A program made the position numbers and the translations under genes. Positions 1-64,000 of a stretch of 64,000 nt of DNA are shown here, piece by piece. The DNA is taken from contig NZ_JARUMJ010000001.1 in NCBI RefSeq assembly GCF_036898465.1, positions 5,146,001 through 5,210,000 of the forward strand. Reading direction: 5' to 3'. The stretch comes from Streptomyces sp. B21-105 (GTDB lineage Bacteria > Actinomycetota > Actinomycetes > Streptomycetales > Streptomycetaceae). Each line of letters opens with the position of its first letter. Positions within the stretch are counted from its first letter, which is position 1. The notes under the pieces were generated by a model. That model was not told the DNA's origin. It was given only the letters and a program-made list of their open reading frames with translations, and did no database searches.

Positions 1-207
1 CACCACACACAGGTGTTACGCGGAGTGAGCGTGTTTCCGGTTTCCTGGTTTCCGAGGCGGCCCCTACGCGTGTGCGCGCGAGGACGGAAACTTCCGTCAC
101 CCTGCGTCGCTACGGGGCTTCTGGCGGCCGAACGTCCTCCCGGGGGTAAAACCCCCTCCGGAAGGCCCCTCGGGCGCCCTGCGGGCCGCCTACGGCCTCA
201 CGGTGTT

Positions 208-573
208 TCAGCGGCCCTTGCGGCCGGTCCTGCCGGTGCCCTTGCCGCCGTCGGCGACGGCGCGGACGACGGTGACGACGGACCAGCCGAGCACGAGCGC
301 GATGAAGGCGAGCATCGCGAGGTTCGCGGCGATGGCGGTCAGGGCGCCGACGAGCAGCGGGCCGAAGTAGACGCCGGCCGCGACTGCACCGGCCCCGACA
401 CCGGAGCCGAGCGCGACGCGCTGCACCGTGCGGTCCGGCGGCGCCTGGTGGATGTGCACCACCTGCGGCCCGGCGGGCTGCTGCGCGGGCAGGTTGGCGG
501 GGTCGGCGTAGACGTGGCGGCCGTCGGGGAGCTGGACGACCATCAGCGGGCGTTGTGCGGGGAGCTGTTCCAT
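208..573 (-). CDS. SpdB-like AICE transfer/spread membrane protein
   Basis: 121 aa from an ATG at 573. The N-terminal half is soluble and Pro/Gln-rich (HVYADPANLPAQQ, then VVHIHQAPP). It is followed by two hydrophobic, Ala/Gly/Val-rich membrane segments (about residues 55-75 and 80-105) and a short basic Lys/Arg tail. This layout and its place after RRQRL, DUF2637 and DUF6284 genes match the small Spd proteins of pSAM2/pIJ101-type elements, which help a transferred plasmid spread between mycelial compartments. It overlaps the upstream gene by 31 bp, so co-translation is likely. Family assignment rests on context and layout, not on a diagnostic motif. Confidence 0.65.
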   Translation of the reverse strand: MEQLPAQRPLMVVQLPDGRHVYADPANLPAQQPAGPQVVHIHQAPPDRTVQRVALGSGVGAGAVAAGVYFGPLLVGALTAIAANLAMLAFIALVLGWSVVTVVRAVADGGKGTGRTGRKGR

Positions 574-914
574 GACGCACCCTCCGGGGCGTTGTCGGGG
601 AAAGCGCAGGCAGGACACATGCCGAGGGAGGGCGGGATGACGTATCCCGCGTCGCGGCGGCACTCGGGGCAGATGCGGCGGGCGGCGTTGGCCTTGGCCA
701 GGGCCGCCCAACGGGCCGGGGTCATCGCCCGCACAGGCTTGGCGCGGTCGATGCGGTAGAGGTAGGCGACGAGCGGGCCCCGTCGGCGCCGGGGCCGCTC
801 CAGCTGAGCCGCCACCCCCTGACCACCGGGACGGAGTCCGAGGGCGCGGAGCTGGCGGTAGGTCGCGTAGCCGTCCGGGGCGAGCCGCCACCGGTAGACG
901 GGTAGCGCGGTCAT
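543..914 (-). CDS. RRQRL-motif zinc-binding protein (AICE)
   Basis: 123 aa from an ATG at 914. The N-terminus YRWRLAPDGYATYRQLRA, followed by LRPGGQ and a basic RPRRRR stretch, is the conserved head of the actinomycete family named after RRQRL; here the motif reads TYRQL. A C-terminal zinc-ribbon-like cysteine set is visible (CPEC near residue 79, CPAC near residue 101). Its start codon overlaps the DUF2637 stop codon (ATGA), which indicates translational coupling. The family is linked to AICE transfer modules; its biochemical role is unknown. Confidence 0.75.
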   Translation of the reverse strand: MTALPVYRWRLAPDGYATYRQLRALGLRPGGQGVAAQLERPRRRRGPLVAYLYRIDRAKPVRAMTPARWAALAKANAARRICPECRRDAGYVIPPSLGMCPACAFPDNAPEGASWNSSPHNAR

Positions 915-1804
915 CAGGCGACCTGCACGCCGCGCTCGGCCCGCAGGGTGTCGCGCAGGGCACGAGCGTTCGCCGGCGAGGTACGAACCTCGCGGCGGAT
1001 GCCCTCGGCGCTCAGCTTGGCGTCCGGCCAATCGGCCGTGGCCTTCCGCGCCTCGTCGAGCAGCTCGTCCGGGGTGCGCTTCGGGCGCGGCGTGCGGGCC
1101 GCCTCGGGCACGCGGCCGGTGGCCCCGCGCGGTCGGGTCGACTCGGCAGCCACCGCGTGCCGCTCGATCGGCGGCACGGTCGGCTGCTCGATGGCCCGGA
1201 CCGGCTTGATCGCCGTGGTCGACTTCAGGAAGCCGACGGCCACCGGCCGGGGCAGCGGCTTGAGGCTCGGAGTGATCGGCGCCGGGGTCGATACCGTGAG
1301 GTCAGAACTAGACCGATTCCTATCGGTATGAGTCGATTCCTCATCATTCCTGGTCGGAGCTTCGATCGGGGCGGGGCGGTGGTGCAGCACCTTCGCCACG
1401 AGGTCCGAGCCGAAGTAAATCGACCCGACCGGCAGCGACGTGGCGAGCAGCACCAGCATCCAGTTCGCCGCGTCCCACTCCGCGACTCGGCCCAACTCGA
1501 CCGACTGACCGTGGAGCTCCGGGACCAGGCCGTGCACGTAGTTCAGGACGAGAGAGGCGATGGTGTAGGCGGCCAGCACCCGCAGGGCGAATGTCCGGTC
1601 CCGTCCGGCGAGCACGAGCGTGGCGATCAGGGCCAGGGCCATGAGGCCGTCGACGACGAACGGATAGAGCGTCGCGGCCGTGGCGTCGGCGCCGATGGCA
1701 CCGGCGATGTCGCGCAGGGCGTTCCAGGACACCCGGAAGGCCATGGCGACCACGACGACCAGCGCAAGCACGAGGGCGGCGCGGCCCTTGCGGTGCAGGT
1801 TCAT
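914..1804 (-). CDS. DUF2637 domain membrane protein (AICE Spd-type)
   Basis: 296 aa from an ATG at 1804. About 155 N-terminal residues hold four predicted membrane helices, including ALVLALVVVVAMAFRVSW, a region ending in the LMALALIATLVLAG segment, and LVLLATSLPVGSIYFG. This is the DUF2637 layout. The rest is a Pro/Thr/Arg-rich linker and a basic C-terminal segment (PDELLDEARKATADWPDAKLSAEGIRREV) resembling a small DNA-binding helix-turn-helix tail. It overlaps both neighbours by ATGA, placing it in the middle of a four-gene coupled operon. DUF2637 proteins are typical of Streptomyces integrative elements and are associated with conjugative spread; that role is inferred here. Confidence 0.8.
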   Translation of the reverse strand: MNLHRKGRAALVLALVVVVAMAFRVSWNALRDIAGAIGADATAATLYPFVVDGLMALALIATLVLAGRDRTFALRVLAAYTIASLVLNYVHGLVPELHGQSVELGRVAEWDAANWMLVLLATSLPVGSIYFGSDLVAKVLHHRPAPIEAPTRNDEESTHTDRNRSSSDLTVSTPAPITPSLKPLPRPVAVGFLKSTTAIKPVRAIEQPTVPPIERHAVAAESTRPRGATGRVPEAARTPRPKRTPDELLDEARKATADWPDAKLSAEGIRREVRTSPANARALRDTLRAERGVQVA

Positions 1805-2064
1805 GCGATGCCGCCCGTCTGACCGGGCAGGCCGTTGACGTGGTCGCGGTGCGCGGCGAGCACCCGCCGGCGGGCCCGGCGGATGCGCCGCTCGTCCAGC
1901 TCGCACGGCGTGCGGTCGATGACGATGATCTGTGCGTCCAGCAGCTCCATCTCCGCGCGGATGACGGGCATCTCCGCGTCGATGGCGTCCAGCTCCGCGT
2001 CCGTGGGCTCTATCCACGGCTCGAACGCGGTAACAGCTTCCTGAACAGTGACGATGTGGTTCAT
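1801..2064 (-). CDS. DUF6284-like small protein, first gene of AICE operon
   Basis: 87 aa from an ATG at 2064. It is acidic in its first half (EPTDAELDAIDAEMPVIRAEMELLDAQI) and basic in its second (DERRIRRARRRVLAAHRDH), consistent with a helical or coiled-coil hairpin. The stop codon overlaps the DUF2637 start (ATGA). This size and position, just upstream of DUF2637, are usual for the DUF6284 family in Streptomyces AICEs. Function is unknown. It is the promoter-proximal gene, facing the GntR operator region. Confidence 0.65.
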   Translation of the reverse strand: MNHIVTVQEAVTAFEPWIEPTDAELDAIDAEMPVIRAEMELLDAQIIVIDRTPCELDERRIRRARRRVLAAHRDHVNGLPGQTGGIA

Positions 2065-2504
2065 GGGTCGTGTTCTCCCTAGCAGGTGGCAACGGCCCGA
2101 ACAGCGGCCTCGGTGTTCCAGCACCGGGGCCGCGCGCCGTTGAAGTCGGTGATCCGGCTCCCCTCAGCGCTGCTCGTACGAGACGAGCAGCGGAGGCAAC
2201 CGGCCGCAGCAACGCTGCGGGGTTGATTCGCGCTGTACCTCACGCGGGAAGTCCCGCGTAGCCGCCTACTTGGCCGAGGAGAGGCGGCGTGATCCCCATT
2301 CAGTTGTCAAACAACGGCCGATGCGGGGCCCCAACTGCACGAGCTATCCCGAACCGATGTGACCTGGAGGCAGGCCGAACAAGGCCCCTTCCGGCTCGCT
2401 GTCCTAGGACTGCGAGCGGCCTGAGATGAAGATGGCACGTAGTCCTGGGACTGTCAACAGTCCTAGGACTGTGTTTCACTGGTTCTCATCGAGAGGAGTT
2501 CGGC
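2065..2504. promoter_or_regulatory. Divergent intergenic control region of the AICE
   Basis: A 440-bp non-coding stretch between the minus-strand transfer operon and the plus-strand gntR gene. It should hold promoters for both arms. Besides the three palindromes annotated separately there is an imperfect inverted repeat near 2173-2195 (GTACGAGACGAGCAG region). A purine-rich ribosome-binding site (GAGAGGAG, about 2491-2498) precedes the gntR start at 2505. I cannot place -10/-35 boxes reliably. Confidence 0.5.
2401..2469. promoter_or_regulatory. Three GTCCTRGGAC palindromic operator-like sites
   Basis: The 10-bp palindrome GTCCTAGGAC occurs at 2401-2410 and 2460-2469, with a one-base variant GTCCTGGGAC at 2442-2451. 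The last two are only 8 bp apart and lie 35-63 bp upstream of the gntR start. KorSA-type GntR repressors of AICEs autoregulate and repress transfer genes through repeated palindromes in exactly this position, so these are probable operators of the adjacent regulator. The sites are read directly; the binding is inferred. Confidence 0.6.
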
Positions 2505-3305
2505 GTGGCATCCAAGTGGCGCGACCTGGCGGACAGGCTCGCGGAGCAGATCAGAAGCGGTGAGTACGAGCCGGGCGCTCAGTTGCCCCAGATCAGGGAG
2601 CTGGTCGAGGCCGGTGAGGGCTCAAAGGCCACCGTCCATCAGGCCTATAAGGCCCTTGAAGCCGAGGGGCTGGTGACGTCGACGCGCGGCCACGGAACCG
2701 TCGTGCGGTCGCGTACCCCCCTGAAGCGGCTCGGCATTGCCCGGTACGACAAGGCCAAGTGGCGCGACGGGGACGAAGTCGCGTTCATCGCCGACCGCGT
2801 AGCGTCGGGCCGTGCCTACAAGCGCAACGAGCAGACGCAGACTGTGAGCCGTGAGATCGCCAGCAGCCTCGTGGCGGAGGGCCTAGGCGTCCCGGTCGGC
2901 TCTGACATCTACGCCCGCGCCCGTCTCGTGAAGGAAGGGACGCAGCCGACCCACACTCTGACCAGTTATTACCGGCCGGAGCATGTGGAGGGGACGCGCA
3001 TCGTGGACCCCACTCCCGGCCCGGCCGGCCGTGGCGGCGGATACCGGGTGCTCTACGACGCCGGTTACGAGATCGACCACATGAAAGAGGCGTTGTTCGC
3101 TCGCGTCCCGACGGCCGAGGAAGTGCAGCTCCTCCAGCTCCCGGCCGGCGAGCCGGTCGTCGAGCTGCACCGGACGACGTACACGGCGGACGGTACGGTC
3201 GTCGAGTTCGCCGTCGGCATCCATTCGGCCTCCCGCTTCGCGTGGGAGTACGAGTTCAAGGTTCCCGACTCTGCCAGCGACAACGGCGCGGAGGATTCAG
3301 CGTGA
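2505..3305 (+). CDS. GntR-family repressor (KorSA-like)
   Basis: 266 aa. The N-terminal winged helix-turn-helix spans about residues 3-70: KWRDLADRLAEQIRSGEY, then LPQIRELVE, KATVHQAYKALEAEGLV and RGHGTVV. The C-terminal half is a UTRA-like effector domain (ARARLVKEGTQPTHTLTSYYRPEHV; then LQLPAGEPVVELHRTTYTAD, FAVGIHSASRF). In AICEs such regulators keep the transfer and replication genes silent. The start is an ATG... codon position preceded by GAGAGGAG. The stop overlaps the next gene's GTG start (GTGA), so the two are co-translated. Three palindromes upstream suggest autoregulation. Confidence 0.85.
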   Translation: MASKWRDLADRLAEQIRSGEYEPGAQLPQIRELVEAGEGSKATVHQAYKALEAEGLVTSTRGHGTVVRSRTPLKRLGIARYDKAKWRDGDEVAFIADRVASGRAYKRNEQTQTVSREIASSLVAEGLGVPVGSDIYARARLVKEGTQPTHTLTSYYRPEHVEGTRIVDPTPGPAGRGGGYRVLYDAGYEIDHMKEALFARVPTAEEVQLLQLPAGEPVVELHRTTYTADGTVVEFAVGIHSASRFAWEYEFKVPDSASDNGAEDSA

Positions 3306-3958
3306 TCTCGGAGCAGGACTGGCAGGACGCACAGCTCTTGTGGGACTACCAGCAGATGCACCACGAGTCGCGCCCCTGCTCGGTCGCCATCGGTCTCGGT
3401 AGCCACGATCTCGGCGTCGCCGACACCACCGTCGACCTGTACCGGCGCGGCATGATGCCGCTGATCGTCTTCACAGGCGCCACCAGCCGGACCACGCAGG
3501 ACCGTATGCCGCGCGGTGAGGCTGAGCACTACCGGGATCGCGCATTGGAGTTGGGTGTGCCAGCCGACGTCATCCTCGTCGAGCCTAACGCCCGCAACAC
3601 CGGCCAGAACATCACGCTCTCCCGTGCCCTGCTCGTGGAGCACAGCATCGACGTCTCATCAGTTCTGCTCGTCAGCAAGCCGTATGAGGAGCGTCGGGCA
3701 TATGCCACCGCGCGAAAGCTGTGGCCGGGGGTGGAGTTTGTCAGTGCCTCTACCCCAATGACACTTGCCACGTATGTCGACGCAATTCAAGATGCTCGCC
3801 GTGTAGTCGACATGCTGGTCGGATCGTTGCAGCGGCTGATGATTTACCCGGCCCAGGGCTTTCTGATCTCGCAAGATGTACCTGACGAAGCGATCCGAGC
3901 CTACAAACGGCTTGTCGCTCGTGGCTTCACGAGTCGCCTGGTTCCTGTCGTAATCTGA
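3302..3958 (+). CDS. YdcF/DUF218-like protein
   Basis: 218 aa from a GTG at 3302 that overlaps the gntR stop. It has the DUF218 pattern of a Rossmann-like domain: SVAIGLGSHDLGVADTTVDLYRRG, LIVFTGATS, GEAEHYRDRALELGVPADVILVEPNARNTGQN, and VLLVSKPYEERRAYATARKLWP. The ExxxxNT signature (EPNARNTGQN) is intact. YdcF-like proteins of this short soluble type often sit beside the regulator in AICEs; their substrate is not established. No signal peptide or membrane anchor is present, unlike the envelope SanA/ElyC members. Confidence 0.8.
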   Translation: MISEQDWQDAQLLWDYQQMHHESRPCSVAIGLGSHDLGVADTTVDLYRRGMMPLIVFTGATSRTTQDRMPRGEAEHYRDRALELGVPADVILVEPNARNTGQNITLSRALLVEHSIDVSSVLLVSKPYEERRAYATARKLWPGVEFVSASTPMTLATYVDAIQDARRVVDMLVGSLQRLMIYPAQGFLISQDVPDEAIRAYKRLVARGFTSRLVPVVI

Positions 3959-3988
3959 GCCAGGCTGGAATTCGGTACGTCAGCCGAG

Positions 3989-4810
3989 TTATTGGAAGAA
4001 GAGTGCAAAGGGGTCTGCCGGGCGACCGCCGTGCACGACGCATTTATCGATCTCCAACTCTCTGTCGGTCAGAGACGTCGCAAATTCTTTGGAATCCCGC
4101 CACTCGGCCTTGATTTGACGCCCGAAAGAGAGGCCTACTACCGATGCGGCGCCAGCCTGTTTAAGTGCATATGCGGCGCTGGCCATGGATCCGCCGGTCG
4201 TGAATGTGTCATCAAATAATAGAACTCGTTTACCTCTAACCGTAGGGCTGGCAGTAAACAAGCCTGGCACTATCTTCTCGCGCCGAGTACCCGCCTTTGA
4301 GGCGTCATTCTTAACCAGAGCCCCCCTGCTCCATTCGTCGGAGAAGTCTCGCACGTGCTTGATGAGGGCATCTAAGTGACTTTGTCCGCTCCGTGTAGAA
4401 GAGTGCGAGGGCATAGCTACGCGCAGGTCAAATGGTCCGCCGTAAAACCCTTCTATGCACGCCAGGTGTCGTTCCATAAATGTCCAGAGGAGGGACCCTA
4501 ACGGGAGTCTTAGCCAGACGTTAGAGGGCTCATTCTTGGCGTTCCACAGGACTCCCTCAAGGCCAGTATGGAGGGAATAACAAATCGGGACAAAGCCGTC
4601 GAGAACGGACGAGAACGTGTGTCGACAGTTGTAGCAGTGCTGGTAGGGCGCGCCTTGGGGGCCTATGGGCGTTGGAGTTCGACACAAGAAGCAAGTGCCA
4701 GCGTCGTCAGCCAAGACTGAAGGCGCAACATGCTGCTCGCGCAGCCAGTGCACCCAGTTCGCAGTACTCCAATTCCGGTCGTCGGGACGCACGAAACGGC
4801 GGTAGGACAA
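3989..4810 (-). CDS. ComF-like phosphoribosyltransferase with zinc ribbon
   Basis: 273 aa. An N-terminal zinc ribbon is visible (CFLC near residue 40 and CYNC near residue 58, spaced about 16 residues). The PRPP-binding loop VLLFDDTFTTGGS (about residues 193-205) is the type I phosphoribosyltransferase signature, with the two Asp and TTGGS intact. The combination is that of ComF/amidophosphoribosyltransferase-like proteins. Base composition is clearly lower in GC than the surroundings, suggesting separate acquisition. It is on the same strand as the DprA-like gene, 66 bp downstream of it. ComF and DprA are both linked to DNA uptake in competent bacteria, but Streptomyces is not known for that, so another role such as mobile-element defence is possible. 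Confidence 0.8.
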   Translation of the reverse strand: MSYRRFVRPDDRNWSTANWVHWLREQHVAPSVLADDAGTCFLCRTPTPIGPQGAPYQHCYNCRHTFSSVLDGFVPICYSLHTGLEGVLWNAKNEPSNVWLRLPLGSLLWTFMERHLACIEGFYGGPFDLRVAMPSHSSTRSGQSHLDALIKHVRDFSDEWSRGALVKNDASKAGTRREKIVPGLFTASPTVRGKRVLLFDDTFTTGGSMASAAYALKQAGAASVVGLSFGRQIKAEWRDSKEFATSLTDRELEIDKCVVHGGRPADPFALFFQ

Positions 4811-4876
4811 CCTTGACCCCCTGCTTGCAGCTCGGACCCCAAGCAGAGGTTAATCCTACTGTCCGACAGCAGGCAA

Positions 4877-5827
4877 TCACTTGGCGTCAAATAGGAGCTG
4901 CGTTGGGCCCGAAACCTCCTCCGCTCGAAGAGGGCTCGCCAAGGTTTCGATCATCTGTTCGGTATTCGCCACGGGGGTTGCTCGCTGAGCCTCGACCATC
5001 TTGCGGGCCCATGGCTGCTGATCCACTAGCGACTGGAGCAACAGCACATGCCGGCCTTGCTCGGCCGCCACACGTGCCTGCATCTTGGCGCCGGAAGTTC
5101 CTGACGCCTCGATTACGACGCTTCCCAGGCTGATGCCAGACGTCACATGGTTCCTCCGGGGGAAGGTGTCCCGGCCGGGAGATCGAGAAGGCCAAAACTG
5201 GGAAACGATCAGGCCTTGATCGGCGATTTCTTCCGCGAGATCAAAGTTTTCCCTGGGGTAGCACTTTGTGATACCCGTACCAATCACTGCGATAGTCCGA
5301 CGGTCGAAATGCAGTGCCGTTCGATGCGCCTCCGTGTCAACGCCGCGAGCGAGACCCGACGAGATGGTGTATCCCGCTTCACTCAATTCACGTGCCGCCT
5401 TGCGGGCGCGCGAGAGCCCCAACTCCGTAGCGTCACGGGTACCTACGACTGCGACTGAGCGTGCGTCGGCTTGGTGATCGAGCTTCCCACGGTAGAACAG
5501 GAACGGGGGAAGATCCGCCACGGTCCTTAGATTCTCGGGGTACTCAGGGTCCAACACCGTGACCAGACTCGCTCCGGCGCTGTCAGCCTGCTCCAGCTCG
5601 CTTTGAACGCGAGCGAAGTGTTCACTCAGGGCACGTTCCCTTAGTCCCTCGCGGAGCAGGGGTAGGGCCTTGCGGGCTGCGGCGGACTCTTCGGGGATGA
5701 AGCCCTCACACAGGCTGTCGAGATGCCCCTTCAGCGCGCACCGGGCAAGTAGTGCCCAATCGACACTCTTGCCCTCCATGCGGAGCGAGCAAAGCGCTAA
5801 CAAGCGCATACGTACGTCATCGATCAT
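4877..5827 (-). CDS. dprA: DprA/Smf-like DNA-processing protein
   Basis: 316 aa. Central Rossmann fold of the DprA family: YPENLRTVADLPPFLFYRG, RSVAVVGTRDAT, GLSRARKAARELSEAGYTISSGLARGVDTEAHRTAL, TIAVIGTGITKCYPREN, GLIVSQFWPSRSPGRDTFPRRNHVTSGIS and VVIEASGTSGAKMQARVAAEQGRHVLL. The SGLARGVDTEAH and FPRRN motifs are the diagnostic ones. An extra helical N-terminal region of about 85 residues precedes the fold. The C-terminal winged helix of chromosomal DprA appears absent. This is therefore an accessory paralogue, probably acting with the ComF-like gene downstream on the same strand. Confidence 0.85.
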   Translation of the reverse strand: MIDDVRMRLLALCSLRMEGKSVDWALLARCALKGHLDSLCEGFIPEESAAARKALPLLREGLRERALSEHFARVQSELEQADSAGASLVTVLDPEYPENLRTVADLPPFLFYRGKLDHQADARSVAVVGTRDATELGLSRARKAARELSEAGYTISSGLARGVDTEAHRTALHFDRRTIAVIGTGITKCYPRENFDLAEEIADQGLIVSQFWPSRSPGRDTFPRRNHVTSGISLGSVVIEASGTSGAKMQARVAAEQGRHVLLLQSLVDQQPWARKMVEAQRATPVANTEQMIETLASPLRAEEVSGPTQLLFDAK

Positions 5828-6846
5828 CTCTGTCTCCTTCTACTCAAAGATCACTGTTCGAAGGATCGATGACTGAAAGTCTAGAGGTCAGCCACATCGT
5901 GCTGCTACAGATACGCACTCGGTGAATGGGCGAGATGCAGAGACGTAGCACGTGACCTGCACAGTCGGGGAAAAATCGACTGCGACACATCATGGAAGGC
6001 CACTCGAACGTGCCCCTCCGCCCGCCAGGGACATTGCGAGTACCGCCCCAGGTCGCCGTTCTGGCGACAACAGACCTTGACGGCAACGTCAGCGCGCGAG
6101 CGCATCCTTGGGTACTCATCGACGTGCTGCCCAACCCCTGTCAGGTGGCTGGCGAGCAGGCCGGCTGCTCCACGGGATGAACTTGTAGAGCGAAGGTCGT
6201 CAGTTCGAGTCCGGCAGGGGGCTCTTCGATCTAGCTGAGACAACGCCTCCGCGACCTTCCAACCGCGGGGGCGTGACGGCACCCGCCTATCGACGTCGCT
6301 TGAGCAGACGATCCATCTGGCCCACAGCCTCCGGCCGGTGCTCGTCGCTCGCCGAGACGTGGCGACACGGGGATGCTGAGGCTTCCAGATTGAATCGCTT
6401 GTGAGTTACATCACCCACTCGGCGCCCATATTCTCCACGGGGTGATGTGCACCGGGTAAGTCGCGAGTCGCCCTCTGGGGGCCGGGGGTGCTCCTGGGCA
6501 AGCAGCTCTGCGGTCCCGCGAAGCCCAGCAGCCTTTGGTGCAGTAGTCGTTGCGAGGATGCACGCCCTGCTCGCGGGCAGTTTGCCGCCGTACCGTGCTA
6601 GGCATTGCACTGCAATGCCTAGCTGAGGCTGGGTGACATATTCTCCCTGGTTAGGGAGATGTTCAGGCAACCTAAATTTGCCATTCGAGTTCGCGTTAGT
6701 GAATTGATAACGCCCTGGGGGCTGGCCTGCCGCCCCGCTCGCTCGGTCTTTGATGGGCCACACTGTGCCTGTGCCCGCCCCCGCTCACGGTTGGCCCCAG
6801 TGCGGAGGCGGGCTTGACCACATCCCATGTGCGAGAAGGGTCGCCA
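5828..6846. other. About 1 kb without a convincing gene
   Basis: Several short frames exist on both strands but none has family-like sequence or a good ribosome-binding site with matching codon bias. The stretch contains the tRNA-3'-end-like relic near 6183-6224 annotated separately, and the 3-nt-rich AT patches around 6640-6710 that may be promoter DNA. It probably represents decayed element-junction sequence. Confidence 0.5.
6183..6224 (+). other. tRNA 3'-end-like relic, candidate attachment site
   Basis: The sequence ending in AGTTCGAGTCCGGCAGGGGG followed by CTC has the layout of a T-arm (7-nt loop TTCGAGT) and a 3' acceptor strand AGGGGGC, as in actinomycete tRNAs with a GCCCCCT 5' end such as some tRNA-Thr. 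The T-stem has one mismatch and no matching 5' half is present, so it is not a functional tRNA. AICEs integrate into tRNA 3' ends, so this could be the right boundary of the element at 1-6 kb. Confidence 0.4.
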
Positions 6847-7131
6847 ATGACGTTACCGAGTGAATCCAGGTTTCTCAGTTTCGAGCGGCATGCTGCTGCC
6901 GCAGAGACTTCACAGACACCCCGTGGCCGAGTCCGGTTCAGGTGGCGTACCTCCGTCATCCTCGGCATGGCTGCGCTGGGCGCGGTGATCGCCTTCCTTG
7001 TGTTGCTCATGCCTGGTCTGGCAGTGCCGCTGGGCGTGGCGGCGGGAGTGGTCGCGGCCGTGGCTGCCATCGCGCAATGGCTGTGGCCGGGCGGGCCGGC
7101 GGAGCATCATGGTGCGGAAGAGGGGGCGTGA
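6847..7131 (+). CDS. Small two-helix membrane protein, unknown function
   Basis: 94 aa from an ATG at 6847 with AGAAGGG seven bases upstream; a longer start at 6814 exists but lacks a site. The first 35 residues are soluble. They are followed by one hydrophobic span (SVILGMAALGAVIAFLVLLM) and a second (LAVPLGVAAGVVAAVAAIAQWL), then an acidic tail ending GAEEGA. No family recognised. Its position just left of the tRNA-like attachment copy suggests it is cargo or the last gene of an element. Confidence 0.55.
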   Translation: MTLPSESRFLSFERHAAAAETSQTPRGRVRFRWRTSVILGMAALGAVIAFLVLLMPGLAVPLGVAAGVVAAVAAIAQWLWPGGPAEHHGAEEGA

Positions 7132-7287
7132 GCTAGGTCGCCCGGAGGGCACTCAGTCTCAGTTGCAGTCTCAGTTGCCGCACTTTCCAGAGTGATCCGC
7201 CAGTGTCCACCACCGTCCATGAAGCCTTGTGATCAGGTAAGGCGTGGCGATGGTGGACGCCCGCGGACGCCCCTGGATCAAGACCGG

Positions 7288-7336
7288 ACAGCTCGTAATG
7301 CGTAGGTCTCGGGTTCGAATCCCGAAGGCGGCTCCG
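7288..7336 (+). other. tRNA-Thr(CGU)-like 3' half, attachment-site copy 1
   Basis: From 7288 the sequence reads like an anticodon loop (CTCGTAA, anticodon CGT), variable region, T-arm (TCGGG TTCGAAT CCCGA, perfect stem) and 3' acceptor strand AGGCGGC. The anticodon 5' stem strand does not pair and no acceptor 5' strand (GCCGCCT) lies upstream at tRNA distance, so this is only the 3' part. The 33 bases at 7304-7336 recur with one change at 11254-11286. Such 3' tRNA duplications mark integrative-element borders. Confidence 0.65.
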
Positions 7337-7338
7337 AG

Positions 7339-7376
7339 AAACCCCAGGACTCACTCGCCGTGACCTGGGGTTTTTT
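7339..7376 (+). terminator. Rho-independent terminator after attachment copy 1
   Basis: Perfect 10-bp stem AAACCCCAGG / CCTGGGGTTT (7339-7348 with 7364-7373), a 15-nt loop and a T-run. It directly follows the tRNA-like sequence, as expected downstream of a tRNA gene. Confidence 0.8.
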
Positions 7377-7461
7377 CATGCCCGGGGCATGCCGAGCCGC
7401 ACGACGGGGATGCCGTGGAAGTGCTTGCGTGAGCGATGCGTGAGCGGAGCGGCTCGCCGAC

Positions 7462-7510
7462 CTACTTCTTGGGCTTCACCCGCTTGGCCTTCACGACGGC
7501 CTTGGGGCCT
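7462..7510 (-). pseudogene. Relic of tyrosine integrase C-terminal tail
   Basis: On the minus strand these bases translate as a Lys-rich tail ending KAKRVKPKK followed by a stop. The integrase relic at 11410 ends KKSKRKKPKK. The roughly 90 bases between attachment copy and this tail also resemble the equivalent stretch near 11330-11405 (shared GTGAGCGATG, GTGAGCGGAG). Only the tail of the gene survives, showing that a second att-int module once stood here. Confidence 0.6.
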
Positions 7511-7928
7511 GCTCGCTCCGAGCGCAGGACATCTCCGCATGTGCGCTGCGCGGGCGGAGCGAGGCGTACTGACACCTGCGGCGGTGGCCATCTCATCTCA
7601 CCCGCTGCTTGTCGTGGTGATCTCTCTTAGCGCGGGGCAGCCGTCGGCCCGAAGCGATTCTCGGCGGGCTGGTCGTCGCGTATCGGGCAGAACCTCGGGC
7701 TCTTATATATATGTTCCGGCTCTCATGCCCCATGAGAGCGCCTACATTAATAACTCCCTTGTGGTGTGGGTTGGTTGTGGTGACAGTGGTTGTCATCCGC
7801 CACGCCCCTCTTGTCATCGGAGCATTGATGCGCCTCATTCACTGCCTGCCCCTCAGGGGGCGTTCGTGCCGTAGCTCGCAGACGTCGGCCCGGTGGTTCC
7901 GGGCAACCGTGTTCCACGGAGGCCGAGG
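7511..7928. other. Gap upstream of the three-gene cassette
   Basis: No supported gene. The right part probably contains the cassette promoter: there is an AT-rich patch (TCTTATATATATG near 7700, and CATTAATAACTCC near 7744) unusual in this GC-rich window. A strong ribosome-binding site GGAGG at 7918-7922 leads into the first cassette gene. Confidence 0.4.
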
Positions 7929-9188
7929 GTGAGCGTCGGGGGTGTGGGCATTCCACGGCTGCAGGACCTCGCGTACATCGAGGTCGCCATCGGCAACGTT
8001 GCTCAGGGCGCAACCTTCGAGCAGGTGCGTCGTGCTCTCGTCGACCGAGCTGCTGCGGTGGCGCGTGAGGGGGATACGGACGGCTCGTACTCTGCCCGCA
8101 AGTGGGAGCTAGCGCGGTCGGACACCAGGAAGCACGTCCACAACACCGTCGACGTCCTCAAGGAGCTGATGCGTCTCGGATGGGTCGAGAAGCACATCCT
8201 TCCCTCCAGTCCCAACTCCGCATACGCGCATGCCGATTCGGTGTTCACTCTCACCCCTGCGGGGGAGAGATGGGCGGCGCTTGTCGCCGCCGACGGTCGC
8301 GCCGCGTACAACGCGCTCACTGGCGTACTGCTCAACACGCATCCGCAATTCGAGGGTTTTCTGCGCCTCCTGGGCGCCCGACCGGACAGCAGCACCACTC
8401 ACTTGACCATTCCCCTCTTGAGGTTCAGTGCGTCGGGCTACGGCACTAACGCGGCGTACCTTGACGCGTTCGTCGCGTTCGCTACGGACGCGGCAGCTCA
8501 GGGCACGCTCGGCTGGACTGCGGAGCCCGAGGCCATCAGTGAGAGCGTCCGCGACTATGTCCGCCGCTTCGAGGAGCGGGCGCGCGCCCGGGAGAAGGAG
8601 ATCAGCCGAAAGCAGTTCGCCACCACGTGCGAAGAGGCCATGGCCCGGTTCGTATTTGGCGCGGCCGGCTGTCCTTTGGACTACATCAGCCTCGAGCTGC
8701 TACGCAGGTGGACTCGGTTTCTGGGGTTGGCCAACTTCAGCTACTACGCACCAGGACCTTCAGCGATGCGGCTCTGGCCCACCGCCGTGGTGACGGGTAG
8801 CGGCGATGCCGTCGCGATCAGCCGGCGAGTCGGCAAGGAGGTGCGTCGGACAGCCCTCGACGCCGTCTGGGCGATCTGGCGCGAGCAAAGGGCCGACGCA
8901 GCCGGTGGCATGTACCTGCCCGTCTGGCAGCTGCGTGCGGCCGTTTGCTGGAAGCAACGGATCAGCGACGACGAGTTCGATCTGGCGTTGCGGGAAGCTC
9001 TCGCAGGCGAGCACCCCGGCCTTGGTTTGAGTATTCACCTCGATCAGGCGTCGCTGAGGGTCGCCCCTGCTTCGACCAAGCCCTTGATCATTCCCAGTGC
9101 GAGTGGGCTCCGACGTGTGTTCAACGTGATCAGCGTTGCACAGGAACCCACTGTCCACGCCACTTCAACCACCACCCAGGAGACCTGA
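7929..9188 (+). CDS. Cassette gene 1: winged-helix-like protein, unknown function
   Basis: 419 aa from a GTG at 7929, chosen because GGAGG lies six bases upstream; a start at 7893 is possible. Residues about 10-110 look like a winged helix: an early helix (LAYIEVAIGNVAQGATFEQVRRALVD) and then HNTVDVLKELMRLGWVEKH with FTLTPAGERWAAL as the wing. The middle is helical and charged (RDYVRRFEERARAREKEISRKQFATTCEEAMARFVF). The C-terminal third, with LPVWQLRAAVCWKQRISDDEFDLALREAL, resembles a second winged helix. No nuclease, protease or NTPase motif is visible. It is 4 bp from the ATPase gene and surely co-transcribed with it. Confidence 0.6.
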   Translation: MSVGGVGIPRLQDLAYIEVAIGNVAQGATFEQVRRALVDRAAAVAREGDTDGSYSARKWELARSDTRKHVHNTVDVLKELMRLGWVEKHILPSSPNSAYAHADSVFTLTPAGERWAALVAADGRAAYNALTGVLLNTHPQFEGFLRLLGARPDSSTTHLTIPLLRFSASGYGTNAAYLDAFVAFATDAAAQGTLGWTAEPEAISESVRDYVRRFEERARAREKEISRKQFATTCEEAMARFVFGAAGCPLDYISLELLRRWTRFLGLANFSYYAPGPSAMRLWPTAVVTGSGDAVAISRRVGKEVRRTALDAVWAIWREQRADAAGGMYLPVWQLRAAVCWKQRISDDEFDLALREALAGEHPGLGLSIHLDQASLRVAPASTKPLIIPSASGLRRVFNVISVAQEPTVHATSTTTQET

Positions 9189-9192
9189 CACG

Positions 9193-10524
9193 ATGACCGC
9201 CTCAACCCGTAGCGCGGGCCCCGTCTGGCTTAAGAAGCAATGGGGACTGCGTCAAAACCCCTTCCCGACCACGGGCATCGCCCGGTTGGGGGGCGCCGAC
9301 GTGCGAGAGAACGGACTCCTCTACGAGCCGGACGTCAACGCGGACAAATTCGAGGAGGCCGTCGAGAAATTTGTGCTTGGGGCAGCATTTTCCGGTCTGC
9401 GGTTCGGTTACCTGTGGTCGACGGGTACCGGCCCGGGCGACTCTGACGCCCGTGGGTTCGGCAAGTCTGTGCTCATGCAGCACCTCACATGGAGTCTCAA
9501 CGAGGACTTCGGCCGTGCTGCGTATTTGAGCTGCGGCCTCGATGAGGACGATGCCTCCGAGGAACCGATCTGCGGGTTGCTGACGAGCTTCGACACTGCC
9601 CAGATCCGTTCCCTGAGTGCCGCTCTGTTCACGGCCGTCGAGTACGCGACGGATTTCCGTGCCGCTAATACAAGCCTTACGCTCGTCCAGCGCCTACGTG
9701 AGGCACTTGTCGCACGGACCGCCACCGACGATCCGCAGAGCCTGGCGAAGATCGTGGTCGAGCAGCATCGAGATCTTCGGGGCCGGACTCTGGGGCCGCC
9801 CGACGACAAGCTCATCCTGGCTTTGTGCGACGCGGACTCGACCGTTGCCCAGGACTACCTGGACAAGGTCAAGCCTGCTTCGCGGACCCGGAACGGCGCT
9901 GTGTATCTCGCGACGTTCCTCCTCTTCGCCGCGGCAGCAGGCATGAAGCACGTCCTGCTCTGCTGCGACCAGCTGGAGGACCTCGCGAGCACCACTACGG
10001 CGAAGGCCAAGCGTGATCTCGAAACCGAACGGTTCCGCGACATCATCCTCGAAACGCTGCCTATGGCCGACATGCTCAACATCGTGGTAACCATGCATCC
10101 TCGAGCAGCACTAACCATCGGCACGGCCTGGGAACTCGCGGACCTGCCGACGTTCGAGATCTCGGAGGCCAACAAGCACCGGATCGTGGTCCTGCCAGCG
10201 CTTCGTGATCTGGACTCGGCAGTCAAGCTCCTTTCTAAGTATCTCGCTGCTGCTCGCAAAAAAGACGATCGGCCGCGAGGGGACGTGTACCCGTTCACGT
10301 CGGAGGCGGTAGATGCGTTGTTCAGGCGATCGAATCGCAAGCCGCGCGACGTACTACGCAAGGCACAGGGCCTGATCGAGGCTGCGTCGGGTGACAACCT
10401 AGTGATCATCGACGAGGAGGCCGTCACCCGTTACTTGGACGCGGTCGGTCCCGACACCGAAGAGGACATCGGCCCCGTCCTGGCGAGTCCGGTGACTACG
10501 TCCCTGGACTGGAGCGCAGGGTGA
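9193..10524 (+). CDS. Cassette gene 2: ExeA/Orc-like P-loop ATPase
   Basis: 443 aa from an ATG at 9193 preceded by CAGGAGA. The N-terminus LKKQWGLRQNPFPTTGIARL recalls the FGLRENPF head of ExeA/TniB-like AAA ATPases. A Walker A-like loop ARGFGKSVLMQ is near residues 85-95, with Asp-rich insertion before it. A Walker B-like strand KHVLLCCDQLEDL is near 250-262. The C-terminal part has an Orc/Cdc6-like sensor 2 (FRRSNRKPRDVLRKAQGLIEAA, near 375-396) in a helical lid. It likely hydrolyses ATP to remodel a protein or DNA complex with its two neighbours. The Walker A first Gly is replaced, so activity should be tested. Confidence 0.75.
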   Translation: MTASTRSAGPVWLKKQWGLRQNPFPTTGIARLGGADVRENGLLYEPDVNADKFEEAVEKFVLGAAFSGLRFGYLWSTGTGPGDSDARGFGKSVLMQHLTWSLNEDFGRAAYLSCGLDEDDASEEPICGLLTSFDTAQIRSLSAALFTAVEYATDFRAANTSLTLVQRLREALVARTATDDPQSLAKIVVEQHRDLRGRTLGPPDDKLILALCDADSTVAQDYLDKVKPASRTRNGAVYLATFLLFAAAAGMKHVLLCCDQLEDLASTTTAKAKRDLETERFRDIILETLPMADMLNIVVTMHPRAALTIGTAWELADLPTFEISEANKHRIVVLPALRDLDSAVKLLSKYLAAARKKDDRPRGDVYPFTSEAVDALFRRSNRKPRDVLRKAQGLIEAASGDNLVIIDEEAVTRYLDAVGPDTEEDIGPVLASPVTTSLDWSAG

Positions 10525-10555
10525 CCTCCTTAGCTTCGTGTTATGGAGAGTCGGG

Positions 10556-11248
10556 ATGACGGCCGATGCCTGTGATGCCTGCCCCCTTTGCGGCGCCGCC
10601 CTGTCGTCATGGGAAAGCAGGCGTTGCGGCTGCGGGGGGCCACGCTGGGAGAGCCATGCAGAGGTCATGTACGCGATTGCCTGTTCGGTCCGATCACCCC
10701 TGCACGTACGTGACTTCGTTCGCCTTGCCCACAGCGATTACGGACACAAAATCGGTGTCCCCAGTGCCAATGCGGTGCTTTCGCCTGACCGGCGCTTCTG
10801 TTGGGCCGGTCAAGGAACCTACTCCTTGTACCGCCACGGCCCCCTGCCGGGCCCTCGAAATTTGGAAGGGGCGAGTCGGCTGGTTCTGCTCGCAGCCAAC
10901 GAGCCCATGACAGCGGATGCGCTGGACTACTGCCTGAAGCAACTCGGATATCGGTACAACGTGGCTTCTTTGAAGAACGCGATCAGAAGCTCCAAGTGGA
11001 TCACGTGGCAGCAGGATGGCCGGTGGGCGCATTCGCTGGGAGAAGCCGCCGAGGCCGAGCTGCGGCGCGAGGTTCCCGTTGTTCCAGACAGCCGTCACGC
11101 CGCGTGGGCGGCCATGCGAGATGTGCTGACCAGGGATGTGCGAGGTTTCATAACCCAGCGAGCGGAGCGGCTTCGCAACCTCGGCAGTCCCCACCGATTC
11201 GGTCTCAATTGGGACGAGGAACCAGGAGCGATGATGCTGCCGATGTGA
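10556..11248 (+). CDS. Cassette gene 3: zinc-ribbon plus HARE-HTH-like protein
   Basis: 230 aa from an ATG at 10556 with GGAGAG five bases upstream. It opens with a zinc ribbon (CDACPLCG near residue 5, then CGCGG near 25). Residues about 40-90 fit a HARE-HTH/winged-helix pattern: a helix, LHVRDFVRLAHSDYGHKIG, VPSANAVLSPDRRFCWAGQGTYSLYRHG. A second winged helix follows (PMTADALDYCLKQLGYRYNVASLKNAIRSSKWITWQQDGRW). HARE-HTH domains are associated with recognition of modified or foreign DNA. The gene ends 5 bp before attachment copy 2, so it is the last gene of the inserted cassette. Confidence 0.65.
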   Translation: MTADACDACPLCGAALSSWESRRCGCGGPRWESHAEVMYAIACSVRSPLHVRDFVRLAHSDYGHKIGVPSANAVLSPDRRFCWAGQGTYSLYRHGPLPGPRNLEGASRLVLLAANEPMTADALDYCLKQLGYRYNVASLKNAIRSSKWITWQQDGRWAHSLGEAAEAELRREVPVVPDSRHAAWAAMRDVLTRDVRGFITQRAERLRNLGSPHRFGLNWDEEPGAMMLPM

Positions 11249-11253
11249 TGCCG

Positions 11254-11286
11254 AGGTCTCGGGTTCGAATCCCGAGGGCGGCTCCG
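11254..11286 (+). repeat. Attachment-site copy 2 (tRNA 3' end)
   Basis: 33 bases matching 7304-7336 with one A-to-G change in the acceptor part. They encode a T-arm with perfect stem (TCGGG TTCGAAT CCCGA) and a 3' acceptor strand. No tRNA body lies upstream; instead the last cassette gene ends here. With copy 1 it brackets a 4.0-kb segment, as attL and attR do for an integrated element. Confidence 0.7.
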
Positions 11287-11287
11287 G

Positions 11288-11322
11288 AAAAGGCCAGGTC
11301 ACAGCCCGTGACCTGGCCTTTT
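11288..11322 (+). terminator. Terminator after attachment copy 2
   Basis: Perfect 15-bp inverted repeat AAAAGGCCAGGTCAC (11288-11302) with GTGACCTGGCCTTTT (11308-11322), 5-nt loop, ending in T-run. It terminates the cassette and could also stop minus-strand integrase transcription. Confidence 0.85.
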
Positions 11323-11409
11323 GTGTTGCTCGGGGCATGGCGCGTCACACGGCCGGGGTGCCGCGAGATGGCTTGAGTGAGCGATGGGTGAGCGGAGTGG
11401 TCCGGTGCC

Positions 11410-12059
11410 CTACTTCTTGGGCTTCTTCCGCTTGCTCTTCTTATTGGCCCTGGCCTCGGCTTTCGCCTTGTTCTTGGCCTTCTTGGTGGCCTGACGGGCC
11501 TCCTCCGCCTGGGTCTTCCTCTGAAGCGGGACCAGCTTGGCGGTGGCCTCGGCCGCGTTCTTGCCGACCTGTGGCAGGACGCTCTGGTAAATGTCCCGCG
11601 TGATTCGGGTGTCGCTGTGCCCGAGTGTGTCCGACACGATCTTCACGTCGATGCCGGCGGCGAGCATGAGCGTGGCCGCCCCGTGCCGGAGGTCGTGCAG
11701 CCGGATCGGCGGGAGCCCGGAGGCGGCGACGAGGCGCTCGAAGAGGTCGGTCACCTTGCCGGGGTGCAGCCAGGATCCGTCTTCCTGGGTGAAGACCATG
11801 CCGGTCTCGACCCAGGCCGTTCCCCACTCCTCGCGGTCCGCGTCCTGTTGTTCGCGGTGCCGCTTCAGGACGTTGACGGTGTCGTCGTCGAGCGCGACCA
11901 CGCGGAAGCCGCTGTCCGTCTTGGGCTCGGAGGTCTCGACCTCCCACCCGTCCTGGACGAGCTGGGCGGAGACCGTCAGGGAGTGGTCGTCGAGGTTGGT
12001 CTCCGACCAGGGCTGCGCGCATGCCTCGCCCCGCCGCAGACCGCGGACTCCGCGCCGAC
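11410..12059 (-). pseudogene. Tyrosine integrase, C-terminal half only
   Basis: About 215 residues of a phage/AICE-type tyrosine recombinase: GLRRGEACAQPWSE, then SEPKTDSGFRVVALDDDTV, GLPPIRLHDLRHGAATLMLAAG, VKIVSDTLGHSDTRITRDIYQSV. The catalytic RHDLRHGAA (His-x-x-Arg), the second His (LGHS) and the Tyr (DIYQSV) are present, and the first Arg (RRGEA) too. The N-terminal DNA-binding domains are gone: upstream of about 12060 the sequence becomes an RHS gene read on the same strand. The tail is very Lys-rich. The gene points at attachment copy 2, the normal int-att order. It cannot be functional alone. Confidence 0.85.
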
Positions 12060-13573
12060 CTTGCAGTATATGTCGAACGGTACGTCCGGCCAGTTCTTCG
12101 CGTGGTCCTCGTCGAACGTCGCGCAGTCGGTCAGGCAGCGTTCGCTGACGTCGAAGGACACCTGGCCCATGGCCTTGGCCGAGTACACCGACGTCGACCG
12201 CAGACCGTAGTCGATGTGGTCGAGGTAGCCGGCACGGATGTACGGCGTGGCGGTGGAGTCGCCCGTGGTTTCCGAGACGTTGCGGCCGTAGTTGTTGCTC
12301 TCGGTCTTCCAGTAGTAGGCCGTGGCGTTGCCGTGCGGGCCGACGACGTAGTCGAGCTGCCAGCGCCAGGCCTGCTGGCACCAGCCGCTCGCGAACGAAG
12401 CGGCGTAACAGGGCTCACCGGCCTGGTTGCCGAAGACAGGCGTGGTCCACGTCGAGTTGGTCTCCGGGTCGTCGGCCGCCGTGCCGTGATCGCTCCAGCC
12501 CGGGAGCTGGTTGAGTCCGAAGAAGTACTGGGTGCCGTCGGTCGTGGTGATCTTCCAGTGCTCGCCCTACCGTCGACGTCGGTGGTGCCTTGGTCGCCGT
12601 TGGCGGCGCCCGTGAGCTTCTCGAAAGGGCGTTGTCGTTGCACCAGCACAGGTCGCCGACCCGGCTGTTGTCCGTCGCGTCGGTCTTGTCGTCGTTGCAG
12701 GACTTGTAGCGGCGCTGGACGAAGCCCGGCTCCCAGGACCAGCCGTCGCCGATCCAGGAGGCCTGGTTGTTCGAGGCGGCTGTCAGCCCGTCCACCGACT
12801 CCGACGAGTAGTCGAGCGAGATCTTCGGTTCCATGTTGCCGGGAACGTCCGGCACGTCGATCGGGTACGACCAGGCGAAGGCCCCAGTTGACTTGCGGGC
12901 GCTCCACGAGCCCGCTGCCTTTGGCGTGGCCTTATAGTCACCCCCTGGGCCCTCGTTGCCCGCCGTCGCGGCCAGCACCGTCGCGTTCGTCACTGCCACC
13001 GTGGCCGTGAGCGTTGAGGACAGCACATCGTTGTGAGTCGCGAGCGGCTTCGGCGTCCGACACGGCGCCTTCTGCGGCGTCGTGAGTGCACAGGCGGGCA
13101 GTTGCACGAGCCGGAGCCGAGACGCCCAGTCGCCTCCGTAGGCCTTCCGGAAGGAGGCGTAGTCCACCTGAACTCTGGCCGGGACAGCCTTCGCGGTACC
13201 GTCGCGTCGGCCGACCGACAGCAGAAGGCCCTCTATGCCCGCCCTGCGGGCCGCGTCCCGTCCGGCGACCTTACCCCCATCTTCTCTTCGCTGGAGTGTC
13301 CGTGCCCTCGGCCGGTGCAAGAGACACTGGCAGTCCGCCTGCCCGGGCCGGCTTCGCTGGCGCGACTTCCCTCACCACTTTTCCGGCAGCCAGCTCCACC
13401 TCAGCTAAACCTGCAGCCGGCCAAGCCGCCTCAGGAACGCCTTTCCAGGCATTCTTGGCGGCCATATCAGGCTTTTTGGATCCGCCGATTTGCACCTTTT
13501 CCACCGGAACAGTCTTGGGCTGTTTCACTCGCGGAAGTGGGGCTCTTTCTTCCGCGTAGGCAGTCATATGCAT
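12060..13573 (-). pseudogene. RHS-repeat wall protein, truncated and frameshifted
   Basis: Read in three frames, the minus strand encodes the N-terminal quarter of a protein closely related to the intact RHS gene at 26012-32383. Matching blocks are VKQPKTVPVEKVQIGGSKK (13.5 kb), FRKAYGGDWASRLRLVQLPACALTTPQK, SIDYSSESVDGLTAASNNQ-type sequence, then GWCQQAWRWQLDYVV and ending at NWPDVPFDIYCK (about 12060). Frameshifts lie near 13.3 and 12.57 kb. The signal peptide is missing. The 3' end is joined to the integrase relic. It is a dead gene fragment that may still recombine with the intact paralogue. Confidence 0.8.
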
Positions 13574-14111
13574 CGCCCAGGACTACTCGCTAGAGTCCGG
13601 CCGACCTGTCGAATAGCGAGAGGATGCTTGTGCGTCTCGTAAGACCCCGCTACGGTACGGTGAGAAAGAGATGGCCAGCCCGGTCATTGTCTCTCACTTT
13701 GATTTGTGCGATTTCCGCCTCTAGCCTCCTTGGCCTGTCCACCGGCGCGAGCGCAGTAGTACCCGCCGTCGCTTCGGGCAACGTCTCTGACGGCTCGAAG
13801 AGCGATGAGGAATACGCTCTCGAGCAGGCTGCGGCCACGGGCCAGCCCTACGAACTGCTCTCTGCGCGGACCGAGTCATCCGACACGTGGGCGCTGCCTG
13901 ACGGCAGTTGGTCGGTCAAGCGGTACGGGACACCGGTGCGCGTGCTGCGCGGCGGCGCTTGGGTGCCCACCGACCCCACGTTGGTCTTTGCTGCGGACGG
14001 CAGCGTCGTCCCGAAGGCCTCGTCCGTGGCCGTGACCTTCTCCGGTGGGGGAAGCGGTCCCCTGCTGTCCGGGGTGAAGGACGGTCGCACTCTGACCCTC
14101 ACCTGGCCTAA

Positions 14112-14964
14112 GACGTCATCTCATTTGGCCGACTCGGTAGGCTGTGGCTCGTGGGGATCGTTGAGCGGCTGGTGCCGGATGAGTTGTGGGAGTTGTTCCA
14201 GCGAGTGGTGCCGGAGGCGCCCTCGCGGCCTCAAGGCGGTGGCCGGCGCCGTCATGGCGATCGTGAGGTTCTTGCCGCGATCGTGTTCGTGGCCACGTCA
14301 GGCTGTACCTGGCAGCAGCTGCCGTCCGCGTCATTCGGGCCGTCGGGAGCGACGGCCCATCGACGCTTTGCCGAGTGGTCGAAGGCCCGCGTCTGGGCCA
14401 AGCTCCACCGCCTGGTCCTCGACGAGCTCGGCGTTCGTGGCGAATTGGACTGGTCCCGGTGTGCGATCGACTCGGTGAACATGCGGGCCTTGAAAAGGGG
14501 GACATGACAGGTCCGAATCCTGTCGACAGGGGCAAGTACGGGTCGAAGATCCACCTCATCACCGAGCGGACCGGTCTGCCCCTCTCCGTCGGAATCTCAG
14601 GGGCGAACCTGCACGACAGCCAGGCCCTGATCCCCCTGGTGAAGGGCATACCGCCCATCCGCTCCCGCCGCGGGCGTCGGCGACGCAGGCCGGACAAGCT
14701 CCACGCCGACAAAGGCTACGACTACGCCCACCTGCGGCGATGGTTATCCAGCCGAGGCATCCGGCATCGCATCGCCCGTAAGGGCGTCGAGACTTCGCAA
14801 CGACTCGGCCGCCACCGCTGGACCATCGAACGCACCATGGCCTGGCTCGCCGGCTGCCGGCGCTTGCACCGACGCTACGAGCGCAAAGCCAGCCACTTCC
14901 TCGCCTTTACCAGCATCGCCTGCACCCTCATCTGCTACCGCAGGCTCACCAAATGAGATGGTTT
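14112..14964 (+). mobile_element. IS5-family insertion sequence (about 850 bp)
   Basis: Terminal inverted repeats share the core CATCTCATTTGG (left 14117-14128; right inverted 14950-14961). The octamer CTAAGACG flanks the element at 14108-14115 and 14965-14972; the true duplication may be 4-8 bp, since the IS5 group prefers YTAR and CTAA fits. Deleting one repeat plus the element (857 bp) rejoins the host frame perfectly, so the insertion is recent and clean. Confidence 0.85.
14151..14956 (+). CDS. IS5-family transposase, two frames with a -1 shift
   Basis: The first frame (14151-14507, GTG start) encodes 118 aa with the helix-turn-helix and first catalytic Asp ([17 protein letters not shown]). 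The second frame carries [30 protein letters not shown], the second Asp ([13 protein letters not shown]) and the Glu motif ([25 protein letters not shown]). Between them lies AAAAGGGGGA (14493-14502); a -1 slip there joins MRALKRG to [11 protein letters not shown]. This is the usual expression mode for this group. All DDE residues are present, so the element may be active. Confidence 0.85.
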
Positions 14965-17956
14965 CTAAGACGCTTGCCAAGCCCACCCTGGTCGAGAACG
15001 TGGCTACCTATGCCGAGGTGCTGCCCGGGGTGGACCTTCAGCTGAAGGCGGAGGTGGAGGGCTTCTCGCAGTTGCTGGTCGTCAAGACGGCCGAGGCGGC
15101 GCGGAATCCGGAACTGGCGTCGCTGAAGTACAAGCTGGACACGGTCGGGCTGAACGTCTCTACGGACCCCGAGACGGGGAGTGTCACGGCTGTCAATCCG
15201 GCCGGCCAGACCGTGTTCACCAGCCCTACCCCGCTCATGTGGGACTCCACGACCGCCACCTCGGGCGCCGCGGCCGCCACGTCGGGCGCTCCGACCGCCC
15301 GGGCTCTCGCAGCAGCTGGGACGGAGGAGATGGCGCCCGGAGACGTCTTCGAGCCGCAGGCCGGGGCGCAGGACGCGCAGATGACTACGACGGTCACGGA
15401 CTCCACGCTGGAGATCAAGCCCGACCAGGAGCTGCTGACCGGGGCGGATACGCAGTACCCGGTCTACATCGATCCCTCGTGGGCGTGGGGGAAGAGGCAG
15501 AACTGGACGCGCGTCTACAAGAAGTACCCGAACACCTCCTATTGGAACACTAAGGAGGTCGTGCGCGTCGGGTATGAGAACGAGACCTATGGGCTGTCGC
15601 GATCCTTCTTCCAGCTCGATACGTCCAACATCAGGGGCGCTCAGGTCAAGTCGTCGGTCTTCCGGATCAAGAACACCTGGTCGTGGTCCTGCCAGGCCCG
15701 TCCCGTGGAGCTGTGGCATGTCGGTGCCATCTCCTCGAAGACCACCTGGAACCGACAGCCCGCCAAGTACTCCGGGATCGCCACGGTGAACGACGCCAAG
15801 GGCTGGAGCAAGGACTGCGCCGCCGGCAACCTGGAGTTCGACACCACAAGCCTGGTCCGCGAGGCGGCGCTGAAGAAGTGGTCGAGCGTCAACCTCGGGA
15901 TGTACGCCTCCGATGAGACGGATACCTTCGGCTGGAAAAAGTTTGACGCCAAAACCGCGGTCCTGGAGACCAAGTACAACAACCCGCCCAAGACTCCGAC
16001 GGGCCTGGGCACGAACCCCAGGACAGCCTGCCTCACCGGCGGCGTGATCGGCAACACGCGCGTCAGCCTCTTCGCGAAGTACGACGACGTGGACGCCGGC
16101 AACCTCACCGCCGAGTTCCAGGTCTTCAAGGCCGGCAGCAGCACGCCGACGGTGACCCAGACCGTCCCCGCTACCAAGGGAAAGATCTCCACGCTGGCCG
16201 TCCCCGATGCGAGCCTGCCCACGGGTGACTACACGTGGAAGACCCGGGCCAAGGACCAGGACGGCGCCTACTCCGGCTGGTCGACCATGTGCAAGTTCTC
16301 CGTCGACCGCACCCGCCCGAGCAAGCCGCCCGTCATCAGCTCCCCGCAGTTCCCCGACGGCAAACTGGGCTGGCCGGCCGACACGAGCAAGGCACGCACC
16401 ACCGGCACCTTCACCTTCATCCCGAACGGCGTCACCGACGTGCGCCGGTACTACTACTACACGGACTGGGACCCGAAGCTGCTGGACGCACCGGTGACGA
16501 CGGACGACCCGGACACACCGGCTAATGAAGCCGCTGCGTTCGTACAGCTGACGCCGCCCGGCGCCGGCCCGCACTTCGTCTACGCCTACAGTGCGGACGC
16601 CGCAGGCAATCTCTCCGACACCGCGGCCTACCTCTTCTACGCCAACCGGTCCGCCGAGCGGGACGGCCCCAACGACCTGAACGGTGACGGCAACAGCGAC
16701 TTCTGGAGTCTGGACGCCAACGATGCACTGCTCACCTACGCCGGGCAGGGAAACGCGCAGTTCTCCGCCGCGGCCAACGGCGGCATATCGATCGTCAACG
16801 GCCAGGTCACGTCCCGGGGAGACTGGAACCAAGACGGGTACAACGATCTCACCTCGTTCGAATACGACGAGGTGGACAAGAGGAACAAGCTCTGGGTCTA
16901 CCGCAACAACGGCCGCGGCGCCGTGTCCCTCGACGACTACACAGAACTCACCGTTTCCTGTCCGGTGAAGAATCCTGACCTCGGATGCGACTTCGGCGAC
17001 GAGTGGACCGGCGACGATCACTGGTACAACGCCGAACAGATCGTCGCTTCGGGTGACATCAACGGTGACAGTCAGCCGGACCTGCTGGTCAAGCAGGGCA
17101 AGCAGCTGTGGGCGTATTACGGCAATCGCGCAAGTTACACCCTCGACATCCGCGAGCCTGTTCTCGTGGGCAACGGCGACTGGGACCAGTTCACCATCGT
17201 TGCTCCCGGCGATACCAACGGCGACTCCCTGCCGGACCTCTGGCTCCGCCAAAACACGACGGGCGACATCTACCGCGCCTATGGCAAGAAGGGAAGCGAC
17301 GGAAACGTCGACCCGACCACCTGGGGCGCAGTCAGCGAACGCGTGAAAATCGGTTCCGGCGTCAAGGCTGCGGACTTCCCTACACTGGGCTCCTCGGGAG
17401 ACCTCAACGGTGACGGAATCGCCGACCTGTGGGCGCGGAATTCCGACAATTCCGTGCAGGGATGGCTCGGCAAGGTACCGGGCGCGGACGGCATCGCATT
17501 CCAGCCGGCGTTCCCCATCAGCCGGACCCAGCCGACCGGGACGCCGGGCGGCACGCCGGGCAAGCCGGACATGAACGGCGACACCCTCGGTGACATGGTC
17601 GTCCACACGCCCGACGGGGCGCTGGCGATTCGCAGGAAGCAGCCGACCGGGCCGTACTTCGACACGGGCACCTACGTGAGCTGGGGCTGGCAGCAGTTCC
17701 TGGGCAAGTCCGGCCAGGGCAAGCTGTACTTCGCCGACATCGACGCCGACGGTACCAAGGACCTCATCTCCCACGGCACGGATGGCAACATCATCGTCCG
17801 CCGTAACAACCGGACGGGGACCGGGTTCGACACGGGCACCTTGATGAGCGCCCATTGGTCCAACTTCCTGGGGCAGCCTGGTCAGGGTCTGCTGTACTTC
17901 GCGGATGTCACCGGCGACGGCAAGGCCGACATGCTGGTCCACACGCCCGATGGCAA

Positions 17957-18245
17957 CATCAACGTCCGTAAGAACATGGGCACCTACTTCGACGGCGGCA
18001 CGCTGATGACCGCGAACTGGTCGAACTTCCTTGGCCAGCCGGGCCAAGGCCGCCTGTACTTCGCCGACATCACCGGTGACGGGAAAGCCGACCTCATGGT
18101 GCACGAGATGGACGGGAACATCAACGTCCGTAAGAACATGGGCACCTACTTCGACGGCGGCACGCTGATGACCGCGAACTGGTCGAACTTCCTTGGCCAG
18201 CCGGGCCAAGGCCGCCTGTACTTCGCCGACATCACCGGTGACGGC
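17957..18245 (+). repeat. Two nearly identical FG-GAP units in tandem
   Basis: The stretch from about 17957 (AACATCAACGTCCGTAAGAA) recurs 156 bp later from 18118 with essentially no base changes for over 120 bp, coding MGTYFDGGTLMTANWSNFLG both times. Neighbouring units at 17800 and 18270 are diverged versions. This shows recent unit duplication within the beta-propeller region. Confidence 0.8.
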
Positions 18246-18415
18246 AATTCGGACCTGGTGGTGCACACCACCGATGGCAACGTCAGTGTCCGCAGGAACA
18301 TGGGCACGTACTTCGACGGTGGTTACCCGGCCAGTTCCTACTGGTCCAACTTCCTTGGGGGCGACGGCCCCGATCAGGGACGGCTCTACCTCGAGTAGGA
18401 GCGGCCTGCACCGTA

Positions 18416-18451
18416 GGGGGTGGGGCGAGTGACCGAATTCGCCCCACCCCC
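18416..18451 (+). terminator. Strong hairpin after the FG-GAP gene
   Basis: GGGGGTGGGGCGA (18416-18428) pairs perfectly with TCGCCCCACCCCC (18439-18451) across a 10-nt loop, 18 bp after the stop codon. No T-run follows, as is common in Streptomyces. Confidence 0.8.
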
Positions 18452-18678
18452 TGCTGGCCGCGGTCTGGGCGTCTGGCTACTCAGTGCGACCAAGTGGAAT
18501 CGCATCCCGTTCGTAACCTCCTCCGGTCACAAGAGCCACATGGGCCCCTTATTCTGACAGTAATATCCGCAGATCTTTACGGGGGCTTCCTTGATGGTTG
18601 AATCACGCCTGCCAACCGTCTCTGTGGTCATACCCGTGTGCAATGCGATGCCCTATCTGGAGCAGACGCTCGCATCGG

Positions 18679-20437
18679 CCTCGATTCTTCACTGGCGGTG
18701 TGACGCCGGTCGGCTCGGCGACTTGCCCGTAATATCCCCTGCCGTTCGAGGATGGGCCGTCGCGTGACGCTGCGGGGCGTCGGGTTCCACGGGCCCGAGG
18801 GTGCTGCGGGTTCCCTCCTCTCCGGTGTCGTTGGGGCGGGGCCGGTCGTCAGGTGTCGGCCGGGAGGCCGGTTGCGTGTCGCCAGGCGGTGGCGAACGCG
18901 GGTGCCCAGGGCCAGGTGCGGTCGAGGTGCAGGGTGCGCCGGCGGGCGTGGGTGGTGAGGCGGGCGGGCAGGTGATAGAGCTTCGTCCGGATTGTCTCCG
19001 GTTCGGCGGCGGCGAGTTCGGGTTCGTCGTGCAGGAGGAGGAGTCGGGTCCAGGCGTCGAGGTCGGCGGCGAGGGTGGCGGCCAGCATCCAGGCGGCGTT
19101 GAGCTGGAAGGACTTGGAGGGCAGTAGCCCGAGCCCGACTCTCTTGATCGCTTTGATGCGGTCCTCGACCTCGGCGTGATCACGGTAGAGAGCGTCGACG
19201 AACCACACCTGTCCGGAGCCTGGGACCCCGGAAAGCCCCTGGTGGGTGGGGATGTTCGTGGCGACGATCTGGTAGCGCCAGCCGGTGCGCTGCTCGAACG
19301 CGGTCAGCTTCTTCAGGTCGCGGCGCGAGGGTTTGACCCGGCGCACGATCAGCCGTGTCCCCTCGGGCCAGCCGGTCAGGTCGCGGACCCCGGTCAGCTC
19401 GGCGACCTGGTAGGTGACCTTCTCCCCGTCCGGGCCCTTGATCTCGTGGACCTCGCCGTCCTGGCGCAGCGCGTCACTCCACACGTCCGCGGGCAGCAGT
19501 GCGATCGCTCTCTCGTCGGCGGTGTTGATGGCCCAGCCGGTGATCCAGCGCACCCGGCGGCGGCTGGTGGTCAGCGCCTGCAGATGCTCAAGGAGGCCAT
19601 GACTGAAGGCCGCGCCGTCGATCCGGATCAGCAGCTTCGACCACAGCGGCAGCGGGAGCTGGTGCAGGGCTGCCGCGAGGACGCTCTTGTGGTCGGCGAT
19701 GTCGTTGGCCGCGGCGTTGCCCGGCCGCAGCAGCATCGTCACGCATTCGCGGGTGTTGGCCAGCCAGGCTCCCAGCGGGTGATGCCCGTAGCTGCCCTTG
19801 AACGTGCCGGCCGCGCCGTCCTTCTTGCTGGTGCAGGTCACGAGGGTGGCGTCGAGATCGAGGACGTACCAGTTGGTGAGCTTGCGCCCGCATACCGAGA
19901 TCCAGGGAAACCCGCCGGGGCGCAGGGCGAGCAGCGTCCACACCCCACGCCGTATCACGGCACGGACGCGCTCCACCCGGGCTGCGACCGGGCCGTCGAT
20001 GGCTTCCAGCGTGCGCCACAGGGTGCTGTCCGAGACCGGACAGGGGAACAACGGCCGCCAGTGATGCTGCAGTTGCTCGGCCTGCAGGATGTTCCTCGCG
20101 CCGAGGACGATCGCGCAAGCCAGCTGGACAAGGGCCATCCCGCGATCCCGCCACCCCGGCCCGACGCCCTGCGGCAGCGCGGCGGTCAGGGCCCGGGTCA
20201 GCCCGACGCGGTCCGCTATCCGGCGCAGCAGCACCACGCCCGCGTGCCCGACCAGGTTCTTGCCGTCGGCCCGCACGACGAGCCGGTGATTCCATTCGGT
20301 AGCCTGCACCTGTCGGGTGCCCCCACTCTGCGACGTTCTTGATCTAGGAAATCCAGATCATCGCAGGTCAGGGGCACCCTTCTGCTGTCAGGTCGTCACA
20401 TCGCTGGCGGACGGCCCTCGTAGCTGAATACACGAGG
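18679..20437 (-). mobile_element. IS1380-family insertion sequence (1759 bp)
   Basis: The ends begin CCTCG on both sides (left 18679; right, inverted, from 20437) with a subterminal GTGTGACG/GATGTGACG similarity. The 4-bp target TCGG is duplicated at 18675-18678 and 20438-20441, the size expected for this family. Removing the element and one TCGG restores the glycosyltransferase codons exactly (CTC GCA TCG GTG GCC). Confidence 0.85.
18849..20309 (-). CDS. IS1380-family transposase
   Basis: 486 aa, full length for the family. DDE residues can be placed in YVLDLDATLVTCTSKKDGA (first Asp), SKLLIRIDGAAFSHGLLEHL (second Asp) and YRDHAEVEDRIKAIKRVGLG (Glu). The C-terminal part LNAAWMLAATLAADLDAWTRLLLL is the conserved helical tail. 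No frameshift or stop is seen, so the element is probably competent to move. It is transcribed against the gene it interrupts. Confidence 0.9.
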   Translation of the reverse strand: MQATEWNHRLVVRADGKNLVGHAGVVLLRRIADRVGLTRALTAALPQGVGPGWRDRGMALVQLACAIVLGARNILQAEQLQHHWRPLFPCPVSDSTLWRTLEAIDGPVAARVERVRAVIRRGVWTLLALRPGGFPWISVCGRKLTNWYVLDLDATLVTCTSKKDGAAGTFKGSYGHHPLGAWLANTRECVTMLLRPGNAAANDIADHKSVLAAALHQLPLPLWSKLLIRIDGAAFSHGLLEHLQALTTSRRRVRWITGWAINTADERAIALLPADVWSDALRQDGEVHEIKGPDGEKVTYQVAELTGVRDLTGWPEGTRLIVRRVKPSRRDLKKLTAFEQRTGWRYQIVATNIPTHQGLSGVPGSGQVWFVDALYRDHAEVEDRIKAIKRVGLGLLPSKSFQLNAAWMLAATLAADLDAWTRLLLLHDEPELAAAEPETIRTKLYHLPARLTTHARRRTLHLDRTWPWAPAFATAWRHATGLPADT

Positions 20438-22152
20438 TCGGTGGCCGGGCAGAGCATCGGCATGGACGCCCTCGAGGTCGTCGCCGTCGACGACGGCAGC
20501 ACGGACGGCAGCGGCGAGGTCCTCGACGCCTGGGCCAAGGACAGGCCCTGGCGGATGACGGTAATCCACCAGGAGGCGTCGGGCGGGCCGAGTCGCCCCC
20601 GCAATGTCGGGCTTGATCACGCGACCGGACGCTATGTGTTCTTCCTCGACGGCGACGACTGCCTGGGCCCGGAGGCGCTGGAGCGGCTCGTCGCCATGGC
20701 CGAGAAGAACGGCGCCGACACCGTCCTGGCCAAGCTCGTGGCCGTGGGCCGGGCGATCCGCCCCGAGGTCCGCGAGGTCTTCGTGAAGAACGTGGACCGT
20801 GTGGATCAGGCGGCCGTCTACTACACGCTGATGCCGTTCAAACTTTTTAGGCGCAGCATGATCGAGGAGCACCGGATCCGCTTCCCCGAGCACATGCGGA
20901 TCAGCGAGGACCAGCACTTCGTCGCCCGCGCCTACCTCCACAGCACGGTCATCTCGATCCTTGCCGACTACGACTGCTACTACCTCGTCGGGCGTGGCGA
21001 TAAGGGCAACATCACGCACGGCGGTCTCGACTACCCGACCATGGTCGCCCAGGCGGCGGAGGTGGTGGCCCTCGTGAAGGACCTCACCGAGCCGGGCACC
21101 CTGCAAGACCGGCTGGTCGCCCGGCACGTCAAGGCCGAGTTGCTGCGCCGCTTCGACCGCCGGTACCTCGACGCCGACGACGCGGGCCGCAAGGAGTTCG
21201 CCGCCCTGGCCGCGCCGTTCGCCAAGGAATGGGTCACCCCCGGTGTGCGCGCCGAACTGGACGTCGCGGAGCGGCTGCGGGTGCACTGTCTGCGCGAAGG
21301 GCTGCTCGACGAGCTCGCCCAGGTCGTCGAGTGGGATCTGGCCGGCCGCCCGGGCAAGAACCAGGTGCGTGACGGCCGGCTGTACGCGGCCACACCGTTC
21401 CCGTCGGCATCCTCCGCCGCCTACGCGGAGCTGTGCGACATCACCGACGTGACGCTGGGCGTCAGCCCTCGGCGCCGGGTGGACAGGATCACCTGGAACG
21501 GAAGCGTCGTCGAGCTGTCCGGCTACGCCTATCTCGACCAGGTCGACACCGAGGACCTCACCACGGAGATCCTGCTGCGGCACTCCGCGACACAGCAGGA
21601 GATTGCCGTAACCGTGCAGCCTGAGTCGTCGCCCTATCTCACGGTGAGCCGGGGCAAGGAAACCTACGACTACGGCCTCGCCGACTTCCGCGTGTCGATC
21701 GACATCGCTTCCGTCGCCGGAGGGCGTTGCCTCGATCCCGGCACCTGGGAAGTCTCCCTGCGATGCACCACCCACGGCCTGTCCGCCCGCGGCGGCCTGG
21801 GCAAAGCCCTGGGACGCGACGTGCCCAGGGTCGATCGGCACGTCGTGCCACTCCCGGCGGCCAGCGGCCGGCTGCACACGGTGAGCATCGGCCCGGAGAA
21901 GGGAAAGCTCGTCCTGAAGATCCAGCCGGTACCCGCACCCCCGTCGAAGCTGTCCCGGCTGAAGAAGATGGCGCGACGCGTGACGAGCGCGTCGAACCGG
22001 CGCGGGGAATGAGCCAGCCCCCGCCCTCCAGCTTCCTCCACCAGTCCTGACCAACACCTGACTTGTCGACGTCCGCTGGCGCCGACTCATCACCGTGCAC
22101 ACGCACGCGTCGGCCGCGCTCTCCTGCCGACCGACGCGTTCTGGAGACAACA

Positions 22153-23895
22153 GTGAACATAGGCGCGCCCGAAAGAGCGGCCGACTTGGCCCCGCCCGCG
22201 AGACCTCGACCCGTTGTCCGTCACGCGACCAGGATCCGCATCCGGCTGCTGGTCCAGCCCTGGTGGCCTGCGGCCGGGGAGGTGGCGGTCAGCCTTGCGA
22301 CCGCACTCGGCTTCACCTACTGGGGGCTGACGGTCGGCAACAGCCCGATCACGCGGATCGGCCAGGTCAGCGGGCTGTCGAACCTTCAGTTCCGACTGGC
22401 GCTGCTCGTGCTGGTCGTCGTCGCCGTCGTGGGATGGGCGACCGTGCGGGGCAGCGAGCGGACGCGGGCGACGGCCGTTCGGCTGGGTGCAGCAGCCGTC
22501 GCCGGGTTGAGCACCGGATTCCTCGGAGCCGGCCAGGTCTTCGCGCTGCGGGGCACTCCGTGGCCGATCAATGGCCCTTACGGTGACAACAACCGCCTCC
22601 TCGGCTGGGCCGAGGAAGTGCTCCACACCGGCTCGATGCACGCCTTCTACCCACCGGCTGTGCCCTACCTCCTCGGGTACGCGGCCAAGACCGGATTCCT
22701 CGGCGGACAGCCGGCCTTCGGGCTCAAGTGGCTCTTCATCGCGTTCGTCGCGCTGACCGGACCGGCGGCCTATCTGGCCTGGCGGTCGTGCCTGTCACCG
22801 CTGCCCGCGCTCGCCGTCGGTCTGCTGCCCGCGCTGCAGCAGACCCTGTCGCACAAGCCGTACAGCCCGTTCGTGCTCGTCGTCCTCGTGCCGCTGATCG
22901 CCAAACTGCTGATGTGGCTGCGGGCCTCGCCCCACTTCACCACACGCGGAGCAGCGCTCCGGGGCGGATTCCTCGGCCTGCTGTTCGGACTCCTCTTCCT
23001 CGTCTACTCTGGCTGGCACCTGTGGTCGCTGCCCGGAGCGCTCATCGCCACCCTCTTCTTCTTCCCCTGGCGAACCGGAGCGAGGCGCGGCCTGCTGCTC
23101 CTCGGCAGCACCCTCGCCGGATTCCTGCTCGTGGCCGGCGTATACCTGCGCGTCCTGCTCAGCGCGGCCAGCACCCGTGACCAGTGGTGCTCCGGATACA
23201 CCCTGACCGAGCCCGCCTACATCGGCACAACCCCGCTTTCCAGCCGTGCCTGGGACGACCCGGGCGAGTACCCGGGCTTCGGCGAGTTCGCCGGGCTCCA
23301 CATGTACGCCGTGCTGGCCCTGGTCGGGCTCGGCGTGGCCGTCGCCATCGGACTACGTGAGGCCGTGGTGATCGCGCCCCTCGCCTGCTTCGGCAGTGCA
23401 TGGCTGATCCGGTTCTGGCTGGCCGGCCACATGGAGGCCGATCAACAAGTTCAGCTGTTCCCGCGCACCATGATGCAGATTCAGGCGACGCTCACCGCCC
23501 TCGCCGTGCTGGCCTGCCTCCTCACGGTGCGCAAGCTCGCACCACTCGTTCAGTCACGGACCACAGACAGGCCCGATACCCAGCGGCGGTTCACCGCTGT
23601 CGGCGCGCTGCTCGCGCTGGCGCTGGCTGGCGGGATGATCGGCTCGTACTTCAGCAACCAGTACCTGCCGACCCTGCCCGAGGAGAAACTCGCGGGCACG
23701 CTCGCGTGGCAGTCCCACCAGTTCCGCAAGCCCGACGGGAACTGCCCGAAGTACGCCAACCACGGCACCTGCCGGGACTACCCCAAGCGCACCATCATCC
23801 ACGACGCCCCTCCGGTCGAGCGGATGGTGTGTGAGTACCCCTGGCGCAAGGTGTCGTCCGACGGGTCGATCTCCCTGCTGCTCACCCAGCCCTGA
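22153..23895 (+). CDS. Polytopic membrane protein, AftA-like GT-C candidate
   Basis: 580 aa from a GTG at 22153 with GGAG six bases upstream. About 12 hydrophobic segments alternate with loops. A periplasmic loop PYGDNNRLLGWAEEVLHTGSMHAFYPPAVPYLLGY carries a YPP motif and acidic residues as in GT-C arabinofuranosyltransferases of the AftA type. The C-terminal ~100 residues are extracytoplasmic with three cysteines (NCPKY, GTCRDYP, MVCEYPW). It lies 140 bp after the GT2 gene on the same strand, so a joint role in polyprenyl-linked wall glycan assembly is likely. The AftA link is a pattern match only. Confidence 0.55.
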   Translation: MNIGAPERAADLAPPARPRPVVRHATRIRIRLLVQPWWPAAGEVAVSLATALGFTYWGLTVGNSPITRIGQVSGLSNLQFRLALLVLVVVAVVGWATVRGSERTRATAVRLGAAAVAGLSTGFLGAGQVFALRGTPWPINGPYGDNNRLLGWAEEVLHTGSMHAFYPPAVPYLLGYAAKTGFLGGQPAFGLKWLFIAFVALTGPAAYLAWRSCLSPLPALAVGLLPALQQTLSHKPYSPFVLVVLVPLIAKLLMWLRASPHFTTRGAALRGGFLGLLFGLLFLVYSGWHLWSLPGALIATLFFFPWRTGARRGLLLLGSTLAGFLLVAGVYLRVLLSAASTRDQWCSGYTLTEPAYIGTTPLSSRAWDDPGEYPGFGEFAGLHMYAVLALVGLGVAVAIGLREAVVIAPLACFGSAWLIRFWLAGHMEADQQVQLFPRTMMQIQATLTALAVLACLLTVRKLAPLVQSRTTDRPDTQRRFTAVGALLALALAGGMIGSYFSNQYLPTLPEEKLAGTLAWQSHQFRKPDGNCPKYANHGTCRDYPKRTIIHDAPPVERMVCEYPWRKVSSDGSISLLLTQP

Positions 23896-24101
23896 CGCGA
23901 TGCGCTCTGGAAGCGAGGCCGTAGCGCGGGCTGCCGCGGGTGTCTCTACACGCTCGGAGCAGCCCTCGCTGGCAGGCGACCGCACCTGCGTGCAGGGCAC
24001 ACCGCGTGCTACATCCTTGGCCAGAAGGCAGGAGCCCCCACCCCAGTCGCCACAGCTCTCGTTCGGACGGGGTGTCCTCGTGCCATCCGAGGGAGGTGCG
24101 T

Positions 24102-24218
24102 ACCTTCTCCCCCACCGCGATCAACATGATCCGCCTCGACGCCCACTGGGGCCAGCAGCCCGCTCGGCCCAACCGCACCAGCAACCTCGAACAGCTCAAG
24201 TACCGACTCACCGCCTGA
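24102..24218 (+). pseudogene. Transposase C-terminal relic (IS1182-like)
   Basis: The frame reads TFSPTAINMIRLDAHWGQQP and PNRTSNLEQLKYRLTA before a stop. This resembles the tail of IS1182-type transposases of actinomycetes (RLxAxW, RTSHLxxL). No upstream catalytic part remains. Confidence 0.4.
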
Positions 24219-24228
24219 ACATCAGGAA

Positions 24229-24987
24229 TTGCGCAGCAGAGGCCACAGCAGTGCCAATCCATGCGTGTGCGTGACGTTGCCGCCAGGCTCCCCTTCGTCA
24301 GCGAGTAGCTCGTCGGCAAGCGGCCCACCCGGGCCGACGACCGCCACGGGGCTCCGTACTCTGGCCCACGACTACGCCGAAGCCGACGCCACCGACGGCA
24401 ACGGGCGCTTTCTGACGAGCCCGTCGTTGTACTGGGCCGACGCCGTCCGGCCGCTGACCGATGCCGGCTGGGCTCGCGACGGCGCGGCCGAACGCGGCAC
24501 CGTCGAGATCATCGCCCCCGACGGGCAAGCAGGCGTCCTGATCGACAACCGCCTCTCTGACTGGGACGACGAAACCGTCACGCTATGGGCCGGTCCTCCG
24601 GGTTGGAACACTCGCGCGGAGGCGTTCTTCACAGCCTGCACCCCGTCTCACCTGTTCGCCGCGACGGCAGCCGCCGTGACAGATTCAGCCCCGGTGATCC
24701 GTGAGCGGCACCAGATCAACCGCAAGGTGGATTACCTGGTCACGCTCACCCCAGTCGGCCCAACCGCCCCCAGATCTCTCGGGCTCCGACCCCGCTCGAC
24801 GTGCGCCGCGCCGCTGTTGCCCAGGCCGTCCACCGCGCCGCACGCACCCCGCAGACACCCGCCGACCTCCGCGTCATGGCCGCCCGCAGCCGCACCGCGA
24901 ATTCGGCACAGAACCGGTCGAGTAATTCCGCACACTCTCGGGGCCAAGCGGACGGCCAGCCTGTCGGCCCCACGCCACAGCCGCTGA
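24229..24987 (+). pseudogene. DUF317 domain protein, probably degenerate
   Basis: Residues about 45-185 read as one DUF317 repeat: SPSLYWADAVRPLTDAGW, VEIIAPDGQAGVLIDNRLSD, WDDETVTLWAGPPGWNTRAEAFFTACTPSHLFAATAAAVTDSAPVIRERHQI. DUF317 proteins are common near mobile elements in Streptomyces and usually carry two such repeats; only one is here. After about 24775 the frame turns into low-complexity Arg/Pro and better coding appears in another frame (24801-25500), so a frameshift or fusion is likely. The start is uncertain. Function unknown. Confidence 0.55.
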
Positions 24988-25499
24988 CCCCGGCGCCCCG
25001 GGCCTTCCGGGGCATCACCTTTGCCCGAAGCACCTCCCAAGCCGGGAGTTCCGCCATGCCCGATGCCACCGCACTCGACCAGGCCACAGCCATGATTGAG
25101 AAAGCCTGGGGCCGCCCTATCGACCTGGAACGGATCACCAGCTCAGCGGCGGACCTTCGCGTCGGCCAAGCCGAGAGCCGCACATCCCTGCAGGCGATCA
25201 GCCACGTGATCGAAGCGCGTGAAGCCGCCGCGACCGTGGACTGGGCCCCAGCAGTCCGGCTGGCTCAGGCTGCTGTCGTCCGCTCCGGGCACGCGCCACG
25301 CGCCCTGGACCAGACGCCCGACCAGCCCGCTCCTTCGGCCGCTGTCGGCCCGTCGGTGGCCAGTCCGGGGCCGCATCGCTGCACTGTGCAGCAGCCGGTA
25401 GCGCAGCTTCTTCCGCTGCCGCAGGTGTGCCGCCTGGGCCGTACGAACGGCCGCGTGCCCTTCGCTGACACTGGCGGCGACCGCCGTGCTGAATCCGAA
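24801..25499 (+). pseudogene. Unrecognised coding remnant
   Basis: The frame continuing from 24801 has plausible protein sequence (RRAAVAQAVHRAARTPQT, then ATAMIEKAWGRPIDLERITS and SLQAISHVIEAREAAATVD) but no clear start, and its downstream end turns Pro/Arg-rich. It may be the C-terminal part of a mobilisation-type protein joined to the DUF317 remnant. I cannot name it. Confidence 0.3.
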
Positions 25500-25529
25500 T
25501 GGGCATGGGCGAGCGGTCATACTCCTGGC

Positions 25530-25931
25530 ATGAGCAGATACACCGAGATCATCGTGCTGGCGCGGAGGGCGGAAGGGGTGATGGAACCCCTGACCCGGCC
25601 CGACAAGAACCGGGAGTGGCACCAGTGCTTCACCCGGGTGGGCGACAACGTGTTCGCCGGATCGGGCAAGCCGTCCGAGGAGTGCTATACCTGGGTCATC
25701 CAGTTCATCCGCCGCAATTGGACCGGCCTGTTCGCGCATCTGGAGTTGCTGCCCTGGCCCGATCCGTGGTCGGTGCAGGTCCTGGTCCGTGACGAGGACG
25801 ACGACTGTTTCGGGCTGTGGATGCTCTACGACGGCAAGCTGACCGAGGTGCCGCTGCCGCAGACCCGGCGGGAGCCTTTCTCGGACACCATCGTCGGTGT
25901 GCTGTCCCGCACGGACCGTCCCGACCGCTGA
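25530..25931 (+). CDS. Small acidic protein, candidate immunity protein
   Basis: 133 aa from an ATG at 25530. It is compact, acidic and Trp-rich: RPDKNREWHQCFTRVGDNVFAGSGKPSEECYTWVIQFIRRNWTGLFAHLELLPWPDPWSVQVLVRDEDDDCFGLWMLYDGK. No signal peptide. It faces the 3' end of the large RHS toxin gene (convergent, 80 bp apart). Small acidic cytosolic proteins beside an RHS toxin tip are typical of immunity proteins, though those usually share the toxin's strand, so the pairing is only a possibility. Confidence 0.55.
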   Translation: MSRYTEIIVLARRAEGVMEPLTRPDKNREWHQCFTRVGDNVFAGSGKPSEECYTWVIQFIRRNWTGLFAHLELLPWPDPWSVQVLVRDEDDDCFGLWMLYDGKLTEVPLPQTRREPFSDTIVGVLSRTDRPDR

Positions 25932-25939
25932 GAACGCAC

Positions 25940-25989
25940 GAGGCGGGGTGCCACCCCCGGCTGCTGCCGGAGGGCGGACACCTCGCCTC
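25940..25989. terminator. Bidirectional terminator between convergent genes
   Basis: GAGGCGGGGTG (25940-25950) pairs with CACCTCGCCTC (25979-25989) with one mismatch, and an inner hairpin CCGGCTGCTGCCGG sits in the loop. It lies between the stop codons of the small acidic protein and the RHS gene. Confidence 0.75.
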
Positions 25990-26011
25990 TGCCATGCGTC
26001 AGACCTCGCGA

Positions 26012-29000
26012 TCAGGCCCAGTTGTCCGGGTCCTGCGAGGGGTCGTACCAGGGGTCGATCGATTCACCCATCATGTCCAGCGGATCGATGGTGTCCTCGA
26101 ACATGTTCCACAGGCCGTGTCCCCAGCCGTCTTCCCTGATGTAGCTGGGGGCCTGGGCCACGGCGAGGGCGCCGCTGACAATGGGCAGCCCGACGCGAAC
26201 CTTCGGTGCCTTCAGCGGTCCGGGCTTGGCCGTCACCTTGAACGACGGCGGGGGCACCGGAGTACGGTGCGTGTCGAAGTTCCCGGTCGGGTAGATCACC
26301 CGAACGTTCGGGTTGCCCTGGTAATAGTCGGCGTACTCCGTCGCCTGGGCCATGTCCTTGGCGACGAAGACGACCGTGCGGGTCTGCTCCCTGAGCTTCT
26401 TGTCGATCGTACCGTGGTTCGCGATGACGCCCCGCGTGGACTCCGTGGCATCCGCCGTCTCGACGTTCACGATCTGGCCGTTCTTCCAGGTGACCTTCAC
26501 GAAGTCGGCCGTCGTCTCCGGCAGCACGGGCTTGCCGTCGGCGTCCTTGACCGGCGCGTCCTTCGCCAGGGTGGTCTTGCCCGCCGCGCTGTCGTCCTGG
26601 AGCAGGTACTGCACGCCGTTGCCCGTCTTGGGGTCGTAGTACATCCCCGCCCGTTTCAGGTCGTCGTTCAGCGTGTCGAATGCCTTGGCGGCGGAGGCGT
26701 CAGGCGTGTTGGTCAAGTGGTGTGGGACACCCTGTTTGTCGTATACCGTCTTGATGTTGCCTTTGCCGTCGTTGTCGGCGGTCAGTGCCTTGGTGGGCTT
26801 CTTGTTTTTGACCTTGCCGCCGTCGCACTGGTCCGGGTTCTGCTGGCAGTACGCCCGCTCGTCCGGGTCGTACAGCCCCGACGGGTCGCTGCGCGTGATC
26901 GGGTTGTTGTGGCTGTAGCCGTAGCCGTCCAGCTGGAGCGGGTCGGTGCTGTCCATCACCGGGTCCACTGAGACGAACCTGCCGATTGCCGGGTCGTACT
27001 CGCGTGCCCCGAGATGGGTCAGCCCGGTGTCCGCGTCCCGCACACCGCCGACGAAGCCGCGGTCGCCCTGCCAGGTGGTGGGCTGGGTACCACGCGGGCC
27101 GCCGAACAGGGCCGTCTTGCGTCGGGTGATCGCCAGGGTCGAGGCGTCGACCTGGGTGGTGCCGGTGCCGTGGTGGTCGGACAGCAGGAAGGTCAGCTTG
27201 CCGCCGGTCCGCATGGCCACCGTGGTGCTGCCGGCGCTGTAGTAGCGGGTGCCGGTGACCGTGGTGCCGTCCTTGGACAGCTTCAGCTCGTTGCCGCCCG
27301 GCAGGTACAGGGTGGTGCCCGCCGAGTCAGTACGGGTGAGCCGGTCGCCGTCGGCGTCGTAAGTGTAGTCGGTCACCAGGGCGCCCTGGGTGGTCTTCGC
27401 GAGGTGGCCCTCGGAGTCCCAGTCCAGGATCTGCTCGGCCGCCGTACCGATCTTGCGGCTCTTGGTCGCGCCTGTTTCGTTGTACTGGTACGACTCGGTC
27501 AGCGAGCCCGAGGGGCCGGACTGGCTGACCGAGGTCAGGGCGTGCTTGCCCGCGACCGGGTCTGCGTAGGTACGGGTGATGTCACCAGTCGGACCGGACG
27601 GCGTCCTGTGCTGGACTTCGGTCTTCCGGTTACCTGTCGGACCGTAGGTGTACGTCGTCCAGTATGCGTCCGGGCCACCCACGGTAGCTGCAGACGGAGC
27701 TGCAGCGCAGCCTTCGGCGATGCCCGGCGCAACCGTCCACGCCTCTGTGATCTGGCGCAGCGCGTCGAGGGTGAAGCACTGGGTGTCGGTCACTGCCTGC
27801 GTGTCCTGACCGGAGACGGTCTTCACCGAGGTGATGTTGCCGTTCGGGTCGTAGGTGTAGCGGGTGTTGTCGATGCGCTGCGGGGCCAGCTCCCGGTCGG
27901 TCACCGAGCGGGTGAGCGCGCCGGTGTGCTCGTCGTACTCGAACGAGTTCCATAGGTGCTTGGCAAACTCGCCGTACTCGACCCGGGTTGGCCTCCCGTA
28001 GTGGTCGTACGTCATCGTCGAGACCAGCGGATCGACGCCCGCGCCCACTGTGTTCAGCAGTCCGCCCGCGGCGGTGTAGGTGTTGGCGATCTTTTCGGAG
28101 GGAAGGCCACCCATCGCTGGCTGCTGCAGCCACATCGCCTGCCCGGTGTTGAGGTTGTAGCTGGTGGTCCATTTGTAGGTACCCGCCAGCGCGCCGGTCT
28201 CCGGGGCCACCGGGATGGTGACCTGGTTGACGACCGGCAGGTACAGGCTGTTGTAGGTAGTGACGGCTTCCTCGTATGCCTTGCCGTTGATCCAGCGGGT
28301 GGACTTGGCGAGCCTGCCCTTGCCACCGGTGGCGGAGTCGTAGGACCAGGCGGCCAGGGTGGTGGCGCCCTGCTTCAGCGCGGTTTTGCGGCCGAGCTCG
28401 TCGTAGTCGGTGTGCAGGATGACGCCGCGGGCGTTCTTTATGTCGGTGGCCCGGTCGCCCGCGTCGAAGGTGATGTCCGAGGCACCCTTGTCCGGGTCCT
28501 CGATGTGGTTCTGTCGGCCGCGAATGTCGTAGCCGTACTTCCACACCGCGCCGGCCGGGTCGCTTACCTGTTCCAGCAGACCGCGCTTGTTGTACGTGTA
28601 CTTCGTCGCCAGGAAGGCCGTGCGCTCGGCGTTCGTGTAGTGCCGGACCTCGGTGTTGCGGCCCTTGGCGTCAGTCAGCGAAGTCGTCGTGGTACCGCCC
28701 TGCTCGGGGACGATCGTGGTCGAGTCCCCGGTATATGTCGTGGTCGTCCGCCTGGTTTCGTCACCGAACTTGCGGGCGATGACCGCGGTGACCCGGCCGG
28801 CGCCGTCGTACTCGGTGTCCGTGGACGCCGGGTAATTCAGCTCCTGGCCGGTGACCAGCACGGGCTCCGCCTGCCCGCTAGCGAAGAAGGTGCCCGAGGT
28901 ACGCCAGGCCAGGCCCCGGGTGTCGTAGAAGGTCTCACTGACTAGGCGGCCCGCGCCGTCGGGCGAAGAAGACTGGCTCTGCCGGACGCGCAGCTGGCCG

Positions 29001-32000
29001 TCGTAGAAGGTGTAAGCGGTCCGGTAGACGGAGTTGTGGTCCAGCGCGCTGGTGGTCACCACATTGGGGCCGTCATTGCGGACGGTGTACCCGAAGGTGT
29101 AGCTCGGCGTGTCCGGGTAGGTGGTTGCCGAGCGGGCCGGGGTCCAGATCTTGGTTACCCGGCCGAGAGCGTCGTACGCCGTCGTGGTGACGCGGTTGTT
29201 CGCGTCGGTGACCGACAGGGGCAGGGCGCGCAGCGGGTCGGCCACGGTGGTGATCGTGTGACCCAGCGGGTTGGTGACTACCGTGGTGGTGGGCACCTCA
29301 CCGGTGGCCGGGGTATATACCGTGGTTGTCTTCTTGCCGTAGAAGTCCGTGGTGCTCAGCGGCCGACCGTATATGTCGTAGTCAGCGACCGGGGTGGTGC
29401 TGGTGATGTCGTAGCCGGTGCCCGTGCCGTTGATCTGCTCTAGCCTGGTGACATCGCCCTTGGTGGGGGCGGCGCCCGGGGTGGTGGAGCCGTCGAAGTA
29501 GCTGCGGTTGTCAGAGATGACGTCCGCGGGTCGGCTGATCGCGCTGTCGCAGGCCCCGGCGACCACCTCGGTGCGGTACACCCGGTTCAGCAGGTGCGCG
29601 GCGGTGTTCCGGGCAAATTGGGCGGTGATGCAGGACTCGTCGCCGGTCCTGGCTGTGTCACCGAGGTCGGAGGTCTGGGTGACCATGCCGTAGCCGTCAA
29701 AGGTGCGGGTCAGCAAGGTCTTGCGCTGGCCGCCGGAGACGGTGGTGAGCGTCTCCTCCTTCTCGATGCCAGTCTTGTAGGACACCAGGTCCGGCAGCCC
29801 GGTGCGGGTGCGGGTGGCGACCGCGGCCGAGCGCCACGGGGTGGCGGAGGTCGCGGAGACCAGCTTGGTGGTGTCATCCCCGTTGAAGGTGGCGGAGGCG
29901 CGCGGCAAGCCGGCGAACTGCTCCCGGTCGGTGGCCGCGGCCCCGGCGTAGTCGGTGACCTGGGCTCCGTCGATGCCGCGGAAGTAGCGGGTCTCGGTCA
30001 GGGTGCGCGGGTCGCTCGCGGCGCCGGTACGGGTCTGCACCCGGCCGTAGCCGCGCGGCACCGAGTACGTACGGTCCTCGGCCTTGGTGAACTCGTCGGC
30101 GTTCTTGGCCCAGGCAGCCCCGTCCAGGTACGCGTACGAGGTGACCTTGTCCGGGGACTCCACCAGGTTGTCGCCCTCGACCACCTGGGTGACCACGTAG
30201 GTGTTGAACCAGTCGAGTTGGGCGGTCTGGCCCTCGAAGGCCCACTTCACCGGGAAGCAGCGGGTGGTGTTGGTGCCGTCGGCCGGGGGCAGATTGTCCG
30301 GGGTGCAGTCCTGCTGCGAGTAGTAGGCGCCGAGGGTGCCGCCGCTCTCGGTGGTGATCTGCGACAGGCGCAGCCGGATGAACGGGGCCAGCTCGTCACC
30401 GGTCTTGTCCACGCGGTTGGCCCGCTGTTCGCCGGTGAAGGTGACCGGCGGGAGGGTGGCGGTGCCGCCCGCCTTGCCGGTGCGCTGGATGGACTTCAGC
30501 CACATGGGGGTGGATATGCCGTCGCCCGAGGCAGGGAAGTCCTGTGCCAGGGTCCAGGTGTCGACCTCCTTGGGCACCCCGCCGGTGAGCGCCTTGGTGG
30601 TGATGGAGGTCAGCCGCTTCCGCGACCAGAAGGTCGGGGCGAACTGGTCCTTGCACTCCGTGGACCCGTCCTTGCAATACTGGTCGAAGGGGGTGTCCGG
30701 CCAGTTCGCGGCGTTGGTCTCGTCGAAGGTGGTGCAGTTGGCCAGGCAGCGCTCGGTGACCCCGAAGGCCACCTGGCCCATGGGCTTGCCTGTGTAGACG
30801 GCGTCGGAGCGCAGACCGTAGTCGATCCGGTCCAGCCAGCCGCCCCGCGTGTAGGGGGTGACGGTGCCCTTGCCGGTGGACTCGTCGAAGGCGCGGCCGT
30901 AGTTGTTCTTCTCGGTGTTCCAGTAGTACGCCATGGCGTTGCCATGGGTGTCGACCACATAGTCGAGCTGCCAGCGCCAGGCCTGCTGGCACCAGCCACT
31001 GGTGAAGTTCGCGTTGTAGCAGGGCTCGCCGGACTGGTTGCCGAAGACGGGCACGGTCCAGGTGGAGTTGGTCACCGGGTCGTCGGCCGCGGTGCCGTTG
31101 TCCTTCCAGTCCGGAAGGCGGTTGAGGCCGAAGAAGTACTGGGTGCCGTCGGTGGCGGTCACCTTCCAGTGCTCGCCGACTCCGTCGACGCCCGCGGTGC
31201 CGCCGTCGCCGTTGGCGGCGCCGGTCAGCTTCTCGACCTTCTCACCGGAGTCGGCCTCCGGGTGCCAGCCCTTGCCGGCCTCGTAGACGAGCTCGGTGGA
31301 CTTGCTGCCCAGGTGTAGCACGGCGTTGTCGGTGAACCAGCACTGGTCGAAGCGCTTGGTGGTGTTGGTGCCGCCGTCCTTGTCGTCTTCGCAGGACTTA
31401 TACTTGCGCTCGATGAAGCCCGGCTCGTAGGACCAGCCGTCGCCGATCCAGCTGGGCTGGTTGTTGGAGGCCGCCGTACGGCCGTCCACGGCCTGCGAGT
31501 TGTAGCCGATCTCGATGCCCGGCTCAAGGCCTCCCGGCACGGCTGGGATCTGGATAGGGTAGTTCCAGCTGAGTGCGCCGGTCGAACCGCCCGCGCTCCA
31601 GGCGCTGGAGGCCTCCAGCGGTGTCGCCTTGTAGTCGCCCGAAGAGCCACCGGAGTCAGCCGTCACGGCCAAGGCCATCGCTCCGGACCGGGCCGTAGCA
31701 CCCGAGGCCATCACCTTGCTGCGGGCGGACGGGACTGGACCGGTCCGGGCGGTCCCGGGTATCTCGGCGGAGACCTTGCGAGTCTCGGTGTTGTTGGTCG
31801 AGTCCAGCGGCCGCTGGCCACGGCACTCGGGCTTCTGTGGAGTGATGAGAGCGCACGCGGGAAGCTCGACCAGACGCAGCCGGGCTGACCAGTCACCACC
31901 GTACGCTCCACGGAAGGCCGAGTAGTCGATCGCCACTCTGGTCCCACCGGCAGGCTGGTCCACCAAGAACAGGACGCCCTCCACACCCGCCGCCTTGGTG

Positions 32001-32383
32001 GTCTTCCGGTCGGCGACCGTGACCTTCACCTTGGGCGGGTTGGCCGCTGCGGCCGAGCTGATCGGGTCCCGTTTACGAGCCACCGGACTCGCCGGGGTCA
32101 GTCGGGTGACCGTTATGGGAGCCGCCGCCGAGGCCGTGTTCAGGTCTATGTCCATACTGCCTGCGGCCGGCCAGATGACCTTGGACGCACCCTTCCAGGG
32201 GTGGGCGGCGTCTTTGCGTTTGCTGCCGCCCGCGGCCACCGATTTGACCGACACCGCCTTCGGCTGTTTGAGCTTCGGAAGGTCCAGATCGCCATCTGCT
32301 ACGACCGCCACAGCGGGCAGCGCTCCGGCAAGTACTGCCGAAACCATAAGCACGGCAAGTCCGTGCTTTCTCATGCGTCTCAC
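26012..32383 (-). CDS. Secreted RHS/YD-repeat polymorphic toxin protein
   Basis: 2123 aa from a GTG at 32383 (GAGGGG six bases upstream; ATG at 32374 also possible). A signal peptide is clear (RRMRKHGLAVLMVSAVLAGA, cut after AVAVVA). A SpvB/TcdB-like N-terminal shell follows (YPIQIPAVPGGLEPGIEIGYNSQ; GWCQQAWRWQLDYVVDTHGN). The middle third has about 20 YD repeats (YDALGRVTKIW, YDELGRKTAL, YDADGDRLTRTD). The RHS core ends with LGAREYDPAIGRFVSVDPV and YSHNNPITRSDPSGL. The last ~290 residues are a variable tip with DFVKVTWKNGQIVNVETADA and RTVVFVAKDMAQATEYADYYQGN, resembling CdiA-type nuclease tips. Secretion is by Sec. The intact gene is the paralogue of the 12-13.6 kb relic. Confidence 0.85.
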   Translation of the reverse strand: MRRMRKHGLAVLMVSAVLAGALPAVAVVADGDLDLPKLKQPKAVSVKSVAAGGSKRKDAAHPWKGASKVIWPAAGSMDIDLNTASAAAPITVTRLTPASPVARKRDPISSAAAANPPKVKVTVADRKTTKAAGVEGVLFLVDQPAGGTRVAIDYSAFRGAYGGDWSARLRLVELPACALITPQKPECRGQRPLDSTNNTETRKVSAEIPGTARTGPVPSARSKVMASGATARSGAMALAVTADSGGSSGDYKATPLEASSAWSAGGSTGALSWNYPIQIPAVPGGLEPGIEIGYNSQAVDGRTAASNNQPSWIGDGWSYEPGFIERKYKSCEDDKDGGTNTTKRFDQCWFTDNAVLHLGSKSTELVYEAGKGWHPEADSGEKVEKLTGAANGDGGTAGVDGVGEHWKVTATDGTQYFFGLNRLPDWKDNGTAADDPVTNSTWTVPVFGNQSGEPCYNANFTSGWCQQAWRWQLDYVVDTHGNAMAYYWNTEKNNYGRAFDESTGKGTVTPYTRGGWLDRIDYGLRSDAVYTGKPMGQVAFGVTERCLANCTTFDETNAANWPDTPFDQYCKDGSTECKDQFAPTFWSRKRLTSITTKALTGGVPKEVDTWTLAQDFPASGDGISTPMWLKSIQRTGKAGGTATLPPVTFTGEQRANRVDKTGDELAPFIRLRLSQITTESGGTLGAYYSQQDCTPDNLPPADGTNTTRCFPVKWAFEGQTAQLDWFNTYVVTQVVEGDNLVESPDKVTSYAYLDGAAWAKNADEFTKAEDRTYSVPRGYGRVQTRTGAASDPRTLTETRYFRGIDGAQVTDYAGAAATDREQFAGLPRASATFNGDDTTKLVSATSATPWRSAAVATRTRTGLPDLVSYKTGIEKEETLTTVSGGQRKTLLTRTFDGYGMVTQTSDLGDTARTGDESCITAQFARNTAAHLLNRVYRTEVVAGACDSAISRPADVISDNRSYFDGSTTPGAAPTKGDVTRLEQINGTGTGYDITSTTPVADYDIYGRPLSTTDFYGKKTTTVYTPATGEVPTTTVVTNPLGHTITTVADPLRALPLSVTDANNRVTTTAYDALGRVTKIWTPARSATTYPDTPSYTFGYTVRNDGPNVVTTSALDHNSVYRTAYTFYDGQLRVRQSQSSSPDGAGRLVSETFYDTRGLAWRTSGTFFASGQAEPVLVTGQELNYPASTDTEYDGAGRVTAVIARKFGDETRRTTTTYTGDSTTIVPEQGGTTTTSLTDAKGRNTEVRHYTNAERTAFLATKYTYNKRGLLEQVSDPAGAVWKYGYDIRGRQNHIEDPDKGASDITFDAGDRATDIKNARGVILHTDYDELGRKTALKQGATTLAAWSYDSATGGKGRLAKSTRWINGKAYEEAVTTYNSLYLPVVNQVTIPVAPETGALAGTYKWTTSYNLNTGQAMWLQQPAMGGLPSEKIANTYTAAGGLLNTVGAGVDPLVSTMTYDHYGRPTRVEYGEFAKHLWNSFEYDEHTGALTRSVTDRELAPQRIDNTRYTYDPNGNITSVKTVSGQDTQAVTDTQCFTLDALRQITEAWTVAPGIAEGCAAAPSAATVGGPDAYWTTYTYGPTGNRKTEVQHRTPSGPTGDITRTYADPVAGKHALTSVSQSGPSGSLTESYQYNETGATKSRKIGTAAEQILDWDSEGHLAKTTQGALVTDYTYDADGDRLTRTDSAGTTLYLPGGNELKLSKDGTTVTGTRYYSAGSTTVAMRTGGKLTFLLSDHHGTGTTQVDASTLAITRRKTALFGGPRGTQPTTWQGDRGFVGGVRDADTGLTHLGAREYDPAIGRFVSVDPVMDSTDPLQLDGYGYSHNNPITRSDPSGLYDPDERAYCQQNPDQCDGGKVKNKKPTKALTADNDGKGNIKTVYDKQGVPHHLTNTPDASAAKAFDTLNDDLKRAGMYYDPKTGNGVQYLLQDDSAAGKTTLAKDAPVKDADGKPVLPETTADFVKVTWKNGQIVNVETADATESTRGVIANHGTIDKKLREQTRTVVFVAKDMAQATEYADYYQGNPNVRVIYPTGNFDTHRTPVPPPSFKVTAKPGPLKAPKVRVGLPIVSGALAVAQAPSYIREDGWGHGLWNMFEDTIDPLDMMGESIDPWYDPSQDPDNWA

Positions 32384-32741
32384 ACCCCACCCCTCATCAA
32401 GAGACTTGAAACAGGTTCGGCGCAGGTTAACAGGCATCTTGCGGGGGCTCTTGAGGGTTTACCCGGCCATAAGTGACTGAATATAACTCAATCATGATCT
32501 TGATGGAAAATACGAACCTAGGGGCCCAGAGCGCCACAAACACGTAGGCGAGGTGGTGGGCAGCGGAAGATCCGATGGATAGAGTCCGACCGGCTATCGA
32601 ACATTGAGAGGCTTCTGTGCTACAGAAAAGACCCGGCTATGAGGGGGCAAGAAAGAGATGGCTTTCTCAAGTGATTTCCCTTGCCTTGGTAGGCGGAATT
32701 AATCTTGATTGCTCTGCCCACTACTGATCTTTTTTCGGGGT
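32384..32741. other. Upstream region of the RHS gene
   Basis: About 360 bp without a gene, AT-richer than average (for example TATAACTCAATCATGATCTTGATGG near 32480). It should hold the RHS promoter. The palindromic ATCATGAT at 32492 is the only small symmetric site I noticed. The right end runs into IS630 sequence. Confidence 0.4.
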
Positions 32742-32867
32742 GTTGACAAGACTTCGGGTTGCGGTATGCCGGTTGTATGGGGTTTTCGGGGGCGGCTGTG
32801 TCGGGATCACGGGAGTTGGAAGCGGGGCGGCTGGCCGCGGCGGCGTTATTCGAACAAGGGGTGCGGC

Positions 32868-34203
32868 CAGGGCGATTGCAAAGTCGCGGTGATCTCGTGA
32901 GTGTGCAGGTCACGGCGGTGTGACGATGCCGGGAGGGTGCGCGACCGGACGCAACGAAGCTCCGTTGCGGAGGTGACCTTGCCAAGTCGCCTGCGCCCAA
33001 CGGAGCTTCGATGTGCCGTCAGTCTGCCACCGTCTGTCTGGTCAAGTCGCCCACCCGTCAGCACTGTGCGACGGGTCCGCTGGCCGAGCGGCTGGCCACG
33101 CTGGCCGATCCGCGGTGCCGGCGCGGGAAGCGTCACCCCTTCGTGGCAGTACTGCTGATCGTCTGCTCCGCTGTGGTGACCGGGGCGAGTAGCTTCGCGG
33201 CGATCGATGAGTGGGCCACCGACGCCCCGCAGGACGTTCTGGCCCGGCTCGGCGCCCGCACCGCGACCGCTCTGGCCGTCCGGGTCCCACCCAGTGGCGC
33301 GACGATCCGCCGGGTCATCAAGGACACCTGCCCCGGCGGTCTGGCCGACCTCCTCGGCCACGACCCGGCCGGCGCGGACACCCTCGCCGTGGACGGCAAG
33401 AGCGCCCGCGGCTCGCGCCTCGGCGCCACCCAGGCCGCCCACCTGCTGGCCGCGATGACCGGCACCGGAATGACCGTCACCCAGCTCCGAGTCCCGGAGA
33501 AGACGAACGAGATCACGTGCTTCGCCGCTCTCCTGGACCCCTATGACCTGCAAGGAGTCACCGTGACCGGCGATGCTCTCCACACCCAGCGCGACCACGC
33601 CCGCTTCCTCGTCGAGGCGAAGAAAGCGCACTACGTCTTCACGGTGAAGCGGAACCAGAAGAACCTCTACGAGCAGTTGCGAACGCTGCCCTGGGGCGAG
33701 GCGACGGCGAAGTTCTACGACCGAACCACCGGCCACGGCCGCAAGGAAACCCGGGTCGTGCAGGCCCTGACCGTCACCGACCTCGGCGTCGACTTCCCCC
33801 ACGCCGCCCAGGTCGCCAAGGTCGTACGCCACCGCACCGACGCCAAGACCGGTAAGCAGAGCCGCGAGACCGTCTACGTCATCACCGACCTGACCAGCCG
33901 CCAGGCATCCCCGGAACGCATCGCGAAGATCCTGAGGGCGCACTGGGTGATCGAGAACAGGCTCCACTTCGTCCGGGACACCGCCTTTCGCGAGGACGCC
34001 TCGAAGATCCGCACCGGGCACGGCCCGGAGAACATGGCCACCCTGCGCAGTTTCGCCATCAACCAGCTCCGCAACGCCGGCCACACCAACATCGCCGCCG
34101 GACTCCGCACGACAGCCCTCCGCCCCTACGAGCGGCCACTGGCACTCCTCGGACTCAACTGACCTGCGCCAACACACGATCAACGGACTTTGCAATCGCC
34201 CTG
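32868..34203 (+). mobile_element. ISAs1-family element (1336 bp) inserted in IS630
   Basis: Perfect terminal inverted repeats CAGGGCGATTGCAAAGTC at both ends (left 32868-32885; right ends at 34203). A 10-bp target duplication GGGGTGCGGC flanks it (32858-32867 and 34204-34213), the length typical of ISAs1. Joining the flanks restores the IS630 codons (FEQGVRQAWVAE). Confidence 0.9.
33011..34162 (+). CDS. ISAs1-family transposase
   Basis: 383 aa. Head with RHPFVAVLLIVCSAVVTGASSFAAIDEWA (here KRHPFV), DDE core with TLAVDGKSARGSR (first Asp), GVTVTGDALHTQRDHARFLVE (second Asp), HYVFTVKRNQKNLYEQL and VIENRLHFVRDTAFREDASKIRTGHGPENMATLRSFAINQLR (Glu region). Uninterrupted, so probably functional. 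Part of the upstream non-coding end carries a second inverted repeat (CAACGGAGC near 32958-33006). Confidence 0.9.
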   Translation: MCRQSATVCLVKSPTRQHCATGPLAERLATLADPRCRRGKRHPFVAVLLIVCSAVVTGASSFAAIDEWATDAPQDVLARLGARTATALAVRVPPSGATIRRVIKDTCPGGLADLLGHDPAGADTLAVDGKSARGSRLGATQAAHLLAAMTGTGMTVTQLRVPEKTNEITCFAALLDPYDLQGVTVTGDALHTQRDHARFLVEAKKAHYVFTVKRNQKNLYEQLRTLPWGEATAKFYDRTTGHGRKETRVVQALTVTDLGVDFPHAAQVAKVVRHRTDAKTGKQSRETVYVITDLTSRQASPERIAKILRAHWVIENRLHFVRDTAFREDASKIRTGHGPENMATLRSFAINQLRNAGHTNIAAGLRTTALRPYERPLALLGLN

Positions 34204-35255
34204 GGGGTGCGGCAGGCATGGGTTGCCGAGCGGCTGGGGGTGTCCCGTCAGGCGGTCAGCCAGTGGCACGCGGCGTGGACGGCGGGCGGGGACGAGGCCC
34301 TGGCGGCGAAGCGCGGCAACACCACGTCGAACCGGCACCTGACGGGGGGCAGGAGGCGGAGCTGATCACACTGCTGCGTCAGGGCCCTACGGCCCACGGC
34401 TGGGAGGACCAGCGCTGGACGCTGGCGAGGATCTCCCGGCTGATTGAGGAGAAGTACGGTCCGCGTTTTTCGCTGCCGGGAGTATGGCTGCTGCTACGGC
34501 GTCTTGGCTGGTCATGGCAGGTCCCGCAGACGCGGGCGATTCAGCGGGGCGAGGAGGCGATCGCCGCATGGCGCACGGAAACGTGGCCGGCGGTGTCCCA
34601 TCCCGACGAGCGGTGAGCGAAGACCGCTGGATCGTCTTCGGCGACGAGTCCGGGGCTGCGATCTCCTCGGTGATGCGCCGGACCTGGGGTCCGCGCGGGT
34701 GCACCCCCGTCGTGCACCTCAACGGCTCCCGTCGCGGTCGGGTCAACATGGTCGGCTGGCTCGCCTACCGGCCAGGCCACCAGCCGCGTCTCTACGCCTG
34801 GTACAAGCCCGGCAAGGGCTACACGAAGGAGGACTTCCCGCTCCTGCTGACCGCGCTCAAAGTCCGGTTCGGCGGTAAGATCACCCTCGTCTGGGACAAC
34901 CACTCCAGCCACCTCGCCCACAACGTGACGGAGTGGACCGAAGGCGAACGGGCCTGGCTCGACATCGTCCAACTGCCTGCCTACGCGCCAGGACTCAACC
35001 CGGTCGAGCTCCTCTGGAAGATCGTGAAGGACGAGATCGCCAACCGCGCCTTCCGTTCGATTACCGAGCTTGGCGACGCCATCGCCACCGCCCTCGGCAG
35101 ACTCAAACGGCGGGCCGACCTCATCATCGGATTCCTTCTTGGAACCGGACTCGAAGCAGCGCATATCGTGTCAAGCAGATAGATAAAGATCAGCATCATC
35201 GCGCCCCTCGGAGCGGAACGCGTCAACTTCCAGCAGATAAGTCCGTGGCCGACAT

Positions 35256-35448
35256 GTGAGAGACGTGACCTACGCCGAGGACGTCTCCCGCGTGCGCACC
35301 GGCACCGCACCCCGAATCATGGCCACCCTGCGGAACCTCGCCATCGGCCTCATGCGCCAGGCCAGGCTGGACCAACATCGCCGCCACAGCCGACCACTAC
35401 CGGTCACGCCCGGACCTTGCAGTCGCACTACTCAATCTTGAAGCCTGA
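35256..35448 (+). pseudogene. ISAs1 transposase C-terminal relic
   Basis: Encodes [35 protein letters not shown], then after one frameshift [24 protein letters not shown] and stop. It matches the tail of the ISAs1 transposases but is a different copy from the one at 33-34 kb. Confidence 0.75.
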
Positions 35449-35686
35449 GAACGCATCAGTCCTGCTCCAGACAGCGGCGGAGGCGCCGCTGATCTCGAGG
35501 TTGGGAATCAGTAATCGCGTGATCGCCTGGCGGGTCTTGTGGTTGTGCCAGATCGCGGTGGCAAATGCGAGGATGAGTTGGGCGACGTGGACTGCGATGC
35601 GATGGCGCTCGCCACAAGTCGAGCAGGTGGCAGCACCGAACCGCCACGAGATGACGCCTTCAGGAGCTGGCCCAGCCAATTGCGTG

Positions 35687-36480
35687 TCAGGCTGCTTCGA
35701 ATGCCCGCCGGATCAGCGTGCCCGCCTTCTCCAAGTCGGACGCCGACGAGATGCGCACCTCCAGGTCGCCCGTCCCGAGGTGGCCGATGCCGCGCATGTC
35801 GCGGGAGAAACCCTCCTCCAACTCGACGGTGTCTGGGTCGACTCTGAGGTAGACCACGATCACCTCGTGCTTCGGGCGGAAGATTACCTTGGCGAGATTC
35901 ACCATCCGCCGGTAGGCGATGTAGTGCCGGAGCGGAGCCACCTCGACCTCGCCCCACGTGGTGAGGGCCTCGTCCAACTCGGCATACAGGTCCTGCAGGC
36001 AAGCCGGAACGATGCTCGGAACCACTGGCCTCGACGGCTTCCCGACTTCTCCGCCGGAATCGGACGCCTCTTCCCTCTCCCGCCGCTGACGCCGAGCCAG
36101 TGCGGGACGGAAAGAACCCGGTGCGGACTCGACCAGCAGCAGGCCCAGCAGGCCGCCGTCGAAGATGCGGTAGCGCACCAGGTCGATGCTGCGCCTGTGC
36201 TCGCGTACGGCGTGCGCGTCGTAGCGGGTGAAGTCGGCGGCGACACAGATCAGCCGGGGTGCGCTCCACAGCACCTGGGACGCGGCCGATACCCCGAGCC
36301 GGTCGCGGACCAGGTGCCGGAAGGCGTCCTTGTGCGCCATAAGCCACGCCATGTAATACAGGCCCTGATTGATCACGCCGGCCGCGGTGCCGCGCTTGAA
36401 CTCCACGACCACCGGCGCCCCGTTCTCATCGAGCCCCAGCGAATCGATCCGGCCGCCGTCAAATCCCTGCGAGTTCACGA
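35687..36480 (-). pseudogene. DUF5655/NucS-like endonuclease, N-terminus lost
   Basis: About 264 residues. It opens inside a nuclease-like domain: GRIDSLGLDENGAPVVVEFKRGTAAGVINQGLYYMAWLMAHKDAFRHLV, with the D..ExK signature (Asp in GRIDSLG, then VEFKR). The C-terminal DUF5655 part reads YAELDEALTTWGEVEVAPLRHYIAYRRMVNLAKVIFRPKHEVIVVYLRVDP. Full-length homologues carry about 60 more residues before GGRID; upstream here is unrelated frame-broken sequence. The DNA-cleaving residues remain, but a missing N-terminus makes function doubtful. Such proteins occur in genome-defence neighbourhoods. Confidence 0.7.
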
Positions 36481-36621
36481 TTTCTGAAGGTATCGAAATC
36501 TGAACTGTAGGTACCGTTGGGGGATTCGGAGGCTCTCTGACCGAGGGTTCGTGCCGCCGGCCCCTGCAGCCGACGTTCCACGCGTCGATGGCAGCCTGGT
36601 TCTTGTTGAGGTTGTACTCGG

Positions 36622-37788
36622 TCAGGTCCTCCGCCCTCCGGTGGTTCGGGGAGGCTGAAGAACTGCTCGGGCACGGCTTGCCGTAGGGCCATGCCTGGGT
36701 CGGCCCGTTCGTCTGCTGATCGCGCAGACGCTGCGCCGGTTGCTCGTCCGTCTTGCCGACTGCTTGTCGAGGGTGTGGCCGTTCTCCATGTACTCGTTGC
36801 GGCGAGGTTGAGGTCGTACTTGCCGGTCGAGTCGACCTTCAGCCAGACCTGTGAGTCCTTGAAGTCCTCCAGAGTCGAGGAGCACGCTGGGGCCGCTGTG
36901 CAGGTCCAGGGCGACGGACAGCAGGGTGGCGTAGTGGTCCAGTGTCGGGGGCAGTTGGGAGGAGCGTGTGACGAACGCGTCGTAGGCGGTGATGGCTTGT
37001 TGGTAGCTGAGGATCTCGGGCTGGTAGTCGCGCAGTCCCGTCATTCGGGAGAGGAGACGTCCGGCCTGGGCCACGACCTGGGTGTCGATCTGCTCCTCGC
37101 TGAGAATGTCGGCGAGTTGGACGGCCTCGGCAATCCTGCGGGCGGTTGAAGGTCCGACAGCACCTGAGTCGAGAGGGGCGTTGATCAGCCATTTGCGGGC
37201 GTCGTGGTCATCGCGTGCGGCGATCGCGTCGATCAGGTGGCGCAGTGCACGGCTCTCGGCGTGGTCGGCCAGCCATACCAGGGCTGCTGTCGGGCAGTCG
37301 AGGGCGGTGAGCGCGCCGATTACGGGACGGGCGAGAACCCTCAGCAGGCCGAGAACCTTGAGGTAGGGAAAGTCCTCCGGTTTACCGAGGCGAGCCAGGA
37401 GAGCGATGCCGACGCTCACGGTCAGTGTGCTGGTGCCGGTGCGTGTCAGACGGCGGCCGAGAGCACAGGCTGCCGCTGTGTCTTCCAGAGGCAGATCGGC
37501 CATCGCGGCCTGGACATGACGATCCTGAATGCCCAACGTGTGCAGCCTGCGGTGGATCTCGTCGGCGGCGCGGACCGTGTTCGGATCGGACAGTAGGGGA
37601 GCGAGGATCTCCCGCACACCTGCTTGGGCCTCGCGCCAACCCAGCGCTGCGCGCCTTTGTGGCGAGTCAGGCAAGGGGTAGCCACCGTGAGGCAGTCGAC
37701 CTTCGGGCTTCGACTGGTACAGGCGCAGCGCGTATGCGTACAGGGAGGGCCGAGGGGCGGGGACTCCACTGCCTGCCTGGGCGCTCAT
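36622..37788 (-). CDS. Unrecognised helical protein, C-terminus probably frameshifted
   Basis: 388 aa from an ATG at 37788. Residues 1-305 are regular, helix-rich and repeat-like (RRLHTLGIQDRHVQAAMADLPLEDTAAACALGRRLTRTGTSTLTVSVGIALLARLG; LADHAESRALRHLIDAIAARDDHDARKWLINAP; QPEILSYQQAITAYDAFVTRSSQL). After about 36890 this frame becomes Arg-rich, while a neighbouring frame reads DFKDSQVWLKVDSTGKYDLNLAA and later EYNLNKNQAAIDAWN, which look like pieces of another protein. The gene is therefore likely fused to a relic by rearrangement. Family not recognised. Confidence 0.5.
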   Translation of the reverse strand: MSAQAGSGVPAPRPSLYAYALRLYQSKPEGRLPHGGYPLPDSPQRRAALGWREAQAGVREILAPLLSDPNTVRAADEIHRRLHTLGIQDRHVQAAMADLPLEDTAAACALGRRLTRTGTSTLTVSVGIALLARLGKPEDFPYLKVLGLLRVLARPVIGALTALDCPTAALVWLADHAESRALRHLIDAIAARDDHDARKWLINAPLDSGAVGPSTARRIAEAVQLADILSEEQIDTQVVAQAGRLLSRMTGLRDYQPEILSYQQAITAYDAFVTRSSQLPPTLDHYATLLSVALDLHSGPSVLLDSGGLQGLTGLAEGRLDRQVRPQPRRNEYMENGHTLDKQSARRTSNRRSVCAISRRTGRPRHGPTASRARAVLQPPRTTGGRRT

Positions 37789-38328
37789 CGGGTGGGGTAG
37801 GACTCGATTCCATGGGCCATGCTGCGGATCCTGTCACCACTGGTTGGTCGATGGCCAGAGGTTTTCGCTGGTCAGGAACGGACCTGAAGGACGGTCTCGG
37901 GGACAGCCAACCGGCCACGCTGGAAGGGGCCGTCTCTGGAACGACCTGCAGGAGACCCGGCACACGTACGAAGAATCTGTGGGAGGCCTACAATCTCGGT
38001 GAGTCTGCTCTTGCCACCCGTGGCAGCCTTCCCGGTGGTCAGCCGGTGGCCGGACGCCTTTGGACGGTGCAGCATCGGGTGGCACGGGTCAACCTGCTGC
38101 AGGTGCTCTGATCAGGCACAACGTCACTACGCGGCACGGCGGAACACCACGCAGCACGATTCCTCACGGTCTCCTAAGAGGAGTTCAGCGCGCCATGCCG
38201 GCCGAGCTCCATGTGTTGGGTCGGGGACGGGACGCCGTGCGCCGTTTCCGGTGTCGGTTTTCCCGTCCCCGCCCGCCGAACCGGACGTGCCCGTTGGCCG
38301 AGCATCCGGCTCTCCACGTGCCGCTGGA
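37789..38328. other. Gap with no supported gene
   Basis: About 540 bp with only shadow frames. I see no recognisable protein pieces or RNA. Several short GGAG-type sites exist but lead nowhere. Confidence 0.4.
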
Positions 38329-38475
38329 TCAGGCGAGGTATTCGCTGACCTGGCCGACGAAGGCCACATCGTCGTGGTTCGTCCGGCGGAAGCGTGCTCC
38401 GTCGGGATCGACCTCATCGATGTTGTAGGGCGTGCTGATCTGCGCTCCACGAAACGTGTATCGCTGGACCCGCAT
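38329..38475 (-). pseudogene. 48-aa C-terminal fragment, unknown
   Basis: Minus-strand frame from an ATG at 38475 reads VQRYTFRGAQISTPYNIDEV, then DPDGARFRRTNHDDVAFVGQVSEYLA and stop. The composition is protein-like and non-repetitive, unlike shadow frames around. It may be the last part of a larger gene left by deletion, lying 53 bp downstream of the esterase gene. Confidence 0.35.
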
Positions 38476-38528
38476 CTTCTGACGATCGGCTTGCCCGGGG
38501 GGTCGGAGCTGCTCGGGTTGGAGTGTGC

Positions 38529-39371
38529 TCAACTGGGACGCCACAGCCAGCGCAGCGCGTCCGGAAGCAGGACACCGCCGTGGTTGGGGCTGTGTCCGCC
38601 GTCTCCCAGGACAAGGCGGAAGTCGTAGCCCGCTTCGGCGAGAGCGGCTGCCACGCGCAGGTTCTCGGCGAGCCAGTTCCACTGTGGCTCGTTCCAGCGC
38701 AGGTCGCGGTGGCCGCCTTGCAGGAAGACGCGCAGCGGCTTGCGGGGGACGCGGGAGACGAGGTCCGGGTAGGGGTTGCCGCCCGGCATCTGCGCGAAGC
38801 TGGACAGGTATCCGATGACGCGGCTGAATTTGTCCGGACGCAGCCAGGCGGCGGTAAAGGCGCAGTTGCCGCCGCTGCTCCCGCCGCAGATGCCCCACCT
38901 TTCGGGTGACTGGGCGATGCTGTAACGCTCCGCGACCTGCGGGATGATCTCGGTGAGGAGAAAGGTGACGTACCGGTCGTCGAAGGCGTCGTACTCGGTG
39001 TTGCGGTTCTTCGGGTTCTCCGCATCGGGGAAGACACCGGGATCGACGAACACGCCGATGGTGACGGGGATGTCGCCGCGGTGAACGAGGTTGTCCAGGG
39101 CGATCGCGCCGCGTACCTCCCCTGCGGGGTCCAGGTACCACCATCCGTCCTGGAACACCATCAAGGACGCCGGTACCGCCGGGTCGTACTGTGCGGGCAC
39201 GTGCACCCAGAACTTCCGGAAGGTTCCCGGGTAGACCTCGCTGCCACTCCACTCGAGCTCGACCGTCTCGCCGGCGGGCACGCCCGGCTGGGGAGCGGAA
39301 TCGGGTCCGTGGATGTAGCGCACGTCGGACTGGTCGATCGGCAGTGGCTGGTAGGGCATCTCCACGGTCAT
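38529..39371 (-). CDS. Enterochelin-esterase-like alpha/beta hydrolase
   Basis: 280 aa from an ATG at 39371. Esterase-D/Fes-like fold: FRKFWVHVPAQYDPAVPASLMVFQDGWWYLDP, NRNTEYDAFDDRYVTFLLTEIIPQVAERYSI, and the nucleophile elbow WGICGGSSGGNCAF (catalytic Ser). LRVFLQGGHRDLRW and LVLGDGGHSPNHGG hold the likely acid and His. There is no signal peptide, so it is cytosolic. Substrate is not evident; siderophore ester or carbohydrate ester are possible. No partner genes nearby. Confidence 0.8.
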   Translation of the reverse strand: MTVEMPYQPLPIDQSDVRYIHGPDSAPQPGVPAGETVELEWSGSEVYPGTFRKFWVHVPAQYDPAVPASLMVFQDGWWYLDPAGEVRGAIALDNLVHRGDIPVTIGVFVDPGVFPDAENPKNRNTEYDAFDDRYVTFLLTEIIPQVAERYSIAQSPERWGICGGSSGGNCAFTAAWLRPDKFSRVIGYLSSFAQMPGGNPYPDLVSRVPRKPLRVFLQGGHRDLRWNEPQWNWLAENLRVAAALAEAGYDFRLVLGDGGHSPNHGGVLLPDALRWLWRPS

Positions 39372-39519
39372 GGGGAACAACCGTAGGGCGATCATCACCC
39401 GCGACCGCAAGGGATTTTCGTCCAGACGCTCCACCGCGCAGCTTCAGCGCGCGGTGGGAAAAGGTTCAAGGTCTTCAAGACGGCGGACACGTCACGTCAT
39501 GGGAGCAGTTCGTACTGGC

Positions 39520-39843
39520 CGCCCGTTCCAGGGCAGGGCGCTCGCCCTTCCGTCTGGGCAGATACGCCGAGGCCAGGCCGACCAGGAGATTCGGCTGGTC
39601 ACCGAGGCCTACCGTCGACGCTTCGGCCCCGACTACTTGACCCCGCTCTCGGTCCAGCAGCTTCTTTCCCGCACCCGAGCCGCTCTCGGCCACGTGGAGG
39701 CGGGGGCAGAGCTGATGACAGATGTCGTGGCCCGACGGGAACACAGCCTGGGTCCCGACCATCCGTTCACGGTTGCCGGCCGGGAGCTGCTGAGCGCATT
39801 CACGTCGGGGAGGTGGCGCCCGCCGCCCGGTGCGCAGGCGTGA
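39520..39843 (+). pseudogene. Tetratricopeptide-type protein fragment
   Basis: Reads EIRLVTEAYRRRFGPDYLTPLSVQ and LGHVEAGAELMTDVVARREHSLGPDHPFTVAGRELLSAF. The xxREHSLGPDHPxT pattern is the repeat of actinomycete NB-ARC/TPR proteins. Only about 1.5 repeats remain and no start or upstream domain is present. Confidence 0.5.
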
Positions 39844-40200
39844 CGGGGCGGGCGTCTGCGGTGGGTGCGGCTCCGCTGCTTGGGAAGACGGTGTGGGCCG
39901 AGCTGAAGGCGCCGGACATCGTGGCCGGGCCCGTCGGGAGCGTGGTGTTCGGCAGCGGATCCCCTCGCTCGCGCCCTGGACGCTGCCACGGCCGCCGGCC
40001 TTCGCCAGGTCGCGGACGTCATCAAGACGTACGCCGGCGGCATCCGTGCCTTCAGTGACCCGAGGTCGACCATGCGCTGCAGGAGGGGCTCGACATTGTC
40101 GCCGAGATCAAGAAGGGCAACCAGGAGAGAGCCCGAGCATTGCTGGGATCACCGGGTAGGGAGCGCGACGAGTGCTCTGTGCCTCCCGGAGAGCTATCCT
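39844..40200. other. Gap with coding remnants
   Basis: Pieces such as ATAAGLRQVADVIKTYAGGIRAFSDP (39970-40060) and, one frame over, LQEGLDIVAEIKKGNQERARALLGSP look like parts of one broken protein with a frameshift near 40062. I do not recognise the family. Confidence 0.35.
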
Positions 40201-40246
40201 TTAGTCCAGTACTTAGTCCACCAGTCCAGCGCTTGGTCCACTCGTT
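40201..40246 (+). promoter_or_regulatory. Repeated GTCCA motif upstream of toxin-antitoxin operon
   Basis: TAGTCCAGTACT, TAGTCCACCAGTCCAGCG and TTGGTCCACTCGTTGGTCAC give four spaced GTCCA units within 45 bp, ending about 20 bp before the antitoxin start. Phd-type antitoxins autorepress through such repeats, so this is a probable operator. Confidence 0.5.
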
Positions 40247-40266
40247 GGTCACATCGTGAGGCAGCC

Positions 40267-40509
40267 ATGGAAGCAGCCCGTCAATACAACGTTCACGAGG
40301 CCAAGACGCACTTTTCGCGGATCTTGGAGCAGGTCGCGACGGGTGAGGAGGTCGTGATCAGCAAGGCGGGGGAGCCGGTGGCCAAGGTCGTGCCTCTGCG
40401 TCCCAAGGTGAAGCGGACCGGTCGGGGCTCGCTCCGGGGGCAGATCCATATCCCCGACGATTTCGATGAACTGCCCGACGATATCGCCGCCGCTTTCGGG
40501 ATGCGCTGA
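40267..40509 (+). CDS. Phd/YefM-family antitoxin
   Basis: 80 aa. YNVHEAKTHFSRILEQVATGEEVVISKAGEPVAKVVPL is the Phd/YefM DNA-binding fold. The C-terminal IPDDFDELPDDIAAAF is the acidic toxin-binding tail. The stop overlaps the toxin start by one base (TGATG), giving strict coupling. It should neutralise the VapC-like toxin and repress the operon through the repeats upstream. Confidence 0.9.
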   Translation: MEAARQYNVHEAKTHFSRILEQVATGEEVVISKAGEPVAKVVPLRPKVKRTGRGSLRGQIHIPDDFDELPDDIAAAFGMR

Positions 40510-40883
40510 TGCGGCTGCTGCTCGACACCCACGTGGTCCTGTGGTGGCTGGACGACTCCGCTGAGCTGTCCGGTGAGATCAAGGATCTCCTCGACACCGA
40601 ACCCGCCGTGTACGTGAGCGCGGTATCACCGTGGGAGATCGCCATCAAGCAGTCTCTCGGGAAACTGGAAGGTTTGGAAGATCTGGCCGAGCGGGTGCGC
40701 GACAGCCAGTTCACCGGCCTGCCCATCACCGCCGGGCACGGGGTACGGGCGGGTCGGCTCCCGGCGCTGCACCGGGATCCCTTCGACCGGATACTGGTCG
40801 CCCAGGCTCAGATCGAAGGAATGACCCTGGTAACGCGGGACAAGCGGATCCCGCAGTACGACGTCCGGGTCATGACCGTGTGA
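40509..40883 (+). CDS. vapC: VapC-family PIN-domain toxin
   Basis: 124 aa. PIN nuclease residues are complete: LLLDTHVVLWWL (first Asp), SAVSPWEIAIKQSLGKL (Glu), RDPFDRILVAQAQIEGMTLVTRDKRI (paired Asp). The LDTHVxLWW/FDRxLVAQA signature is that of VapC toxins paired with Phd-type antitoxins. Likely a ribonuclease cutting tRNA or rRNA when the antitoxin is lost. Confidence 0.92.
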   Translation: MRLLLDTHVVLWWLDDSAELSGEIKDLLDTEPAVYVSAVSPWEIAIKQSLGKLEGLEDLAERVRDSQFTGLPITAGHGVRAGRLPALHRDPFDRILVAQAQIEGMTLVTRDKRIPQYDVRVMTV

Positions 40884-41279
40884 GGGGCAGTTCACCGGGC
40901 GCCTCCGAGGATGCCCCGGCCTTTGGGACAAGGCCGTGAAGTTTGTGGCTGGAGCGTGTTGTCAGGGCCTGCGGGCACGAGGATTTCGATGCCGGTGACG
41001 GCTTTTGCAGCTGGTCCGGTCGATGCGGGGACTGACGCGTAGTCGCCGCGGGGGCAGCAGGTTGGCCTGCCGGGCGACGGCCGGCGACCGCCCGTGAGCC
41101 CGGAAGGGGTCGCGGGCGGTTCGCGGTTTCCGGCGCCACCCCGGTCGGCGCCGTCCCCGGCCGTGAGGACGGCGGCGCGCCGACCGCCCCGGCGGGGGCA
41201 CCGCGTCGCGTCTCCCGCCGTCCTGCTCGGTAGGGTATCGGCGGCGTGATCGCATGGGTGAGCGAGTGGAGGGGGAGTC
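40884..41279. other. Gap between toxin and hypothetical protein
   Basis: About 400 bp. No gene, RNA or clear repeat seen. GGAGGGGGAG just before 41280 is the next gene's ribosome-binding site. Confidence 0.4.
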
Positions 41280-41804
41280 GTGAGCGAGTCCGTGTCGGTG
41301 GGGGGCGGCTTCAAGGAACCGGGGCCCGCGCAGGGCGGTGAACTGGCCGCCCGCTGGTGGCAGTGGGCGTTGTCCGCGCCCGAAGACCGCAGCCCTGTCG
41401 GTGACACGACGGGGGAGTTCGCGGGCTGGCGCCAGCCGGACGACGTCTGGTTCCTGGCAGGTACCTACGGCGGCCGCGTGGTGCGGCGTTGTTCGATGCC
41501 GTCGGGACGGCCGGTGTTCTTCCCGGTGTTCAACACGCAGCGGCCGCTGACGCTGACCTCGCGCGAGCCGATGGTGATGGAGGTCGTAGACGCCAGGGCG
41601 TTCCTGAACGGAGTCCCGCTGCCGATGCGGGAGTACACCTCGAAGCCCTTCCGCGCGGCGATGCGCAAGCGCGTCGCCTGGGGGCTCTGGTGTGCTTTCG
41701 ACCCGTTGCCCGTCGGTCACTACGTCGTCGAGATCAAGGCCCGCACCACGGGGGGCTTCTGGGTGGACACGACATACCACCTCGCCGTCGTCGACGGCGG
41801 CTGA
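41280..41804 (+). CDS. Conserved hypothetical protein (WWxW...VWFLAG type)
   Basis: 174 aa from a GTG with a strong GGAGGGGGAG site. Sequence features: LAARWWQWALSAPEDRSPVGDTTGEFAG, DDVWFLAGTYGGRVVRRCSMPSGRPVFFPVFN, GLWCAFDPLPVGHYVVEIKA. This order (substrate-like head, VWFLAG, R-C-x-P-x-G, FFPV) recurs in uncharacterised bacterial proteins, often secreted; this one has no signal peptide. The beta-rich pattern suggests a jelly-roll fold. Function unknown. Confidence 0.6.
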   Translation: MSESVSVGGGFKEPGPAQGGELAARWWQWALSAPEDRSPVGDTTGEFAGWRQPDDVWFLAGTYGGRVVRRCSMPSGRPVFFPVFNTQRPLTLTSREPMVMEVVDARAFLNGVPLPMREYTSKPFRAAMRKRVAWGLWCAFDPLPVGHYVVEIKARTTGGFWVDTTYHLAVVDGG

Positions 41805-41910
41805 GCGCCGGCACGGCGGCCGTGCGGGCGGGGAGAACTCGCGGTGGTCGGGCGCCGGGTCGGACATCGAGACGGACGGCGGCGCGTAGGCCGGGTGCGG
41901 TTCGGCGGAG

Positions 41911-42669
41911 TCATCCGGTCGCGTAGTCGTCGACCAGGTCGGCGACGAAGGCCAGCAGGGCGTCGACGCGGTGCCGGTCCTGGCGTTGCTCGCGCAGGGA
42001 CCGTTCCAGGGCCCGGAGCCGGTCCAGGGCGGCCGGGACCCGGTCGCGTACCTCGTCGAGGAGTTCCGTGGTGATGAGGTCGAGGCAGTCGGTGAGCAGG
42101 CGCCGGGTGGCGGGTGCGGGGGGTGCCGGGTCGGGGGCGGCGAAGCCGGTGGTCAGGTAGCGGGCGGGGTCGGTGAGGCTCCAGCCGACGACGGCGCCGT
42201 GCTGGACGAGGAGCGCCACGTCGGGGGCGATGCCGATCCGGGCGTCCAGCGGCTCGTCCAGGACGTCGAGGTCGCGCAGGCAGGTGAGCGCGGCGTCGCC
42301 GGGAGCGCGGCAGAGCTCCGAGGTCACCGCCAGATGGAAGTCCCGGGCCTCGTCCGCGCGAAGGCCGCCCGGGCGGACGGGGGGTGCGGCGGGCAGGCGG
42401 GCGCAGTCCTCGGGGTCGGCGGCCTCGCCGGCGATCTGGAACTCGGCGCCGACCAATTCCGAGCCCGCCTTGTCGAAGTGGAGCTCGTCGGGCGTGTCCC
42501 ACAGCCACGGCCGGCTGCCGAAGGTGTCCAGCAGGAACCGCCCGCGCTCCTCGACGTCCGCGTACGCCGCTACCCGCACCCGGAAGTCCCGGAAGTCGAA
42601 ACGCGGGCTGACGGCGAGCGGATCGTCCGTCACCGTCGCACGCCAGTGGCCGTCGAAGGAGAGCCGCAC
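41911..42669 (-). CDS. Hypothetical protein, second candidate immunity gene
   Basis: 252 aa from a GTG at 42669, 12 bp downstream of the 109-aa gene, so in the same operon as the RHS toxin. Begins RLSFDGHWRATVTDD and RFDFRDFRVRVAAYADVEERGRFLLDTFG; ends in a long charged helix (LDRLRALERSLREQRQDRHRVDALLAFVADLVDD). Acidic overall, no membrane segment. Family not recognised; position suggests immunity or accessory role. Confidence 0.55.
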   Translation of the reverse strand: MRLSFDGHWRATVTDDPLAVSPRFDFRDFRVRVAAYADVEERGRFLLDTFGSRPWLWDTPDELHFDKAGSELVGAEFQIAGEAADPEDCARLPAAPPVRPGGLRADEARDFHLAVTSELCRAPGDAALTCLRDLDVLDEPLDARIGIAPDVALLVQHGAVVGWSLTDPARYLTTGFAAPDPAPPAPATRRLLTDCLDLITTELLDEVRDRVPAALDRLRALERSLREQRQDRHRVDALLAFVADLVDDYATG

Positions 42670-42681
42670 GATAGCCGGGCC

Positions 42682-43011
42682 TCAGTCCAGTTCCGCCGCG
42701 CGCCTTCTCAGGTCCTCGGCGTACGTGTCCCAGTCAGGGCCGAAGGAGAGCAGGTCCGCGGCTGCCTCGCGGAGCAGCAGCGGGTCGTCGGGGCGTTGCA
42801 GGCACGCCAGGCGGTAGGCGAGGTTGCGGGCCCAGGGCGGGAGGGCCATCCAGTCCTCGGTGAGGACGTCCCGCAGCATGGCGAGGATCTCGTCGGCCGT
42901 CGCGAAGGTGAGCTTCTCGACGAAGTCACGCGTCGCCTCGTTGACCTGACGGCTGTCGGCACTGTCGATCGCCTGGCCGAGGCTCCTGGCCGAGGGGGTC
43001 GGGTCGGGCAT
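42682..43011 (-). CDS. Small acidic protein, likely RHS immunity protein
   Basis: 109 aa from an ATG at 43011 with GAGGAG nearby. It is all-helical and acidic (VNEATRDFVEKLTFATADEILAMLRDVLTEDWMALPPWARNLAYRLACLQRPDDPLLLREAAADLLSFGPDWD). It is the first gene after the RHS toxin, 160 bp downstream on the same strand, the classic place for the cognate immunity gene. Confidence 0.65.
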   Translation of the reverse strand: MPDPTPSARSLGQAIDSADSRQVNEATRDFVEKLTFATADEILAMLRDVLTEDWMALPPWARNLAYRLACLQRPDDPLLLREAAADLLSFGPDWDTYAEDLRRRAAELD

Positions 43012-43173
43012 CTCTCGCTTCTCCTCGAGGATTTCTCACGGGGTTCTCGCGGGGGTGGCCGTGAGGGTGGTCGTGGGGTCGGTGCTGCGGGTGCCCGGAC
43101 CCTGACCGACGGGCACGGCCGGTCCCGGCGCCGCCGTGCGGCCGGTGCGGGCCGGGATCGGGTGAGCCGGCCG

Positions 43174-46100
43174 CTACGGATTGAGCCAGTAGGTGGACAG
43201 TTGGTAGGCGCCGTCGGGCCGCTGGACGACCCGGTAGCCGACGTCGTGCCCGTCTATTGTCACCGACCTGTCGAGCGGCCCTGCGAAACCGGGGGTGCCG
43301 GCGCGGGGGACGGCGCCGCCGTCCCTCATGTATCCGTACACGTCGGAGACGATCGCCTGCTCGATCTGGTCGGGCTTCAGGTTGGTGGTGCGCAGGTCGT
43401 TCGTGGTTCCGCCCGGTCCGGTGTGGGCCCGGTCGTAGCCGTGGCCGGTGTTGAAGTGCCATGAGTCGTCGCCCACCATCGCGGAGCGTTTGAGGTCCTG
43501 CCCCTCGCCCTTGGAGGTGTACTCGCCGATGGTGGGGCCTTCCCCCTCCTTGTACGGCGACAGGCCGAACGGGTCGCAGACGGTGTGCGGATTGTCCACG
43601 TAGGCGACCGGGTTCGGCGCCGGCGAGAGCCCCAGCGGGTCGGGAGACGCGTACCGGGCGGTCTCCGGGTCGTAGTGCCGGAACAGGTTGTAGTGGAGGC
43701 CGGTCTCCGGGTCGTAGTACTGGCCGGGGAAGCGGAGCGGGGTGTAGGCGGTGCTGGAGCGGGACCAGGCGGTGGTCCCCCACAGCGTGGTGCGGGTGCG
43801 CCAGGCGATGTCGCCGGACTCGTCGATCAGTTCGGTGGGGGTGCCGATCAGGTCGGTGGTCATGGCGAAGAAGCGCCGGTTGATCTCCTCCTGGCGGGCG
43901 TCCGGGGTGAGGATGCGCTCGGTCTGCGCGAGGGGCGCCAGGCCGCGGTGTTCCCAGGTGAGCGCCACCGGACGGGGCAGGTCGCCGGAGACGGTGGTCT
44001 GTTCGCAGAGGGTCAAGCCGTCCCAGGTGAAACGGATCTCCTCCGTCACGCTTTCGCCGTCCGCCGCCAGGCGCTGCTTGGCGGTGCGCCGGCCGAGGGG
44101 GTCGTAGCGGTAGCGCCAGCGGGTGCCGTCGGGAGTGGTCACCGAGGTGAGGCGGTCCTCGGCGTCCCAGGTGTAGCGCCAGGTGTCCGGTTTACGGGAG
44201 AGCCGGGCCTTCTGGCGCAGGGTGACGCGACCGAGGGCGTCGTGCTCGAAGCGGACCGCGCCCGCCCGCGTGACGGTGGTGCCGGTGTAGGTGCGGGCGC
44301 CGGTGGCCTCGTGGCCCGGGTGCGAGTCGGGCCACGAGGCCGCGGTCTGGTTGCCGCCGGCATCGTAGGCGTACCGCTCGCTCCAGCCGCGCGCGTGGAC
44401 GGCGGTGACCCGGCCGACCGGGTCGAGGTCGAAGGTGCGCGCCCCCGACACCAGGTCGGACGTCGCGGTGAGACGGCCGTCGGCGCGGTAGGCGTACGTG
44501 CGCTCGTCGAGGGTGCGGGAACCGGCGGTGAGGTGCTGGGCGGACAGCCGGCCGGCCTCGTCCCAGGCGGAGGCCTGGGTGACGATGCCGGCGAAGACGC
44601 GTTCCACCTCGCGGCCGGCCGCGTCGTGCGTGAACGTGATGTCGTGGCCTCCGGCGGTCATCCGGCTGGGGCGGCCGGCGGCGTCGTAGGCGTAGTGGGT
44701 GACCAGTCCCGTGGGGGTGGTGCGCCGGATGCGGCGGCCCACGGCGTCGTAGGCGTGCCCGAGGGTGCGGCCGTCGACGAGTTCGGTCGTGAGCCGGCCG
44801 CACCGGTCGTAGCGGCGCACCAGCTCGCCGTCCGGGCCGGACGCGTGGGTCAGGCGTCCCGCGCGGTCGTAGGCGTGGACGGTGACCCGGCCCTCGACCT
44901 CCTTGCGGATCAACCGGCCGAGCGCGTCGTACGCGTAGGCGGTCACGCCGCCGAGGCGGTCGGTCCGGGTGGTGAGCTGTCCGGCGGCGTCGAGGCCGTA
45001 GGTGACGGTGCGGCCGTCGAAGTCGGTCTCGGAGACGAGCCGGTCGGCCCGGTCGTACGCGTACGTCCACACGAGCCCCTGCGGGTCGGTGACCCGGGTG
45101 AGCCGGAGACCGGCGTCGTGCTCGAACTCGTACCGGGAGCCGTCGGGTCGGATGCGGGCGGCGACGAGGTCGAAGTGGGTGTACTCGAAGCGGGACACCC
45201 CGCCCGCCGCGTCGAGGTGGGTGAGGCAGTTGCCTTCGCCGTCGTACGTCCATGACTCGGTGGCGCCGTCGGGGCCCGTGCGCCGGGCGAGCTGCCCGTC
45301 GGCGTGCCACTCCAGGCGGGTGACGGCGCCCACCGGGTCGGTGATGCGGACCGGGCGGCCGAGGGCGTCGCGCTCCAGGCGGGTCGTGCCGCCCGCCGGG
45401 TCGGTCACCTCCGCCGGCCGCCCGGCCGCGTCACAGCGCACGACGGTGGTGGCGCCCAGGGCGTCGCTGACCGACGTCAGGAGACCGGCGTCGTCGTAGG
45501 TGTAGCGGGTGACGCCGCCGGCCGGATCGGTGACCGCCGTGCGGTTTCCCCGCTCGTCGAACTCCTGCAGCCACCGGGCGCCGTCCGGGTCGTACCGCTC
45601 GGTGGGCAGACCGAACGGGCCGCGCACGACGCGCAGTTCGGTGCCGTCGGGACGGGTGACCGTGACGAGCCGGCCTTCCCCGTCGTAGGAGTACGCGGTG
45701 GTGCGGTTGAGCGGGTCGGTGCGGGACAACAGGTTGCCCCTGCTGTCGTGGCGGAACCGGGTGGTGTGGCCGAGCGCGTCGGTGGTGGCCAGGACGTGAC
45801 AGCCGGGGCCGATCAGATGACGGGTGGTGCGGCCGTCGGGGGTGGTCAGGACCGTCGTCCGGTGGCCGGTGCCGGGGTCCGGTCCGGTGTAGGACAGGGA
45901 GATCTGGACGTGCCCGGCCTGGCCGCCCTCGGCGACGACGCGGTCCTGGTCGTCGTAGACGTAGTCGTAGCGGCTCGCGTTGGAGTCGGTCCAGGCGATG
46001 ACGCGGCGGCGGTCGTCGTAGAGGAAAGTGGTCGTGGCGCCGGAGGGCCTGGTGACGGCGGTCAGGTCGCCGTCCTGGTAGCCGTAGTTCATCAGTGGCA

Positions 46101-47895
46101 GGTCGGCGCCGTGCTCGCCCCCGCCGGCCAGGGACAGGGCGGTGACGAGGCCGTCGGCGGACGCCACGTTCACCCGGTGGCCCGCCGAGTGGACGAGGGC
46201 CAGCGGCAGGCCGTCCTCGGCGCGCTCGACGGTGATCGTGTGGCCGTTGCGTTCGGTGACGTCCGTCAGCCAGGCGACGCCGTCGCCGCCCGGTTCGCCG
46301 CCGGAAGGGGCGTCGAAGCGGCGGACCAGGCCGGTGTCGGGGTCGGTGAGCGTGTAGTCGCCGTCGGCGTCCCGGGCGAGACGCGTGCGGGAGAGGCCCG
46401 ACTCCGGGGTGGTGGGCGCGCCGGGGACCGGGTGCGGGTACGGGATCAGCAGCCCGTCGGCGGTGACGTGCAGGACGCCGACGGCGTCGATCTGGAGACG
46501 CTCGTCGACGGTGGACGTCCAGGCGGGCCCGAGGAAGCGGCCGGCCGTGCAGCCGGACTCGGTGCGGCGGGTGAAGACCAGCGGCAGGATGCCGGGGATC
46601 ACGAGGTCGGTCTGGGGCAGGAACATCCGCCCGGTGCCGAGGTCCACCGGGTCGGTGCCGTCGGTGGTGCGCCCGGCGTCCGGGCGGTTGTGGGTCCCCT
46701 CCGGGGCGTCGTCGAGCAGCCGGCGCAGCCGTGCGGCCTCGGCGGCGTCCTCCGCGATCCGCACGCCCTTCACGGCGGCGCCGCCGCCCCCGGTGGCCAC
46801 GGTCAGCGCGACGTCGGGCAGCAGCCGTCCCAGGCCCTCGCTGGGGTCCTTCATGAAGTCGGTGACCATCTGCTTGCCGGTGCCGACGGGGTCGTTGGCG
46901 GCGACGACCAGCCCGGCGGCCAGACTGTTGAGGGAGGTGACGTACTCGGCCGGGTGCGTGAGGTTGTACGGGTCCATCGGGTTGATGCCGCGGACGAAGT
47001 TGAGGATGCCGGCGGTGCCCTTGATGAGACCGCCGCCGACGTGGTCGCCCATGATCTGCAGTTCCTGCATGCCGTCGTTCAGCTGCTCGGCGTAGGACGG
47101 CTTCTCGGGCGCCGTGTCACGGGCGGCGCGGACTGCGGAACGCGCCGTCTCCGCCGCCGAGTTGCGCTGCTTGCGGGCCTCGGTGAGCAGGTCCTGGGCG
47201 TCCTGCATCAGCTTCTTGCCGGGGTCGTGGAAGGTCGCCGCCGGCTTGGTGGGGAGGGTGGAGGGGTCGCGCTTGTCGGCGGGCTGGGCGTTGTAGCGGT
47301 CGACGGCGCTGTTGTAGTCGTCGACCTTCTTGCGGTGGGCGTCGGCGGCGTCCTCGGAGGCCTTGACGCCCTCCTTCCACTTGTCGATCGCCGTCTGCGC
47401 CTGCCCCTGCGCCCAGGTGACGGTGCCGGCGAACGCCTCGAGCGCGGCGGCCGCCTTCGTGCAGGCGTCGGCGCCGGTGAACCACTTCGGCGGCTGGGTG
47501 CCGACCGCGGTGCGCAGCGCCTCGGCGGTCTCGCCCTTGAGCCGGGACGAGTCGAGGCCCTTCAGGCCCTCGCCCGCGCTGTCGAACGCCGCCTGGAAGC
47601 CGCGGAGCTGCTCCGCGGTGGAGCGGATCTTGTCGGCGCTGCCGTAGATCAGCTTGGTCTTGTCCTCGGTCTGCCCGAGGTCCATCTCGTCGACGTCGGC
47701 GCCCAGCCGGTTCGCGACCGAACGGGACTGCTCGCGCACCCAGTCCGCGCCGGTCTGCCAGCCGGCCTCCTCCAGTTTGTCGGCCGTCCAGTCGCCCGCG
47801 TCCTCGACCCGGTCGCCGACCCACGCGACGCCGTCCTCGACCGCGTCCTCGACCGAGTCGGGCGTGATGTCACTGATGAAGTCGCCGATGCCCAC
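43174..47895 (-). CDS. RHS polymorphic toxin with ESX-linked N-terminus
   Basis: 1573 aa from a GTG at 47895, two bases after the upstream stop. N-terminal 300 residues are helical and resemble type VII-secreted toxins (GIGDFISDITPDSVEDAVEDG; AEQLRGFQAAFDSAGEGL; coiled segments). No signal peptide. DUF6531 head (DPVDLGTGRMFLPQTDLVIPGILPLVFTRR). About 20 YD repeats (YDDQDRVVAEGG, YDAVGRRIRRTT). RHS core end YYDPETGLHYNLFRHYDPETARYASPDPLGL. The last ~125 residues form the toxic tip: KRSAMVGDDSWHFNTGHGYDRAHTGPGG and VGYRVVQRPDGAYQLSTYWLNP, which resembles a small BECR-type RNase fold. The operon adds an ESX-like and an SseB-like gene before it. Confidence 0.85.
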   Translation of the reverse strand: MGIGDFISDITPDSVEDAVEDGVAWVGDRVEDAGDWTADKLEEAGWQTGADWVREQSRSVANRLGADVDEMDLGQTEDKTKLIYGSADKIRSTAEQLRGFQAAFDSAGEGLKGLDSSRLKGETAEALRTAVGTQPPKWFTGADACTKAAAALEAFAGTVTWAQGQAQTAIDKWKEGVKASEDAADAHRKKVDDYNSAVDRYNAQPADKRDPSTLPTKPAATFHDPGKKLMQDAQDLLTEARKQRNSAAETARSAVRAARDTAPEKPSYAEQLNDGMQELQIMGDHVGGGLIKGTAGILNFVRGINPMDPYNLTHPAEYVTSLNSLAAGLVVAANDPVGTGKQMVTDFMKDPSEGLGRLLPDVALTVATGGGGAAVKGVRIAEDAAEAARLRRLLDDAPEGTHNRPDAGRTTDGTDPVDLGTGRMFLPQTDLVIPGILPLVFTRRTESGCTAGRFLGPAWTSTVDERLQIDAVGVLHVTADGLLIPYPHPVPGAPTTPESGLSRTRLARDADGDYTLTDPDTGLVRRFDAPSGGEPGGDGVAWLTDVTERNGHTITVERAEDGLPLALVHSAGHRVNVASADGLVTALSLAGGGEHGADLPLMNYGYQDGDLTAVTRPSGATTTFLYDDRRRVIAWTDSNASRYDYVYDDQDRVVAEGGQAGHVQISLSYTGPDPGTGHRTTVLTTPDGRTTRHLIGPGCHVLATTDALGHTTRFRHDSRGNLLSRTDPLNRTTAYSYDGEGRLVTVTRPDGTELRVVRGPFGLPTERYDPDGARWLQEFDERGNRTAVTDPAGGVTRYTYDDAGLLTSVSDALGATTVVRCDAAGRPAEVTDPAGGTTRLERDALGRPVRITDPVGAVTRLEWHADGQLARRTGPDGATESWTYDGEGNCLTHLDAAGGVSRFEYTHFDLVAARIRPDGSRYEFEHDAGLRLTRVTDPQGLVWTYAYDRADRLVSETDFDGRTVTYGLDAAGQLTTRTDRLGGVTAYAYDALGRLIRKEVEGRVTVHAYDRAGRLTHASGPDGELVRRYDRCGRLTTELVDGRTLGHAYDAVGRRIRRTTPTGLVTHYAYDAAGRPSRMTAGGHDITFTHDAAGREVERVFAGIVTQASAWDEAGRLSAQHLTAGSRTLDERTYAYRADGRLTATSDLVSGARTFDLDPVGRVTAVHARGWSERYAYDAGGNQTAASWPDSHPGHEATGARTYTGTTVTRAGAVRFEHDALGRVTLRQKARLSRKPDTWRYTWDAEDRLTSVTTPDGTRWRYRYDPLGRRTAKQRLAADGESVTEEIRFTWDGLTLCEQTTVSGDLPRPVALTWEHRGLAPLAQTERILTPDARQEEINRRFFAMTTDLIGTPTELIDESGDIAWRTRTTLWGTTAWSRSSTAYTPLRFPGQYYDPETGLHYNLFRHYDPETARYASPDPLGLSPAPNPVAYVDNPHTVCDPFGLSPYKEGEGPTIGEYTSKGEGQDLKRSAMVGDDSWHFNTGHGYDRAHTGPGGTTNDLRTTNLKPDQIEQAIVSDVYGYMRDGGAVPRAGTPGFAGPLDRSVTIDGHDVGYRVVQRPDGAYQLSTYWLNP

Positions 47896-47897
47896 GG

Positions 47898-48560
47898 TCA
47901 GTTGCCCCCGGAGTCGCCCTGTTGCTGTTGCTGCGCCTGCTGGGCGCGTTCCTCCGGCGACGGGCCGAAGGTGTCGTCCAGCGCCTGGTTCCACTGGTCG
48001 TCGGAGATGCCGAGCGCGTCGTTGAGCAGCTCCGACCGCCGGCCGCCGTCGCCCTCGGTGAGGACGGTGCGACCGGTGTCCTTCCAGGTCTGCTCGATGT
48101 CCTGGCCGGCCTTGTCGAACGACTCGCCGCTCCAGTCCGGGTCCAGGGCGTCCGGCTTGAAGACGTCGCCCCAGTCCTGCCGGGTGATCTCCTCCTCGGT
48201 GGCGTGCGGGTTGCCGCCCATCACGGAGTTGACGCCCACCTTCAACGAGCCCGCGATGTACTGGTCGTGCTCCCACTGGGTGCCCGCCGCGAGACCGAGG
48301 CGGCTCGCGAGTGCGCTGGCATCGCGCACCAGGGCGCGCACACCCCACTCCCAGCGCTCGCAGAAGTCCTCGAAGTCCACCGACAGGCCGTGGTGCCCGG
48401 CCTCCATCTGGGTCATCGCCAGCTCCGAGAAGCCCTTGCCCATCACCGAGCCGGTGGCGCCGCCGAGTTCGCCGAGCTGGTCGATCGTCGCGCCCACGCC
48501 CTGCGTGAACTTCGCGACGGCCTCCGCGCCGAGCTGGAGATCCGTTCCCTCACCGCTCAC
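47898..48560 (-). CDS. WXG/ESX-like partner of the RHS toxin
   Basis: 220 aa from a GTG at 48560 (GGGGAGG five bases before). Helical protein with ATIDQLGELGGATGSVMGKGFSELAMTQMEAGHHGLSVDFEDFCERWEWGVRALVRDASALASRLG, a long two-helix unit with a central W, as in type VII secretion substrates. The C-terminus is Gln-rich (RAQQAQQQQQGDSGGN). It overlaps the SseB-like stop (GTGA) and ends 2 bp before the toxin start; probable chaperone or co-secreted partner. Confidence 0.65.
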   Translation of the reverse strand: MSGEGTDLQLGAEAVAKFTQGVGATIDQLGELGGATGSVMGKGFSELAMTQMEAGHHGLSVDFEDFCERWEWGVRALVRDASALASRLGLAAGTQWEHDQYIAGSLKVGVNSVMGGNPHATEEEITRQDWGDVFKPDALDPDWSGESFDKAGQDIEQTWKDTGRTVLTEGDGGRRSELLNDALGISDDQWNQALDDTFGPSPEERAQQAQQQQQGDSGGN

Positions 48561-48973
48561 GACAGCCTCCCCGCTCCCGCTCCACCGCCATCGACGGCGA
48601 CCGCCTCCGGGACGATGCCGACGACCGGCGGGAAGAACATCGACCCGTCCTCGGTGGCGATGTCGACGGCGAGACCGGCGGGTTCGCCCAGCGCGGGCAC
48701 GATCTCGTCGACGATGCGCGCGCCGAGCAGCGCCGCGTACTCCACGGGCCGGTCGCCGGGCCCGTGGTGCAGGGCGAACCGGGCGAGCGCCGCCTCGTCG
48801 GTGAACCCGCAGATCCACCGCACCCCGCCCGAACGCACCGACCACAGCCCCCCGTCGGCCACCGGCACCAGCAGCACCGACCGCCGCATCTCACCGACCA
48901 GCGCCCGGGGATCGTCACCCCCGTATCTGCGCTCCGCGATCCGCTCGGCGAGCGCCGCCCTCGACTGCTGCAC
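48557..48973 (-). CDS. SseB-like protein, first gene of RHS operon
   Basis: 138 aa from a GTG at 48973, chosen for the GGGGAGG site four bases before it. Matches the SseB N-terminal layout: LVGEMRRSVLLVPVADGGLWSV, WICGFTDEAALARFALHHG, VEYAALLGARIVDEIVPALGEPAGLAVDIATEDGSMFFPP. SseB-like proteins often precede ESX-like and RHS genes in Streptomyces. Precise role unknown. Confidence 0.7.
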   Translation of the reverse strand: MQQSRAALAERIAERRYGGDDPRALVGEMRRSVLLVPVADGGLWSVRSGGVRWICGFTDEAALARFALHHGPGDRPVEYAALLGARIVDEIVPALGEPAGLAVDIATEDGSMFFPPVVGIVPEAVAVDGGGAGAGRLS

Positions 48974-49103
48974 GCTTCCTCCCCGTTCCAGGTGCCTCAT
49001 GGCACCGTAGATCAGGACGCACGGCACGAACGGGTCGGTTCTTGTGAAGGTTCGCCGGGGGGCTCACCGACCCGGGGCGGCGGAGCGGAGCCTCACCCGA
49101 CGG

Positions 49104-49322
49104 TCACACCTTGACGACCTCGACGGCCGGCCCGCAGAGCAGGCCGATGTCCTCGGGGTCGGAGGTGAGGACGGTGACCGGTCCGGGTGCGGAACGTGCC
49201 ACGGCGGCGAGGACGGCGTCGATGGCGTACTCGTGGCCGCGCAGACGGTGGTCGCGCAGGAGCGCTGCCGCTCGGTCGGTGACGTTCTTGGTGACGTCAT
49301 GCACGTCGATCCGGGAGAGCAC
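49104..49322 (-). pseudogene. PIN-domain toxin fragment
   Basis: 72 aa reading [57 protein letters not shown]: the second half of a PIN domain ([10 protein letters not shown] and [11 protein letters not shown] hold the later acidic residues). The first Asp and Glu motifs are missing; immediately upstream lies an ISAs1 relic, which probably removed them. Confidence 0.7.
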
Positions 49323-49339
49323 CCACCGGATGCGGGCGG

Positions 49340-49560
49340 GGTGAACCCGTCGTCCGTGAGGCGTAGGCCCTCGGCGATGTTGTCCCGCCCTGCCAGGCGG
49401 AGTGCGCCGATGGCCAGGTTTCCCAGGGAGGCCATCGCTCGCGGTGCACTGCCGGTCCGCACCCGCGAGGCGTCCTCTCCGAACGTCACATCTCTGACAT
49501 GGTGCTCACGATTCTCGATTGACCAGTGTCTGCGGAGCCCTGGGCCGGTACCGCCGAAGA
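49340..49560 (-). pseudogene. ISAs1 transposase C-terminal relic (second)
   Basis: Minus strand reads [57 protein letters not shown]. This is the Glu-motif tail of an ISAs1 transposase. No inverted repeats or upstream domains remain. Confidence 0.75.
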
Positions 49561-49656
49561 GGAAGAGCCAGTTGTTGAGGCAACACGCCGGTGAAGGTCG
49601 TCCTGGCGGTGAACTGGAACACGGTCAAGGCCTTCGGCTGGGCCGACCCGCACGAA

Positions 49657-49697
49657 CCGGGCCCCGGCCACCCTCCCAGGGGGTTGCCGGGGCCCGG
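49657..49697 (-). terminator. Terminator of the helveticin-J-like gene
   Basis: CCGGGCCCCGGC (49657-49668) pairs perfectly with GCCGGGGCCCGG (49686-49697), 25 bp downstream of the stop codon of the gene at 49723. Confidence 0.8.
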
Positions 49698-49722
49698 CCG
49701 TTGTGGCGCGCGCTGCCGCTCG

Positions 49723-50697
49723 TCAGACCAGGTCGTTCTTGTAGAAGATGCTGGAGCGGCGGTCGCCCTCCTCGCCGGTGGCGAAGCCGAGGAACAGGCG
49801 CGACTCGCCGGCGTCGGTGCGGTAGATGGCGAGCCCCTCGGGCTCCCGGTAGGTCAGCGTGGAGCCCGCCTTGGTGAGGGTCGGACCCTGGGCTATGGCA
49901 CCGGTGTTGACGTTGATGCTCGTCAGGTAGGTGTTGCCCGGATCCTTGTTGGTGTCGGAGTAGGCGGTGCCGGTGAGGAAGTACATGTACGAGCCGTAGA
50001 GCGTGTAGCCCTGCGGCGTACCGGAGATCGCCGGCGGGGTGAACTTGGCCAGCGGGCTGCTGAAGTCGCCGCGGTAGGCGTCGGCGGCGTCGTAGACCGC
50101 GATGTGCTTGGCGCCGTCCTTGTGGTAGCGGACGATCATGCGGTTGTAGACGGGGTCGATGGAGCAGGTGTACTCGGTGGCGCCCGAGATCGGCTGGAAC
50201 CTGCCGAAGCTGGTGGAGGAGGCGTCCAGCGTGGTGCCGGCGCTGTACTTCACGTAGGCGAGCTTGGTGCCGTAGCCGTTGCCGTTGGCCTCGGTCTCGA
50301 TCCACAGGTAGCTGGAGGAGCCCGACGGGCGGACGGCGAACGCGACACCGTGGCCGAAGCCGTTGAGGTGCATGTACGACACGTAGTTGCCGTCGAAGTC
50401 GAGCTGGCTGATGCACAGGTCGCCGGCCGACTCCGCGCTCCCCGAGCGCTTGGCGGCCACGAACAGGCGCTTGTTGACGGAGTCGAAGGCGAAGCTCTGC
50501 TGGACCCGCACGCTGTGCAGCTGCTTGCTTCGGAACAGGTCGTAGGACGGCTGCGACAGATCGAACCGGGCGCTTCCCGGCACCGCCGCGGACGCGCTCT
50601 GGGCGCCGTATCCCAGTCCGACCGCGGCGAGAGAGGCGCCGGCGCCGGTGCGCAGAAGTCCGCGACGGGACAGGGGCGAACGGAAGGCTTCGGTCAT
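49723..50697 (-). CDS. Tat-exported helveticin-J-like protein
   Basis: 324 aa from an ATG at 50697. Twin-arginine signal peptide: SPLSRRGLLRTGAGASLAAVG, cleaved near ASAAV. The mature part is a beta-propeller-like domain: LHSVRVQQSFAFDSVNKRLFVAAKRS, GDLCISQLDFDGNYVSYMHLNGFGHGVAFAV, SSYLWIETEANGNGYGTKLAYVKYSAG, YREPEGLAIYRTDAGESRLFLGFATGEEGDRRSSIFY. The FGHGVAF and WIETEA motifs match the helveticin J (class III bacteriocin) family. It acts outside the cell; activity against other bacteria is possible but unproven. Single gene. Confidence 0.75.
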   Translation of the reverse strand: MTEAFRSPLSRRGLLRTGAGASLAAVGLGYGAQSASAAVPGSARFDLSQPSYDLFRSKQLHSVRVQQSFAFDSVNKRLFVAAKRSGSAESAGDLCISQLDFDGNYVSYMHLNGFGHGVAFAVRPSGSSSYLWIETEANGNGYGTKLAYVKYSAGTTLDASSTSFGRFQPISGATEYTCSIDPVYNRMIVRYHKDGAKHIAVYDAADAYRGDFSSPLAKFTPPAISGTPQGYTLYGSYMYFLTGTAYSDTNKDPGNTYLTSINVNTGAIAQGPTLTKAGSTLTYREPEGLAIYRTDAGESRLFLGFATGEEGDRRSSIFYKNDLV

Positions 50698-50879
50698 GGG
50701 GCAACTCCTGAATACTGCGACGAACGACGAGATCAACGTCAACGACCGTACGCAGCACGGCGAGTGCGACCGTGCGATGGTCCGGGGACCTCACCCGCTT
50801 CTCCTCCATCTCTCCACAGGGCGGGCACCGGGGGAACACGTCGCTTCAACTTGACTTTGCCGAACGTTGTTGGCGGGGA

Positions 50880-51230
50880 GGGGGGCGGCCGGGAGGCTCG
50901 CGTCGACCGCGAGCGGCGCTCTCAGTGCCGCGGGCGGGAGTTCAGGCGGGGCGATCGCGGCCGCGAGCTGCCGGGTGAGCCGGATGGCCTCGGCGGCCAG
51001 GTCGACGTCACCGGAGTAGCCCTCGTTGAACACCAGGCGCGGGCTCCTCGTCGAGGAGGTCCTCGTGTCGGCGACGGGCGGTCTCGGCGCGGGCGGTGTC
51101 GGCGCGGGCGGTGTCGAGGAACTTGCGCCGGGCGACGGTGATCAGTCAGCCCTTCGCGTCGCGCGGCGGGTCGGCGGGCCACACGCGGACCGCTTCGACC
51201 AGCGCTTCCTGCACGGCGTGTCGTCGTGGA
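50880..51230 (-). pseudogene. ECF sigma factor relic
   Basis: Translating across frames gives VQEALVEAVRVWPADPPRDAKG-stop-LITVARRKFLDTARADTARAETARRRHEDLL, then LVFNEGYSGDVDLAAEAIRLTRQLAAAIAPPE. These are the sigma-2 tail and the LVFNEGY linker of SigJ-type ECF factors. A stop and at least one shift kill the gene, and the N- and C-termini are missing. Confidence 0.7.
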
Positions 51231-51276
51231 CGAAGGTCAGCCGGGGGTGCCTGTCGCGTACACGAGCACGCTCTGG

Positions 51277-51867
51277 TCAGTGGCCCGGTCCGGTCCCGTA
51301 CAGGCCCAGGCCGGTCGTGGACAGGTCGCCGCCGAGTCCGGCGGGCAACGGCACCTCTTCGCCGTACTTGCCGTGGACGACGCTCCGGTACTCGCCTTCC
51401 CCGGGCCGGCCGAACAGCGACCACGTGCCCGTCCGCGGGTCGACCTGCAAGAGGAGCGCGACGCCCGCGGCCGCGTACCACGCGGTCTTCTCGTTGATGC
51501 CTTTGAGTCGCTCGGTCGGGGAGATGACCTCCACGGCCAGTTCGACCGCGTCGGCGTCCAGGAGCCAGCCGTCGTCGTCCTTGAACGCACGAGGGCCGAT
51601 GGTCAGATCCGGGGTCGCGTAGTCGTCCGGGTCACCGGGCATCGGGACGGACACGTTCTCGAACGCCTCGTAGGGGGCCGAAAGCCCGGGCCGAACGGCA
51701 TCGCGCAGGTCGATGATGATCCCGGCGTGCCTGCCGCTCGGGCTGGGGGACATCACCAGTGTTCCTCCGATGATCTCAACACTCATACCCGTGGCCTGCT
51801 CGATGCTCTCCGCGGCCTCGCGCAGGTGCCCACGACGGACGGGAATGGGGTGATGAGCCGGGGTGCC
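51277..51867 (-). CDS. Uma2-family (DUF820) endonuclease-like protein
   Basis: 196 aa from a GTG at 51867. The PD-(D/E)XK core of Uma2 is complete: GTLVMSPSPSGRHAGIIIDL, DDYATPDLTIGPRA (Asp), VELAVEVISPTERLKGINEKTAWYAAAGVALLLQVDPRTG (ExI/V...K). Full length. These proteins are numerous in Streptomyces; substrate not known. Stand-alone gene. Confidence 0.85.
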   Translation of the reverse strand, partial: GTPAHHPIPVRRGHLREAAESIEQATGMSVEIIGGTLVMSPSPSGRHAGIIIDLRDAVRPGLSAPYEAFENVSVPMPGDPDDYATPDLTIGPRAFKDDDGWLLDADAVELAVEVISPTERLKGINEKTAWYAAAGVALLLQVDPRTGTWSLFGRPGEGEYRSVVHGKYGEEVPLPAGLGGDLSTTGLGLYGTGPGH

Positions 51868-52388
51868 CACGGTGCCACCTCTCTCCTTGCCTGGCCGGCG
51901 CTCCCGCCGGGAGCGTCTCAGCACTCACGCGACGTGGATTTCACTGTACGGCGGAGACGGGGAACAGGACGGCCCGGCTCACTTCTGGCCGCCGTCTGTC
52001 GCCGACAACCTTCCCGGACTCGTTCCCGTCCGGGACGGTAAGCGGGCCGGCGGTCCCGCGCTCGCCTTCTCCGCGCGTGCCTGGGGCGCTTTCGTCGATC
52101 ACCTCCGCTGAGAACGGCGTTCCCGACGGAGTCCTTCAGGACCGGGACCCGGGAGAAGCACGGCCGCAGGAAACGCTTCCGCAAGCTGATCTCGGTTCCT
52201 TCAACGCCGACGGCGTCTCCACCCTCAATGGGGCCGGCGGGGGCTCCGGCAGCTGGTCTTAGCGTCGATCTTTCGTGACGGTCTGCCGGCGAAGTCGGCA
52301 GACCGTTTCGCGTTCCATCGGTGTTCCGTCCAGGTTCAAGACGTGTCGACCAGGGTGGAGGCATGATCCCAACGCCCAAGGAGCACTC
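51868..52388. other. Gap before the SRPBCC gene
   Basis: About 520 bp, no supported gene. It contains the 27-nt hairpin at 52278-52304 and the AAGGAG ribosome-binding site just before 52389. Confidence 0.4.
52278..52304. terminator. Perfect hairpin upstream of the SRPBCC gene
   Basis: CGGTCTGCCG and CGGCAGACCG separated by 7 nt (52278-52304), followed by TTTCG. Either a terminator or an operator for the gene at 52389; orientation alone cannot decide. Confidence 0.5.
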
Positions 52389-53186
52389 ATGACCGAGGCG
52401 CAGAAGGTCCCCGACGTGCGCAAGACGGTGACGGTTGACGTGCCCGCGGACCGGGCCTTCGCCGTTTTCGCCGAGCGTCCGCTCGAATGGTTCCCGGAGA
52501 GGCACGTCTTCGTCGAGGACCGGGTGTCGCTCACCATCGAACCCTTCGAGGGCGGCCGCTACTACGAGGTCGGCGCCGACGGCACCGAGATCGCCTGGGG
52601 CACGGTGGTGGAGTGGAACCCGTCCAAGCGGATCGTGCTGACGTGGCGGGTCGGCCCGCACTGGCAGCCGATCTTCGACGACGAGAAGGCGAGCTTCATC
52701 GAGGTCGACTTCGAGCCGGCCGGCCCCGGGCGGACGACGGTGGCGCTCACGCACAGCGGACTGCACCGGCACGGCGAGATCGCGCCGCAGATCCACGCGG
52801 CGCTCGACGGCCCGAGCCCCGGGGACACGCTGGCCCGCTACGAGCAGGTCGTCGCCCGGGTCGTCGCGGCGGCGAAGGCGGTACCCGTGACCCTCGTCAA
52901 CAGGTTCCAGCTGACGGGGGACGCCGAGGAGTTCGAGAAGGTCTTCGCCGCGACCTCGGCGTTCTTCGCGGCCCAGCCGGGTTTCATCGAGCACACCCTG
53001 CACCGCCGGCTCGGCGAACCGGCGTCGTACGTGAACATCGCGCGCTGGGCGGACAACGCCAGCCTGCGGGCGGCGGTGGCGCAGCCGGAGTTCCAGCCGC
53101 ACAGCGCGGCGCTGCGGGCGCTCGCCGTGTCGAGCCCGGAGCTGTTCGAGGCCCGTCTGAAGGTGACGGCGGGCGACGCCGGGTGA
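52389..53186 (+). CDS. SRPBCC domain plus ABM-like domain fusion
   Basis: 265 aa, AAGGAG five bases before the ATG. Residues 10-150: SRPBCC/AHSA1 fold (VTVDVPADRAFAVFAERPLEWFP, GRYYEVGADGTEIAWGTVVEWNPSKRIVLTWRVG, FIEVDFEPAGPGRTTVALTHSGLHRHG). Residues 165-260: antibiotic-biosynthesis-monooxygenase-like ferredoxin fold (VTLVNRFQLTGDAEEFEKVFAATSAFFAAQPGFIEHTLHRRLGEPASYVNIARWADNASLRAAV). Could be a cyclase/monooxygenase helper of the adjacent polyketide cluster, or unrelated. It is the first plausible cluster gene. Confidence 0.8.
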   Translation: MTEAQKVPDVRKTVTVDVPADRAFAVFAERPLEWFPERHVFVEDRVSLTIEPFEGGRYYEVGADGTEIAWGTVVEWNPSKRIVLTWRVGPHWQPIFDDEKASFIEVDFEPAGPGRTTVALTHSGLHRHGEIAPQIHAALDGPSPGDTLARYEQVVARVVAAAKAVPVTLVNRFQLTGDAEEFEKVFAATSAFFAAQPGFIEHTLHRRLGEPASYVNIARWADNASLRAAVAQPEFQPHSAALRALAVSSPELFEARLKVTAGDAG

Positions 53187-53234
53187 GACGGCAAGGGTGC
53201 GGGAACGGCGGTGGGTCGCCGTTCCCGCACCCGG

Positions 53235-54038
53235 TCATGTCGGCTGGGTGAACAAGGTGGTCGGAGTCACGAAGTCGAGCGCGGGATCCGCGGACAGGAT
53301 CGCGTGCTGCAACTGCTGCAGTCGCGCCGACGGTTCCAGCCCGAGCTCGTCGGCCAGTTCGCTGCGCACGCGCTGGTAGACCTCCAGTGCTCGCCAGCGC
53401 TGTCCCGAGCGGTAGAGGGCGATCATGAGTTTGGCGCAGAAGTTCTCGTGCATGGGGTTGCGGGCGACCAGCACCGCGAGTTCGCCGAGCAGCATGTGGT
53501 GCCTGCCCAGATGCAGTTCGGCGGCGATACGGGTCTCGAGCAGCCCCAGTCGGCTCTGCTCCAGACGCGTGGCCTCGATGCTGAGATGGACCCCGCGCAG
53601 GACGTCGATCAGGGCGTCCCCCGACCAGAGGTCGAGGGCTTGGCGGGCCACCCGGTACGCCTCCACGTGGTCGCCGTTCTCCGAGGCCTGGTTGGCCTCG
53701 TCGACGAGCCCGTCGTAGAGCTGCGCGTCCACCATCACCGCCTCGGGGGCGAACAGGTAGCCGTTGTAGCGGGTCAGCAGGACGTCCTTCGCCGAGCCCG
53801 ACAGCACGACCCGGCCGATCAGTCTGCGTAGTTGCAGGATGTAGGTCTGCAGGGTCGTCAGCGCGCTCCGCGGTGGTTTCTCACCCCAGATCTCCTCGAC
53901 CAGGGTCGACACCGAGACGACCTCACCGGCCCGCAGTGCCAGCAGTGCGAGGACCTGGCGCGGTTTCGCCGCCGTGGGCGCGATGCACCGGCCGGCCCCG
54001 GTGGCCTCCATCGGCCCGAGCACGTTTATTTCCAGCAA
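53235..54038 (-). CDS. SARP-family pathway activator
   Basis: 267 aa from a TTG at 54038 (GAGGGGG five bases before; an upstream ATG at 54098 is possible but has no site). OmpR-like winged helix: LLEINVLGPMEA, AAKPRQVLALLALRAGEVVSVSTLVEEIWGEKPPRSALTTLQTYILQLRRLI. Bacterial transcriptional activation domain follows: VDAQLYDGLVDEANQASENGDHVEAYRVARQALDLWSGDAL, LHLGRHHMLLGELAVLVARNPMHENFCAKLMIALYRSGQRWRALEVYQRVRSELADELGLEPSARLQQLQHAIL. Typical small SARP (ActII-ORF4/DnrI type) that turns on aromatic polyketide clusters. Confidence 0.92.
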   Translation of the reverse strand: MLEINVLGPMEATGAGRCIAPTAAKPRQVLALLALRAGEVVSVSTLVEEIWGEKPPRSALTTLQTYILQLRRLIGRVVLSGSAKDVLLTRYNGYLFAPEAVMVDAQLYDGLVDEANQASENGDHVEAYRVARQALDLWSGDALIDVLRGVHLSIEATRLEQSRLGLLETRIAAELHLGRHHMLLGELAVLVARNPMHENFCAKLMIALYRSGQRWRALEVYQRVRSELADELGLEPSARLQQLQHAILSADPALDFVTPTTLFTQPT

Positions 54039-54255
54039 CTTTTCCCCCTCTACGTGGCGCTTCTTTTCAGCCTCTGCGGTTACCTTCGAAGAATGCACGA
54101 CCGGAATTGAGGCTCGGAACTGCCGCTGTCACCAATGCGCATGAGGTTCACAGGGCCCAGGTATGGGTTTTTCATACGCGTGACGCGAACGGGTCGGACG
54201 AAACGCGTCAGATGATCGACGCATCGGACGGGCAACGCATCGGATGATCAATGCG

Positions 54256-54660
54256 TCAGACGATCAATAGCTTGGTGTTCTCGGGGAGGGCGGGAGAGCC
54301 CACCATCCTGGCGGTGCGCCGCCAGCGCCGGCGGCCCAGTACGACCCAGCCGGGATCCCTCCTGCGGACCAGGCCGGCGACGATTCCGCCGGTGTCGCTG
54401 TAGGCCGTGTGCAGGGTCCATCGCACGGCCCGGCCCTCCAGGAAGGCTCCGACCTTGAGCAGGGATTCCAGTTCGAGGTCGGCGGAGTCGAACGCGGCGG
54501 CCAGGGAGCAGTCGAGCAGCAGGGTCCAGGGCCGTCGTACGACCAGGACGAGGACGAGGTCGCCGCCGTGTTCCTCGGCCAGCGCGACGGCGCAGCGCAT
54601 GAGGTCGCAGTCCACCGACCACATCACCGCGATGACGGGGCGAGGGCGCCGCAGTGCCAT
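54256..54660 (-). CDS. UspA-like small protein
   Basis: 134 aa. Begins RRPRPVIAVMWSVDCDLMRCAVALAEEHGGDLVLVLVV, with C-terminal GGIVAGLVRRRDPGWVVLGRRRW, the strand-helix pattern of universal stress proteins. The ATP-binding GxxGxx(9)G is not conserved. It sits between the SARP gene and the dehydratase gene on the same strand. Role in the cluster unclear. Confidence 0.5.
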   Translation of the reverse strand: MALRRPRPVIAVMWSVDCDLMRCAVALAEEHGGDLVLVLVVRRPWTLLLDCSLAAAFDSADLELESLLKVGAFLEGRAVRWTLHTAYSDTGGIVAGLVRRRDPGWVVLGRRRWRRTARMVGSPALPENTKLLIV

Positions 54661-54690
54661 CTTCCGCTCCTTTCCCTGCTGGTCACGGCA

Positions 54691-56106
54691 TCAGCCGAGG
54701 GAGTTCAGGCAGGCGACGAGGGTGCGTGCCTGCACGTTCACGTACTGGCTGTGCCGGAGCAGGGCGGTGAGCTGGCTCACCGTCGCCCAGGCGTGGCCGG
54801 GCGGCAGTGTGTCGGACGCCGCCGCGTCGGTCTCGGCGACGACGTAGCGGCTCACCGCGTTCAGGAAGCGGCCGCCCTCCTCGGCGTGCAGGGCGTCGTA
54901 GCGGATCCGCGGGGAGCCCGCGTCGGGGATGTGGTCGAGGAACGGCGAGGTCTCCTCCTCGAGTTCGCAGGCCGACATGCACTGGACTGTCGGGGCCAGT
55001 TCGACGCGGTCACCGAAGCCGCCCTCGGTCGCGGCGCGCACGAGGACATGGAGCACGCCGTCGAACTCCCTGACCAGGAAGGCGGACAGGCCCCGGCCGA
55101 CGGGCTCGACGAGCGGCTGGGACCAGGACGAGACCTCCCGGCTGCCGGCCCGGACGTCGGCGGCGACCACCCGGAAGAGGCGGCCGTCGTCGCGGCTGAT
55201 CTCCTTGTCGTCGCGGTGCCAGCCCGGCAGGGCGCCGAGCGGCAGCCGGCCGGTCTCGAGCGTGCAGTCGGTGCGCAGTCCGGTGAACCAGCTCAGCAGG
55301 TCGGCCGTGGTCGACAGCGCGCCGGCGTCGGCGTCGCGGGAGGCGGCCAGTGAGCGGCTGAACCGGTCGGCGGCCCCGGCCTCCGGCCCCACCGGGGGCA
55401 GGCACGCCAGTACCGTGCGCGAGTCCATGTTGATGAGGTTGTCCCTGGCCAGCAGGGCGTTGATCTGCCCGAGGGTCAGCCAGCAGAAGTCGTCGTCGAG
55501 CGGGACGACCTCGTCGTCGGCCGCCTCCACGAGCATGTTCCGGTTCCGTTTGCGGTAGAACCAGTCGCCGTGCTCGGACTGCAGCACGTCGGCGATCACC
55601 CGCGTCGGCCGCTGCCCCGTGAAGTACTCCAGGTACTTGACCTTCGCGCCCCGGTGCACCTGTGTGTAGTTGCTGCGGGTCGCCTGGACGGTCGGCGAGA
55701 GCATCAGCGGCTCCGGGTTGCCCGGTTCCATCTTGGCCTGCATCAGGAAATGCAGGACCCCGTCGAACTCCTTGACGAGAATCCCGAGGACGCCGACCTC
55801 GGGCTGGTTGATGATCGGCTGGAACCGGTCGGCGGATCCGGGGGCGCGCAGACAGAGGCCTTCCACGGAGAAGAACCTGCCGCTTTCGTGCACCAGGTTC
55901 CCGATGTCGTTCTCGAATTTCCAGCCGCGCAGTCCGGAGAACGGAATGCGTTCGACCGTGAAGTCATGCGCGTCCGCCCGTTCGGCCAGCCACGCGTCGA
56001 ATTCGTCCATGTGCATCTGAACGCCCGCCGTCCGCTGGGCGGAGGCGGCGAGTCGGCTGGGAAGAACGAGGTCCTCCCGTTGCTTCAGCTTTTCCACACC
56101 CGACAC
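54691..56106 (-). CDS. NDP-hexose 2,3-dehydratase
   Basis: 471 aa from a GTG at 56106. The family is an internal duplication, and both halves are visible: FTVERIPFSGLRGWKFENDIGNLVHESGRFFSVEGL with GILVKEFDGVLHFLMQAKMEPGN, and later GWHRDDKEISRDDGRLFRVVAADVRA with AFLVREFDGVLHVLVRAATEGGF. LTLGQINALLARDNLINMDSRTVLACL repeats as VSQLTALLRHSQYVNVQARTLVACL. It removes the C-2 hydroxyl of dTDP-4-keto-6-deoxyglucose as the first step to 2,6-dideoxysugars. It pairs with the 3-ketoreductase at the window end. It diverges from the acyl carrier protein gene. Confidence 0.92.
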   Translation of the reverse strand: MSGVEKLKQREDLVLPSRLAASAQRTAGVQMHMDEFDAWLAERADAHDFTVERIPFSGLRGWKFENDIGNLVHESGRFFSVEGLCLRAPGSADRFQPIINQPEVGVLGILVKEFDGVLHFLMQAKMEPGNPEPLMLSPTVQATRSNYTQVHRGAKVKYLEYFTGQRPTRVIADVLQSEHGDWFYRKRNRNMLVEAADDEVVPLDDDFCWLTLGQINALLARDNLINMDSRTVLACLPPVGPEAGAADRFSRSLAASRDADAGALSTTADLLSWFTGLRTDCTLETGRLPLGALPGWHRDDKEISRDDGRLFRVVAADVRAGSREVSSWSQPLVEPVGRGLSAFLVREFDGVLHVLVRAATEGGFGDRVELAPTVQCMSACELEEETSPFLDHIPDAGSPRIRYDALHAEEGGRFLNAVSRYVVAETDAAASDTLPPGHAWATVSQLTALLRHSQYVNVQARTLVACLNSLG

Positions 56107-56283
56107 ACCCTCGCAGGCTAGGAGTCGTTGGGCGGTCCACGCTGGAGGGGGCCGCTCGATTTCCGCGGCAGCGCTGCTGGAGCTTGCTCGGAAGGTGGGT
56201 TTTCCAGGCGGCCGCGAGCACGATCCGAGTCGTCCGGAACAAATTCTCAGAGCACGCACAACCCTCCGACACGGGAGATGGAA
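56107..56283. promoter_or_regulatory. Divergent promoter region, 2,3-dehydratase / ACP
   Basis: 177 bp between two divergent cluster genes; the likely place for SARP-controlled promoters. GGGAGATGG just before 56284 is the ACP ribosome-binding site. I do not see clear heptameric SARP repeats. Confidence 0.45.
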
Positions 56284-56532
56284 ATGGCGGAACTGACGAT
56301 CGACCGGCTCAAGGACATTCTGCGGATCAGCGCGGGCGAGGACGAGTCGGAGCAGCTCGCCGGCGACATCGGCGGGACCACGTTCGGCGAGCTCGGCTAC
56401 GACTCGCTGGCCCTGCTGGAGACGGCGGCCCTGATCAAGCGCGAGTACGGCGTCGACATCACCGACGACATCGAGCACCTGACCACGCCTCAGGCGGTCA
56501 CGGACTTCGTGAACGGCAAGTCCCTCGCGTGA
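56284..56532 (+). CDS. Acyl carrier protein (type II polyketide)
   Basis: 82 aa. The phosphopantetheine site is GELGYDSLALLE (Ser near residue 43). Helical ends match aromatic PKS carriers (LTIDRLKDILRISAGEDE; EYGVDITDDIEHLTTPQAVTDFV). The start at 56284 has GGGAG upstream; ATG 56278 in the same frame is an alternative. Carries the growing poly-beta-keto chain. Unusually, no ketosynthase/chain-length-factor genes precede it; the ketoreductase follows 34 bp later. Confidence 0.92.
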   Translation: MAELTIDRLKDILRISAGEDESEQLAGDIGGTTFGELGYDSLALLETAALIKREYGVDITDDIEHLTTPQAVTDFVNGKSLA

Positions 56533-56566
56533 GGGGCTTCGACGGGACGGGACGGGAAGGAATCGG

Positions 56567-57346
56567 ATGAGCGACAGGCGGGTAGCGTTCGTCACCGGAG
56601 CCAGCAGCGGCATCGGCCTCGCGGTGACCCGGACCCTCGCGGAGCAGGGGATGGCGGTGTACGGGTGCGCCCGGGACGCCGACAAGCTGGCCGAGACGCT
56701 GGAGAAGCTCACCGCGGAAGGGCTGGAGGTCGCCGGCGGGCCCTGCGACGTGACCTCCACCGAGGGTGTGCGTGCCGCCGTCGCCGCGGCCGTGGAGCGT
56801 TTCGGCCGCATCGACATCCTGGTCAACAACGCCGGCCGGGGCGGCGGCGGTGAGATCGCGCATCTCGACGAGCCGACCTGGCTCGACGTGATCGACACCA
56901 ACCTGAACGGCGTCTTCCGGGTGACCAAGGAGGTGCTGGCATCCGGCCGGATGGGCGAGAACGGCTACGGGCGGATCGTCAGCATCGCCTCCACGGGGGG
57001 CAAGCAGGGCGTGATCTACGCGTCGCCCTACTCGGCCTCCAAGCACGGGGTGGTCGGCTTCACCAAGGCCGTCGGTCTCGAACTGGCGAAGTCGGGCATC
57101 ACCGTCAACGCGGTGTGTCCCGGATACGTCGAGACGCCGATGGCCGAGCGGGTCAGGTCCGGGTACGCGGACTTCTGGGGCGTCTCGGAGCAGGACGTCC
57201 TGGAGAAGTTCAACGCCAAGATCCCGCTGGGCCGTTACTCGACCCCTCAGGAGGTCGCGGGCCTGGTCTCCTACCTGGTGACCGACACCGCGGCGTCCAT
57301 CACGGCGCAGGCGATCAACGTCTGCGGCGGGCTGGGCAACTACTGA
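56567..57346 (+). CDS. Aromatic polyketide ketoreductase (ActIII type)
   Basis: 259 aa, GAAGGA before the ATG. SDR fold with VTGASSGIGLAVTR, NNAGRGGGGEIAHL, catalytic Ser/Tyr/Lys in IVSIASTGG and YSASKHGVVGF, PGYVETPMAERVR and the extended VRSGYADFWGVSEQDVLEKFNAKIPLGRY segment typical of ActIII homologues. It likely reduces the C-9 keto group of the nascent polyketide, fixing the first ring. Same operon as the ACP. Confidence 0.93.
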   Translation: MSDRRVAFVTGASSGIGLAVTRTLAEQGMAVYGCARDADKLAETLEKLTAEGLEVAGGPCDVTSTEGVRAAVAAAVERFGRIDILVNNAGRGGGGEIAHLDEPTWLDVIDTNLNGVFRVTKEVLASGRMGENGYGRIVSIASTGGKQGVIYASPYSASKHGVVGFTKAVGLELAKSGITVNAVCPGYVETPMAERVRSGYADFWGVSEQDVLEKFNAKIPLGRYSTPQEVAGLVSYLVTDTAASITAQAINVCGGLGNY

Positions 57347-57392
57347 GGCGTACGGCCATCGCGCGGCAGACCTCACGAATGAGGCACGGCAG

Positions 57393-57446
57393 CCGCACCG
57401 CGTACGACCAGCGCACCGCGTACGACCACCGCACCGCGTACGACAA
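57393..57446. repeat. Three 18-bp tandem repeats
   Basis: CCGCACCGCGTACGACCA at 57393, with near-identical copies at 57411 and 57429. They sit between the ketoreductase stop and the terminator, so are non-coding. Confidence 0.8.
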
Positions 57447-57461
57447 CCGCACGACACAGCA

Positions 57462-57494
57462 GAGGGAGGGAGTGCCAGGGGCACCCCCTCCCTC
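57462..57494. terminator. Bidirectional terminator, ketoreductase / P450
   Basis: GAGGGAGGGAGTGCC (57462-57476) pairs with GGCACCCCCTCCCTC (57480-57494) with one mismatch and a 3-nt loop, between convergent genes. Confidence 0.85.
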
Positions 57495-57503
57495 AAGTCG
57501 TGT

Positions 57504-58721
57504 TCACCACTTGACGGGCAGTGACCACACCCCGTAGACGACGGAGCCCTCCTTGGTGCGGATGTCCTCGTAGGGCACCGCGAGCCGGAGGTCCGGGAAG
57601 CGCTCGAAGATCTTGGTGAGGGCGATCTCCAGCTCGACCCGGGCCAGGTCCGCGCCGATGCAGTAGTGCGCGCCGTGCCCGAAACCGAGGTGGCGCCGGG
57701 TGCCGCGGGACAGGATCAGCTCGTCGGGCCGCTCGAAGACCGTGGCGTCCCGGTTGGCCGGCAGGGCCAGGCACAGGATGCCGTCGCCCTTCTTGATGGT
57801 CACGCCGCCGAGCTCGATGTCGTCCAGGGCCACCCGGGGCACGGCCAGGTCGCCGATGGTGATGTAGCGGACGAGTTCCTCGACGGCCGGGCCGATCAGC
57901 GACGGGTCGGCCTTGAGCTGCTCCAGCTGCTCCGGGTTGCGCAGCAGGGCCATGGTGCACAGGGAGATCATGTTGGCGGTGGTCTCGTGCCCGCCGTTCA
58001 TCAGCAGCCGGCACAGGTTGACCAGGTCGCGGGTGGTGTACTCCTCGCCGGAGTCGCGGTAGGCGATGATCGCCCGGCTGAGCAGGTCGTCGCCGGGCTC
58101 GCGCTCCTTGAGGCCGACCAGCTTCTCCAGGTACCTGCCCACCTCCACCATCGCGGCCTGCCGCTGGTCGGGGGTGCTGTGGCCGCCGAGCAGGTTGGTG
58201 CCGTGCTCGGCGAAGAACGCGTGGTCCTCGTACGGCACTCCGAGCAGTTCGCAGATCATCGACATCGGGACCGGCAGCGAGACGATCTCGTGCAGGTCGG
58301 CCGGCGAGCCCGCCGCCTCCAGGGCGTCGAGGCGCAGGTCGACGTTCTCCTCGATCTTCGCGCGCAGCTGCTGGACCCGGCGGTTGGTGAAGGTGACGGC
58401 GGCCTTGCGGCGGGTGGTGGTGTGCTCGGGGGCGTCGTATCCGATGAAGGAGGTCTCGGTGCGGAACTCCGGCGGGGCCTCGAAGTAGAAGGGGAAGTTG
58501 TCGTGCTTGCGCGAGGAGCTGATGCGCGGATCGGTCAGCAGCTGGCGTATCAGGTGGTAGTCGGTGACCGCCCAGACCTCGAGACCGGTGATGAGGCTGA
58601 CTTTCGTCACCGGACCCTTCTCCATCATGGGCCCGTACTCCTCGGGAAGGGAGAAGGGGCACTTGCGCTGGTAGGGAAACGTCGACTGTTCGGTCGCGGA
58701 TTCGGCGGCGTTCACCGACAT
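57504..58721 (-). CDS. Cytochrome P450
   Basis: 405 aa, AAGGAG five bases before the ATG at 58721. I-helix MNGGHETTANMIS, ExxR in PAVEELVRYITIGDLAVPRVAL, heme loop HLGFGHGAHYCIGADLARVE with Cys near residue 354. All key residues are present, so it is catalytic rather than a DnrQ-like helper that lacks the Cys. Most likely hydroxylates or otherwise tailors the polyketide or its sugar. Confidence 0.93.
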   Translation of the reverse strand: MSVNAAESATEQSTFPYQRKCPFSLPEEYGPMMEKGPVTKVSLITGLEVWAVTDYHLIRQLLTDPRISSSRKHDNFPFYFEAPPEFRTETSFIGYDAPEHTTTRRKAAVTFTNRRVQQLRAKIEENVDLRLDALEAAGSPADLHEIVSLPVPMSMICELLGVPYEDHAFFAEHGTNLLGGHSTPDQRQAAMVEVGRYLEKLVGLKEREPGDDLLSRAIIAYRDSGEEYTTRDLVNLCRLLMNGGHETTANMISLCTMALLRNPEQLEQLKADPSLIGPAVEELVRYITIGDLAVPRVALDDIELGGVTIKKGDGILCLALPANRDATVFERPDELILSRGTRRHLGFGHGAHYCIGADLARVELEIALTKIFERFPDLRLAVPYEDIRTKEGSVVYGVWSLPVKW

Positions 58722-58835
58722 GACTACTCCTTGTCTCCGGCGAATTCAGAAGGTCAGAACAGAAGGTCGATCAGACGGTCAGATCAGACGGTCGGCTCGG
58801 AAGGTCGGCTAGGAAGGTCGGCTCGGAATTCGGAT

Positions 58836-59468
58836 CTACATCACGTTCCGGGGCGAAGGCGAAAGGAAAGAAGCGCGCTGCCGGGCATAGTGCGCCAGAC
58901 AGTCCTCGTAGCGGGGCAGAATGCCGAGTTCGGCGGCCCGGGACAGGCTCGGCGCCGACAGGTCCTTCGGCGCCACCACCGGGTCCTCGGACAGACGCCA
59001 GGGCAGCGCCAGATCCGGGTCGAACGGGTCGATCTCGAAGGGCGTGCCCGGGATGTACGGGGTGTCGAACACATAGCTGACGCAGGAGTCGTCGGTCAGT
59101 GAGACGAAACCGTGCGCCATCCCGTCGGGCAGGAACACCGCCGTGCCCTTCTGGGGCTCCAGCAGACTGACGTCGTGGCGGCCGAACGTCGGCGAGCCGA
59201 CGCGCACGTCCAGTACGACGTCCAGCACCGCGCCCCGGACGCAGGTGACGTACTTGGCCTGGCCCGGCGGCAGACGCACCCCGTGCATGCCGCGCAGCAC
59301 GTTGCGGTGGTTGACGGAGAAATTGGTCTGCACCGGCCGGAACACCTGGCCGGTGACGCGGGTGAACTCCTCGTCCCGGAAGGACTCGAAGAACGCGCCC
59401 CGCTCGTCGCTGTGGATCCGCGGCCGGATGCGGTAGGCGTCCCGCACGGCCATCTCCTCGATCTCCAT
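58836..59468 (-). CDS. NDP-hexose 3,5-epimerase-like (RmlC family)
   Basis: 210 aa from an ATG at 59468 (59453 also possible). RmlC cupin: DERGAFFESFRDEEFTRVTG, FSVNHRNVLRGMHGVRLPPGQAKYVTCVRGAVLDVVLDVRVGSPTFG, FLPDGMAHGFVSLTDDSCVSYVFDTPY. The active-site His (RGMHG) and the H/F of MAHGF are present. Sugar-cluster members act as 5- or 3,5-epimerases that give L-sugars, so the attached deoxysugar may be of L-configuration. Confidence 0.88.
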   Translation of the reverse strand: MEIEEMAVRDAYRIRPRIHSDERGAFFESFRDEEFTRVTGQVFRPVQTNFSVNHRNVLRGMHGVRLPPGQAKYVTCVRGAVLDVVLDVRVGSPTFGRHDVSLLEPQKGTAVFLPDGMAHGFVSLTDDSCVSYVFDTPYIPGTPFEIDPFDPDLALPWRLSEDPVVAPKDLSAPSLSRAAELGILPRYEDCLAHYARQRASFLSPSPRNVM

Positions 59469-59555
59469 GGCCCGCGAAGCTAGCGGGAGCGGCTCGAGCA
59501 CCGCTGGTGGCGTCGGCCCGGCGGCTCAAGTGCGGCTCGAGTGGCGGGGAGTTGA

Positions 59556-60722
59556 GTGGCCAGCATGAGGATTCTCGTGAGCACCGGCCCGAGCTACGGG
59601 CTCTACTGTCCGGTCGTCCCGCTGGCCTGGGCGCTGCGCGCGGCGGGTCACGACGTGCTGGTCGCCGCACCGGAGAGCCTTGCCCCCGTGGCCAACGGCT
59701 CGGGGATGCCCTTCATCCCGACCTACGGCCCGATGCACATGCGCGAGGTCATGGCCCATGACCGGCAGGGCGAGCCCATCGCGTTCGCGCGTGAGGAGCC
59801 CCGGATGCTGGAGCAGGCGGGCCGCGGCTTCGGCCGGCTCGCCGCCCGCACCCTGCCCGGTCTCCTCGACGTCGCCGAGAAGTGGAAGCCCGACGTCATC
59901 GTCGCCGAGCCGCACACCTACGCGGCCGGCGTCGTGGCGCGGCTGAAGGGCATTCCCTGGGTGGAGCACGGCGTGGGCCTCGGCTACTTCCGCGAGATGG
60001 ACAAGTCGGGGGCCGACGAGCTGACGCCGGAGCTGACCGAGCTGGGCCTGGGCGCCCTGCCCGAGCCGGACCTGGCGCTGGAACCCTGCCCGGCCTCGCT
60101 GCTGCCGGCCGGCGGCGCCCACGGCGTCCCGATGCGCTACGTCCAGTACGACCCGCCGGCCACCGTGCCGTCCTGGGTGTTCGAGGCACGCGAGCGGCCC
60201 CGGCTGCTGCTCACACTCGGCACGGTGGCCCCTGCGGCCGGCGGCGCCCGGGTGCTCAAGGACCTCGTCAACTCGCTGCCCGCGCTCGGCGTGGAACTGC
60301 TCGTCGCGGTCGCCGAGGACATCGTCCCCGAGCTGGGCCCGCTGCCCGACGCGGTGCTGGCGGCCGGGTTCCTGCCGCTCGCCTCGGTGCTGCCCTCCTG
60401 CGACCTGGTGGTCCACCACTGCGGCGGCGGCTCCACCATGGCGGCCATCCTCGCGGGGCTGCCGCAGCTGCTGGTCCCGCAGCCGATCGTCGCCGAACAG
60501 TACGACAGCGCGCGCCGCGTCACCGCGTACGGCTCCGCCCGCCAGCTGGTGGAACAGCCCATCGACCCGGAAGCCGTCGTGGAGAACTGCCGCGCCCTGC
60601 TCGAGGACGAGTCGTACGGCGTCAGGGCCCGGGCACTGCGCGCGGAGGTGGCCGCGATGCCGTCCCCCGCGTCCGTCGTGCCCGTCATCGAAGAACTCGC
60701 CGGCGCCAGGCCGGGACGGTAG
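59556..60722 (+). CDS. Deoxysugar glycosyltransferase (GT1)
   Basis: 388 aa from a GTG at 59556 (GGGGAG four bases before); the ATG at 59565 is an alternative. GT-B fold: RILVSTGPSYGLYCPVVPLAWALRAAGHDVLVAA and the C-terminal nucleotide-sugar pocket VLPSCDLVVHHCGGGSTMAAILAGLPQLLVPQPIVAEQYDSARRV. The HHCGGGST signature is that of antibiotic macro- and aromatic-polyketide glycosyltransferases. Fifteen bp separate it from the UvrA-like gene. Confidence 0.92.
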   Translation: MASMRILVSTGPSYGLYCPVVPLAWALRAAGHDVLVAAPESLAPVANGSGMPFIPTYGPMHMREVMAHDRQGEPIAFAREEPRMLEQAGRGFGRLAARTLPGLLDVAEKWKPDVIVAEPHTYAAGVVARLKGIPWVEHGVGLGYFREMDKSGADELTPELTELGLGALPEPDLALEPCPASLLPAGGAHGVPMRYVQYDPPATVPSWVFEARERPRLLLTLGTVAPAAGGARVLKDLVNSLPALGVELLVAVAEDIVPELGPLPDAVLAAGFLPLASVLPSCDLVVHHCGGGSTMAAILAGLPQLLVPQPIVAEQYDSARRVTAYGSARQLVEQPIDPEAVVENCRALLEDESYGVRARALRAEVAAMPSPASVVPVIEELAGARPGR

Positions 60723-60736
60723 GGAAGGAAACCCCG

Positions 60737-63244
60737 TTGAGCGACACCAACAGCCGCGCGCACCTGCTGCCGGAGACGCTCGAGGTGCGTGGCGCACGCG
60801 AGCACAACCTGCGCGGCGTCGACGTGGACCTGCCGCACCGCAACCTCACCGTGTTCACCGGCGTGTCCGGCTCGGGCAAGTCGTCCCTGGCCTTCGCCAC
60901 GATCTACGCCGAGGGCCAGCGACGCCAGCTGCAGAGCATGTCGACCTTCGCCCGCCAGTTCATGCACCAGATGGACAAGCCGGACGTCGACCACATCGGC
61001 GGCCTGTGCTCGGCCGTCGCGGTCGACCAGCGTTCCTCTGCCTCCCGCAGCCCGCGCTCCACGGTGGGCACGGTCACCGAGGTGTACGACCTGCTGCGGG
61101 TGGTGTTCGCGCGGATCGGACACCCGCACTGCACCGAGTGCGGGACCGAACTGGCCGACGACGCCTGCCCGCGGGGCCACGACAGCGCGCTGCCCGAGAT
61201 GACCAACGGGGCGTTCTCCTTCAACCTGCCGTTCGGCCAGTGCACCGCCTGTCAGGGCGTCGGCACCCGGCTCGAGGTGGACCCCACGACTCTGGTCGCC
61301 GATCCGGGCCGCTCCCTGCTGGAGGGCGCGATCACGCCCTGGCGGCCCACGTTCACCGAGCCGGAGCGGATGAAGGCCCGCGCGGTGGCGCAGCTGCTGG
61401 GCGAGGACGAGAGCACGCCGTGGGAGGACCTCTCCGAGGGGCTGCGGCACACGCTGCTGCACGGCACCGACATCAAGGTCCGCGCCCGCAAGTTCGACAA
61501 GCCCGGCGACCCGGTCAAGGACGTCGTGTTCACCGGGGTGGTGCCATGGCTCTACGAGCGGTACCGCAAGTCGGGCGGGGAGAACTTCGGGCAGCTGGAG
61601 AACTACATGCGGCCGGCGCCCTGCGCCGAGTGCGGGGGCGGCCGGCTCAACCCGGCGCAGCTCGCCGTCCGGGTCGCCGGGCGCGGCATCGCGGAGGTGG
61701 CGGCGCTGCCGGTCTCCGTGTCGCTGCGCTTCTTCCAGGAGCTGGACGTGGCGGAGCGTGAGCGTGCCGCCGTGGGCCAGGCCCTGGAGGAGATCGTGCA
61801 GCGGCTCGGCCATCTGACGCGGATGGGGCTGGAGTACCTCAGCCTGGACCGTCCGGCCCGCACCCTGTCCGGCGGCGAGTCGCAGCGCATCCGGCTGGCC
61901 GGGCTGCTCGGCACCGACATGTTCGGCCTGCTCTACGTCCTGGACGAGCCGACCACCGGTCTGCACCCCAGGGACATCGAGAAACTGGTCGCCACCCTGA
62001 AGGACCTGCGCGACCAGGGCAACACGGTGCTCATCGTCGAGCACGACCACCAGATGATCAAAGCCGCGGACTGGGTGGTGGAACTCGGTCCGGCGGCCGG
62101 CGAGCACGGTGGCGAGCTGCTGTTCAGCGGCCCGGCCGAGCAGCTGCTCGACGACGTGAACTCGCCGACCGGCGGCTACACCAGCGGCACCCGCGGCATC
62201 CCGGTGCCCGCGAGCCGACGGCCCGGGGCGGCGGACCGCCGGATCGCCGTGTACGGAGCGAAGGAGAACAACCTCGCCGGGTTCGACGTCGACTTCCCGC
62301 TCGGCACGTTCATCGCGGTGACCGGGGTGTCGGGGGCCGGCAAGTCCACGCTGGTGGACGACATCCTCTACCCGGCGGTGGAGAGCGCGCTGGGCGGCGA
62401 CGCGCCGGCGCCGGGCGCCCACACCAGGATCGAGGGGCTGCACCACGTCGACCGGGTGATCAGGGTGGACCAGGCGCCGATCGGGCGTTCGGGCCGGTCG
62501 ACGCCGGCGACGTACACCGGGGTCTTCGACAGCGTCCGCAAGGTGTTCTGCCAGACCGCGGAGGCGAAGAAACGCCGCTACAAGCCGGGCCGGTTCTCCT
62601 TCAACTCGGCGGGCGGGCGCTGCGAGACCTGCACCGGCGACGGCTCCATCAAGATCGAGATGCAGCTGCTGCCCGACGTCTTCCTGCACTGCGAGACCTG
62701 TGACGGCACCCGCTACAACGCGGAGACGCTGGAGATCCGCTACCGCGGCAAGAACATCGCCGAGGTGCTGGCGATGCCCGTCGAGGAGGCGCTGGAGTTC
62801 TTCGCGGGGGAGCCCGCCATCGAGGCCCCGCTGCGCGTCCTCGACGAGGTCGGCCTCGGCTATCTGCGGCTGGGCCAGTCGGCGACGACGCTCTCGGGCG
62901 GCGAGGCGCAGCGCGTCAAGCTGGCCAACGAGCTGCAGCGCAGGGCGGGCGCGCACACCCTCTACCTGCTCGACGAGCCGACCACCGGCCTGCACTCCAG
63001 TGACATCGAGCGGCTGCTGGCGGTGCTGCACAGCCTCGTCGACAGGGGGCACACCGTGCTCGCCGTGTCGCACAACCTCGACCTGATCAAGACGGCGGAC
63101 TGGGTGGTGGACATCGGTCCGGAGGGCGGCGACGGAGGCGGGGCGCTGGTCGCCGCGGGCACCCCCGAGCAGGTGGCCGGGCAGTCGGAAGGACACACCG
63201 GGCGTTTCCTGCGCGACGTGCTGGGGACGAGCGGGCGGCCGTGA
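60737..63244 (+). CDS. UvrA-like ABC ATPase, DrrC-type self-resistance
   Basis: 835 aa from a TTG at 60737. Two ABC modules: [27 protein letters not shown] with [13 protein letters not shown] and [11 protein letters not shown]; then [17 protein letters not shown] with [15 protein letters not shown] and [11 protein letters not shown]. Zinc cysteines (CTACQG, CAECGGG, CETCTGD, CETCDG) are there. It is about 120 residues shorter than housekeeping UvrA, as are drug-cluster UvrA-like proteins such as DrrC, which clear DNA of an intercalating product. This suggests the cluster product binds DNA. It overlaps the next gene (TGATG). Confidence 0.92.
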
Positions 63245-64000
63245 TGTACGGGTCGCCCTCCGAGGGCCCGGAGCCGGTCCGGATCGGTGTGCTGGGGTGC
63301 GCGGACATCGCCCGCCGCCGGGTGCTGCCCGCGTTCGCGGCAGACCCCGGCAGCCGGGTGGCGGCCGTGGCCAGCCGGGACGGCGGCCGGGCCCGCGAGA
63401 TGGCCGACCGGTTCGACTGCGCCGCCGTGACGGGGTACGACCGTCTGCTCGCCGACCCGGCGGTGGAGGCCGTCTATGTGCCGCTGCCCGTCGCCCTGCA
63501 CGCCGACTGGATCGAACGGGCGTTACGGGCGGGCAAGCACGTGCTCGGCGAGAAGCCGCTCACCGGTGACGTCGACTCCACCCGCCGGCTGTTCGAGCTG
63601 GCAGCCGCGCGCGGTCTGGTGCTCGCCGAGAACTTCATGTTCCCCCGTCACCCGCTGCACCGGCGGGTGCGGGAGCTGGTCACGGGCGGGGCCATCGGTG
63701 AACTGCGCAGCTTCACGGGGGAGTTCGCCATCCCGGCGCCGCCGCCGGGTGACGTCCGCTACGACGCGGCCCTCGGCGGCGGCGCGCTGCTGGACATCGC
63801 CGTCAACCCGCTGCTCGCCGCCCGCTTCTTCCTCGGTCCCGCGCTCACGGTGTGCGGGGCGCGGCTGCGCCGGCACCCCGTGCACGGCGTGGACACCGGC
63901 GGAGCGGTCCTGCTGGCCGCACCGGACGGCGTCACCGCGCAGGTGGTGTTCGGCATGGAGCACGCCTACCGGGCCGGGTACGAGCTGTGGGGGAGCGCGG
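63244..64000 (+). CDS. NDP-hexose 3-ketoreductase (Gfo/Idh/MocA), 5' part
   Basis: About 252 residues in view; the gene runs off the right edge. Rossmann head RIGVLGCADIARRRVLPAFAADPGSRVAAVASRDG, substrate motif LHADWIERALRAGKHVLGEKPLTGD (EKP with catalytic Lys), FMFPRHPLHRRVRELV and GGGALLDIAVNPL. This is the family of sugar 3-ketoreductases (for example OleW, UrdT types) that act just after the 2,3-dehydratase, giving a 2-deoxy sugar. Confidence 0.88.
   Translation, partial: MYGSPSEGPEPVRIGVLGCADIARRRVLPAFAADPGSRVAAVASRDGGRAREMADRFDCAAVTGYDRLLADPAVEAVYVPLPVALHADWIERALRAGKHVLGEKPLTGDVDSTRRLFELAAARGLVLAENFMFPRHPLHRRVRELVTGGAIGELRSFTGEFAIPAPPPGDVRYDAALGGGALLDIAVNPLLAARFFLGPALTVCGARLRRHPVHGVDTGGAVLLAAPDGVTAQVVFGMEHAYRAGYELWGSA

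What the first reader, a model, noticed from the sequence alone, without database searches (positions are those of the whole stretch)
7284..11322. Three-gene cassette (winged helix, ExeA/Orc-like ATPase, Zn-ribbon HARE-HTH) bounded by tRNA-derived repeats
Three tightly packed, co-directional genes fill a 4-kb segment flanked by two copies of a tRNA 3' end. None has a recognisable replication, transfer or metabolic role. The middle one is a P-loop ATPase with ExeA/TniB-like head and Orc-like sensor 2; the third couples a zinc ribbon to a HARE-HTH-like domain, a module tied to modified or foreign DNA; the first has winged helices and no known catalytic site. An ATPase plus DNA-sensing proteins as sole cargo of an integrated element is what an undescribed anti-phage system could look like. 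The defence role is inference.
Basis: partly seen in the sequence, partly recalled or inferred. Interest (0 to 1): 0.8.

Follow-up and report, generated by a model that had tools for sequence, protein, structure and literature searches.

The report
Mobile islet carrying Orc-ATPase defence genes
A four-kilobase stretch of a Streptomyces chromosome, bounded by two copies of a tRNA-gene end and carrying just three genes that stay together in distantly related bacteria, is likely a hitch-hiking defence cassette that is predicted to recognise foreign DNA with a winged-helix protein and an Orc/Cdc6-type ATPase, and that appears to have lost the nuclease some of its relatives keep.

The parts
7304..7334 (+). 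att1: copy of tRNA-Thr(CGT) 3' end (homology to the tRNA begins at 7292, near the anticodon); left border of the islet
   Evidence: 31/31 match; homology start; alignment of att sites
7351..7515 (-). left arm with relic of the 3' end of a tyrosine-integrase gene
   Evidence: DNA 77.8% over 198 bp to the left arm of the neighbouring int-bearing element in L010, E 8e-41; in sister L003 a 22-aa integrase relic, 68%, E 2.8e-5; in the window itself only 17 aa, 53%, E 1.3, not significant at protein level
7929..9188 (+). gene A, 419 aa: predicted multi-winged-helix protein (FokI/SspB-like over residues 2-300, further wHTH at 301-405)
   Evidence: AlphaFold2 pLDDT 92.1; VIA-align; no significant Foldseek match
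9193..10524 (+). gene B, 443 aa: predicted Orc/Cdc6-clade AAA+ ATPase; Walker A ARGFGKS, Walker B CDQLED, sensor-2-like KPRD conserved
   Evidence: alignments; AlphaFold2 pLDDT 85.3; Foldseek and VIA-align. Motif names recalled
10556..11248 (+). gene C, 230 aa: CxxC...CxC zinc-binding motif plus HARE-HTH-like winged-helix region
   Evidence: C9, C12, C24 invariant in 12 of 12 rows; HARE-HTH in 7 of 46 members, best E 0.0034
11254..11284 (+). att2: second copy of the tRNA-Thr 3' end; right border, five bases after the stop codon of C
   Evidence: 30/31 match; att alignment
11285..12047 (-). left arm and truncated tyrosine-integrase gene (3' part, stop at 11410) of the neighbouring IME-like element
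   Evidence: homology to L010, whose integrase is a full 533 aa, stops at 12047; integrase assignment
3989..5827 (-). neighbouring AICE-like element, left of att1: ShosT-like (3989-4810) and ShosA-like (4877-5827) genes; context, not part of the islet
   Evidence: PADLOC ShosA E 4.5e-66, ShosT E 9.5e-10

Best explanation
The islet is a passenger between two tRNA-Thr-derived repeats that is likely moved in cis by a neighbouring element's integrase and carries a likely DNA-targeting defence module, predicted to work with an Orc/Cdc6-type ATPase (B) assembling on DNA under guidance of a FokI/SspB-like winged-helix recogniser (A) and a zinc/HARE-like DNA reader (C). Shown: the gene set, its co-conservation, its borders, a neighbouring element found without it elsewhere, and its near-identity between genomes whose flanks differ. 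Predicted: the folds. Inferred: that A reads a target, that B loads or scans in an ATP-dependent way, that C discriminates modified or foreign DNA, and that the output restricts an invader. In some relatives a PD-(D/E)XK-like nuclease encoded between B and C would cut. The window's lineage lacks it, so here the complex would either recruit a nuclease encoded elsewhere or block replication or expression by binding.
Confidence: 0.6

Rival explanations
1. A-B-C (and D) is an element-maintenance or competitor-exclusion function: an AAA+ DNA-loading complex that keeps the composite element or tells it from rivals at the same tRNA site, rather than general anti-phage defence.
For: Seven of 17 loci with B are tRNA-Thr islets in mobile surroundings; B folds like DNA-loading initiators; other elements use the same tRNA site, in the window genome in tandem with the islet.
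Against: Among the neighbour genes that I read by eye at the other 10 loci I noticed no integrase or transfer gene (not scanned), and the family reaches Acidimicrobiia MAGs, Chloroflexota and Azospirillum. A nuclease-like partner and R-M neighbours fit defence better.
Confidence: 0.2
2. It is a Tn7-like target-selection module without a transposase: B like TnsC, D like TnsA, C (zinc plus HTH) like TnsD/TniQ, A an extra DNA binder.
Against: No TniQ family among those matched by 46 C members, no TnsA family for the D proteins of L012 and L021, no transposase noticed recurring with the genes in the loci read. The islet's ends are tRNA-derived att repeats.
Confidence: 0.1
3. It is a phosphorothioate (Ssp/Dnd) accessory: A as SspB, B as SspC, needing sulfur-modified DNA.
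For: SspB is one of A's long structural matches; the paper pairs SspB with the Orc/Cdc6-clade SspC; two clade-2 loci carry DGQHR-motif proteins (motif seen by eye; TIGR03187 E 0.066 for L007 and none for L009).
Against: DndC (TIGR03183) gives no match in the window's genome and passes the cut-off in 1 of 7 host genomes, G044, about 370 kb from its cassette. This model may miss SspD, which was not searched.
Confidence: 0.05
4. It is a decaying relic: the loss of the nuclease left a non-functional remnant.
For: No nuclease gene in the window's lineage; A is frameshifted in L025, a locus of the other Streptomyces group.
Against: All three frames are open in the window and dN/dS is well under 1 among the nuclease-less tRNA-Thr islets; recent spread between species.
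Confidence: 0.05

Closest known systems
Orc/Cdc6 + DndG-like triple-wHTH + REase mobile neighbourhoods (predicted, PMC10853773; passages read)
   Same: Orc/Cdc6-type ATPase encoded with a protein whose predicted fold resembles FokI/SspB and, in some relatives, with a restriction-type nuclease; mobile setting
   Different: Separate zinc/HARE-like third protein; no ASCH domain noticed in D and no HerA/FtsK gene noticed nearby (neither searched for); nuclease missing in the window's lineage. Whether this family is in that paper's supplement could not be checked
SspB-SspC of the Ssp phosphorothioate system
   Different: no SspA/SspD linkage noticed; DndC not found in the host; extra C and D genes; no sequence-profile match of A to SspB in the PDB
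BREX BrxC/BrxD and DUF499 ATPases
   Same: Orc/Cdc6-type AAA+ fold (BrxC is Foldseek rank 8); HmaC/DUF499 lies beside one relative
   Different: B is a 443-aa stand-alone ATPase; no PglZ, BrxX or helicase in the cassette
CIME (cis-mobilizable element; definition read in PMC5704250)
   Same: att repeats at both ends, no integration or transfer genes, tandem with an integrase-bearing element
   Different: only 3.95 kb, cargo is a single gene module; excision not observed
Tn7 TnsC/TniB with TniQ
   Same: AAA+ fold group, zinc plus HTH partner, PD-(D/E)XK-like partner in some relatives
   Different: no transposase noticed, no TniQ match, tRNA-derived borders

Membership tests
CIME | att sites at both ends | tested here: met
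   31/31 and 30/31 copies of the tRNA-Thr 3' end; 5 of 7 islets have both, L004 and L006 lack a recognisable right copy
[quoted passage not shown]
   only A, B, C intact in the islet; integrase-tail relic in the left arm
CIME | accretion with an integrase-bearing element | tested here: met
   533-aa gene directly right of the islet in 6 of 6 sister loci, called tyrosine recombinase for L010 and DNA-similar in the others; truncated in the window
CIME | excision or cis-mobilization | not testable with these tools
   needs PCR or reads; indirect support from the identity contrast and the islet-free element
Orc/Cdc6-clade AAA+ ATPase (gene B) | Orc/Cdc6 fold | tested here: met
Orc/Cdc6-clade AAA+ ATPase (gene B) | intact Walker A and B | tested here: met
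   R87, G88, G90, K91, D259, Q260, E262 invariant in 52 rows including the distant L021
FokI/SspB/DndG triple-wHTH (gene A) | three wHTH domains in FokI arrangement | tested here: inconclusive
HARE-HTH (gene C) | match to PF05066 | tested here: inconclusive
   7 of 46 members, best E 0.0034; not the window's own C
Dnd phosphorothioate system | DndC gene in the host | tested here: not met
   TIGR03183: no match in G000; over cut-off in 1 of 7 hosts
Ssp phosphorothioate system | SspD-type gene linked to the SspB/SspC pair | not tested
   none noticed by eye; no SspD model was run
Tn7/Tn5053-type transposition | TniQ family partner | tested here: not met
   TniQ is not among the 15 Pfam families matched by any of 46 C members at E up to 1
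Tn7/Tn5053-type transposition | linked DDE transposase | tested here: inconclusive
   none noticed recurring in the genes read by eye; not scanned
known anti-phage system (PADLOC 2023) | match of A, B or C to a listed model | tested here: not met
   no family up to E 1
restriction-type system | linked nuclease of the D type | tested here: not met
   no D match anywhere in the window; present in 4 of 17 loci

The most novel reading that the evidence does not exclude
Nuclease-free restriction on a hitch-hiking islet: an Orc/Cdc6-type ATPase loaded by a FokI-like recogniser and a HARE-like reader silences invading DNA by occupying it, without cutting, after two lineages discarded the ancestral nuclease; at under 4 kb it would be a very small mobile defence unit, spreading as a CIME on other elements' integrases.
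Probability: 0.2. Interest if true: 0.8.

Novelty: new variant of a known kind. Interest (0 to 1): 0.6.

Why it matters
If true, it gives a compact, testable example of an Orc/Cdc6-type ATPase used for immunity rather than replication, with natural nuclease-bearing and nuclease-less versions to compare, and it shows how a single defence module can travel as an integrase-less passenger stacked with other defence-carrying elements (ShosTA-like genes here) at one tRNA gene.

Tried and rejected
Led nowhere: Pfam, PADLOC, NCBIfam and PHROGs scans of A, B, C (only sub-threshold hits); PDB sequence-profile searches of A, B, C, D (nothing credible; the 6xi3 hit of D at E 0.0024 has no stretch passing on its own); Rfam on 6800-12500 (none); tblastn of B against phages (none) and plasmids (one distant Azospirillum record, 28%). 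Whole-model Foldseek of A gave no significant match. DndG and BrxA do not appear in the rows shown; that says nothing either way.

Considered and rejected: autonomous integrative element (no recombinase gene in the islet); TniB/TniQ transposition module; phosphorothioate accessory in this host; spurious third gene (my gene finder missed C in the window, but it is conserved with dN/dS 0.133-0.251). I also considered that the islet is ordinary left-end cargo of the IME-like element; L080/L084 show that element starting directly at the tRNA repeat without it. The neighbour labels MobC-like, Xis-like, DUF3631, AICE-like, IME-like and ParB/DGQHR-like rest largely on reading the proteins by eye and on recall.

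Of the 81 genomes matched I fetched 20 tRNA sites, the window's own and 19 others, taken from the best matches and leaving out G022 and G017 on short contigs. For alignments and models I picked diverse hits: 46 of 120 listed B proteins, 59 of 120 listed A proteins, 35 of 80 C proteins. The tree uses 18 locus proteins only.
Full report
What is there. The window lies in a genome that I take to be a Streptomyces (G000, window at C1:5146001-5210000; the genus is inferred from named relatives). Between two copies of a tRNA-Thr 3' end (7304-7334 and 11254-11284) lie three co-directional genes: A (7929-9188), B (9193-10524) and C (10556-11248). C's stop codon ends five bases before the second repeat. 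No RNA family matches 6800-12500, and no tRNA gene lies in the window.

It is a conserved gene set. B has at least 353 relatives in the protein collection, none with a named function in the 120 listed. Seventeen distinct loci with B at about 49% identity or more were read: the window, L003-L014, L022, L025, L026 and L029. A is next to B in 17 of 17 (frameshifted in L025) and C is present in 15 of 17, missing in L008 and L025. A more distant relative in Azospirillum (L021) has B (28%), A (26%, E 2e-8) and a D-like gene in the order B-A-D. All three genes are under purifying selection. In surveys, B occurs in 6 of 392 Streptomyces genomes and in 3 of 396 genomes drawn across the phylum, the window's own and a partial weak match included.

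A fourth gene. In L005, L012, L013 and L029 a gene D lies between B and C. Its products, with the L021 relative, share an invariant pattern (E32, H63, D66, ExK at 79-81, K89 in L005 numbering) that I read as a PD-(D/E)XK nuclease site (the motif name is recalled, and no family or PDB match confirms it). The B tree places the seven tRNA-Thr islets as one group next to L005 and L029, both of which have D; the simplest reading is that D was lost on the way to the window, and separately in a second Streptomyces group (L007-L009, L011, L025, L026). That second group has its own recurring neighbours: a methyltransferase (6 of 6), a 253-aa protein without a Pfam or PADLOC family (5 of 6) and ParB/DGQHR-like proteins on the other strand (a 335-368-aa family in 5 of 6, a different DGQHR-motif family in L007 and L009) (the ParB/DGQHR label is by eye). 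Supports in that tree are moderate, the root is not fixed, and L012, L013 and L021 are long branches.

Defence context. Of the 10 loci outside tRNA-Thr, six have at least one gene nearby that PADLOC or NCBIfam models recognise as defence-related, among the proteins I chose by eye: L012 (HsdM, HsdS and HsdR directly upstream, below NCBIfam cut-offs, HsdR also PADLOC REase_I E 4e-39; PDC-S02), L013 (HmaC E 6.5e-91, HmaB), L029 (cytosine methylase E 6e-87 to DruM, Vsr, PDC-M33A), L009 (SduA E 2e-150), L007 (HNH) and L025 (HNH, STAND_TPR). L005 and L026 showed none that convinced me in the few proteins scanned; nothing of L008 and L011 was scanned. The only background I measured is SduA: 13 matches in 11 of 101 Streptomyces genomes, so by my arithmetic about 0.0003 for a random 20 kb. 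In the window, ShosTA-like genes lie at 3989-5827 in the neighbouring element; PMC9122126 (passage) reports anti-phage activity of a DprA-PRTase pair and names DprA homologues as antitoxins in shosTA.

Mobility. In L003, L004, L006, L010 and L022 the islet lies just 3' of a tRNA-Thr(CGT) gene, and L014 and the window have the tRNA end only. In six of six of these other loci a 533-aa gene, a tyrosine integrase as tested for L010, lies just right of the islet. In G003 (L080, L084) the tRNA-Thr is followed directly by an element whose first 3.5 kb are 94% identical to the L010 element starting at att2, with no islet between, and which ends at a further tRNA-end copy 19.8 kb on, followed by sequence also found downstream of 5 of 19 other sites. 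None of the 19 other tRNA-Thr sites fetched (of 80 other genomes) has A, B or C within about 9.4 kb. The islet's left arm resembles that element's left arm (77.8% over 198 bp) and in L003 still shows 22 integrase codons, so the islet looks like an element that lost its integrase. Window and L010 are 99.79% identical over 4758 bp from att1 into the integrase gene, while their tRNA flanks are 82.7% identical over 1.76 kb: recent transfer, probably of islet plus neighbour together. In the window genome the complete tRNA-Thr is 14.4 kb to the left; the space holds another element with its own integrase-like gene (465 aa; 29% to the 533-aa integrase over 151 residues). This is the tandem accretion pattern that PMC5704250 describes for CIMEs (passage).

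Verdict. I read the islet as a CIME-like passenger whose sole cargo is a nuclease-less version of an Orc/Cdc6 plus FokI/SspB-type counter-invader module. What is shown stops at gene content, conservation, borders and the identity contrast; folds are predicted; target recognition, ATP-driven loading and restriction are inference. Papers: I read passages only of PMC10853773, PMC12839542, PMC5704250, PMC9122126 and PMC11037411, and search listings otherwise. Searches listed no paper that I recognised as describing this exact gene set (one search listed 25 of 51 papers), within the open-licence library only; PMC10853773 describes the nearest arrangement.

Noticed in passing
window 3989-5827: ShosT/ShosA-like pair (PADLOC E 9.5e-10 and 4.5e-66) in the AICE-like element between tRNA-Thr and the islet: two candidate defence modules stacked at one tRNA gene.
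   Followed up: partly
L007, L008, L009, L011, L025, L026: Second Streptomyces lineage has recurring divergent genes beside A-B: a methyltransferase (6 of 6), a 253-aa protein without family (5 of 6) and ParB/DGQHR-like proteins; a possible larger system.
   Followed up: partly
L021:9800-16005 (Azospirillum brasilense megaplasmid): Distant version in order B-A-D followed by a 912-aa UvrD-like helicase, with transposase-like genes on both sides.
   Followed up: partly
window 14108-14969: Insertion-sequence-like unit (two overlapping transposase-like frames, 21-nt terminal inverted repeats at 81%) inside a large FG-GAP-repeat-type gene region; labels by eye.
   Followed up: no
window 12047: Homology to the integrase-bearing element ends abruptly inside its integrase gene, so the window's copy of that neighbour is truncated and would not mobilise the islet itself.
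   Followed up: partly
L029:11971-18533: Directly downstream of A-B-D-C: PDC-M33A-like 642-aa protein, cytosine methylase and Vsr-like nuclease, a candidate linked R-M-like cluster.
   Followed up: partly
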